A stretch of DNA of 33,878 nt. It comes from Flavobacteriales bacterium (GTDB lineage: Bacteria > Bacteroidota > Bacteroidia > Flavobacteriales_D > Crocinitomicaceae). Positions 1-33,878 of this stretch are shown here, piece by piece (the stretch's first letter is position 1; each line of letters begins with the position of its first letter). The position numbers and the translations under genes are program-made. The DNA lies in assembly GCA_947453795.1 (NCBI GenBank), contig CANGIC010000008.1:1-33878 (forward strand). The letters are read 5' to 3'. Under the pieces are notes generated by a model. The model saw only the letters and a list, made by a program, of their open reading frames with translations, ran no database searches and had not been told where the DNA came from.

Positions 1-1665
1 ATGCATGCCATTTTGCACGATAACTACGATTTAAGAGATCCAATTGATGCCAACTCTGTTCCTCACGTAGTGGCAGAAGCAACATTGAATTATCCCGCTA
101 CAGCGGGTGCTTGGGTGCGCAAGTCAGTGCCTTTTGTGTACAGCGGAGCAGCATCTGCCAACACTTATATTCTTGTAACTTTTACTACGAACCAAACACC
201 AGGTGGAGGTGCGGCGAATGACGAAGTATTGATCGATGATGTGGAGTTGATTTATGTGCCAAAACCATCATTCACACCAGCTACAGCTTCGGTATGTCAA
301 GGTGGAACGGTGAACTTCACGAACACATCTACAAATTATCCTACAACCTATTCTTGGTCATTCCCTGGTGGATCGCCATCAACGAGCACGGCAACAAATC
401 CTTCCGTGACTTACAATACTCCAGGAACGTACAGTGTAACATTGACAGCAACAAACCAGTGGGGTAGCAAAACAATTACTCAAACGAATATCATTACAGT
501 AGGCGCTGCACCAGCAACACCAACGATTTCTGCGAGTGGACCAACATCTTTTTGTTCTGGTGGTTCTGTCGTTTTAACCTCAAGTCAGGCCACAGGTAAT
601 ACATGGTCTAACACAGGAACAAGCGCCGCAATTACGGTTTCTACTTCAGGAACATATTCAGTGACTTACACAGATGCACTTGGTTGTACAGCGACATCTG
701 CCCCAACTGTGGTGACGGTCAATACGACACCAGCAGCGCCAACGGTAACGGCGAACGGTCCAACAACATTTTGTACGGGCGGTTCGGTTGTTTTAACCTC
801 AAGTCAACCAACGGGTAATGTTTGGTCAAACTCTGCAGGTACTGGCGCATCCATAACAGTAACAACTTCTGGATCTTATTCAGTAACCTACACAGATGGA
901 AATGGATGTTCTGCAACATCAACAGCTACATCTGTTAGTGTGAGCAACGCGCCAATCCCAACTGTAAGCGCCTCCGCAACGGAAGTATGTAGTGGAGATT
1001 CCATCGTATTGACTTCATCTGCTGCTGATTCTTATTTGTGGAGCAATGGTGGTGGTACAACACAATCCATCACCGTAACATCAAGTGGAACGTACACGGT
1101 AACAGTTACTAACGCCAATGCATGTGATGGAGCAGGATCTTCAACACCAATCACTGTAACAGTGCTTCCTACACCAGTGGCAGCGGCAACATATACCGTA
1201 AATGGAAATGTGGTAACGTTCACAAATACGACAACGAACGGATCGTCTTATTCATGGGATTTTGGAGATGCTTCATCATCCATCGATGCTTCTCCGGTAC
1301 ATACCTTTGCTACAAACGGAACATTCACCGTAACATTAACAGCAACAGGAGGAAATGCGCTAACACTTTGTACGGATCAAACGACAATCACCATTACCAT
1401 CTCAGGTGTTGGATTGGATGAGCAAACAGCGTTAACAGGTGTTGTTGCCTCACCAAATCCATTTACAACAGCGGTGAATTTTGAAGGGTTGACTGAAACA
1501 GTTCAGTTCCAATTGTTCGACATGGCTGGAAAAGTAATAACTGAATCAAGCATTGCCCCTGAGTCATCGACAGTGGAGTTGATGAATTTAACTTCAGGTG
1601 TGTACTTCGCTCATTTGACAACTTCAACAGGAGCGCGTCAAATTGTGAAGTTGATTCGCAAATAA
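1..1665 (+). CDS. PKD/Ig-like repeat surface protein with T9SS sorting domain (5' partial)
   Basis: This is the C-terminal part of a large secreted protein, probably exported by the type IX system and anchored to or released from the cell surface. The first ~87 residues look like the end of a jelly-roll or carbohydrate-binding domain, closing with DEVLIDDVELIY. A PKD domain follows (about 88-168, with YSWSFPGG and TYSVTLTATN), then three similar Ig-like repeats of ~75 residues (about 170-390, each with a G-S-V-V-L-T-S-S or D-S-I-V-L-T-S-S strand), a second PKD domain (about 392-470, SYSWDFGDASS), and a type A sorting domain (about 478-554) starting ASPNPF and ending GVYFAHLTTSTGARQIVKLIRK. 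There is no signal peptide, and the ATG is the first base of the window, so the true start lies upstream. A strong hairpin terminator follows. The ligand or enzyme activity is unknown. Confidence 0.85.
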   Translation: MHAILHDNYDLRDPIDANSVPHVVAEATLNYPATAGAWVRKSVPFVYSGAASANTYILVTFTTNQTPGGGAANDEVLIDDVELIYVPKPSFTPATASVCQGGTVNFTNTSTNYPTTYSWSFPGGSPSTSTATNPSVTYNTPGTYSVTLTATNQWGSKTITQTNIITVGAAPATPTISASGPTSFCSGGSVVLTSSQATGNTWSNTGTSAAITVSTSGTYSVTYTDALGCTATSAPTVVTVNTTPAAPTVTANGPTTFCTGGSVVLTSSQPTGNVWSNSAGTGASITVTTSGSYSVTYTDGNGCSATSTATSVSVSNAPIPTVSASATEVCSGDSIVLTSSAADSYLWSNGGGTTQSITVTSSGTYTVTVTNANACDGAGSSTPITVTVLPTPVAAATYTVNGNVVTFTNTTTNGSSYSWDFGDASSSIDASPVHTFATNGTFTVTLTATGGNALTLCTDQTTITITISGVGLDEQTALTGVVASPNPFTTAVNFEGLTETVQFQLFDMAGKVITESSIAPESSTVELMNLTSGVYFAHLTTSTGARQIVKLIRK

Positions 1666-1684
1666 TACTATTCACATGAATTAG

Positions 1685-1717
1685 GAATACGACTCGAAAG
1701 GGTCGTATTCTTTATTT
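1685..1717 (+). terminator. Intrinsic terminator after the PKD surface protein
   Basis: A perfect 9-bp inverted repeat, GAATACGAC (1685-1693) and GTCGTATTC (1702-1710), has an 8-nt loop and is followed by the T-rich stretch TTTATTTTAT. It lies 20 bp after the stop codon at 1663-1665. The next gene starts only 13 bp downstream, so that receptor gene either depends on read-through or has a promoter overlapping this hairpin. Confidence 0.8.
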
Positions 1718-1729
1718 TATATCCTTACT

Positions 1730-4186
1730 ATGAAACGATACATTCTTTTTTTGGTGGTTTGCATTTTGTCGGGTACAGCACTTGCGCAAAATGGTAAAAT
1801 TTCTGGAACAGTGCGTGACGATAAAGGAGAGCCATTAACGGGCGCTTCGGTCATCTACAAAAAGGATGTCACTATCGGTGCAGTCACAGATGGCAAAGGG
1901 AATTATACCCTCGAAGTTCCATCAGGGGACGCCTTATTGATTTGTCGTTTCACGGGCATGATAACAGATACTTTAACGGTTACAGTTATTGCCAATAAGA
2001 CGGTATTGCGTGATATCGTGTTGACGAACTATGTGCAAGAAATTGAAGGGGTAGAGGTGAAGGTAGGAAAGTTCGATAAGCCCATTGAGGAACAAACGGT
2101 TTCCATGCAAATCATCAAACCAGCAATCATTGAAAATAAAAATACACGAAGCATAGAAACAGCTTTGGACCAAACACCAGGATTGAACATTCTAGATGGT
2201 GAACCTCAGATTCGTGGGGGAAGTGGTTTTACTTTTGGGGTTGGTTCAAAAGTAGCGGTTATTGTGGATGATATGCCGATGTTATCAGGAGATGCAGGTC
2301 GTCCTGAATGGGGATTCATTCCAGTAGAGAATATCAACCAAATTGAGGTCATTAAAGGTGCAGCATCCGTATTGTCAGGTAGTTCGGCACTCTCTGGTTC
2401 GGTGCACATCCGTACAGCTTACCCTGGAATTAAACCCTTGACAAAAGTCAATGTGTATTCTGGGATGTATTCAACGCCTAACGTGGATGGCGCGAAATGG
2501 GCCACTCAATATCCAGGCATTCATGGGGTGAATTTCTTGCATTCTCAAATGTTTGGTAACCTAGATTTAGTAGTAGGTGGAAACTTCAATTACGATCATG
2601 GATACATCGGACCGCCAATCACGGACTCAGTGGTTGCCTTGACTTATCCCGATACCATTACCAACTTTTCTGAAAAAGACCTAGTTTCTATTCGAGGGCG
2701 TTTGAACTTCAATTTGCGTTACCGATCAAAGAAGGTCAATGGCTTAAGTTATGGGGTAAACGGGAACTTCATGAAGATGCACACCAACATGCCTTTGGCG
2801 TGGTTGAACGATTCAACGGGCTTGTACCGAGCGTATCCTGGTGCCATTTTCTTGCAAGATCAATTCATTTTTAATCTTGACCCTTTTGTAAATATTTTCA
2901 CGCAAACCAATGGGAAACACAGCTTGCGTGGACGTTTGCTGCATGTCGAGAACAACATGAGTGCGAACCAATCCAACCGTGCAACAACCGCTTATGGCGA
3001 TTACATGTTTCAGAAGTCCTATCCACAGTTGAACAACCTTGATTTCATTGGTGGGGTGACAGGAACATTTACGGATTCGTACGCAAATATTTATGTGGGT
3101 TCGGGTAGTCCGAATAACCAAATGCTCAACATTTCGGCCTATACACAATTGGAAAGCAAGATCAAAAAGACCTTAAATCTTTCCGCTGGTGGACGGTTGG
3201 AATATTTTCAGTTGAACGATACCATTACGGCATTGAAGCCAATTTTCAGAGCCGGTGCAAGCATTAAATTGTACCAAGAAACTTATTTGCGCGCTTCTTA
3301 TGGTCAAGGATACCGTTTCCCGACGATTACAGAACGATTTATCAAGACCGGCGTTGGAAACTTTGGGGTATTCCCAAATCCAGGTTTAAAACCAGAAAGC
3401 AGCTGGAACGCAGAAATCGGGATCAAGCAAGGATTGAAATTTGGGAAATTGTTTGGGTACATCGACATCGCTGGTTTCTGGCAAGAATACCAAAATACAA
3501 TCGAATATATGTTTGGGGTATGGCACGAGTTGACCTCAGCACAAGCACTTGCATCAAGCGCAGGATTTAAATTCTTAAATACAGGGAATTCGCGTGTGCT
3601 TGGCATCGACGCATCGTTTTCTGGAATGGCGAAGATTGGTAAAAAATCTGAACTAACTTTTATGGCGGGTTACAATTACATTGTGCCAACGACATTAACA
3701 CCAGACTATGTGTATGCCACCGACTCGCTCAATCGTGTGTTCAGCTACAATTCGACATCACTTGACCCATCCAAAGGCATCTTAAAATACCGCTTCTTGC
3801 ACAATGTGAAGTTTGATGCAGAATGGGCGTACAACAAAAAGTTAGCTGTAGGTTTCAGTGCCAAGTACTTTAGTAAAATCATTAACATGGATGCCATCAT
3901 TAAAGATTTTGAAGATTTCACGAAAGACATTCCAAGTCTTCAAGATTTGAGATACATGGATTACTTCAATTCCCACCGTTTTGGCAACTGGATCTTTGAT
4001 GCACGCATTTCCTACAACCTCACGTCGATGCACAAAATCGCGCTCATTGGCAGCAATATTTTTAACCGAAGTTATTCCCTTCGTCCATTGAAAATTGAAC
4101 CACCACGCACCATCATGGTGCAATATACATGGAAGCTTGACCGCAACGAGAAGAAGAAAGAGACGAAAAATCGAACTGTTCTCTAA
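1730..4186 (+). CDS. TonB-dependent outer-membrane receptor with CarboxypepD_reg-like N-terminus
   Basis: An 818-residue receptor for TonB-driven uptake across the outer membrane. A signal peptide (MKRYILFLVVCILSGTALAQ) is followed by a carboxypeptidase-regulatory-like domain (about 22-105: ISGTVRDDKGEPLTGASVIY). A plug domain follows (about 118-225), with PGLNILDGEPQIRGGSGF, VAVIVDDMPML and the INQIEVIKGAASVLSGSSAL stretch typical of these receptors. The rest is a beta-barrel with alternating aromatic strands, including the conserved LKPESSWNAEIGIKQG segment. The C-terminus ends in a lysine-rich tail (DRNEKKKETKNRTVL) after the last strand. The substrate cannot be read from sequence. The gene immediately downstream is a riboswitch-controlled BtuG-like protein, so cobalamin is a reasonable guess, but the riboswitch lies 3' of this gene and cannot control it in cis. 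Iron-siderophore uptake remains possible. Confidence 0.9.
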   Translation: MKRYILFLVVCILSGTALAQNGKISGTVRDDKGEPLTGASVIYKKDVTIGAVTDGKGNYTLEVPSGDALLICRFTGMITDTLTVTVIANKTVLRDIVLTNYVQEIEGVEVKVGKFDKPIEEQTVSMQIIKPAIIENKNTRSIETALDQTPGLNILDGEPQIRGGSGFTFGVGSKVAVIVDDMPMLSGDAGRPEWGFIPVENINQIEVIKGAASVLSGSSALSGSVHIRTAYPGIKPLTKVNVYSGMYSTPNVDGAKWATQYPGIHGVNFLHSQMFGNLDLVVGGNFNYDHGYIGPPITDSVVALTYPDTITNFSEKDLVSIRGRLNFNLRYRSKKVNGLSYGVNGNFMKMHTNMPLAWLNDSTGLYRAYPGAIFLQDQFIFNLDPFVNIFTQTNGKHSLRGRLLHVENNMSANQSNRATTAYGDYMFQKSYPQLNNLDFIGGVTGTFTDSYANIYVGSGSPNNQMLNISAYTQLESKIKKTLNLSAGGRLEYFQLNDTITALKPIFRAGASIKLYQETYLRASYGQGYRFPTITERFIKTGVGNFGVFPNPGLKPESSWNAEIGIKQGLKFGKLFGYIDIAGFWQEYQNTIEYMFGVWHELTSAQALASSAGFKFLNTGNSRVLGIDASFSGMAKIGKKSELTFMAGYNYIVPTTLTPDYVYATDSLNRVFSYNSTSLDPSKGILKYRFLHNVKFDAEWAYNKKLAVGFSAKYFSKIINMDAIIKDFEDFTKDIPSLQDLRYMDYFNSHRFGNWIFDARISYNLTSMHKIALIGSNIFNRSYSLRPLKIEPPRTIMVQYTWKLDRNEKKKETKNRTVL

Positions 4187-4202
4187 TTATTGCGTAAATT
4201 CG

Positions 4203-4380
4203 TCCTGTCTTTGGTTCCACTTGGTGGATTAATAAGGAATCTGGTGTAAATCCAGAACTGTATCTGCAGCTGTAATTGCCGCATAATCTCTTTCAAAAAG
4301 TCACTGTCTGTCAAGATGGGAAGGCGAAAGGGAGTTGGTAAGAGTCAGAATACTTGCCCAAGACATGTAGAGAAGACTTC
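4203..4380 (+). promoter_or_regulatory. Cobalamin (B12) riboswitch
   Basis: The 294-bp gap between the receptor and the beta-propeller gene contains the conserved blocks of a cobalamin riboswitch in the right order. They are GGAATCTGGTGTAAATCCAG (4236-4255); the CTGCAGCTGTAA core (4264-4275); CACTG with a later GGGAAGGC (4302-4325); and a B12-box-like AGAGTCAGAATACTTGCC (4341-4358). Its position ~100 bp before the start at 4481, followed by a hairpin and T-run, suggests control of transcription of the downstream gene by adenosylcobalamin or a related cobamide. The element is compact. A weak TAAATTCG (4195-4202) just upstream could be the -7 promoter box, with one mismatch to TAnnTTTG. The match is by eye; a covariance-model search would settle boundaries and class. 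Confidence 0.88.
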
Positions 4381-4398
4381 AGAATAAAGTCGGACTCT

Positions 4399-4436
4399 AG
4401 CCCGAATAGTTTCATTCGGCTTGTCCTTCTTTTTTC
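4399..4436 (+). terminator. Probable riboswitch-controlled terminator
   Basis: AGCCCGAAT (4399-4407) pairs with ATTCGGCT (4414-4421) with one bulged C and a 6-nt loop, followed by TTGTCCTTCTTTTTTC. It sits between the riboswitch aptamer and the start codon at 4481, where the expression platform of a transcription-attenuating riboswitch is expected. The alternative antiterminator pairing was not worked out. Confidence 0.65.
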
Positions 4437-4480
4437 ATGCTTCTTGTTTTTAGTTTATTAACCGTTTAAAAACAGAACGA

Positions 4481-5764
4481 ATGAAAAAGGCAATCCTTGT
4501 CGTTGGACTTTGTGTGAGTGGCTTTACTTTCGCACAAAATTATGTAAATCAAGTCATCATCCTAAATGAAGGCTATTACGATTACGCAGCGTCCACCATT
4601 GTAACTCCTGTAACAATTGGGACTTACAACCCACAAAATCAGAATTATGTCGTTGTTGACACGCTTGAAAACATGCGCTTTGCATCAGATTTAATCGTTG
4701 CGGGTGATTTCTATTACGTGGCTGCAGACACTAAAATCTTTAAAATGGACATCAATACGCACCAGGAGCTCGCTTCAGTCACGTGTGGAGGTGTGCGCAA
4801 CTTGGCCATTTGGCAAAATAAATTGGTCGCTACACGCGGCGAATACCTAACGACGTATGATTCCTACCTGCATGTCTACGATGCCACAAACTTACAATTG
4901 CTCGCTTCGATTGATACGGTTCAAGGTCCGAAGTGGGCTTCGCAAAACATCGTGATCGACGGAAGTTCTGCCTACATCGCAGTAAATAATGGGTATGAGT
5001 GGGGAAATGAAAAAGGCATCGTTGGAAAACTTGATTTAAACACCTTAACGTATGGAAACGAGGTGGATCTTGGGGTCAATGGTACCAATCCAGACAATTT
5101 AGTGCGTTCAGGAAATTATATCTATTCGGTCAACAACAAAGATTGGAGCGGTGCATCTATTTCGCGCATTCCTTTGGATGGCTCGGCAGTAGCAACCATT
5201 TCTTTGTCAAGTGCATCAACGGGATGCGGAACTTCTGCTTTACGCGACAATAAATTGGTGTACCAAGTATCCATGGAAACGGTATTGAATGAGTTTGATG
5301 TGACCGTAATGAACAATGTTGGTCCTTTGAATGGATTTGCGAATGAATATTATGAGTTGGCGCAAGAACCGGTGAGTGGCAACATGTATGCTTCTTCAAC
5401 AGATTTCTTTTCCTATGGAACTGTGCGCATCTATGATGCATCAAACACGCTATTAACGAGCTTTGATGCTGGTGTTTCGCCAGGGACAATCGCATTTGAT
5501 GTGCGCGCTGCAGCGGGTGTCGAGAATTTTGATCAGTTCGTTGATCAGGTTTACCCAAATCCAACAACAGGGAAATTGTTTGCTACAGTAGGTTCAGATT
5601 GCACGGTGGAAATTACGTCAATCAATGGTCTGACTGTCTTTTCAGCGGAATTGACAGGGATTGGTGAGCAAATGATGGATTTAACGGGTCTAGCGAAGGG
5701 CGCTTATTTCGTTACATTTAACAATGGAAATCAAAAGACAATACAAAAAGTAGTGCTTGATTAA
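4481..5764 (+). CDS. BtuG-like secreted beta-propeller (YncE/DUF5074 type) with T9SS sorting domain
   Basis: A 427-residue secreted protein. A signal peptide (MKKAILVVGLCVSGFTFAQ) is followed by a YncE-like propeller region (about 20-350) that opens with QVIILNEGYYDYAASTIVTP and continues with repeated strand blades such as KIFKMDINTHQELASV, YLHVYDATNLQLLASI and IVGKLDLNTLTYGNEV. The end (about 355-427) is a type A sorting domain, with VYPNPTTGKLFA and GLAKGAYFVTFNNGNQKTIQ. The LNEG opening and propeller layout resemble BtuG of Bacteroides, a surface protein that binds B12 very tightly and passes it to BtuB. The cobalamin riboswitch directly upstream supports a B12 role. Known BtuG proteins are lipoproteins; this one lacks a lipobox and instead has a T9SS tail. 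The BtuG assignment is inference from fold and context; the T9SS tail is seen directly. Confidence 0.8.
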   Translation: MKKAILVVGLCVSGFTFAQNYVNQVIILNEGYYDYAASTIVTPVTIGTYNPQNQNYVVVDTLENMRFASDLIVAGDFYYVAADTKIFKMDINTHQELASVTCGGVRNLAIWQNKLVATRGEYLTTYDSYLHVYDATNLQLLASIDTVQGPKWASQNIVIDGSSAYIAVNNGYEWGNEKGIVGKLDLNTLTYGNEVDLGVNGTNPDNLVRSGNYIYSVNNKDWSGASISRIPLDGSAVATISLSSASTGCGTSALRDNKLVYQVSMETVLNEFDVTVMNNVGPLNGFANEYYELAQEPVSGNMYASSTDFFSYGTVRIYDASNTLLTSFDAGVSPGTIAFDVRAAAGVENFDQFVDQVYPNPTTGKLFATVGSDCTVEITSINGLTVFSAELTGIGEQMMDLTGLAKGAYFVTFNNGNQKTIQKVVLD

Positions 5765-5783
5765 GCACTTCTTACTAATTTGG

Positions 5784-5812
5784 ATCCCGAGCACTTCACT
5801 CGGGATTTTTTT
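5784..5812 (+). terminator. Intrinsic terminator abutting the next start codon
   Basis: ATCCCGAG (5784-5791) and CTCGGGAT (5799-5806) form a perfect 8-bp stem with a 7-nt loop, followed by seven T (5806-5812). It terminates the BtuG-like gene (stop 5762-5764). The T-run ends exactly one base before the ATG of the methyltransferase gene at 5813. Confidence 0.88.
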
Positions 5813-6400
5813 ATGACTGAACATTCATTTTTAAGTGCAAACTATTGGCAACAACGCTACCAATCCAATGAAACGGGATGGGACTTGGGTGCCGTTTCGC
5901 CGCCGTTAAAGGCCTACATGGATCAATTGACCAATAAAAATAGTCGGATTTTGATTCCAGGGGCGGGAAAAGCGTATGAAGCAGAATATCTTTTCCTGAA
6001 CGGGTTTACGCAGGTCCATGTCATTGACTTCGCTGCCGAACCCTTGGTGGAATTGAAAAATAGATGTCCAGGGTTTCCAGAAAACCAATTGCATGTGGGT
6101 GATTTTTTCGATTTGAACGGTGAGTTTGATTTGATTTTGGAACAAACACTGTTTTGTGCTTTGGATCCAAACTTACGGAATAACTATGCGAAGAAATGTG
6201 CATCCTTGCTGTCGGATGAAGGTGTGCTTGCTGGATTACTCTTTAACCGTGAATTTGAATCAGGTCCACCTTTCGGTGGGAAAAAGGAAGAATACGCGGT
6301 ACTATTCGCTCCCTATTTTTCAAAAATTCAAATGGAAGAGTGCTACAACTCCTTACCTGCGCGCGCTGGTTCAGAACTTTTTATCATCCTCCGAAAGTAG
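5813..6400 (+). CDS. TPMT-family SAM-dependent methyltransferase
   Basis: A 195-residue cytoplasmic methyltransferase of the thiopurine S-methyltransferase superfamily. It shows the family's N-terminal signature WQQRYQSNETGWDLGAVSPP, then motif I RILIPGAGKAYEAEYL, then VHVIDFAAEPL (acidic residue contacting SAM), then FDLILEQTLFCAL. Members methylate thiols, halides or selenium/tellurium compounds; the substrate here is unknown. An in-frame TTG at 5780 would lengthen the protein by 11 residues, but those codons lie inside a terminator hairpin, so the ATG at 5813 is the better start. No promoter was recognised between the hairpin and the start, so expression may depend on read-through or on an unrecognised promoter inside the upstream gene. 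Confidence 0.85.
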   Translation: MTEHSFLSANYWQQRYQSNETGWDLGAVSPPLKAYMDQLTNKNSRILIPGAGKAYEAEYLFLNGFTQVHVIDFAAEPLVELKNRCPGFPENQLHVGDFFDLNGEFDLILEQTLFCALDPNLRNNYAKKCASLLSDEGVLAGLLFNREFESGPPFGGKKEEYAVLFAPYFSKIQMEECYNSLPARAGSELFIILRK

Positions 6401-6416
6401 CGTTATATCTTCCTCG

Positions 6417-6424
6417 TATATTTG
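6417..6424 (+). promoter_or_regulatory. Candidate -7 promoter box (TATATTTG)
   Basis: TATATTTG matches the Bacteroidota -7 consensus TAnnTTTG exactly. It ends only 3 bp before the ATG at 6428, which would give a leaderless or nearly leaderless message, and no good -33 TTTG is visible. It could be chance. Confidence 0.35.
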
Positions 6425-6427
6425 TGT

Positions 6428-9088
6428 ATGCGCCGACTGAAATTTATTTATTTACTTCTTTTTCAAGCATTTTTGCTCTTATCAGGAGCGGGATTTGGCC
6501 AAATTTCTGGAAATGCAAATGTAGTTTTTAGTGTTAACGACGCGCATTTGTCTTGTTTTGATGCCGCTGAAATTGACGAATGGAAAGGCCATTACCAACG
6601 CTTTAGCACCGCGAGTGGCGCCTTGTCCACGATTCCAGTTCTTTCCGTTCAACCGAATCAGTCGTCTACTATAACGGTCACGGTTGCCAACAAGCAATTC
6701 AAAACAAAATGGATTGACTTTAAAATTATAGGTGATCCCAGCGTTAAGGTAAATGTTGAAGAATTGTCAGGTGGCAGATTTGAGCTTACACTTCCCGCAC
6801 GAGAGGAGAACTATTCACTTGAAGTGATTTACAACGGGGAACAGCGAATTGGCCAATTGGATCTCAGGGTTTATGCTGAGCGCCAAGTAGAAGTCATTCT
6901 AGTTCCTCTTGTTCAGTCCGAACTGGATACTCAAATGCTCAGGGCCTACATCAACCGCATTTATGCGCCTACACGCATAAGCTTTAAGATGACACAAGAT
7001 GCGCTGTTCGACCCCAGTATTTTCAGGTCTATCGCGACATTTAATTCGCCTTCGTTGGAATACCGGCAATACACCAATCAAATGCAGGAAGTTCGCGATG
7101 AATATTTTCAGCAAATACCTAATTACAATCAAAATGCCATCTATATCTTTCTCATTCCCGGCTTTAGGTACGCGCAAATAAGTGAATACGCCGTGTTGGG
7201 AAAATCACTCGGATTTGTTGTTTATCAGAGCGACACCACTCAGCTCTACCGTTCCATCGCCCGATCCATAGGTCTAGGTATGGGCCACTTGTCGGTGTCT
7301 TGGGAGGGGGCAGGTCCAGCGCGAATGAGCACGGACAATTTGATGGATGACGATTCGGGAACAGCGCTCTGTGCGTGGCAATGGGATCATATTCGTGTCA
7401 TGCTGGGAAGCACATCCTACTTCGACGATTATGAACAGGTGATAGCAGAAAACGGAAAGGTTGCTTACTTTTTTTGGGAGGAAGACGAGCAGGGAAATAT
7501 TCGTTTGTGGGACAATGATTTGATGTCATCGATTCGGCACCCTTTTAAGCGGAATGTTCAATCCTACCATCTAAACATTGATGACTTCTTGTACGAAACG
7601 AGGTTTACGCTTTGGGAGCGAAAGGTGTCGTTCTGGCACATGATCCTCGTTGTTTTCGGAATCGGATTAGCTGCCTTACTTAAAAAAAGATTGGATCGCG
7701 CCATTGAATCAAGATTTCAGCGACAGTTTTTTCTTAAGGCAATGGTTAAGGTATTCGGGTTGGCATTGGGCTTTGGCATTCTCTATTATGGTTTCATGAG
7801 GATTCAACGAAACTATGCGCAATTTGTGGTGAAATCAGGACCAGTGAAAGAATTAAAAGGAATGACTGAATTTCAAGCCATTCGCGAAGTGAGACAAAAC
7901 AAAAAAATGCAAGGAAGTGATGAAGAATCACTGTGTAATGAAGTGTTGGTGCACAAGAAAAACCAATGGATTAAGTCCAAACGCAAACCAGTTTTGTACT
8001 TTAATGTGACGGTTCAAAAAGAGCAACTCGTTCAATGTACTTTTGATCATGACAGTGATTATTTGACCGTAACAAGTGAAAAATATTCAAAGAAGTCCGC
8101 CAGTCAATACATGGTGTTTAGCTTTAAAGATCAAGCCGGTAAACCCATTCGGCAAGAGGTGTATAATTACAAAGGAAATGAAATCACCTCCTTGCTTCAT
8201 GTGCATGACCCTGCCAAACGGATTTTACTTTTTGTGAATGGTTACAGGTCTTCCTCGACGGCAAATAACTTCCAGGATCAGGTTTGGGATCTTGAAAATA
8301 AAGGGTTTGAATTGCCGAGTTCTACCAATTTGATCTATACTTTTGATCGGTTTAGGTATTGGTATTACAAAGAGTTTGACACCAAGCTTCGCGAAAGAAT
8401 TAATCCGTCGGAGACTTATTATGCCGATGGTAATTTTTCAATTAGCACATCGAATTACCGAACAATAAGGTCTTTCATTCAAATGAATTCAATTTATCCC
8501 AAAAGGTGTGTCAATGAATACCATCATACCTGCTACCATTCGAGTTCTACGGCGAAATGGCTGAGTTTATTTCAATCGGATTACACTATTGATTTACTGC
8601 GCAAGCCCTCGAACAAAAGTGGGTTTAAAACGCGCATGGAAAATGGGAGGGTCGCTGGTCAAAATTTGCTGCAAATGTTGAATGAAGTGCCCAATAAATC
8701 AAAAAATGACACGCTATTCATTGTTGCGCACAGCATGGGATATGCCTATGCCTTGGGTATGATTGAGGAGCTTCGGGGAAAAATAAATTTTGGAGGGTTC
8801 TATATTATCGCTCCGGAAAATGGAGAAGCGGGGTATGTCAATGCAAAAGAATGGCGGGAGCTTTGGCAATATGGCGCCAATTTCAATCGTGGGGAAGAAG
8901 ATGCGCCATGCATCCAAGACGGTATAGCTCCACAGACTGCGGTTGGTGGCTTGGGTAAAATGCATCGAATATATATTCCAAAATCACTTTATGCGAAAAG
9001 AGGATTTTCGGATTCCCATTTTATTGGGCTCTATAAATTCTTATTTGATATCCCTGCCGGGAAAAAAGGACATGTCCAACAACATTGA
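6428..9088 (+). CDS. Membrane protein: inactivated zincin-like ectodomain fused to an alpha/beta hydrolase
   Basis: An 886-residue envelope protein. It has a signal peptide (residues 1-24, MRRLKFIYLLLFQAFLLLSG), a beta-rich region, then a zincin-like region (about 150-330). The expected HExxHxxGxxH helix reads ARSIGLGMGHL (278-288), so the first two histidines and the glutamate are gone, while the downstream TDNLMDDDSGTAL and WQWDHI (302-322) typical of Bacteroidota matrixin-like proteins remain. Two membrane segments follow (about 402-420 and 441-459) with a basic K/R-rich loop between them, which puts the loop in the cytoplasm and both large domains in the periplasm. The C-terminal part (about 595-886) looks like an alpha/beta hydrolase: ILLFVNGYRSS, nucleophile elbow AHSMG with Ser769, and a possible catalytic His864 in SDSHF. 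ATG 6428 is preferred over the TTG at 6422. No family name is recognised for the whole protein; the domain calls are by motif reading. Confidence 0.75.
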   Translation: MRRLKFIYLLLFQAFLLLSGAGFGQISGNANVVFSVNDAHLSCFDAAEIDEWKGHYQRFSTASGALSTIPVLSVQPNQSSTITVTVANKQFKTKWIDFKIIGDPSVKVNVEELSGGRFELTLPAREENYSLEVIYNGEQRIGQLDLRVYAERQVEVILVPLVQSELDTQMLRAYINRIYAPTRISFKMTQDALFDPSIFRSIATFNSPSLEYRQYTNQMQEVRDEYFQQIPNYNQNAIYIFLIPGFRYAQISEYAVLGKSLGFVVYQSDTTQLYRSIARSIGLGMGHLSVSWEGAGPARMSTDNLMDDDSGTALCAWQWDHIRVMLGSTSYFDDYEQVIAENGKVAYFFWEEDEQGNIRLWDNDLMSSIRHPFKRNVQSYHLNIDDFLYETRFTLWERKVSFWHMILVVFGIGLAALLKKRLDRAIESRFQRQFFLKAMVKVFGLALGFGILYYGFMRIQRNYAQFVVKSGPVKELKGMTEFQAIREVRQNKKMQGSDEESLCNEVLVHKKNQWIKSKRKPVLYFNVTVQKEQLVQCTFDHDSDYLTVTSEKYSKKSASQYMVFSFKDQAGKPIRQEVYNYKGNEITSLLHVHDPAKRILLFVNGYRSSSTANNFQDQVWDLENKGFELPSSTNLIYTFDRFRYWYYKEFDTKLRERINPSETYYADGNFSISTSNYRTIRSFIQMNSIYPKRCVNEYHHTCYHSSSTAKWLSLFQSDYTIDLLRKPSNKSGFKTRMENGRVAGQNLLQMLNEVPNKSKNDTLFIVAHSMGYAYALGMIEELRGKINFGGFYIIAPENGEAGYVNAKEWRELWQYGANFNRGEEDAPCIQDGIAPQTAVGGLGKMHRIYIPKSLYAKRGFSDSHFIGLYKFLFDIPAGKKGHVQQH

Positions 9089-9406
9089 TTATTTGAAACC
9101 TTCCATTTTGTCGAATGGAATCTCGATTTCAATTTCGTAATCCTTATGAACACTATGCAAATAAGCGATAAGGTTGTGGATTTTGTTGTTATTCGTTCCA
9201 TCAATCAATTCGAATGTCATCTCTTTAACAAACTTGTTGTCGTCTAAGGCAAATTCAATTCCAGCGAGTTTCGCCATCGCTACACCGTTGTAATACACGA
9301 CATTGTTTTCATTCGTGAATCCTTCTGTGCTGTAGTTTTTCAATACATTACAAGAAGTTAGTGCAAGTAATGCTGCAAAAGCAGTGGAGAAAAGATATTT
9401 TTTCAT
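9089..9406 (-). CDS. Small hypothetical lipoprotein
   Basis: A 105-residue protein starting MKKYLFSTAFAALLALTSCN, a signal peptide with a clear lipobox (LTSC) placing the mature lipoprotein at Cys20. The remainder (YSTEGFTNENNVVYYNGVAMAK onward) is hydrophilic with no recognised domain. An upstream in-frame start at 9433 would add nine residues before the signal peptide and lies upstream of a good promoter box (9421-9428), so the start at 9406 is chosen. Its stop codon directly abuts the stop of the convergent gene on the other strand, with no base between them. Confidence 0.75.
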   Translation of the reverse strand: MKKYLFSTAFAALLALTSCNVLKNYSTEGFTNENNVVYYNGVAMAKLAGIEFALDDNKFVKEMTFELIDGTNNNKIHNLIAYLHSVHKDYEIEIEIPFDKMEGFK

Positions 9407-9420
9407 AGTCTCATTTTTAA

Positions 9421-9428
9421 CAAATCTA
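9421..9428 (-). promoter_or_regulatory. -7 promoter box (TAGATTTG) for the small lipoprotein
   Basis: On the minus strand TAGATTTG matches TAnnTTTG exactly and ends 14 bp before the start codon at 9406. The -33 region is T-rich without a perfect TTTG. The 14-15 bp spacing recurs at the promoters near 16695 and 33598. Confidence 0.55.
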
Positions 9429-9482
9429 CTCAAAAAGTAAGGAAAAAAGTCGAGTAAATGCGAGCGACAGAAAAAATAGTGG

Positions 9483-9872
9483 CTATTGCCTGAAGCGCTC
9501 TCCGCATGCTTTACAAGAATGCATTATTTTCCCAGTAATCGGATAGGTGACTGTCAACAAGCTAAACAGGGAAGCAATCCAATGAGGCAGTGCTTTTTTC
9601 GGAGAATAATCGATAAAAATGTCAGTGGATCCGCAAGAGGGACATTTTGGAACCTGCTCTTTTTCAATGGATTTAAGAAAAATCAATGTCCGCTCGACAT
9701 CTGCCTCCCGAACTTTGGCTTTTATTCCACCTACGGCATTCGCATAAAGTGGATTGATCGTTACGATTTCTTCATCCACCAAGAAGCATTCAATTCCCTC
9801 ATTTTCAAGTGAAATGCGAAATAGGTGTGCATCGATGGAATTGTCAAACCGTTTAATGAGAACGAATCCCAT
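9483..9872 (-). CDS. DUF2007-domain protein with zinc-ribbon-like cysteines
   Basis: A 129-residue protein. The N-terminal ~70 residues (MGFVLIKRFDNSIDAHLFRI to EADVERTLIFL) match the DUF2007 'putative signal transducing protein' pattern, a small alpha/beta domain. The C-terminal part has two CxxC pairs, CPSC (about 79-82) and CKAC (about 121-124), expected to bind zinc. Between them is a hydrophobic stretch (LPHWIASLFSLLTVTYPI) that may be a single membrane segment or a reentrant helix. The gene lies 2 bp after moxR and is probably last in the guaB-side minus-strand cluster. Its cellular role is not known. Confidence 0.75.
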   Translation of the reverse strand: MGFVLIKRFDNSIDAHLFRISLENEGIECFLVDEEIVTINPLYANAVGGIKAKVREADVERTLIFLKSIEKEQVPKCPSCGSTDIFIDYSPKKALPHWIASLFSLLTVTYPITGKIMHSCKACGERFRQ

Positions 9873-9874
9873 GC

Positions 9875-10828
9875 TTACAATAAGCTTTCGATGATTTTAT
9901 CCATCGAATATCCTTCTGCTTCCGCCCGATAATTGCGCACCAATCGGTGACGAAGGATAGGTTTGGCTACCGCTTTAACATCGTCAATGTCTGGGGAATA
10001 ACGGCCATTCAAGGCAGCGTGACATTTGGCGCCTACAATAAGGTTTTGGGAAGCGCGTGGACCTGCACCCCAAGAAATGAAATCTTTGGTTAGCTGAGGG
10101 GCTAAATCGGAGCTGAAGCGTGTTCTACCAACAAGCTTTACTGCATATTCAAGTACATTGTCCGCAACGGGAATCCGACGAATTAATTCTTGGTATTCCA
10201 AGATCTGGTCGCCCGTCAACACATGGTTCAATTGAATGCGGTTGTCGGAGGTCGTTGCCTTAACAATGGCTAATTCTTCGGTATAACTGGGGTAATCCAC
10301 CCAAATATTAAACATGAAACGATCGAGCTGCGCTTCGGGCAAAGGGTAAGTTCCCTCTTGTTCAATCGGGTTTTGTGTCGCTAAAACAAAGAAGGGAGAA
10401 GGAAGGGTATAACTTGTTCCTGCAGCCGTCACCGAGCGCTCTTGCATGGCTTCGAGCAGCGCGGATTGTGTTTTAGGTGGCGTTCTGTTGATCTCATCGG
10501 CCAGGATAATGTTGGAAAACAAGGGCCCTTTAATGAATTTAAAGTTGCGCGATTCATCCAAAATTTCGGAACCAATGATGTCCGATGGCATAAGGTCTGG
10601 CGTAAACTGAATGCGGTTGAAACTTAAGCCCAAGGTTTGTGCTATGGTATTGACCAGCAATGTTTTGGCTAGACCGGGAACGCCCACAAGCAAGCAATGT
10701 CCTCGTGAAAAGATAGAAATGAGTACCTGATCAACGACATCGTCTTGTCCAACGATAACTTTATGGATTTCATTCTTCAATTCTGCGTAATGCGCTACCA
10801 GTTGATCTATTGCCGCTTTGTCTGACAT
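9875..10828 (-). CDS. MoxR-family AAA+ ATPase
   Basis: A 317-residue cytoplasmic AAA+ ATPase of the MoxR family, proteins that act as chaperones for maturation of complexes, often working with VWA-domain partners. Visible motifs are Walker A GVPGLAKT (about 54-61), Walker B IILADEINR (about 107-115), sensor-1 ATQNPIEQEGTYPLPEAQLD, and an arginine-rich C-terminal lid ending LRHRLVRNYRAEAEGYSMD. Length is normal. It lies 33 bp downstream of the SurA-like gene and 2 bp upstream of the DUF2007 gene, so it is probably co-transcribed. No VWA or DUF58 partner gene is present in this window, although such genes often neighbour moxR. Confidence 0.93.
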   Translation of the reverse strand: MSDKAAIDQLVAHYAELKNEIHKVIVGQDDVVDQVLISIFSRGHCLLVGVPGLAKTLLVNTIAQTLGLSFNRIQFTPDLMPSDIIGSEILDESRNFKFIKGPLFSNIILADEINRTPPKTQSALLEAMQERSVTAAGTSYTLPSPFFVLATQNPIEQEGTYPLPEAQLDRFMFNIWVDYPSYTEELAIVKATTSDNRIQLNHVLTGDQILEYQELIRRIPVADNVLEYAVKLVGRTRFSSDLAPQLTKDFISWGAGPRASQNLIVGAKCHAALNGRYSPDIDDVKAVAKPILRHRLVRNYRAEAEGYSMDKIIESLL

Positions 10829-10861
10829 GTTGTTTGAATTATTCTACTACTAAATTAGAAA

Positions 10862-12214
10862 CTAATTGTTGGACCATTTATTTCTGAAGACGCAATTTAC
10901 AAAGGATTCATCAATACGGATGTATGCATTTCCAATCTTTTGTTTTACCCAGTTGTTCACGGTTTTTTGTTTCTTGTCATTTTCAGTGGCACGCTTAATT
11001 AAGGCATAATCGTCTGTAAGATTCGCGCGGTGTGGCTGTGTTCGATCCATCAAGCGCACCATACGAATTCCTTGTTTACGGTCAAAAATATCGTAGTAGA
11101 GGTTGGGTTGGGAGAGGTCTCCTTTTTCCATGGCATCTGTAATGAGGAAAATTTGTTGATCGACTTGACTCAAATCTTCCATATCCCATGTTTGTTCTCC
11201 GGTGATGGGGTTGGTAATGATACCTTGGTTTTGTCGTGTTCGTTCGTCATTAGAGAATCGAACCACGGCCTGTTCCCAGGTGATTTCATTGCGTTTCAGC
11301 AGCTGGTAGCAGGAGTCCATTTTCAACGAAGCCAATTCCAATTCTCGGCCACTAAACTCTGCGATAATTAAGATGTGTTGGCAAATGTAATCGTCACCTT
11401 TGCGGGAATTGAGTTTGACGATGTGGTAGCCGTATTCAGATTCGAAGATATCTGAAATTTCACCCGGTTCGAGGGAGAAGACAGCAGATTCAAATTGTGG
11501 GACCATCATGCCTCGGGATGCTTCAATTTTTCCACCTTGGGGTGCGCTTCCCGGATCCATGGAATGGATACGCGCTTGGGTGTCAAAACTCTTTCCTGCT
11601 AAAACGGCTTTCCGGATATCGGCCAATTTCTCATAAGCCATTTGCTTATCTTCCTTCGTGATTTGCGGGAAAACAACGATTTGTTGGAAGCTTAGCTGGG
11701 AGTTAATGAGTGGGATGGAATCCGCCGGAATCGTGGCGTAAAAGTCTTGAACTTCTTTTGGAGTAACGGATATGGCTGAGGTAATTTGTCGTTCCATCTC
11801 ATCTGCCAACAAACGGTCTTTGATGATGTCGCGGAATTCTTCCTTGATCTGAGAAGCCGTTTTTCCGTAAAATTCTTCCATCTTTTCGCGGCTACCGAAT
11901 TTCTCCTCAATGATGCGCAATCGGTTCTCCATTTCGGCATCTACCTGCTGGTCAGAGATCTCGATACTGTCTAATTTTGCTTGATTGATGAGCAATTCCT
12001 GGTACATCAATTCTTCTAGAATTTGGCAATCGGTTTCTTTCGTGATTTCAACGCCCCCCTGAAGCATCTGAATTTTTTGCGATTGAAGATCTGAAAGGAG
12101 AATAATGTTGTCTCCGACCTGTGCCGCAATTTTGTCCACAACTTCTGGTTGCGCCGAGGCATTGAACGTAAAACAAAAAAATGCTATACTACTAAGGATG
12201 AATGTTGATCTCAT
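10862..12214 (-). CDS. SurA-like periplasmic peptidyl-prolyl isomerase/chaperone
   Basis: A 450-residue periplasmic protein with a signal peptide (MRSTFILSSIAFFCFTFNASAQ). The SurA N-terminal chaperone domain (about 23-165) begins VVDKIAAQVGDNIILLSDLQ. One clear parvulin domain follows (about 170-275: SFQQIVVFPQI, SMDPGSAPQGGKI, GYHIVKLNSRKG), then a second, more divergent parvulin-like region (about 277-400, ICQHILIIAE and RFSNDERTRQNQG). The role is to escort unfolded outer-membrane proteins. Its start overlaps the end of the upstream gene by 23 bp, implying translational coupling. A run of nine A sits 2 bp before the ATG, inside the upstream coding region, and may act as an A-rich ribosome-loading sequence. 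It is the third of three foldase-like genes in a row. Confidence 0.9.
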   Translation of the reverse strand: MRSTFILSSIAFFCFTFNASAQPEVVDKIAAQVGDNIILLSDLQSQKIQMLQGGVEITKETDCQILEELMYQELLINQAKLDSIEISDQQVDAEMENRLRIIEEKFGSREKMEEFYGKTASQIKEEFRDIIKDRLLADEMERQITSAISVTPKEVQDFYATIPADSIPLINSQLSFQQIVVFPQITKEDKQMAYEKLADIRKAVLAGKSFDTQARIHSMDPGSAPQGGKIEASRGMMVPQFESAVFSLEPGEISDIFESEYGYHIVKLNSRKGDDYICQHILIIAEFSGRELELASLKMDSCYQLLKRNEITWEQAVVRFSNDERTRQNQGIITNPITGEQTWDMEDLSQVDQQIFLITDAMEKGDLSQPNLYYDIFDRKQGIRMVRLMDRTQPHRANLTDDYALIKRATENDKKQKTVNNWVKQKIGNAYIRIDESFVNCVFRNKWSNN

Positions 12215-13085
12215 GATTTTTTTTTACCTGTTGTATAAGTTGATTTTCCTTTTTCTCCCGAAGTTCGTTCATTCTTTTGGTCAGAATGAGTTCTTTAATT
12301 TGCGCTTGAACAAAATCCAAGGGGGGAGGGGTGTCCTTGAGTGTGTAATCGATAATATTGATGAAATAGGTATATTGTTCATCGGAAAAATAGGTCTTTG
12401 TGCGATTGAGTACCAAGTTATCACGATTTAATTTACCCAAGGGGATGTTCTTTGTCAATTCGGTGAAGTAAATCCACTCCTCATCATCGAAATAAAAATC
12501 CTCCGCGTAAAGTTTGATATAAGAATTTACTTTATCGAGGTCTTTATCATTTTTTAACAAGAAGTGTTCTTTCAACGCTGCTTCAGGTTTTGAGCCTTTG
12601 GGAATTTTAATAAACAACGCTTTAACCAAGTAATCCTGCAATTTGAATTCATCGAGGTGATTTTTATAGTAGGTGTTGATTTCTGAGGAACTGATGCTTG
12701 TATCAGTTTGTTTACGGACCAATTGATCGATGAAATAATAGCGGGACAATTCCCCCATATACATGTCAGCTTTTAACCGTGCGATTTCGAACAATTCAGG
12801 CGCCTTTTTCTCCAATTCAATACGCATGGCTTCCAGTTCACACCAATTGTTCAGAAATTGTGTTCGGTCGGCTTTGCTCGCGTAATCGTAACCAAGATGT
12901 TCCATAAGGATGCGGGCTTCCGATTCAGTCAATTCATGGTCGTCCACTTGGGCCACAATTTTTTCGTCGGTGCCGCAGGAGGGAAGCAACGATAAAAAAA
13001 ACAGGCCGACGATCACGCCAGCCCGTTTCCCTTGATATTTAAAATTATTGACCAACAGCGTAAAGTACCTGTTGATTGATTTCAA
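12192..13085 (-). CDS. SurA-N-like periplasmic lipoprotein without a recognisable parvulin domain
   Basis: A 297-residue protein with a delayed signal peptide and lipobox (LFFLSLLPSCG, Cys about 37). After the lipobox, KIVAQVDDHELTESEARILM resembles the start of SurA/PpiC N-terminal domains, and the helical region up to ~145 fits that fold (QTDTSISSSEINTYYKNHLDEFK is the usual pre-parvulin segment). The rest lacks the HIL and GGxLG-type motifs of a working isomerase, so it may be a chaperone only. The start at 13085 overlaps the upstream foldase by 41 bp and leaves a long N-terminal region before the hydrophobic segment; a GTG within the KRAGVIVG segment could be an alternative start. The flanking genes are both parvulin chaperones, supporting a shared role in outer-membrane protein folding. 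Confidence 0.75.
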   Translation of the reverse strand: MKSINRYFTLLVNNFKYQGKRAGVIVGLFFLSLLPSCGTDEKIVAQVDDHELTESEARILMEHLGYDYASKADRTQFLNNWCELEAMRIELEKKAPELFEIARLKADMYMGELSRYYFIDQLVRKQTDTSISSSEINTYYKNHLDEFKLQDYLVKALFIKIPKGSKPEAALKEHFLLKNDKDLDKVNSYIKLYAEDFYFDDEEWIYFTELTKNIPLGKLNRDNLVLNRTKTYFSDEQYTYFINIIDYTLKDTPPPLDFVQAQIKELILTKRMNELREKKENQLIQQVKKNHEINIHP

Positions 13086-15000
13086 TTTTGTGCTTTTTCA
13101 TCAACTCCAGAATCCATTGCTGCTCGAGGAAGGTTTGGTAATCGGAAGTCACTGATCCTTTGGCTTCAGAAAACTCTTTGTTGCCTGCCGGTAAATTTTT
13201 GTTGACTTTGATCACGTAGTATTTACCGTCCAAGGCATAAACTTTATTTGCGCCCAGCACCAAGCTCTGTCCTTTCAAGAAGTTTGTTTGCGCAACATCA
13301 AATTTATTTGTACGAACGCGAAGGTTCAATTCGCTGTCTTTGTTGATGACGTCAAGTACATGTTTCGAATTGATGGTATCGTTCAAAATCATTTTATACA
13401 CTTGGTCTGCAATTTTAAGGTCAGCACATTCATAAACAACGGCATCAACGCGATCACTCCACATGTATTTTGAGCGGTTGTTGTCGAAGTAGGAGCGAAG
13501 TCCAACGGTATCTTTCATCGCTTTGTTCCATACTTTGTCTGTCATGATTTCATACAACAAGATACCATCGTGGTATTCCGTGATGAGTGCTTTATAGGCC
13601 GGGTATTTGTCTGCTAATTTTGATTCTTCATACCCAATAATTGCTTCCTTTTCCCACGCTTTATACTGCATAGCAACAACGACTTCATTGGCATCTTTGC
13701 GCATACCGCGGTAGTTTGATTCAAGATATTTAGCAAACTGTTGTTGCGTAAACGATTGACCATCGATGGTAAATAGGGTTTTATTTGATTTTAAACCGCT
13801 TGCATTCCATTTCCCGATGTAATACGTGGTATCGAGGTTGGCAACAAACCATTTGAGGCCTTTTGCGCTTTTATTAGAATAGCCATACGACGCTTTCAAC
13901 TTCAGTACAAATGAATCTTGTGTGCGCTTAGATCGCTCATCTTTATTCACTTTAGATTGCAATTCTTTCTTCATCGCGTCAAACGACTTCACATCAGTCC
14001 AGTCCAAACGTTTGATGATGTGGAATCCATAATCCGTGCGAATGGGCATCGAGTAATCTCCGTTGTTTTTCAAGGCAAAGGCAGCATCTTCAAAAGCGGT
14101 GACCATTCGCGTTGTTGTTCCCGTTCCGAATGGAGGAAGTTCTCCATTTTTCTCCGCTGAACTTGGATCGTCTGAGTAGCTTTTTACGAGGTCTTCAAAT
14201 TTTTCTCCTTTTTGAAGTTTTGCATAAATTTCATTGATTTTCTTTTCGGCATTCACCACATCTTCTTCAGCGGCAGATTTCCCAACAGCAACCATGATGT
14301 GTGCGGTTTTCAAGGTTCCTCGTGCTGGTCGTTTATCGGTAACATTTACAATGTGGTAACCATAGCGAGTACGGAAAGGTTCCGAAATACTTCCTACCGG
14401 TGTGTTAAAGGCCATGTCTTCGAACGGATAGACCATTTGAAACGCTGTAAAATATCCAAGGTCCCCACCGTTATTCACTGCAGATGGATCTTCTGAACCA
14501 TTTTTTCCTCGCGCAACAGACGCAAAACTTTCGCCTTTCTCAATGCGTTTTTTCAATCCCATGATGCGGTTATAGGCCGCCAAGGTGTCCGCTGGAGACG
14601 CATTGCTTGCGCAGGTAATGAGAATATGCGAAGCACGGATTTCAGTGCGCGTTCTGTCGTATGCTTCCCGTACAAGTGCTTCGTTCTTTGCAGAATCAAT
14701 CAAATAGGGTAGTGAAAGTTGTTTTCTGTAGCCATCCAATTCTTTCTTCAATTTTGGAATGGTGTCGTACCCCAACTCTTCTGCTTCGGCTACCTTCAAT
14801 TTGAATTTTTTAAATAGCTCCATGTATTCATCTATGGATGCTTTGTCAAATTTTGGATTTGGGTTGTTTTTCAAATAAATCTGCAGGAATTCTGACTTCG
14901 TCACCGGGTGTCCGTCAATTTTCATCAGGATTGGATCTTCCTGCGCGAAAGTCGAAATGCTCAAAAATAGAGCGGCGATGATCAAAAGGTGTTTTTTCAT
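13045..15000 (-). CDS. PpiC/PpiD-like peptidyl-prolyl isomerase with tandem parvulin domains
   Basis: A 651-residue periplasmic foldase with a signal peptide (MKKHLLIIAALFLSISTFAQ). A SurA-type N-terminal helical part starts DPILMKIDGHPVTKSEFLQI. Parvulin domain 1 is at about 123-225 (RASHILITCA, NNGGDLGYF, YGYHIVNVTDKRPA). Parvulin domain 2 is at about 230-335 (TAHIMVAVGKS, KNGELPPFGTG, YGFHIIKRLDW). A long C-terminal region (about 340-651) contains another peptide-binding-like helical part. It is first of three consecutive foldase genes downstream of guaB, an arrangement familiar in Flavobacteriales. It likely assists assembly of outer-membrane and T9SS proteins. No clear promoter was found in the 70 bp between it and guaB, so co-transcription with guaB is possible. 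Confidence 0.9.
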   Translation of the reverse strand: MKKHLLIIAALFLSISTFAQEDPILMKIDGHPVTKSEFLQIYLKNNPNPKFDKASIDEYMELFKKFKLKVAEAEELGYDTIPKLKKELDGYRKQLSLPYLIDSAKNEALVREAYDRTRTEIRASHILITCASNASPADTLAAYNRIMGLKKRIEKGESFASVARGKNGSEDPSAVNNGGDLGYFTAFQMVYPFEDMAFNTPVGSISEPFRTRYGYHIVNVTDKRPARGTLKTAHIMVAVGKSAAEEDVVNAEKKINEIYAKLQKGEKFEDLVKSYSDDPSSAEKNGELPPFGTGTTTRMVTAFEDAAFALKNNGDYSMPIRTDYGFHIIKRLDWTDVKSFDAMKKELQSKVNKDERSKRTQDSFVLKLKASYGYSNKSAKGLKWFVANLDTTYYIGKWNASGLKSNKTLFTIDGQSFTQQQFAKYLESNYRGMRKDANEVVVAMQYKAWEKEAIIGYEESKLADKYPAYKALITEYHDGILLYEIMTDKVWNKAMKDTVGLRSYFDNNRSKYMWSDRVDAVVYECADLKIADQVYKMILNDTINSKHVLDVINKDSELNLRVRTNKFDVAQTNFLKGQSLVLGANKVYALDGKYYVIKVNKNLPAGNKEFSEAKGSVTSDYQTFLEQQWILELMKKHKIEINQQVLYAVGQ

Positions 15001-15070
15001 AGTCTGGTTTAATTTTATTCAGCAGTGTCGAAATTAATCGTCCGTGCAATTCATTTGTTTTTTTTAACCT

Positions 15071-16624
<1,554 letters not shown>

Positions 16625-16671
16625 TCACAAAAAAAAGCGTCTCAGCGATGTGTTAATTTTTTGAAAAAATC

Positions 16672-16702
16672 TTGGCTTCCTCGCTCGAATTGAGTACTCT
16701 TG
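16672..16702 (+). promoter_or_regulatory. Candidate promoter for the secreted protein at 16717
   Basis: TTGG (16672-16675) and TACTCTTG (16695-16702) are 19 bp apart, close to the Bacteroidota TTTG / TAnnTTTG pattern with one mismatch in the -7 box. The box ends 14 bp before the ATG at 16717. Confidence 0.5.
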
Positions 16703-16716
16703 CACAAAGTCATGAC

Positions 16717-17346
16717 ATGGTCCGAGTAGTTCTCTCCTTTCTTTTTGGTGTTCTCTTATTTTTGAATTCTTTCGGACAGCGAGATACGTCTCGGTTGATT
16801 CAACTTTCAGGTGTGGTGATTTCTGAAGAGAATTTGGAGCCAATGCCCTATACCACTGTGTTTGATCGATCGGAAAGGCGAGGTGTTATTTCCGACTACT
16901 ATGGCTTTTTCTCCATGGTTTCCTTTCCGGGTGATACCCTACTTTTTTCCTATTACGGATACAAAACATCTACGTACATCGTTCCTGATTCGTTGACCGA
17001 CAATCGCTATTCCATCATACATATGTTGCAGCGCGACACCTTGAATCTTCCCGCTGTTACGGTTTATCCGTGGCCTTCTCGTGAAGATTTTGCGCGCGCT
17101 TTCGTTGAAATGGAACCGTATGATGACGCTATTCGTCGCGCGCAGCGGGAATTGTCGGGTGAAAGTTTGGCGTTTGTCGCCGCGCGCCTGGAAAATGATG
17201 CTTCTTTGGCCTATGGTTATGCCATGAATCAACGCAATACAAAATTGTATACCAATGGGCAGTTGCCTGTGAATAACCTGTTGAATCCATATTCTTGGGC
17301 AAAACTTATTCAGGACTGGAAGGCAGGGAAGCTTTCTCGGCAGTAG
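16717..17346 (+). CDS. Secreted protein with carboxypeptidase-regulatory-like domain
   Basis: A 209-residue protein. A signal peptide (MVRVVLSFLFGVLLFLNSFGQ) is followed by a CarboxypepD_reg-like domain (about 28-110: IQLSGVVISEENLEPMPYTT, RRGVISDYYGFFSMVSFPGD, LLFSYYGYKTSTY). A C-terminal region (about 125-209) is rich in charged and aromatic residues (PWPSREDFARAFVEM, NPYSWAKLIQDWKAGKLSRQ). Such stand-alone proteins are common in Bacteroidota and are periplasmic or outer-membrane associated; their function is not established. An in-frame ATG at 16672 would give a 224-residue form, but it overlaps the promoter and puts 15 polar residues before the signal peptide. The gene is divergent from guaB, and its end is followed 12 bp later by a repeat island. 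Confidence 0.8.
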   Translation: MVRVVLSFLFGVLLFLNSFGQRDTSRLIQLSGVVISEENLEPMPYTTVFDRSERRGVISDYYGFFSMVSFPGDTLLFSYYGYKTSTYIVPDSLTDNRYSIIHMLQRDTLNLPAVTVYPWPSREDFARAFVEMEPYDDAIRRAQRELSGESLAFVAARLENDASLAYGYAMNQRNTKLYTNGQLPVNNLLNPYSWAKLIQDWKAGKLSRQ

Positions 17347-17358
17347 GTGTTAGGTACT

Positions 17359-17400
17359 AATTACGAGTTACGAATTACGAGTTACGAGTTACGAGTTATT
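17359..17400 (+). repeat. Heptanucleotide tandem repeat (RRTTACG), six units
   Basis: Six consecutive 7-bp units: AATTACG, AGTTACG, AATTACG, AGTTACG, AGTTACG and the degenerate AGTTATT. The array begins 12 bp after the stop codon of the secreted protein. Related arrays of the same unit lie at 19024-19070 and 33335-33367. Confidence 0.85.
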
Positions 17401-17472
17401 TCGATTCGAAGAATGATCAAGTCTTTTATGGCTTCGAGTCTGCTAGCGCACCTCAGCCCAAGTCTTAAAATC
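17389..17472 (+). repeat. 84-bp perfect direct repeat, copy 1
   Basis: Identical over 84 bp to 17535-17618. The unit starts with the end of the TTACGAG heptads and continues through TTCGATTCGAAGAATGATCA and a GGCT...AGCC hairpin core (17430-17459) containing the palindrome GCTAGC. It contains no open reading frame of note. Confidence 0.92.
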
Positions 17473-17484
17473 CAAAAGGTCCTT

Positions 17485-17531
17485 CAGCGCAGCGGGTCTT
17501 TTGTCCTTTAGCGCAGCGGTCCTTTGTCTTT
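17485..17531 (+). repeat. AGCGCAGCGG / TTTGTCC motif block between the direct repeats
   Basis: Two copies of AGCGCAGCGG (17486-17495 and 17510-17519) alternate with CTTTTGTCC and CCTTTGTC. The same combination recurs at 33494-33531 in another intergenic island, showing that this is a dispersed module and not local noise. Confidence 0.75.
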
Positions 17532-17534
17532 TAA

Positions 17535-17618
17535 TTACGAGTTATTTCGATTCGAAGAATGATCAAGTCTTTTATGGCTTCGAGTCTGCTAGCGCACCTC
17601 AGCCCAAGTCTTAAAATC
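17535..17618 (+). repeat. 84-bp perfect direct repeat, copy 2
   Basis: Second identical copy, 146 bp downstream of copy 1, with 62 bp between the copies. The 319-bp gap between the convergent genes ending at 17346 and 17666 is almost entirely made of these repeats; no gene is seen in it. Confidence 0.92.
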
Positions 17619-17665
17619 TTAATATCCAAATATCCAATGCCGTCACAAGTATTGACCTAAACCAC

Positions 17666-18400
17666 CTATTTCTTCGGAAAGTTGAAGTTAGTAACCCACA
17701 TCACTTGAGCCAAGTTCAAAAACCGAAGATCTTTTGCTGCATTGCGCACATAGGTTTGAAACAAATATCCAAGTTCAATTCGTCCTTTTTTCCCTAGGTT
17801 ATATCCTAGTCCTGCATAGGTCCAATTTTCACTATACAGCGCGTTGCGTTGACTTTTAGTCAAGCTGAGGTAAAACTCATTGTAGGCATTTACATAAAAC
17901 TCTTTTGGATCGAGGGTCTTTCCTTGAAGGGGTCTATTGAAACCAATCTGGTAGCGTGCTCGGTAGGAAAGTGGGTACTCACCAGTTGTTCGGTTTTGAA
18001 TGAATCGCTCTTCGAATCGGAAGCGATTGGTCACCCGCGCACTGCCCGCTGCAAAAGAAAAAATGGCTTGCTGCCACAATCGGTGCTCATTGGAAAAGGT
18101 GGGGTTGAACGGATTGTTGCGCTGGTAGGTGTAACTTCCAGCAAAGTTCAAATTGGGCGAATGTACATAAATCAAGCTGGGTTGAATGTATAACTGAAAA
18201 TCAGTGGCAGGATAGGTCTTCCCGTTTTCAATCAGTTTTACGGCGTCAATTGTCGTCGAGGCAAAGAAATTGTAATTGAATTTATCGCCAATTCTACCTG
18301 TCTGATTGATGGCAGGAAGTAGTCCATAAAAATGAATGTTTTGGGCATTGGTGAATACGGTTAAAGCAACGAATCCACTGAGGATGAACAGTTTTTTCAT
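17666..18400 (-). CDS. DUF2490 family outer-membrane beta-barrel protein
   Basis: A 244-residue protein with a signal peptide (MKKLFILSGFVALTVFTNAQ). The body has alternating beta-strands typical of DUF2490: SNEHRLWQQAIFSFAAGSA, RVTNRFRFEERFIQN, SYRARYQIGFNRPL, FYVNAYNEFYLSL, NWTYAGLGYNLGKKGRIELG, and a last strand ending NFNFPKK. It is probably an outer-membrane barrel of unknown substrate. It follows the PepSY-like gene by 3 bp, so the two are likely one operon. Its 3' end faces the repeat island at 17359-17618. Confidence 0.82.
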   Translation of the reverse strand: MKKLFILSGFVALTVFTNAQNIHFYGLLPAINQTGRIGDKFNYNFFASTTIDAVKLIENGKTYPATDFQLYIQPSLIYVHSPNLNFAGSYTYQRNNPFNPTFSNEHRLWQQAIFSFAAGSARVTNRFRFEERFIQNRTTGEYPLSYRARYQIGFNRPLQGKTLDPKEFYVNAYNEFYLSLTKSQRNALYSENWTYAGLGYNLGKKGRIELGYLFQTYVRNAAKDLRFLNLAQVMWVTNFNFPKK

Positions 18401-18403
18401 GGC

Positions 18404-18901
18404 TTAAAATTGAGAAGGTATTGGCGAAATGACTTCTTCAAAACGACGAATGAACTGTCCTTTTTTATCGAAGAAATATTCGTAGTAATGGTCCCCTGGA
18501 ATTTTTACATTTATTTCATAGATGGCATTATCCCCTGGATTCACTTCTTGACATTCCAAGATTTTGAAGTCTGGATTTTCGATTCTCAGGTAATTCATGA
18601 TGGACATTAAAACATCAGTAGGGAATTCTTCAAACTCAATTTCCATTTCCGTTTCCACCAACTTTTCTTTCAGAAATTTCAAGGAGTATTCTTCCTTATT
18701 CAGATGAAAGTCACACTCAATGTATGTTTGACCTTCTTCTTGTTCAATGAAATAGCGAATATGCTTTGCGTTAGGAAAGGTATCGGCAATATACTTTTGA
18801 ATAGTTGGTGATACTTTTTTGCGGTTTACACCTTTTTCTTGCGCCAAAATTTGCGATGACAAAGCAAGTGCAAAAAGTAGGAATAGCGTTTTAAAACTCA
18901 T
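18404..18901 (-). CDS. Secreted PepSY-like (beta-lactamase-inhibitor-like) protein
   Basis: A 165-residue protein with a signal peptide (MSFKTLFLLFALALSSQILAQ). The mature part has the periplasmic PepSY-like layout common in Bacteroidota: a helix with YIADTFPNAKHIRYFIEQEE followed by beta-strands (TYIECDFHLNKEEYSLKFL) and a second copy-like half (SIMNYLRIENPDFKILECQE to YEYFFDKKGQFIRRF). Such proteins are periplasmic with unknown function; no enzyme motif is seen. The start at 18901 gives a clean signal peptide. Just upstream is a perfect 11-bp inverted repeat, and the gene is 3 bp ahead of the DUF2490 gene, suggesting a two-gene envelope operon. Confidence 0.7.
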   Translation of the reverse strand: MSFKTLFLLFALALSSQILAQEKGVNRKKVSPTIQKYIADTFPNAKHIRYFIEQEEGQTYIECDFHLNKEEYSLKFLKEKLVETEMEIEFEEFPTDVLMSIMNYLRIENPDFKILECQEVNPGDNAIYEINVKIPGDHYYEYFFDKKGQFIRRFEEVISPIPSQF

Positions 18902-18906
18902 GATCT

Positions 18907-18958
18907 TTTAAGGATTACATTGTTGTTGAACGCAGTAAATGTAAACTTAATCCTTAAA
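18907..18958. promoter_or_regulatory. Perfect 11-bp inverted repeat upstream of the PepSY-like gene
   Basis: TTTAAGGATTA (18907-18917) and TAATCCTTAAA (18948-18958) are exact reverse complements separated by 30 bp. They lie 6 to 57 bp upstream of the start codon at 18901. The arrangement could be an operator for a dimeric regulator or a stem in the 5' leader. Nothing else in the window shares the motif. Confidence 0.5.
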
Positions 18959-19023
18959 TGGCATGCCTCTGCATAGTCACAATAAATCACAAATACAGAA
19001 GTGTTTTAGGTAAGGGGGTGATT

Positions 19024-19070
19024 AGTTATGAGTTACAAATTACGAATTACGAATTACGAGTTACGAGTTT
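19024..19070 (+). repeat. Heptanucleotide tandem repeat (RRTTACG), about 6.7 units
   Basis: Units AGTTATG, AGTTACA, AATTACG (three times), AGTTACG and a partial AGTTT. It is the same unit as at 17359-17400 and 33335-33367. It opens the second repeat island. Confidence 0.85.
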
Positions 19071-19117
19071 GGTGGCTCCACCACAGCGGACACGTGAGGC
19101 ACTCGAAGCCACGAATT
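19071..19117 (+). repeat. Dispersed intergenic repeat core (GTGGCT...AGCCAC)
   Basis: This starts GGTGGCTCCACCACAGCGGA and ends CTCGAAGCCACGAATT. The ends GTGGCT (19072-19077) and AGCCAC (19107-19112) are inverted repeats. A longer relative lies at 33376-33432, and a shorter relative lies in reverse orientation inside both 84-bp repeats (17430-17459). Confidence 0.75.
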
Positions 19118-19129
19118 TGGTGAAACTAA

Positions 19130-19198
19130 CCACTAGCCACTAACCACTAACCACTAACCACTAACCACTAACCACTAACCACTAACCACTAACCACTA
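19130..19198 (+). repeat. Heptanucleotide tandem repeat (CCACTAA), nearly ten units
   Basis: One CCACTAG is followed by eight perfect CCACTAA units and a final CCACTA, 69 bp in total. The last unit overlaps the stop codon (19196-19198) of the minus-strand HD-domain gene. The 294 bp between the genes at 18901 and 19196 hold this array, the RRTTACG array and the core repeat, and no supported gene. Confidence 0.93.
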
Positions 19199-20434
19199 CA
19201 CCGGGTAGCACAAAAAGTACTTCTCCACAGGATTGGCCAAGGCCGAAATGTTCAAGTTGTCCGACGCTTTTGTTAAATCGATGACCTCGCCATTTTTCAT
19301 CAACATATTGATGTTTTGCTTGTTCTGATTGTAGGCGTTGTTGCTGAGAATATCAGTGTAAACAAAGAAATCGACGTCATCTCCCTCAAGATCAAATTGG
19401 TTGCGGATGATTTCTTTTTCGAGTTGAATGCGGTCGGGACCAAATGGGTCGCGTGAAATTTCAATCTTAAACAGCTGTCGATTCACCAAACGTGTCGATA
19501 ACAATGAAAGTACCTTGTCGGGATGTTCTTGCCATACTTTCAATGCGCCCAAAATATCGTAATCGTCAAGTTGCGCGAAGCGGTCGAGTACAGCAGGGTC
19601 CTTTTTGAATTCTTCTTGAGTCACATCATTCGTCAAGAAAAAATGCAAGGCTGGACTGGCAAAGAGTGTTTCTCCGTTTTTAGACAATTGCTTGGCCCGT
19701 CTAAGTGCGTGAATCAACATGTGTTCTGCAGCAACTACTGTTTTGTGCAGATATACTTGCCAATACATGAGTCTTCGAGCCACGATGAATTTTTCGATGG
19801 AATAAATTCCTTTTTCCTCGAGTACTAGATTGCCCTCATGCACATTGATCATTTCAATCAAACGATCGCTCCCAATAATGCCCTCGCTAACTCCCGTGTA
19901 AAAACTGTCGCGGTTGAGGTAGTCCAAACGGTCCATGTCGAGTTGGCTACTGACCAATTGATGCAAGAACGGTTTTGAATGTTTGTTGTTGAAAATGAGT
20001 AAGGCATGCTCTAAAGGTTCCCCGAATTCTTGTCCCAAACGCTGGATAAAGTACCCTGAAATTTCTTCATGACTTACACCGTTGACGATGTCATATTCCA
20101 GAGCATGACTGAAGGGTCCATGTCCGATGTCGTGCAGCAAGATGGCGATTAAAACCCCTCGTTCTTCTTCTGGCGTTATAACGTGTCCTTTACGCCTTAT
20201 GGTTGCCACTGCCAAGGTCATCAAATGCATGGCGCCCAAAACATGGTGAAAACGGGTATGCAAAGCACCTGGGTAAACCAAATGGCTCATGCCCAATTGC
20301 ATGATTCGTCGCAGACGCTGTAGGTAGGGGTGTTCGATTAAGTCGAAAATAAACTCGTCAGGAATGGAAATAAAACCATATACTGGGTCGTTAAAGATTT
20401 TCTTTTTGTTGGATCTGTTCAGATTCGGTCTCAA
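19196..20434 (-). CDS. HD-domain phosphohydrolase (YdhJ/COG1078 type)
   Basis: An HD-superfamily metal-dependent phosphohydrolase of about 412 residues, related to dNTP triphosphohydrolases. It starts with the family hallmark IFNDPVYGFISIPDEFIFDL, then HPYLQRLRRIMQLGMSHLVY, then GALHTRFHHVLGAMHLM (metal-ligand His), LLHDIGHGPFSHALE (HD pair), and SSQLDMDRLDYLNRDSFYTG (last ligand Asp). The substrate is probably a nucleotide. The reading frame is open up to a TTG at 20485 inside porX, but the likely promoter (20458-20485) lies within that extension, so I choose the TTG at 20432-20434, eight residues before NKKKIF. This start is uncertain. The stop codon comes from the last unit of the CCACTAA array. 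The gene is divergent from porX. Confidence 0.88.
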   Translation of the reverse strand: MRPNLNRSNKKKIFNDPVYGFISIPDEFIFDLIEHPYLQRLRRIMQLGMSHLVYPGALHTRFHHVLGAMHLMTLAVATIRRKGHVITPEEERGVLIAILLHDIGHGPFSHALEYDIVNGVSHEEISGYFIQRLGQEFGEPLEHALLIFNNKHSKPFLHQLVSSQLDMDRLDYLNRDSFYTGVSEGIIGSDRLIEMINVHEGNLVLEEKGIYSIEKFIVARRLMYWQVYLHKTVVAAEHMLIHALRRAKQLSKNGETLFASPALHFFLTNDVTQEEFKKDPAVLDRFAQLDDYDILGALKVWQEHPDKVLSLLSTRLVNRQLFKIEISRDPFGPDRIQLEKEIIRNQFDLEGDDVDFFVYTDILSNNAYNQNKQNINMLMKNGEVIDLTKASDNLNISALANPVEKYFLCYPV

Positions 20435-20457
20435 ATCGATAATTTTAAAGATTGTAT

Positions 20458-20485
20458 CAAAACTAAAAAATATAAGGCAATGCAA
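20458..20485 (-). promoter_or_regulatory. Promoter of the HD-domain gene, overlapping the porX start
   Basis: On the minus strand TAGTTTTG (20458-20465) is a perfect TAnnTTTG box, with a TTG (20483-20485) 17 bp upstream as a partial -33 element. The -33 part lies within the first two codons of porX. Confidence 0.5.
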
Positions 20486-22024
20486 GGGAAAATACTTTGG
20501 GCAGATGATGAGATTGAGTTGCTAAAGCCGCATATTCTTTTTCTAGAAGGAAAAGGGTACCATGTTGATGCAGTGAACAATGGCGCCGATGCCGTTGAAA
20601 AAAGCAACGATAACCAGTACGACATTATTTTTCTTGATGAAAACATGCCAGGAATCTCTGGTTTGGAGGCCTTGGCACGGATCAAGGAAGCAAAACCTTT
20701 CGTGCCGGTAGTGATGATTACAAAAAGCGAGGAGGAGCACATCATGGAAGAAGCGATCGGCAGTAAGATCGCTGATTATCTGATTAAGCCCGTCAACCCC
20801 AATCAAATCTTACTAAGCATTAAAAAAAATCTTGATCAAGGCAAATTGGTCTCTCAGCGCACCAATTCAAACTACCAGCAGGAATTCAGACAGCTAGGCA
20901 TGCAGTTGAATGGCCGAATGGATGCCGAAGAATGGGCGGATTTATACGCAAAGTTGGTTTTTTGGGAACTTGAACTCGAGAAAATTGAGGACAAGGGAAT
21001 GAAGGAGATTCTTGAAATGCAGAAAAAAGAGGCCAATCAGCTCTTTGCTCGATTCATTCAGGACAACTACATCGATTGGCTTGGAGGAGATGAGGATGCA
21101 CCACAGTTGATTCACACACTGATGAAGGATCGCATCGCACCTTACATTGGGAAAGAAAAAACATTTGTTTTAGTCATTGACAACCTGCGCTTTGACCAAT
21201 GGAAAGTGCTTGAACCGATTTTTTCGAAATACTTTACTACCGAAAGCGAAAAAATCGTGTATTCCATCTTGCCTACAGCAACCCATTATGCGCGAAATGC
21301 CTTTTTTGCTGGACTCATGCCTTCAGAAATAGAAAAGCGCTTTCCTACACTTTGGAAAAGCGAGGAAGACGAGGGAGGAAAGAACATGCACGAAAAGGAA
21401 TTCTTGGATGCCAACTTGAAACGCCTTGGCAAGAATGTGAAGTGGTCCTACAATAAAATCACAAACCTGGATGCGGGAAAACGTTTGGCGGATAATTTTA
21501 GTCAGCTGAAAGAAAATGACGCCAATTTTATCGTTTACAATTTCGTGGACATGCTCTCTCACGCCCGAACAGAGATGGAAATGATCAAAGAATTGGCAGA
21601 TGATGAAGCCGCATACCGATCGCTTACGGTTTCTTGGTTCGAACATTCACCTTTGCACGATATTGTAAAGAAAATAGCCGATATCGGCGCACGATTGATC
21701 ATCACGACCGACCATGGAACGGTGAAGGTGACCAATCCTGTTAAGATTGTCGGTGAGCGAAACCTCAATTCAAATCTTCGCTACAAGGCGGGCAGAAACA
21801 TGTCGTACAATGCGAAGGAAGTTTTTCGCATTTCCAACCCTCAAGATGCCTTCTTGCCTAAAATGAAAATGTCGGCGGAATATGTTTTCGTTCGGGAAAA
21901 TGATTTCTTCGTGTACCCCAACAATTACAACCATTTTGTAAATTATTATGGCGATACCTTTCAACACGGCGGCATTTCCTTGGAAGAGATTTTAATTCCT
22001 TTTATTGTGCTTGGAAAACGGTGA
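20480..22024 (+). CDS. porX: PorX-type response regulator with PglZ phosphodiesterase domain
   Basis: A 514-residue regulator of the type IX secretion system. The receiver domain (1-120) has the acidic pocket ADDE (Asp9, Asp10), phospho-acceptor Asp53 in FLDENMPG, and the conserved lysine in YLIKPVNP. A helical linker follows (about 125-200), then a PglZ/alkaline-phosphatase-superfamily domain (about 205-510) with metal and catalytic motifs VIDNLRFDQW (Asp234), LPTATHYARNAFF, YNFVDMLSHAR and TTDHGTVKV (Asp411, His412). PorX works with the sensor kinase PorY and affects expression of T9SS genes; published work describes a zinc-dependent phosphodiesterase acting on oligonucleotides. The length is as expected. 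It is followed by tsaE and ald, a familiar order in this group. Its presence fits the two T9SS cargo genes in this window. Confidence 0.95.
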   Translation: MQGKILWADDEIELLKPHILFLEGKGYHVDAVNNGADAVEKSNDNQYDIIFLDENMPGISGLEALARIKEAKPFVPVVMITKSEEEHIMEEAIGSKIADYLIKPVNPNQILLSIKKNLDQGKLVSQRTNSNYQQEFRQLGMQLNGRMDAEEWADLYAKLVFWELELEKIEDKGMKEILEMQKKEANQLFARFIQDNYIDWLGGDEDAPQLIHTLMKDRIAPYIGKEKTFVLVIDNLRFDQWKVLEPIFSKYFTTESEKIVYSILPTATHYARNAFFAGLMPSEIEKRFPTLWKSEEDEGGKNMHEKEFLDANLKRLGKNVKWSYNKITNLDAGKRLADNFSQLKENDANFIVYNFVDMLSHARTEMEMIKELADDEAAYRSLTVSWFEHSPLHDIVKKIADIGARLIITTDHGTVKVTNPVKIVGERNLNSNLRYKAGRNMSYNAKEVFRISNPQDAFLPKMKMSAEYVFVRENDFFVYPNNYNHFVNYYGDTFQHGGISLEEILIPFIVLGKR

Positions 22025-22109
22025 TTCTTGCTGAGTTAAAAAATCATTGTTAACACTTATTTTTCACAGGTGTTGAACTCACGGAAAAAGTGTGTTTTTT
22101 TGCGTTCAA

Positions 22110-22526
22110 ATGGAGTTTAAGGTACACACAATTCTTGATTTGCCTGCTGTTGCACTTTCCTTTCTGAGTCACTTCGACAATAGAAAGGTCTTTGCCTTTC
22201 AAGGAGAAATGGGGGCGGGCAAGACCACATTCATTTGTGCACTCCTTGCAGCCATGGGCATTACTGAAATTGAAGGGTCTCCCACTTATTCATTGGTGAA
22301 TGTATATGATTCCCCTTTGTATGGAAGGATTTTTCATTTTGACGTCTATCGCTTGAAGAATGAAACCGAAGCATTTGATATCGGTATCGAGGAAATGCTC
22401 TACAGCGGGGGATACTGCTTCGTAGAATGGCCAGAAAAAGTGGATAATTTGCTTCCGGAGAACACCGTTTGGGTGAATATTCGTAGCTTAGAGGACCACA
22501 CACGCTTAATAACTACTGAACAATGA
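22110..22526 (+). CDS. tsaE: tRNA threonylcarbamoyladenosine biosynthesis ATPase TsaE
   Basis: A 138-residue P-loop ATPase that, with TsaB, TsaC and TsaD, forms the t6A modification at position 37 of ANN-decoding tRNAs in the cytosol. Motifs are Walker A FQGEMGAGKTTF (about 31-42), the switch-like GSPTYSLVNVY, and HFDVYRLKNETEAFDIGIEE, ending with CFVEWPEKVDNLLPE. An in-frame upstream start at 22092 would add six residues; the ATG at 22110 (MEFKVHTILDLPAV) gives the usual family length. The stop overlaps the start of ald by 4 bp (ATGA), so the two are translationally coupled. Confidence 0.95.
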   Translation: MEFKVHTILDLPAVALSFLSHFDNRKVFAFQGEMGAGKTTFICALLAAMGITEIEGSPTYSLVNVYDSPLYGRIFHFDVYRLKNETEAFDIGIEEMLYSGGYCFVEWPEKVDNLLPENTVWVNIRSLEDHTRLITTEQ

Positions 22527-23743
22527 CGACTGATCCAGAATTGCTGAAAAAGCTCATGCAGCAAGGTGTGCTGATGCCGCAAGAAGAAATGTTGGAAATT
22601 TCTCGCAAGAAGGGAAGTTTGTTTATCGGCATTCCGAAAGAAACTTCATTTCAAGAACGACGTGTCCCTCTTGTCCCTGAAGGGGTTGCTTTGTTGATCG
22701 CCAATGGACATCGTGTACGTGTAGAAAGCAAATGCGGTGAGTGTTCCAATTTCAGCGACAGAGATTACAGTGAAGTGGGTGCGGAAATTTGTTTCAGTCC
22801 AAAAGATATTTTTCAGTGTGACATTATCTTGAAAGTTGCCCCCCCATCGGAAGAAGAAGTTGACATGATGCCGGGTGGTCAAACATTGATCTCCGCGCTT
22901 CAGTTGTCGGTTCAACCGAAGGAACTATTACAGAAATTAATTCAGAAGAAAATTACAGCCATTGCCTGGGATTATATCCGCGATGAAGAAGGACTTTTAC
23001 CTGTTGTTCGCACGATGGGTGAAATCGCAGGAACCACATCGATTCTCGTTGCAGGTGAATTGCTCTCATCGTTTTCGTCAGGAAAAGGCATGATGCTCGG
23101 CGGTATTGCCGGTGTTACACCAACAGAAGTGGTCGTAATAGGCGCTGGTACAGTTGGGGAATACGCTACCCGTGCGGCTCTTGGATTGGGCGCTTCAGTA
23201 AAAGTTTTTGACAACTCTCTCTCTCGACTTCGACGCATGCAAAATGACATAGGTACACGCTTGTACACCTGTGTGCTCACCCCTAAAGTTCTAGCCAAAG
23301 CACTCAAACGCGCAGATGTTGTTATTGGTGCGTTGCGGGCACCACTGGGTAGAACTCCGTGCGTGGTCACCGAAGAAATGATCCAAGAAATGAAACAAGG
23401 CTCTGTTGTGGTAGATGTAAGTATCGACCAAGGTGGATGCTTCGAAACATCGCGTGTCACCAATCACAACGAACCTACCTTCGAAGCGCACGGTGTGATT
23501 CATTACTGTGTTCCGAATATCGCATCTCGCGTTTCGCGCACTGCATCTTTTGCACTCTCGAATATCTTCGCTCCGATTTTATTGGAAATGGGGGATAATG
23601 GTGGGTGCCGTGATTTAATCAAGCGCGACCAAGGTTTCAGAAGAGGAGTGTATATCTACAAAGGCACCTTAACCAGTGAAATCCTTGGAAAGGTGTTTCA
23701 TCTCAAATACAAAGACATCGATTTGTTGATCTTGGGAATGTAA
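22523..23743 (+). CDS. ald: Alanine dehydrogenase
   Basis: A 406-residue NAD-dependent enzyme interconverting L-alanine and pyruvate plus ammonia. Seen are the N-terminal substrate domain with IGIPKETSFQERRVPLVPEG, the conserved ADVVIGALRAPLGRTPC region, the Rossmann motif VVVIGAGTVGEYATRAALGLG (about 205-225), and the Ald signature VVDVSIDQGGCFETSR with the following HYCVPNIASRVSRTAS. It carries an N-terminal extension of ~30 residues (MTTDPELLKKLMQQGVLMPQ), as in many Bacteroidota homologues. It overlaps tsaE by 4 bp and is followed 1 bp later by a symporter gene, so the three are probably one transcript. A link between alanine metabolism and the neighbouring symporter is possible but unproven. 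Confidence 0.93.
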   Translation: MTTDPELLKKLMQQGVLMPQEEMLEISRKKGSLFIGIPKETSFQERRVPLVPEGVALLIANGHRVRVESKCGECSNFSDRDYSEVGAEICFSPKDIFQCDIILKVAPPSEEEVDMMPGGQTLISALQLSVQPKELLQKLIQKKITAIAWDYIRDEEGLLPVVRTMGEIAGTTSILVAGELLSSFSSGKGMMLGGIAGVTPTEVVVIGAGTVGEYATRAALGLGASVKVFDNSLSRLRRMQNDIGTRLYTCVLTPKVLAKALKRADVVIGALRAPLGRTPCVVTEEMIQEMKQGSVVVDVSIDQGGCFETSRVTNHNEPTFEAHGVIHYCVPNIASRVSRTASFALSNIFAPILLEMGDNGGCRDLIKRDQGFRRGVYIYKGTLTSEILGKVFHLKYKDIDLLILGM

Positions 23744-23744
23744 G

Positions 23745-25121
23745 ATGCTCGTTACCGCTGTTATAGTTTATCTCTGTTTTACCCTGTTCATCGGTTATTT
23801 GGCATCCCGAAAAGTGAAGAATGCGACTGATTTTGCCGTTGCTGGACGAAATCTTTCCTTTTTTATGTCGTCTTCGGCGCTTTTGGCCACATGGTTTGGA
23901 AGTGAAACCATTCTTGGTGCCTCGGAAGAGTTTTTAGAGAATGGATTAATTGGAGTCATTGAGGAACCTCTTGGCGCAGGACTTTGCTTGATCATTGTTG
24001 GTGCTGTCTATGCCAAACGTATGTACCGCACCAATGCATTAACCTTTTCTGATGTTTTTCTGATGAAATATGGGAAAAAAGCCGAATTTATTAGTGCTTT
24101 ACTGAGCGTTCCCAGCTTTTTTTCATGGATCGCAGCTCAATTTGTCGCCTTGGGTTTAATCTTTCAATTGTTTTTTGGTTGCTCCATGGAAATGGGAATT
24201 TTAATTGGAGCACTTTTAGTCATCGTATACACATCGATGGGAGGGATGTGGGCCGTTTCACTGACGGATACCATTCAAATGTTAGTGATCATTCTTGGAT
24301 TCATCGCTTTGTTCTTCGTGTTTCGGGACAAAGTTTATCTTCTCGGGGAAGTTCATCAAAAGAATCCTGATTTCTTTCGACTCTATAATGCGGATAAGAT
24401 TACTTGGTGGCAGTGGCTGGCGGCTTGGATGTCTGTAGGATTAGGTTCTGTGGCGTCTCAGGATATTTTTCAGCGCGTGATCTCTTCTAAAAGTGAGCGA
24501 GTTGCTATTGGGGCGTCAATAAGCGCTGGAGTGTTGTATTTAGCCATAGGAATGATGCCCCTGTTTATCGCACTCATCGGAATGGAACTTTACCCGACAT
24601 TATATGCGCACCATGAAGGAAGTTTTATTATCGCCTTCATCATGGAAAAAACACCCATGTGGGTTCAAATTATGTTTTTTGGTGCGCTCATTTCTGCATT
24701 ACTTAGCACGGCTTCAGGTTCAATTTTAGCTCCTGCAACCATCCTTGCGGAAAACATCATTAAGCCTCGTTTTAAGGAAATAAATTTATTAATGGTAATG
24801 CGCGTAAGCGTAGTTGTTATTGCGCTTTTTGGTGTGTTTGTCTCGTTTATGGGCAACAGTATTTTTGAATTGGCAGGGATAGCATCTAGCTTTACCCTCG
24901 TTTCTGTATTTGTTCCGTTCACCGCTGCTTTATTTATTCCTTGGGTGAAGTCTACAGGGTGCATCGCCTCCATGATTTTTGGCTTGATTGCTTGGGTGGT
25001 TTGTTTGATTGCGGATCAAGAAATTATAGGGTTGTTTGTCGGTATTGCAGCTTCACTCGTTGGTCTCATCGCAGGCACATGGTTGGATTCATTCGTTAAA
25101 AATAAGGTCGAACATGTTTGA
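23745..25121 (+). CDS. Sodium:solute symporter family protein
   Basis: A 458-residue inner-membrane transporter of the SSS family with about 12-13 hydrophobic helices. Family features include the N-terminal VKNATDFAVAGRNLSFFMSS with SALLATWFGSETILGASEE, the helix LIGALLVIVYTSMGGMWAVSLTDTIQM, and GSVASQDIFQRVISSKSERVA; a later helix has LISALLSTASGSILAPATILAENI. The solute is unknown; sugars, amino acids and carboxylates are all possible for this family. It starts 1 bp after ald and overlaps the next gene by 8 bp, so it is in the same transcription unit, which hints at an amino acid or pyruvate-type substrate. Confidence 0.92.
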   Translation: MLVTAVIVYLCFTLFIGYLASRKVKNATDFAVAGRNLSFFMSSSALLATWFGSETILGASEEFLENGLIGVIEEPLGAGLCLIIVGAVYAKRMYRTNALTFSDVFLMKYGKKAEFISALLSVPSFFSWIAAQFVALGLIFQLFFGCSMEMGILIGALLVIVYTSMGGMWAVSLTDTIQMLVIILGFIALFFVFRDKVYLLGEVHQKNPDFFRLYNADKITWWQWLAAWMSVGLGSVASQDIFQRVISSKSERVAIGASISAGVLYLAIGMMPLFIALIGMELYPTLYAHHEGSFIIAFIMEKTPMWVQIMFFGALISALLSTASGSILAPATILAENIIKPRFKEINLLMVMRVSVVVIALFGVFVSFMGNSIFELAGIASSFTLVSVFVPFTAALFIPWVKSTGCIASMIFGLIAWVVCLIADQEIIGLFVGIAASLVGLIAGTWLDSFVKNKVEHV

Positions 25122-25569
25122 ACCACTTGACTTTCCGCAAGCAAAATTAAAACTGACGAGGTCAGGAAACTCAGTACGCGTTTTTTGTGTCATTCGTAAA
25201 AAGCAACTGATGTTAACACCTGAAGAATGGGTGCGGCAGCATTTGATACATTTCTTAATTGATCACCTAAACGTTCCCATTGGTTTAATTGCCAGTGAAA
25301 TGTCCCTAAACATCAATGGCCATTCTCGGCGTTGTGATGTGGTGGTTTTTAATCGCAATGGAAATCCAGTTTTTTTGATGGAATGTAAAGCACCTGAAAT
25401 CGTTTTAGGCGAACAGGTAGTGCATCAAATTGCACACTATAATTTTAGCTTAGGAACAGATTTTTTACTTATTACCAATGGAAAGCAACACCGTATTCTC
25501 CAATTAGATCGAGAAAAGGGTGAAATTAAATCCTTGGAAGAGTTTCCTGATTTTTCAGGGTTGATTTGA
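25114..25569 (+). CDS. HsdR_N-type PD-(D/E)XK nuclease-fold protein
   Basis: A 151-residue stand-alone protein matching the N-terminal nuclease domain of type I restriction R subunits (HSDR_N_2-like). The residues of a complete PD-(D/E)XK site are visible: Glu38 in the first helix (TPEEWVRQHLIHFL), Asp75 in RRCDVVVF, and Glu90-x-Lys92 in FLMECKAPE, followed by QVVHQIAHYN and LLITNGKQHRILQLD. Homologous single-domain proteins are widespread in Bacteroidota outside restriction operons and are of unclear function. No hsdM or hsdS gene is nearby. The start codon lies inside the last codons of the symporter gene (8-bp overlap). A 5'-extended start at 25036 is rejected because it runs through symporter coding sequence. 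Confidence 0.82.
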   Translation: MFEPLDFPQAKLKLTRSGNSVRVFCVIRKKQLMLTPEEWVRQHLIHFLIDHLNVPIGLIASEMSLNINGHSRRCDVVVFNRNGNPVFLMECKAPEIVLGEQVVHQIAHYNFSLGTDFLLITNGKQHRILQLDREKGEIKSLEEFPDFSGLI

Positions 25570-25588
25570 GATTAACCTATTTCAAATC
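25563..25588. terminator. Weak inverted repeat between convergent genes
   Basis: GATTTGA (25563-25569) and TCAAATC (25582-25588) are perfect 7-bp inverted repeats with a 12-nt loop that spans the 7-bp gap between the two convergent stop codons. AT-rich and without a long T-run on either side, it may act weakly as a bidirectional terminator. Confidence 0.35.
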
Positions 25589-27172
25589 CAATTTAAACTC
25601 CGATGTCTTGTGGAAAGTCAAATCAGGATAATCTTGTTCAGCCATGTTCAATAGGAACTGCGTTTCCGCTAAGAATACCAAGTTGTTGTCTTTGTCCTTG
25701 GCCAAATAATTGCCTTTGGCTCGCTTGAAGGATTCCAGTTGTTCCTCATTTTCTGTGGTAATCCAGCACGCTTTGAAGTAGTTCTTTGGGGAAAAACGGC
25801 AATTCGCACCGTATTCGTGAATCAAACGGTAATTGATGACCTCGAACTGAAGTTGTCCGACCGTACCAACAATCTTTCTGTTACCTGGCTGCATGATGAA
25901 CATCTGAGCCACACCTTCGTCAGTCAGCTGGTGAATGCCTTTGTCGAGCTGCTTCGATTTCAATGGATCTAAGTTTTCCAGTTCCATGAAAATTTCTGGT
26001 GAGAACGACGGAATTCCTTTGTAGAACATATTTTCACCTTCCGTGAGTGTATCTCCAATCTTAAAGTTTCCCGTGTCGTACAATCCGATGACATCGCCGG
26101 GGAATGCCTCATCGATGACACTTTTATCCTGCGCCATGAAAGAGGTAGGATTGGGAAACTTGAAGTTCTTGTCCAAACGCACGTGATGGTAAAATTTATT
26201 GCGCTCAAAGCGACCAGAAACGATGCGTAAGAAAGCAATTCGATCGCGGTGCTTTGGGTCCAGGTTGGCGTGAATTTTAAAAACAAAACCAGAAAATTTC
26301 GCATCATTCGGATGGATAAAACGCAAATCTGATTCTCTACCAATAGGTGAAGGGGAGATGGTGATGAATGTGTCCAATAACTCTTGCACCCCAAAGTTGT
26401 TTACTGCAGATCCAAAAAACACTGGAGCCACTTCGCCTGATAGGTATTTTTCACGGTCAAAGGCATCGTACACCCCATCGATGATGTCGAGCTCTTCGCG
26501 CAGTTCTGCGGCAAATTGTTCACCCACCAAATCATCAATCAAGGGGTCAGAAAGTTCAGAAATGGAAACCACATCATCCGCTTTTTTTGTCTTGCTCGCC
26601 GAAAATAAATTGAGGTTTTTATTGTAGATGTTGTAGACCCCTTTGAAGCGATCCCCCATACCGATAGGCCAGGTGAGCGGACGTACTTTAATGTCCAATT
26701 TATCCTCTAATTCATCAAGTAATGTAAAGGGATCCTTCCCTTCTCGGTCCATTTTGTTGACGAAGATGATTACAGGCGTGTTGCGCATCCGACACACCTC
26801 CATGAGTTTTTCTGTTTGAGATTCTACACCATTGGCGCAGTCGATCACAAGGATGACACTATCTACCGCTGTGAGTGTTCGGTAGGTGTCCTCTGCGAAA
26901 TCTTTGTGACCTGGAGTATCCAAGATGTTGACTTGCTTGCCACCATATTCGAAAGCCATTACCGATGTTGCCACGGAGATTCCCCGTTGCTTTTCGATTT
27001 CCATGAAGTCGGACGTCGCGGTTTTCTTGATTTTATTGTTTTTTACCGCACCCGCTGTTTGAATCGCACCTCCGAAAAGCAGCAATTTCTCCGTTAATGT
27101 CGTTTTACCGGCATCGGGGTGGGCAATGATGCCAAAAGTGCGGCGCTTTTCGATGGCTTCCTGGTACTTCAT
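25577..27172 (-). CDS. prfC: Peptide chain release factor 3
   Basis: A 531-residue translational GTPase that recycles release factors RF1/RF2 from the ribosome. G motifs are G1 [10 protein letters not shown] (about 19-26), G2 region [14 protein letters not shown]3 [14 protein letters not shown], and G4 [10 protein letters not shown], followed by RF3-specific domains with [22 protein letters not shown]-like [16 protein letters not shown], and a C-terminal [19 protein letters not shown]. The ORF is open further upstream through the tRNA-His gene, but the start at 27172 ([19 protein letters not shown]) matches the family and lies after the tRNA terminator. The ~40 bp between that terminator and the start must carry the promoter, or read-through occurs. 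Confidence 0.97.
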
Positions 27173-27211
27173 GTGTATTTCGGTTGAGGCAAAAATGCCC
27201 GTATTATCAAT

Positions 27212-27242
27212 AAAAAAAGGAAACCGCACGCGATCTCCTTTT
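27212..27242 (-). terminator. Intrinsic terminator after tRNA-His
   Basis: On the minus strand an 11- to 13-bp hairpin (including two G-U pairs) forms between positions 27230-27242 and 27215-27227 and is followed by seven U (27212-27218). It begins six bases after the 3' end of the tRNA and separates the tRNA transcript from prfC. Confidence 0.85.
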
Positions 27243-27247
27243 CTTTG

Positions 27248-27322
27248 GGAGGAAGATGGGTCTCGAACCCACGACCTCTGGTACCACAAACCAGCGCTCT
27301 AACCAACTGAGCTACAACCTCC
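27248..27322 (-). tRNA. tRNA-His (anticodon GTG)
   Basis: The minus strand folds as a tRNA. The D arm is GCTC / GAGC, the anticodon arm is CTGGT-TTGTGGT-ACCAG with anticodon GTG (histidine), and the T arm is GTGGG-TTCGAGA-CCCAT. The 5' end begins GGAGGTTG, where the first G can serve as the extra G at position -1 pairing with C73, both identity elements for histidyl-tRNA synthetase. The 3' CCA is not encoded (CCA is added after transcription). The acceptor stem as read pairs GGAGG with CCTCC and the basal G with C, but contains two adjacent U-U mismatches (positions 5-68 and 6-67 in the usual numbering). Confidence 0.95.
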
Positions 27323-27333
27323 GTGTCGTGGCG

Positions 27334-27363
27334 CAAAGATAGATATTTTATGTTCATTTCAAA
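27334..27363 (-). promoter_or_regulatory. Promoter of tRNA-His (TTTG-N18-TATCTTTG)
   Basis: On the minus strand a perfect -33 TTTG (27360-27363) lies 18 bp upstream of a perfect TAnnTTTG box, TATCTTTG (27334-27341). The box ends 11 bp before the tRNA 5' end. This is the best promoter match in the window and supports a Bacteroidota-type primary sigma factor. Confidence 0.8.
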
Positions 27364-27382
27364 GTCACTCAAAACATTTTTT

Positions 27383-27390
27383 TATCTTTA
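27383..27390 (+). promoter_or_regulatory. Candidate -7 box (TATCTTTA) for the DinB-like gene
   Basis: TATCTTTA differs from TAnnTTTG only in the last base. It lies 24 bp before the start at 27415, and a TTTC (27357-27360) 22 bp upstream is a partial -33. That -33 overlaps the -33 of the divergent tRNA-His promoter. Confidence 0.4.
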
Positions 27391-27414
27391 GCTGTGAAAT
27401 TATTGCGTTAAACC

Positions 27415-27927
27415 ATGGAAGTGAGGAAATTATTAATGGATGAGTTTGATAAACGGGTTTTTGAAGAATCCTACGAGCGCATCTACCGCTGTATATCCAT
27501 GATTGATGAAAAGGACTTGTGGAAGTCACCCAGCAAGGGAATCCCAGCCATTGGTAATCTTATTCTTCACCTGTGTGGAAACGCGCGTCAATGGATTTTA
27601 TCTGGTCTAGGTGGACGCCCCGACAACCGTGATCGCGAACAAGAATTTGTGGCCCAAACGAAAATTAAAAAAGCCGAGTTGGTCTTCCTCTTGGAGAATA
27701 TGCGCAGCAACTTGCGCCAGACCTTGGAAGAATTAGATCCGAAACAGATCACCACGGTTTACAATGTCCAAGGATTTGATGTGACAGGTTTCTCGATTGT
27801 CGTTCATGTCATCGAGCATTTTTCGTACCATACGGGTCAAATTACAACGCTAACAAAACTGCTGACCAATAAGGACACCGCCTATTATGCTGATGTGGAT
27901 TTGAACAAGCAGAATCGGTTGAATTGA
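27415..27927 (+). CDS. DinB/DUF1572 family four-helix protein
   Basis: A 170-residue cytoplasmic protein of the DinB-like superfamily (DUF1572). It shows the expected four-helix pattern and the probable divalent-metal triad His52 (GNLILHLCGNARQW), His135 and His139 (HVIEHFSYHTGQITTLTKLL). Relatives include bacillithiol and mycothiol S-transferases and many uncharacterised stress-related proteins; the thiol substrate, if any, is not known here. The ATG at 27415 gives the normal family length. The next gene's start is 5 bp after the stop, so the two are likely in one operon. Confidence 0.85.
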   Translation: MEVRKLLMDEFDKRVFEESYERIYRCISMIDEKDLWKSPSKGIPAIGNLILHLCGNARQWILSGLGGRPDNRDREQEFVAQTKIKKAELVFLLENMRSNLRQTLEELDPKQITTVYNVQGFDVTGFSIVVHVIEHFSYHTGQITTLTKLLTNKDTAYYADVDLNKQNRLN

Positions 27928-27932
27928 GCGAA

Positions 27933-28565
27933 ATGTGGCGCTTGTCTAAGCTTATTCTTGGAATACTATTGCTTTCTTCTCTTCAGAGTTGTAACTCCAT
28001 ACTGCTCGGCGTCATGGGCATAAAGAAGCCGACGGTATTGACTCCTGAAGAAATTCTAGTTCATGGCGAAGTGTATGGCATTCCACGAAGTGAAAGTTAT
28101 GAGATGGACAGCAGTTATTTTTCAGTTGCCGCAGCTTTAGACACCATACGCTACAAAAGAGATCAAAAGAATTTAATGCAGCCCTTACAAGCGCTCTATT
28201 TCGACGCCTCAGGTAGCTTGATTTCGTATTCAGTCAATTGTTCAGTGGGTGGATTTCCCAACTTGAAATGGAATCGCTACGGTGCATTCGATCAGTTTCC
28301 TGCAGCGAAATCTGTTGAACTCGATACCATGAATACCTTGAACAATCATTTGCTGCATATCAATCCATTAAACAATGCCCCATTTCCCGATTTACGTACC
28401 TACGATTATACCGTATTGGTGTATTGGTGCAGGTTTATGGGACGACAAAGTAAGCGCTTGGTGCGTATAGTTCAAGACAATGTGCGTTTAGGGGAGGGAA
28501 AGAAAATCATGGTCTTGTATGTGAATACGGATAATTTTTGGGTGGAGGCCGAATTGGTGAAATGA
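27933..28565 (+). CDS. Hypothetical lipoprotein
   Basis: A 210-residue protein with signal peptide and lipobox MWRLSKLILGILLLSSLQSC, giving a mature lipoprotein from Cys20. The remaining sequence has no family I recognise; it contains the phrases HGEVYGIPRSESYEMDSSYF, YFDASGSLISYSVNCSVGGF, HINPLNNAPFPDLRTYDYTV and VYWCRFMGRQSKRL, ending in a beta-rich segment (KKIMVLYVNTDNFWVEAELV). Several cysteines occur but no CxxC thioredoxin motif. A TTG at 27924 is in frame but the ATG at 27933 fits the signal peptide better. It lies just downstream of the DinB-like gene. Confidence 0.7.
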   Translation: MWRLSKLILGILLLSSLQSCNSILLGVMGIKKPTVLTPEEILVHGEVYGIPRSESYEMDSSYFSVAAALDTIRYKRDQKNLMQPLQALYFDASGSLISYSVNCSVGGFPNLKWNRYGAFDQFPAAKSVELDTMNTLNNHLLHINPLNNAPFPDLRTYDYTVLVYWCRFMGRQSKRLVRIVQDNVRLGEGKKIMVLYVNTDNFWVEAELVK

Positions 28566-28643
28566 GTTATAATGAACTTTAAACCACTACAGGAAAACTA
28601 TTCATCCGATTTATATTAAATTTAGCGCAATCAATAAAAATGA

Positions 28644-28668
28644 ATCTCTTGGTTTTTTAACTAGAGAT
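28644..28668. other. Imperfect palindrome upstream of the SGNH gene
   Basis: ATCTCT (28644-28649) and AGAGAT (28663-28668) form a 6-bp inverted repeat with a few further pairs inside. It lies 52 bp before the start at 28721, in the 155-bp gap that precedes the glycan-type cassette. Function, if any, is unknown; no TAnnTTTG box with a good -33 is seen in this gap. Confidence 0.3.
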
Positions 28669-28720
28669 GATTTGTATTGGTTTGATTATGTGAATATTTC
28701 ACTTCTGAAGTTTAAAATAT

Positions 28721-29296
28721 ATGAATTGGGAAACACTACTTTGCGTTGGTGATAGCATCACTATTGGTTCTCGTTCTTATTTGGGATACCCCGAATATTG
28801 CGGGGGATTTTTATCCGATGAGACAAAGAAAAAATGGAACGTGTTGAATCATGCCGTGGCAGGATACACAACGATTGATCTGGTGCGCAGCATCGATCGC
28901 AACTATAACCATTTGAAAAGCGCAAAACCTGACATTGCCACTGTAATGATTGGAACAAATGACTTAAAATCAAACACTTCTTTAAAATTGTTTAAACTAA
29001 GCTACGAACTGTTGGTGGTTAAAATGCGGCTTCTTATCGGTAATGCAAACATTGTCCTTGTCGCTATTCCTAAACTGATGAATGATGTTATGCTCCCGTA
29101 CAACATCGGAATGAATACCTTGGTTGACCAATACAATGTGATCATTAGAGAAATTGCCAACGAGAATGGGTTAAGACACATGGAACTTTCGTTGGACGCT
29201 TCTTGCTTTTACGATGGCGTGCATTTGAATGAAGAGGGAAGTGAACACATTGGAAAACAATTGTCTGATTTTATTCTAGCATTGAGAAGAGGTTAA
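28721..29296 (+). CDS. SGNH/GDSL-type hydrolase
   Basis: A 191-residue cytoplasmic SGNH hydrolase with no signal peptide. Block I is CVGDSITIGSR (nucleophile Ser12), block II HAVAGYTTIDLV (oxyanion Gly), block III VMIGTNDLKS (Asn), and block V DGVHLNEEGS (Asp165, His168). The family contains esterases, lipases and carbohydrate O-acetyl transferases or esterases. Its stop codon overlaps the start of the epimerase fusion by one base (TAATG), so the two are translationally coupled, and a role in trimming or acylating the product of the following enzymes is a plausible inference. An exact substrate cannot be read from sequence. Confidence 0.9.
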   Translation: MNWETLLCVGDSITIGSRSYLGYPEYCGGFLSDETKKKWNVLNHAVAGYTTIDLVRSIDRNYNHLKSAKPDIATVMIGTNDLKSNTSLKLFKLSYELLVVKMRLLIGNANIVLVAIPKLMNDVMLPYNIGMNTLVDQYNVIIREIANENGLRHMELSLDASCFYDGVHLNEEGSEHIGKQLSDFILALRRG

Positions 29297-31662
29297 TGAC
29301 TAAAAAAATCCTTGTTGTCTTCGGAACGCGACCAGAGCTCATTAAGTTGGCTCCGTTAATCTTGGATTTGAAAAAATCACCAATAAAGGATCAGCTGGTT
29401 CTTGTTTCCACGACACAACATGAGGAATTGCTGGAGGAACAGCTGAAGCATTGGGAAATCATTCCCGATTATTATTTAACACCGACCAATCAAAAAGGCA
29501 GTTTAACGCGCTTGCTTGCACATACGCTTTCTGGTTTACAAGATATTGTAGATCAACTGGATTCACTCGAATATATTCTGGTTCAGGGCGATACCAATAC
29601 GTCATTGGCCTGTGCAAACTTGGCATTTCTAAATCAGATTAAACTGTTGCATGTTGAAGCTGGCTTGCGTTCTTTCGATGACAAAAATCCCTTTCCTGAA
29701 GAGTACAACAGGACAATAGCTTCTCGTGTAGCTCATTTTCATTTTGCGCCAACAGAAACATCAAAAAAGAACCTACTTCGTGAGGGAATTCCTTCATCGA
29801 AAATAATGGTCACGGGCAATACCGTTGTGGATGCTTTATACCTGACGAAAAAAAAGAATCTCGCGAAAGTAAGTAGCGACACGGTGTTAATTACCCTTCA
29901 CCGAAGAGAGAATATTGCATTCAATTATCTGATATTAACAACGCTTGTAAGTGAATTGGCTGTTAAGCACCCGGATTTAAATTTTGTATGGATCACCCAC
30001 CCGAATTGTGCCGATAAAATTCATTCAGAAATTTCAAAGGCGAAAAACATTCGTATTTATAGTCATTTGCCGTATCAAGAGTTTGTGGATTTGTATGACA
30101 CCTCAAAAATGGTCATTACAGATTCAGGCGGTGTAACTGAAGAAGCTGTTCAATTGGGTTTACCTACCATCGTTTTTAGACAAACAACTGAACGCGTGGA
30201 AGCACTTGATGAAAATTATCCAATGATTGTCTCGCTGGATAAAAAACAAATACACGCTTTTTTTGCTGAAAACTTGAATCAAAAAAACACGAAGTCTTTT
30301 TCTTATGGTCGCGGTGACGCATCTCAACAAATTTCGCATTGGATTCAAAGAGCGTTGAATACAACGACATATGATATCGCTGTCGTAGGTGGTGGTCCTG
30401 CTGGAACAGGATTACTGCTCAAAGCCATGAAGGATAAGTCATGTGCGGAATTATTTGATAAAAAATTGCTACTTATTGAGAAGTCAGACCAACTCATCAA
30501 AGGAAACATTACCCAGTTTAAGGTCAATAGCGACACCTATGCTGATGTCTTTTTGGAATGCCTTGAAGGAGCAATGGACGAATACATCAATATGGCAGAG
30601 TTAAAGCGCGAAATGGAATATATCCATCAATTCAACGGAAAGTCCATACCACTAGAAAAACTAGATCATTACTTCACGAAATTGGGTGGACTTATACGGG
30701 AAGCACTGACGAAGCGCAAGGCCTGTGATTTTATGATGAATACCAAAGTCAATAAGGTTGTTCGAACAGACGATGGCTTATTCTCTTTGTTTTTCGAAGG
30801 TCGGGAAGAGGTTATTCAAGCCAAGAAAGTGGTCATCGCTACTGGAGGAATTCCTCAAGACATCACCCAGGATCGATTGCTCTTTGCGGAAAAAGTGGAT
30901 TTAGGCAAATGGGCCAACAAATGTGTCCATTCGGATGACTTTCTGAAAAATGGGATTCCAAGCAAGATCTTGAAACAACTGAAAAACAATTCAAAAGTGC
31001 TCATTCTTGGAGGAAGTCACAGCGCCTTCTCGGTAGCACATTCGCTGCTGAATAGACAAGAAGCCATAGATTTTGGTGACCAAGAAATTAAAATTTGGAG
31101 TACTTCCATACCTAAAATTTATTTTGAATCGAAAAAAGAGGCACTTGCTCAAGGATATACAGATTTTTCAGAAGAAGACATTTGTCCCATTACAAAGAAA
31201 GTTTACCGCCTCGCGGGTTTACGCATGGATGGACGAGAACTGTATATGCAGATGGGCGGATTGTCAGGGAGTACGCCAGAAACACGCGTGAAACTTCATA
31301 TTATAAAGGATGATCTTGCTGAACTTGAAGAAGAAATTCAATCGTCCACGTTGATCGTTTTGGCTTTCGGTTATGCATTTAACATTTTCCCCATTTATGA
31401 TTGTTCAGGGTTAAGAATGAAACTTGCTGGTGAAACGACAAAACATTGGGTAAATGAAAAGTGTGAAGTACTTGAACGCGAAGGAAAGGTTGTTCCAAAT
31501 CTTTACGCGACAGGATTGGCTACAGGTTTTATACCCCGAGGAGAATTGGGAGGAGAGCTAAGTTTTTCAGGCCAAACGAATGGGATTTGGTATTATCAAA
31601 ATGCCATCGCCGAACGCATCATTAAACAGCTGGACAGTGAACATTCTGCAAATTTGTCATAA
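29296..31662 (+). CDS. Fusion: UDP-GlcNAc 2-epimerase (WecB-type) + FAD-dependent monooxygenase-like domain
   Basis: A 788-residue two-domain enzyme. Residues 1-355 are a complete non-hydrolysing UDP-N-acetylglucosamine 2-epimerase: VVFGTRPELIKLAPL, QGDTNTSLACA, LLHVEAGLRSFD, PFPEEYNR, and TDSGGVTEEA. WecB makes UDP-ManNAc for surface polysaccharides. Residues 359-788 are a flavoprotein: FAD Rossmann YDIAVVGGGPAGTG (GGGPAG 365-370), a second Rossmann VLILGGSHSAFSVA (572-577), AFGYAFNIFP (690-698), and ATGLATGFIPRGELGGEL near the end. The second Rossmann and the AFGY segment (compare ATGY) recall N-hydroxylating monooxygenases such as lysine/ornithine hydroxylases. The domains are joined with almost no linker, in one frame. 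It overlaps the upstream SGNH gene by one base and the downstream glycosyltransferase by 26 bp. I know of no described fusion of this kind. Confidence 0.88.
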   Translation: MTKKILVVFGTRPELIKLAPLILDLKKSPIKDQLVLVSTTQHEELLEEQLKHWEIIPDYYLTPTNQKGSLTRLLAHTLSGLQDIVDQLDSLEYILVQGDTNTSLACANLAFLNQIKLLHVEAGLRSFDDKNPFPEEYNRTIASRVAHFHFAPTETSKKNLLREGIPSSKIMVTGNTVVDALYLTKKKNLAKVSSDTVLITLHRRENIAFNYLILTTLVSELAVKHPDLNFVWITHPNCADKIHSEISKAKNIRIYSHLPYQEFVDLYDTSKMVITDSGGVTEEAVQLGLPTIVFRQTTERVEALDENYPMIVSLDKKQIHAFFAENLNQKNTKSFSYGRGDASQQISHWIQRALNTTTYDIAVVGGGPAGTGLLLKAMKDKSCAELFDKKLLLIEKSDQLIKGNITQFKVNSDTYADVFLECLEGAMDEYINMAELKREMEYIHQFNGKSIPLEKLDHYFTKLGGLIREALTKRKACDFMMNTKVNKVVRTDDGLFSLFFEGREEVIQAKKVVIATGGIPQDITQDRLLFAEKVDLGKWANKCVHSDDFLKNGIPSKILKQLKNNSKVLILGGSHSAFSVAHSLLNRQEAIDFGDQEIKIWSTSIPKIYFESKKEALAQGYTDFSEEDICPITKKVYRLAGLRMDGRELYMQMGGLSGSTPETRVKLHIIKDDLAELEEEIQSSTLIVLAFGYAFNIFPIYDCSGLRMKLAGETTKHWVNEKCEVLEREGKVVPNLYATGLATGFIPRGELGGELSFSGQTNGIWYYQNAIAERIIKQLDSEHSANLS

Positions 31663-32836
31663 GCCCTGTTATCCGCCCATTGACGGTGGTTCAATTGCAT
31701 CCTACAACCTTTATCAGGGTCTCGTTGCGAATGGGCATAATGTGCATGTTTTGGCCATGAATACCTACAAACAGCACTGCGACATCGCACAGGTTCCAAT
31801 AGATTTTCGTGAAAAGTCAAGCTATACGCTTGTTGACGTAGATATTCGCGTGAAGGTGCTACCTGCACTTTTCAATTTATTTTCAACGCGCTCTTACAAC
31901 ATGGAGCGATTTCATTCAAAAGATTTTAGCGCAGCACTTGCAAAGATTTTAGCGGAAAATAAGTTTGATATTATTTTGTTGGAAACGCTATATACTGCGC
32001 CTTATATTGGTTTATTGCGGGAAAAGTCTGAAGCAAAAATTGTGTTGAGGGCACATAATGTGGAATACAAGATTTGGGAGAATCTGTCCCGAAATGAAAG
32101 GAACCCATGTAAAAAGTGGTATTTATCCTTGTTGACGCGTAGGTTGAAACGCTATGAAACAAATGCCTTGCACCAAGTTGAGCTCATTGCATCTATCAGT
32201 GAAGAGGACAATAAGATTTTCAAGAAGGACGGATGTACGACCCCTATGATGTACCTCCCCTTCGGAATTGACATGAATCACGAAGAATTCAAGACCTATG
32301 AGGTGTTAGATGAACGTCAAATTGTACTCTTTCATTTGGGATCTATGGATTGGCTACCACACCAAGAAGCCATGCGTTGGTTTTTGGAAAAGGTATGGCC
32401 CAAAGTTTCAACGAATCATCCTCAGCTTCATTTATTTCTTGCCGGTTCATATATGCCCGATTGGATAAGTAAGGGACAATTTCCAAATGTTACCGTTACA
32501 AAAGGATATGTCGAAGGAAGTGTTTTTATGCGCCATAAGCCCATTATGATTGTACCTTCATTTTCGGGTAGCGGCATACGCATTAAAATTGCAGAAGGCA
32601 TGGCCAAAGGAAAAGTGATCTTAACCACGACAAATGGTGCGATGGGCATTCCTGCTGTGCATGGCGAAAATATTTTCATTTCAGACAATTATGAGGAGTG
32701 GGTGAGGATCATTGATTGTTGTGTAAATGAGGTAGAAATGCTTCGGCAGATTTCAGCCAATGCGCGTTCCTTTGCCCAAAAAGAATACGATTATGTTTTG
32801 TCAGCACACAAATTTATTGAGGTGATGACGAATTGA
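31637..32836 (+). CDS. Family 4 glycosyltransferase
   Basis: A GT-B fold glycosyltransferase of about 400 residues. The N-terminus NILQICHKPCYPPIDGGSIA is the acceptor-side opening of family 4 enzymes (glycine-rich loop), with VLRAHNVEYKIWENL and PFGID (sugar-nucleotide linker), then IVLFHLGSMDWLPHQEAMRW and the donor-site GSGIRIKIAEGMAKGKVIL, whose glutamate lies in IAEGMA. The preferred start is the GTG at 31637 (read as Met before NILQICHK), because the frame is open further upstream to 31580 but that extension lies in another frame of the fusion gene. The overlap with the fusion gene is 26 bp, implying coupled translation. It probably transfers a sugar derived from the upstream epimerase product; donor and acceptor are unknown. 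Confidence 0.88.
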   Translation: MNILQICHKPCYPPIDGGSIASYNLYQGLVANGHNVHVLAMNTYKQHCDIAQVPIDFREKSSYTLVDVDIRVKVLPALFNLFSTRSYNMERFHSKDFSAALAKILAENKFDIILLETLYTAPYIGLLREKSEAKIVLRAHNVEYKIWENLSRNERNPCKKWYLSLLTRRLKRYETNALHQVELIASISEEDNKIFKKDGCTTPMMYLPFGIDMNHEEFKTYEVLDERQIVLFHLGSMDWLPHQEAMRWFLEKVWPKVSTNHPQLHLFLAGSYMPDWISKGQFPNVTVTKGYVEGSVFMRHKPIMIVPSFSGSGIRIKIAEGMAKGKVILTTTNGAMGIPAVHGENIFISDNYEEWVRIIDCCVNEVEMLRQISANARSFAQKEYDYVLSAHKFIEVMTN

Positions 32837-32869
32837 TCAGAATGGCACAATCAAAAATAAAAGTGTGAA

Positions 32870-33325
32870 ATGAAAAAAGTAAATGATATGAAACTGAAAT
32901 GGTCAATGAACATAGGATTATTTTTCATGTTCCTCCTCATTTCTTCAGCTTCCAAAGCCGACACCATTGATGTGTGGCATGTCTATTACAATCAGCACTT
33001 GATTCAGGATTTTAATGCGTATTCAGCGAATGAAATTGTTTTAAAATTGGATAGCATTCAACCAGGAGATTCAATTACGCTAAGATATTACCGGGATACC
33101 CCATGTTACGATTGTGCTTCCTTTTTAACCCTTGAAAATGAGAAACATTACATTTTCTTTGAGCGTTCGAATCGTGGAACAGGTGCTCCAATTTCTTTTT
33201 CTGTTGATCAATTACGAGCCATTAAAAATAAAGGATATTTCAGGCCTTTTTTGGTGTTCTATTACGAAGGTAAATTAGAACGCCGATCCGATAAAATTAG
33301 GTTGTTTCGGATTCGGTTGGAGTGA
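32870..33325 (+). CDS. Small secreted hypothetical protein
   Basis: A 151-residue protein with an N-terminal signal peptide (hydrophobic core SMNIGLFFMFLLISSASKA). A start at 32870 gives a 7-residue longer form; an in-frame ATG at 32888 (MKLKWSMNIG) is also possible. The mature part shows IVLKLDSIQPGDSITLRYYR, a pair of cysteines CYDC (possible disulfide), and a strand-rich C-terminus KGYFRPFLVFYYEGKLERRS with KIRLFRIRLE. No family is recognised. It follows the glycosyltransferase by 33 bp and may be co-transcribed; a repeat island begins 9 bp after its stop codon. Confidence 0.65.
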   Translation: MKKVNDMKLKWSMNIGLFFMFLLISSASKADTIDVWHVYYNQHLIQDFNAYSANEIVLKLDSIQPGDSITLRYYRDTPCYDCASFLTLENEKHYIFFERSNRGTGAPISFSVDQLRAIKNKGYFRPFLVFYYEGKLERRSDKIRLFRIRLE

Positions 33326-33334
33326 TTCCTAATG

Positions 33335-33367
33335 AGTTACGAGTTATGAATTACGAGTTACGAATTT
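33335..33367 (+). repeat. Heptanucleotide tandem repeat (RRTTACG), about 4.7 units
   Basis: Units AGTTACG, AGTTATG, AATTACG, AGTTACG and a partial AATTT. It starts 9 bp after the stop codon at 33323-33325, as the other two islands also begin next to a stop codon. Confidence 0.85.
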
Positions 33368-33375
33368 GAAGATTT

Positions 33376-33432
33376 GGTGGCTCCGCCGCAGAGGACATGT
33401 GAGGTGCGACAGCAGTCTCGAAGCCACGAATT
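33376..33432 (+). repeat. Dispersed intergenic repeat core (longer copy)
   Basis: This runs from GGTGGCTCCGCCGCAGAGGA to CTCGAAGCCACGAATT. It matches the core at 19071-19117 but carries an insertion including GGTGCGACAGCAGT, which is instead similar, in reverse orientation, to the core of the 84-bp repeats (17430-17459). It is therefore an intermediate that links the three islands. Confidence 0.75.
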
Positions 33433-33490
33433 ACCAAGAATGATCAAAATAATTAGTCACTAGTCGTTAACCTCTTGTTTTGATATCTCC

Positions 33491-33532
33491 CAGTCCTTTG
33501 TCCTTTGTCCTTCAGCGCAGCGGTCTATTGTC
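33491..33532 (+). repeat. TTTGTCC heptads with AGCGCAGCGG module
   Basis: Two to three TCCTTTG units (7 bp) are followed by CAGCGCAGCGG (33513-33523) and ATTGTC. The same module is at 17485-17531. The 295 bp between the genes at 33325 and 33621 hold repeats (33335-33532) and then the promoter of the next gene. Confidence 0.7.
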
Positions 33533-33573
33533 ATAAATCTATATAGCGTTGTTAATAAACAACCACCCCAACA

Positions 33574-33605
33574 TTTCCTTCGCTTAACGCATATAACTAA
33601 CTTTG
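33574..33605 (+). promoter_or_regulatory. Promoter of the Gfo/Idh/MocA gene (TTTC-N20-TAACTTTG)
   Basis: TAACTTTG (33598-33605) is a perfect TAnnTTTG box ending 15 bp before the start codon at 33621. TTTC (33574-33577), 20 bp upstream, is a -33 element with one mismatch. Confidence 0.65.
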
Positions 33606-33620
33606 TAAAAAAGCTTTGTA

Positions 33621-33878
33621 ATGCTCAAAATAGGTGTGCTTGGTGCCGGTCATCTTGGGAAGATACATATCCGTCTCCTAAAGGAACTCAGTGATGTGTT
33701 TGACTTGGTGGGTTTCGTGGATCAGTCCGATGAAAATGCCCAAAAGGTCATGGATGATTACGGTATTCCACGTTTCAACTCCATCCAGGAATTGATTGAA
33801 CAGGTGGATTGTATCGATGTCGTTACGCCAACATTGGCGCATTACGATTGTGCCGTTCAAGCCCTGCGCAACAGCCGA
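33621..33878 (+). CDS. Gfo/Idh/MocA family oxidoreductase (3' partial)
   Basis: The first 86 residues of an NAD(P)-dependent oxidoreductase, cut by the window end. The start MLKIGVLGAGHLGKIHIRLL is the Rossmann nucleotide-binding loop (GAGHLG at 8-13). It continues with FDLVGFVDQSDENAQKVMDD (acidic residue for the ribose) and VDCIDVVTPTLAHYDCAVQA, the typical family strand where P-T precedes the sugar-binding loop. Members oxidise or reduce sugars and inositols, often in surface sugar or LPS synthesis. It has its own promoter, so it is probably a separate transcription unit from the glycan cassette upstream. Confidence 0.9.
   Translation, partial: MLKIGVLGAGHLGKIHIRLLKELSDVFDLVGFVDQSDENAQKVMDDYGIPRFNSIQELIEQVDCIDVVTPTLAHYDCAVQALRNSR

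Follow-up and report, generated by a model that had tools for sequence, protein, structure and literature searches.

The window analysed here is a stretch of 33,878 nucleotides of a contig from a Flavobacteriales bacterium, in which three genes on the + strand follow each other closely. The first (28721-29296) codes for a cytoplasmic SGNH/GDSL-type hydrolase of 191 amino acids (Pfam Lipase_GDSL_2, E 1.5e-21) with the motifs GDSI at residue 10, GTND at residue 78 and DGVH at residue 165. It shares 1 nt with the second gene (29296-31662), an ATG-started reading frame open for 788 codons, in which a WecB-type epimerase is joined to a two-Rossmann flavoprotein. The third gene, coding for a GT4-family glycosyltransferase (31637-32836; Pfam Glyco_trans_1_4 / Glyco_transf_4), overlaps the fusion gene by 26 nt. 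Its start is likely the GTG at 31637, as judged by comparison with position 11271 of L011, a contig of an independent Bacteroidia MAG in which the same 26-nt overlap is present. Elsewhere in the window, the PrfC-like ORF at 25577-27289 has an N-terminal extension that probably reflects an over-long start call.

L011 carries the SGNH hydrolase, the fusion and the GT4 in the same order, with identities to the window proteins of 63% for the hydrolase and 59% for the GT4. Its fusion protein (8918-11296, 792 amino acids) has the same architecture and is 57% identical over the fusion (61% in the epimerase half, 55% in the flavin half). In an AlphaFold2 model of the whole window protein (28-row alignment, mean pLDDT 85.6, pTM 0.80), residues 342-355, the last epimerase helix, lead without a break into the first strand of the flavoprotein (357-364). 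Because of this direct continuity the fusion has no real linker, as had been proposed for a junction at about residues 355-359, and L011 shows the same ungapped junction. Between the two fusion genes, the third codon position has diverged more than the first and second, both before and after the junction, which shows protein-level selection on the whole frame. The fusion is real, and neither chance nor a frame error can account for it. The source assembly of the window comprises 265 contigs, which might suggest a misassembly or a gene in decay, a possibility to which we assign a vanishingly small probability and which is already refuted by the same fusion, with ungapped junction and selection on both of its sides, in the independent MAG; intact motifs further argue against decay. 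The first-pass annotation had named an error at the junction, a lack of any second fusion and missing FAD-binding residues as grounds for giving up its claim; instead, the L011 fusion exists and the FAD-binding residues are present. All WecB and flavoprotein motifs quoted there for an uninterrupted 788-codon frame were located. No paper on a WecB::flavin fusion was found in the limited literature collection searched, which is weak evidence.

The N-terminal half (residues 1-350; 29296-30345, + strand) is assigned by TIGR00236, by alignment to E. coli WecB (1f6d) and by the model to the non-hydrolysing UDP-GlcNAc 2-epimerases (WecB class, PF02350). Residues 4-349 match TIGR00236 with 289 bits (cut-off 210), and the NeuC_NnaA model scores 77, far below its cut-off of 236. 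The catalytic residues K17, D99, E121, E135/E136 and H202 are kept in the alignment to 1f6d, and the motifs from HVEAGLRSFD (residues 119-128) to PEEYNR (residues 134-139) lie at 29650-29712 (+ strand), followed by SGGVTEEA at residues 277-284. Modelled residues 1-358 align with the 2-epimerases 5dld/4nes with a Z of 42.5 and an rmsd of 2.1-2.4 (VIA-align), and with Z values of 41-42.5 over 341-354 residues the half shows the GT-B-like fold typical of these enzymes. The likeness to WecB/MnaA thus extends over the whole fold (Z of about 42 to 5dld, 4nes, 3beo and 1f6d) and the catalytic residues, whereas the window enzyme differs in being fused to a flavoprotein, in a shorter loop after NTVVDAL and in the replacement of some allosteric UDP-GlcNAc contacts. 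In the putative allosteric site, placed by alignment to 3beo, Q41 and H235 are kept and E44, K67 and G68 differ from WecB. We take these positions to be UDP-GlcNAc contacts of WecB-type enzymes, and because several of them differ, the substrate of the epimerase is not certain. A single-protein search of viral contigs with the epimerase half found no match; an alignment-based search of viral contigs gave 15 ordinary 2-epimerases, which served only to deepen the alignment of the AlphaFold2 model.

By Pfam, profile and model, the C-terminal half (residues 356-788; 30361-31659, + strand) is an FAD/NAD(P)H-binding flavoprotein resembling class B and N-hydroxylating monooxygenases. Residues 359-585 match Pyr_redox_2 above the cut-off, so that, with TIGR00236 likewise above its cut-off and the architecture recurring in L011, the joining of a complete epimerase to a complete flavoprotein holds. 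The FAD and nicotinamide dinucleotide motifs and an AxGY motif occur in order: GGGPAG (residues 365-370; 30388-30405, +), of which G365, G367, P368 and G370 are invariant in alignment A4; GGSHSAFS (residues 572-579; 31009-31032, +), in which GGSxSA is invariant in the same alignment; and AFGY (residues 690-693; 31363-31374, +), the counterpart of the ATGY motif of N-hydroxylases, whose A, G and Y are invariant in alignment A3. The family furthermore has two signatures of its own, DxCPxxxxxxRxAGxRxDxREL and the glycine-rich loop GGExSFxGQxNGxW. The former appears here as DICPxxxxxYRLAGLRMDGREL (residues 628-648; 31177-31239, +) and contains the only invariant cysteine of the alignments, C630. 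The stretch ATGLATGF...GELGGELSFSGQTNG (residues 738-763, with ATGLATGF at 738-745; 31507-31584, +) is a loop that is highly conserved in the alignments and of low confidence in the model. The GGExSFxGQxNGxW loop is among the most conserved and at the same time least confidently modelled parts of the protein, as would be expected of a ligand-gated loop, and the loop at 738-763 is likely ligand-binding. The Bacteroidota clade lacks HRR after the second strand of the NAD(P) domain, which is present in family members linked to DegT, a difference that bears on the nicotinamide preference.

The flavin half had been called N-hydroxylase-like. PF13434 (Lys_Orn_oxgnase) is matched with 24.7 bits against a cut-off of 21.3, only over flavin-half residues 133-238, and is outscored by both Pyr_redox_2 and FAD_binding_2. 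A profile of the flavin family has thioredoxin reductases as its top sequence matches and reaches SidA and PvdA across both Rossmann motifs with E values of 5e-4 to 8e-4. In structure comparisons with a model of the flavin half (31 alignment rows, pLDDT 87.6), SmFMO (4a9w) gave a Z of 22.4 and YpdA one of 21.6, with KtzI, EtcB, DesB, DfoA, PvdA and SidA at Z 18-20; residues 354-786 of the whole-protein model align with flavin monooxygenases at a Z of 23 (VIA-align), and Foldseek ranked ferredoxin-NADP reductases level with N-hydroxylases. With SidA, PvdA, KtzI and DfoA (PF13434) the flavin half shares the two-Rossmann fold over residues 2-434 of its model, the GxGP FAD motif, the GGxxSA nicotinamide motif and the AxGY motif. 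However, identity is 12-15%, the flavin family has its own signatures, in fuller form DxCPxSGxVxRxAGxRxDxREL, besides GGExSFxGQxNGxW, and its member here bears no sign of an amino-acid substrate. The flavin half keeps the N-hydroxylase-like label on the grounds of its fold class and its gene neighbourhood, but its matches in sequence and structure do not set N-hydroxylases apart from the remaining class B monooxygenases or from TrxR/YpdA-like reductases. That the flavin half is a TrxR/YpdA/FNR-like reductase or oxidase with another partner, without oxygenation of a substrate, would accord with the thioredoxin reductases and FNRs among the best sequence and Foldseek matches and with the Z score of YpdA, yet we consider it quite improbable. 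No CxxC was found in residues 356-788, arguing against a disulfide reductase such as thioredoxin reductase; the sole invariant cysteine lies beyond the NAD(P) motif in a family signature, and the genomic company of the family is nucleotide-sugar and CMP-amine synthesis.

The three-gene set is a rare accessory cassette at a variable site. Only 2 of the 240 genomes of the window's family have the flavin half, and in a phylum sample of 395 genomes the other 394 gave no flavin match. The site (28566-32869) is flanked by a lipoprotein gene and a small secreted gene; two same-genus relatives (L141 and L142), whose DinB-like neighbour is 97-99% identical, have other single ORFs there in place of the cassette. 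A second genome of the family, G028, shows the cassette in pieces on two contig ends, the join itself lying outside both: one end (L121) has the SGNH hydrolase (56% identical to that of the window, at the same place) and epimerase residues 1-253, the other (L004) the flavin C-terminus and the same GT4 (45%). In another Bacteroidota MAG (L012), the flavin gene stands alone after a second GT4; this second GT4 (L004 1-295, L012 8716-9891) is common to G028, where it comes after the cassette, and L012 and is absent from the window. Neither a known deacetylase nor a known aminotransferase is encoded in the cassette. The window's genome has two further DegT genes, both on short contigs on which no flavin gene is visible.

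Scanning 85,000 genomes yielded 164 relatives of the flavin half, of which 80 were kept; plasmids gave 9, and viral contigs and phages none. The WecB::flavin architecture occurs in the window and L011. Many Sphingomonas and related genomes (L005 and most of L015-L090) instead have the flavin domain C-terminal to a DegT aminotransferase, the order is reversed in Granulicella (L006) and a Rhodospirillales MAG (L017), and five loci (L014, L021, L045, L048 and L077) have separate adjacent genes for flavin protein and DegT, mostly with a 4-nt overlap. The DegT partner keeps the PLP lysine context SMHATK and scores nearest to the 4-aminotransferases DesI/PseC/ArnB, below their cut-offs. In Kushneria (L053), a GT2 gene comes after the flavin gene, and then the gene set for dTDP-4-amino-4,6-dideoxyglucose, RmlB, RmlA and a DesI-like aminotransferase. 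The Sphingomonas fusion, where annotated, is called only a DegT/DnrJ/EryC1/StrS aminotransferase, and a GT2 gene often follows it. Among the Sphingomonas neighbours scanned, the downstream GT2 is the only sugar-related one, the rest varying between peptidases, L,D-transpeptidases and a HAD hydrolase. A Shinella homologue sits within an NRPS-PKS cluster. In the tree of the flavin family, the FrbH/NRPS branches are very long, so that the rooting and the placement of those rows are unsafe.

A further setting is found on plasmids. On pBM700 of Priestia megaterium (L008, 5581-13685), the flavin gene lies between ATP-grasp genes and a gene for an AAC(3)-type acetyltransferase, and the set also includes a nucleotidyltransferase/CobD-HisC-like (PLP-decarboxylase-like) fusion and a second DXR. 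On an Erwinia plasmid, the neighbours of the flavin gene are an AAC(3)-type acetyltransferase and a fusion of nucleotidyltransferase and PLP-decarboxylase-like parts, and Rahnella is alike by annotation. These neighbours resemble FrbH, which we take to be a nucleotidyltransferase with a PLP decarboxylase, and FrbF, presumably of AAC(3) type, both with assumed roles in FR-900098 synthesis; they are present in Priestia, Erwinia and, by annotation, Rahnella, and absent around the window. By analogy, the Priestia and Erwinia sets resemble what FR-900098-type synthesis would be expected to need. The pBM700 set also recalls fosmidomycin-type synthesis, and its second DXR may give self-resistance; DXR is the target of FR-900098 (PMC13302981). 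In the sets of the Erwinia rhapontici (L007) and Rahnella sikkimica (L010) plasmids, the AAC(3) part occurs as an AAC(3)-FkbH fusion and a CDP-alcohol phosphatidyltransferase is present; the product may be lipid-linked or resemble a phosphonate.

The FAD N-hydroxylase of FR-900098 synthesis is FrbG, which according to PMC7347517 acts on CMP-linked aminopropylphosphonate (Nguyen et al. 2019, cited there), is class B-like and recognises the nucleotide moiety (CMP) by its NADPH domain. Flavin-family members of the Priestia, Erwinia and Rahnella plasmids stand in FR-900098-like gene sets, whereas that of the window has a UDP-sugar enzyme as its fusion partner, and the likeness of the family to FrbG is a putative one. 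FrbG did not appear in a phmmer search of flavin homologues against the PDB, nor among the structure matches listed by Foldseek and VIA. On the nitrogen that FrbG hydroxylates, PMC7347517 and PMC13302981 disagree, giving the amine or the N-acetyl amide, which matters since UDP-ManNAc offers an amide.

Judging from gene content, a nucleotide-activated amine appears to be what unites the genomic settings of the flavin family, and for this reason we favour N-oxygenation of a nucleotide-bound amino sugar. In our best explanation, for and against which we hold the balance to be about even, the fusion would be a bifunctional nucleotide-sugar enzyme, forming a UDP-ManNAc-type sugar and, in the service of a surface glycan, oxygenating the nitrogen of a UDP-amino sugar. 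Its N-terminal half would convert UDP-GlcNAc and UDP-ManNAc into each other, or act on a UDP-2-acetamido sugar closely related to them. The other half, as a single-component FAD/NAD(P)H monooxygenase working like FrbG, would bind a nucleotide-activated amine or amide and oxygenate its nitrogen, the coupled SGNH hydrolase would remove an acyl group, and the GT4 would transfer the sugar, so that the surface glycan would come to bear an N-oxygenated amino sugar. The fusion and its recurrence, the intact catalytic and cofactor motifs, the fold classes, the operon and the genomic company of the flavin family (DegT, RmlA, RmlB and FrbH/FrbF-like genes) are what the data show; the N-oxygenation, the nucleotide sugar as substrate, the order of the steps, the role of the SGNH hydrolase and the product are what we infer. 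In favour of this explanation we count the complete epimerase, both dinucleotide motifs with the ATGY-like motif, PF13434 above cut-off, the reach of the profile to SidA and PvdA, the model matches to FMOs and N-hydroxylases, the DegT, Rml and FR-900098-like company and the cassette of L011 and G028; against it count the thioredoxin reductases as top profile matches, the parity of FNRs in Foldseek, the absence of HRR and the changed allosteric positions. Its main weakness is that UDP-GlcNAc and UDP-ManNAc carry an acetamido group and no free amine, and that the cassette has no evident source of an amine. The SGNH hydrolase might deacylate the sugar, the amide nitrogen might be oxidised, or an amine might come from elsewhere in the cell. 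The first-pass proposal that the flavin domain could oxidise an amino-sugar nucleotide is strengthened, short of proof, by the separate DegT fusions and the FR-900098-like plasmid clusters.

In the known pathways of ECA and capsule synthesis, WecB is usually followed by an oxidation, and the flavin half might accordingly oxidise carbon instead, either a hydroxyl of UDP-ManNAc or by another insertion of oxygen, and thereby pull the unfavourable epimerisation as the NAD-dependent WecC does. The formation of a ketone before transamination would also fit the DegT fusions, and the FAD/NAD(P)H fold suits either reading. However, known sugar-nucleotide dehydrogenases have other folds, flavoproteins of this kind take electrons from NAD(P)H and do not pass on those of an alcohol, and the FrbG-like plasmid clusters call for N-hydroxylation rather than alcohol oxidation; we regard carbon oxidation as unlikely. 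Rather improbable, too, is N-hydroxylation of a small amine or amino acid that is later attached to the sugar, the fusion then serving only to co-localise or co-express pathway enzymes. The cassette lacks a ligase or acyltransferase for such an attachment and every fusion observed in the family has a nucleotide-sugar enzyme as partner, even though ornithine, lysine or diamines are the substrates of most enzymes characterised with this fold (PMC7347517) and the Shinella homologue belongs to an NRPS-PKS cluster.

If the preferred reading of N-oxygenation is extended to the whole family, we would propose, tentatively and with less than even confidence, that an unrecognised FrbG-like family N-oxygenates nucleotide-activated amino sugars for surface glycans, that it was fused more than once (to DegT in both orders and to WecB), and that the WecB version makes an N-hydroxyl UDP sugar, either a hydroxamate or a hydroxylamine. 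To our knowledge, a UDP sugar bearing an N-hydroxyl group has been described for no cell-surface polymer. N-oxygenases of NDP-amino sugars are CalE10, a P450, and KijD3/ORF36, which are acyl-CoA dehydrogenase-like. These would share with the proposed flavin half the chemistry on nucleotide-bound amino sugars, but their folds are unrelated and their setting is that of antibiotics, not surface glycans.

The family is currently annotated only as hypothetical or swallowed by the DegT aminotransferase annotation, though many Sphingomonas carry it. Its partners point to nucleotide-activated amines as substrates. N-oxygenated sugars are known so far mainly from antibiotics; if our proposal is true, the fusions would name candidate substrates and such sugars would be ordinary parts of the surfaces of environmental bacteria.
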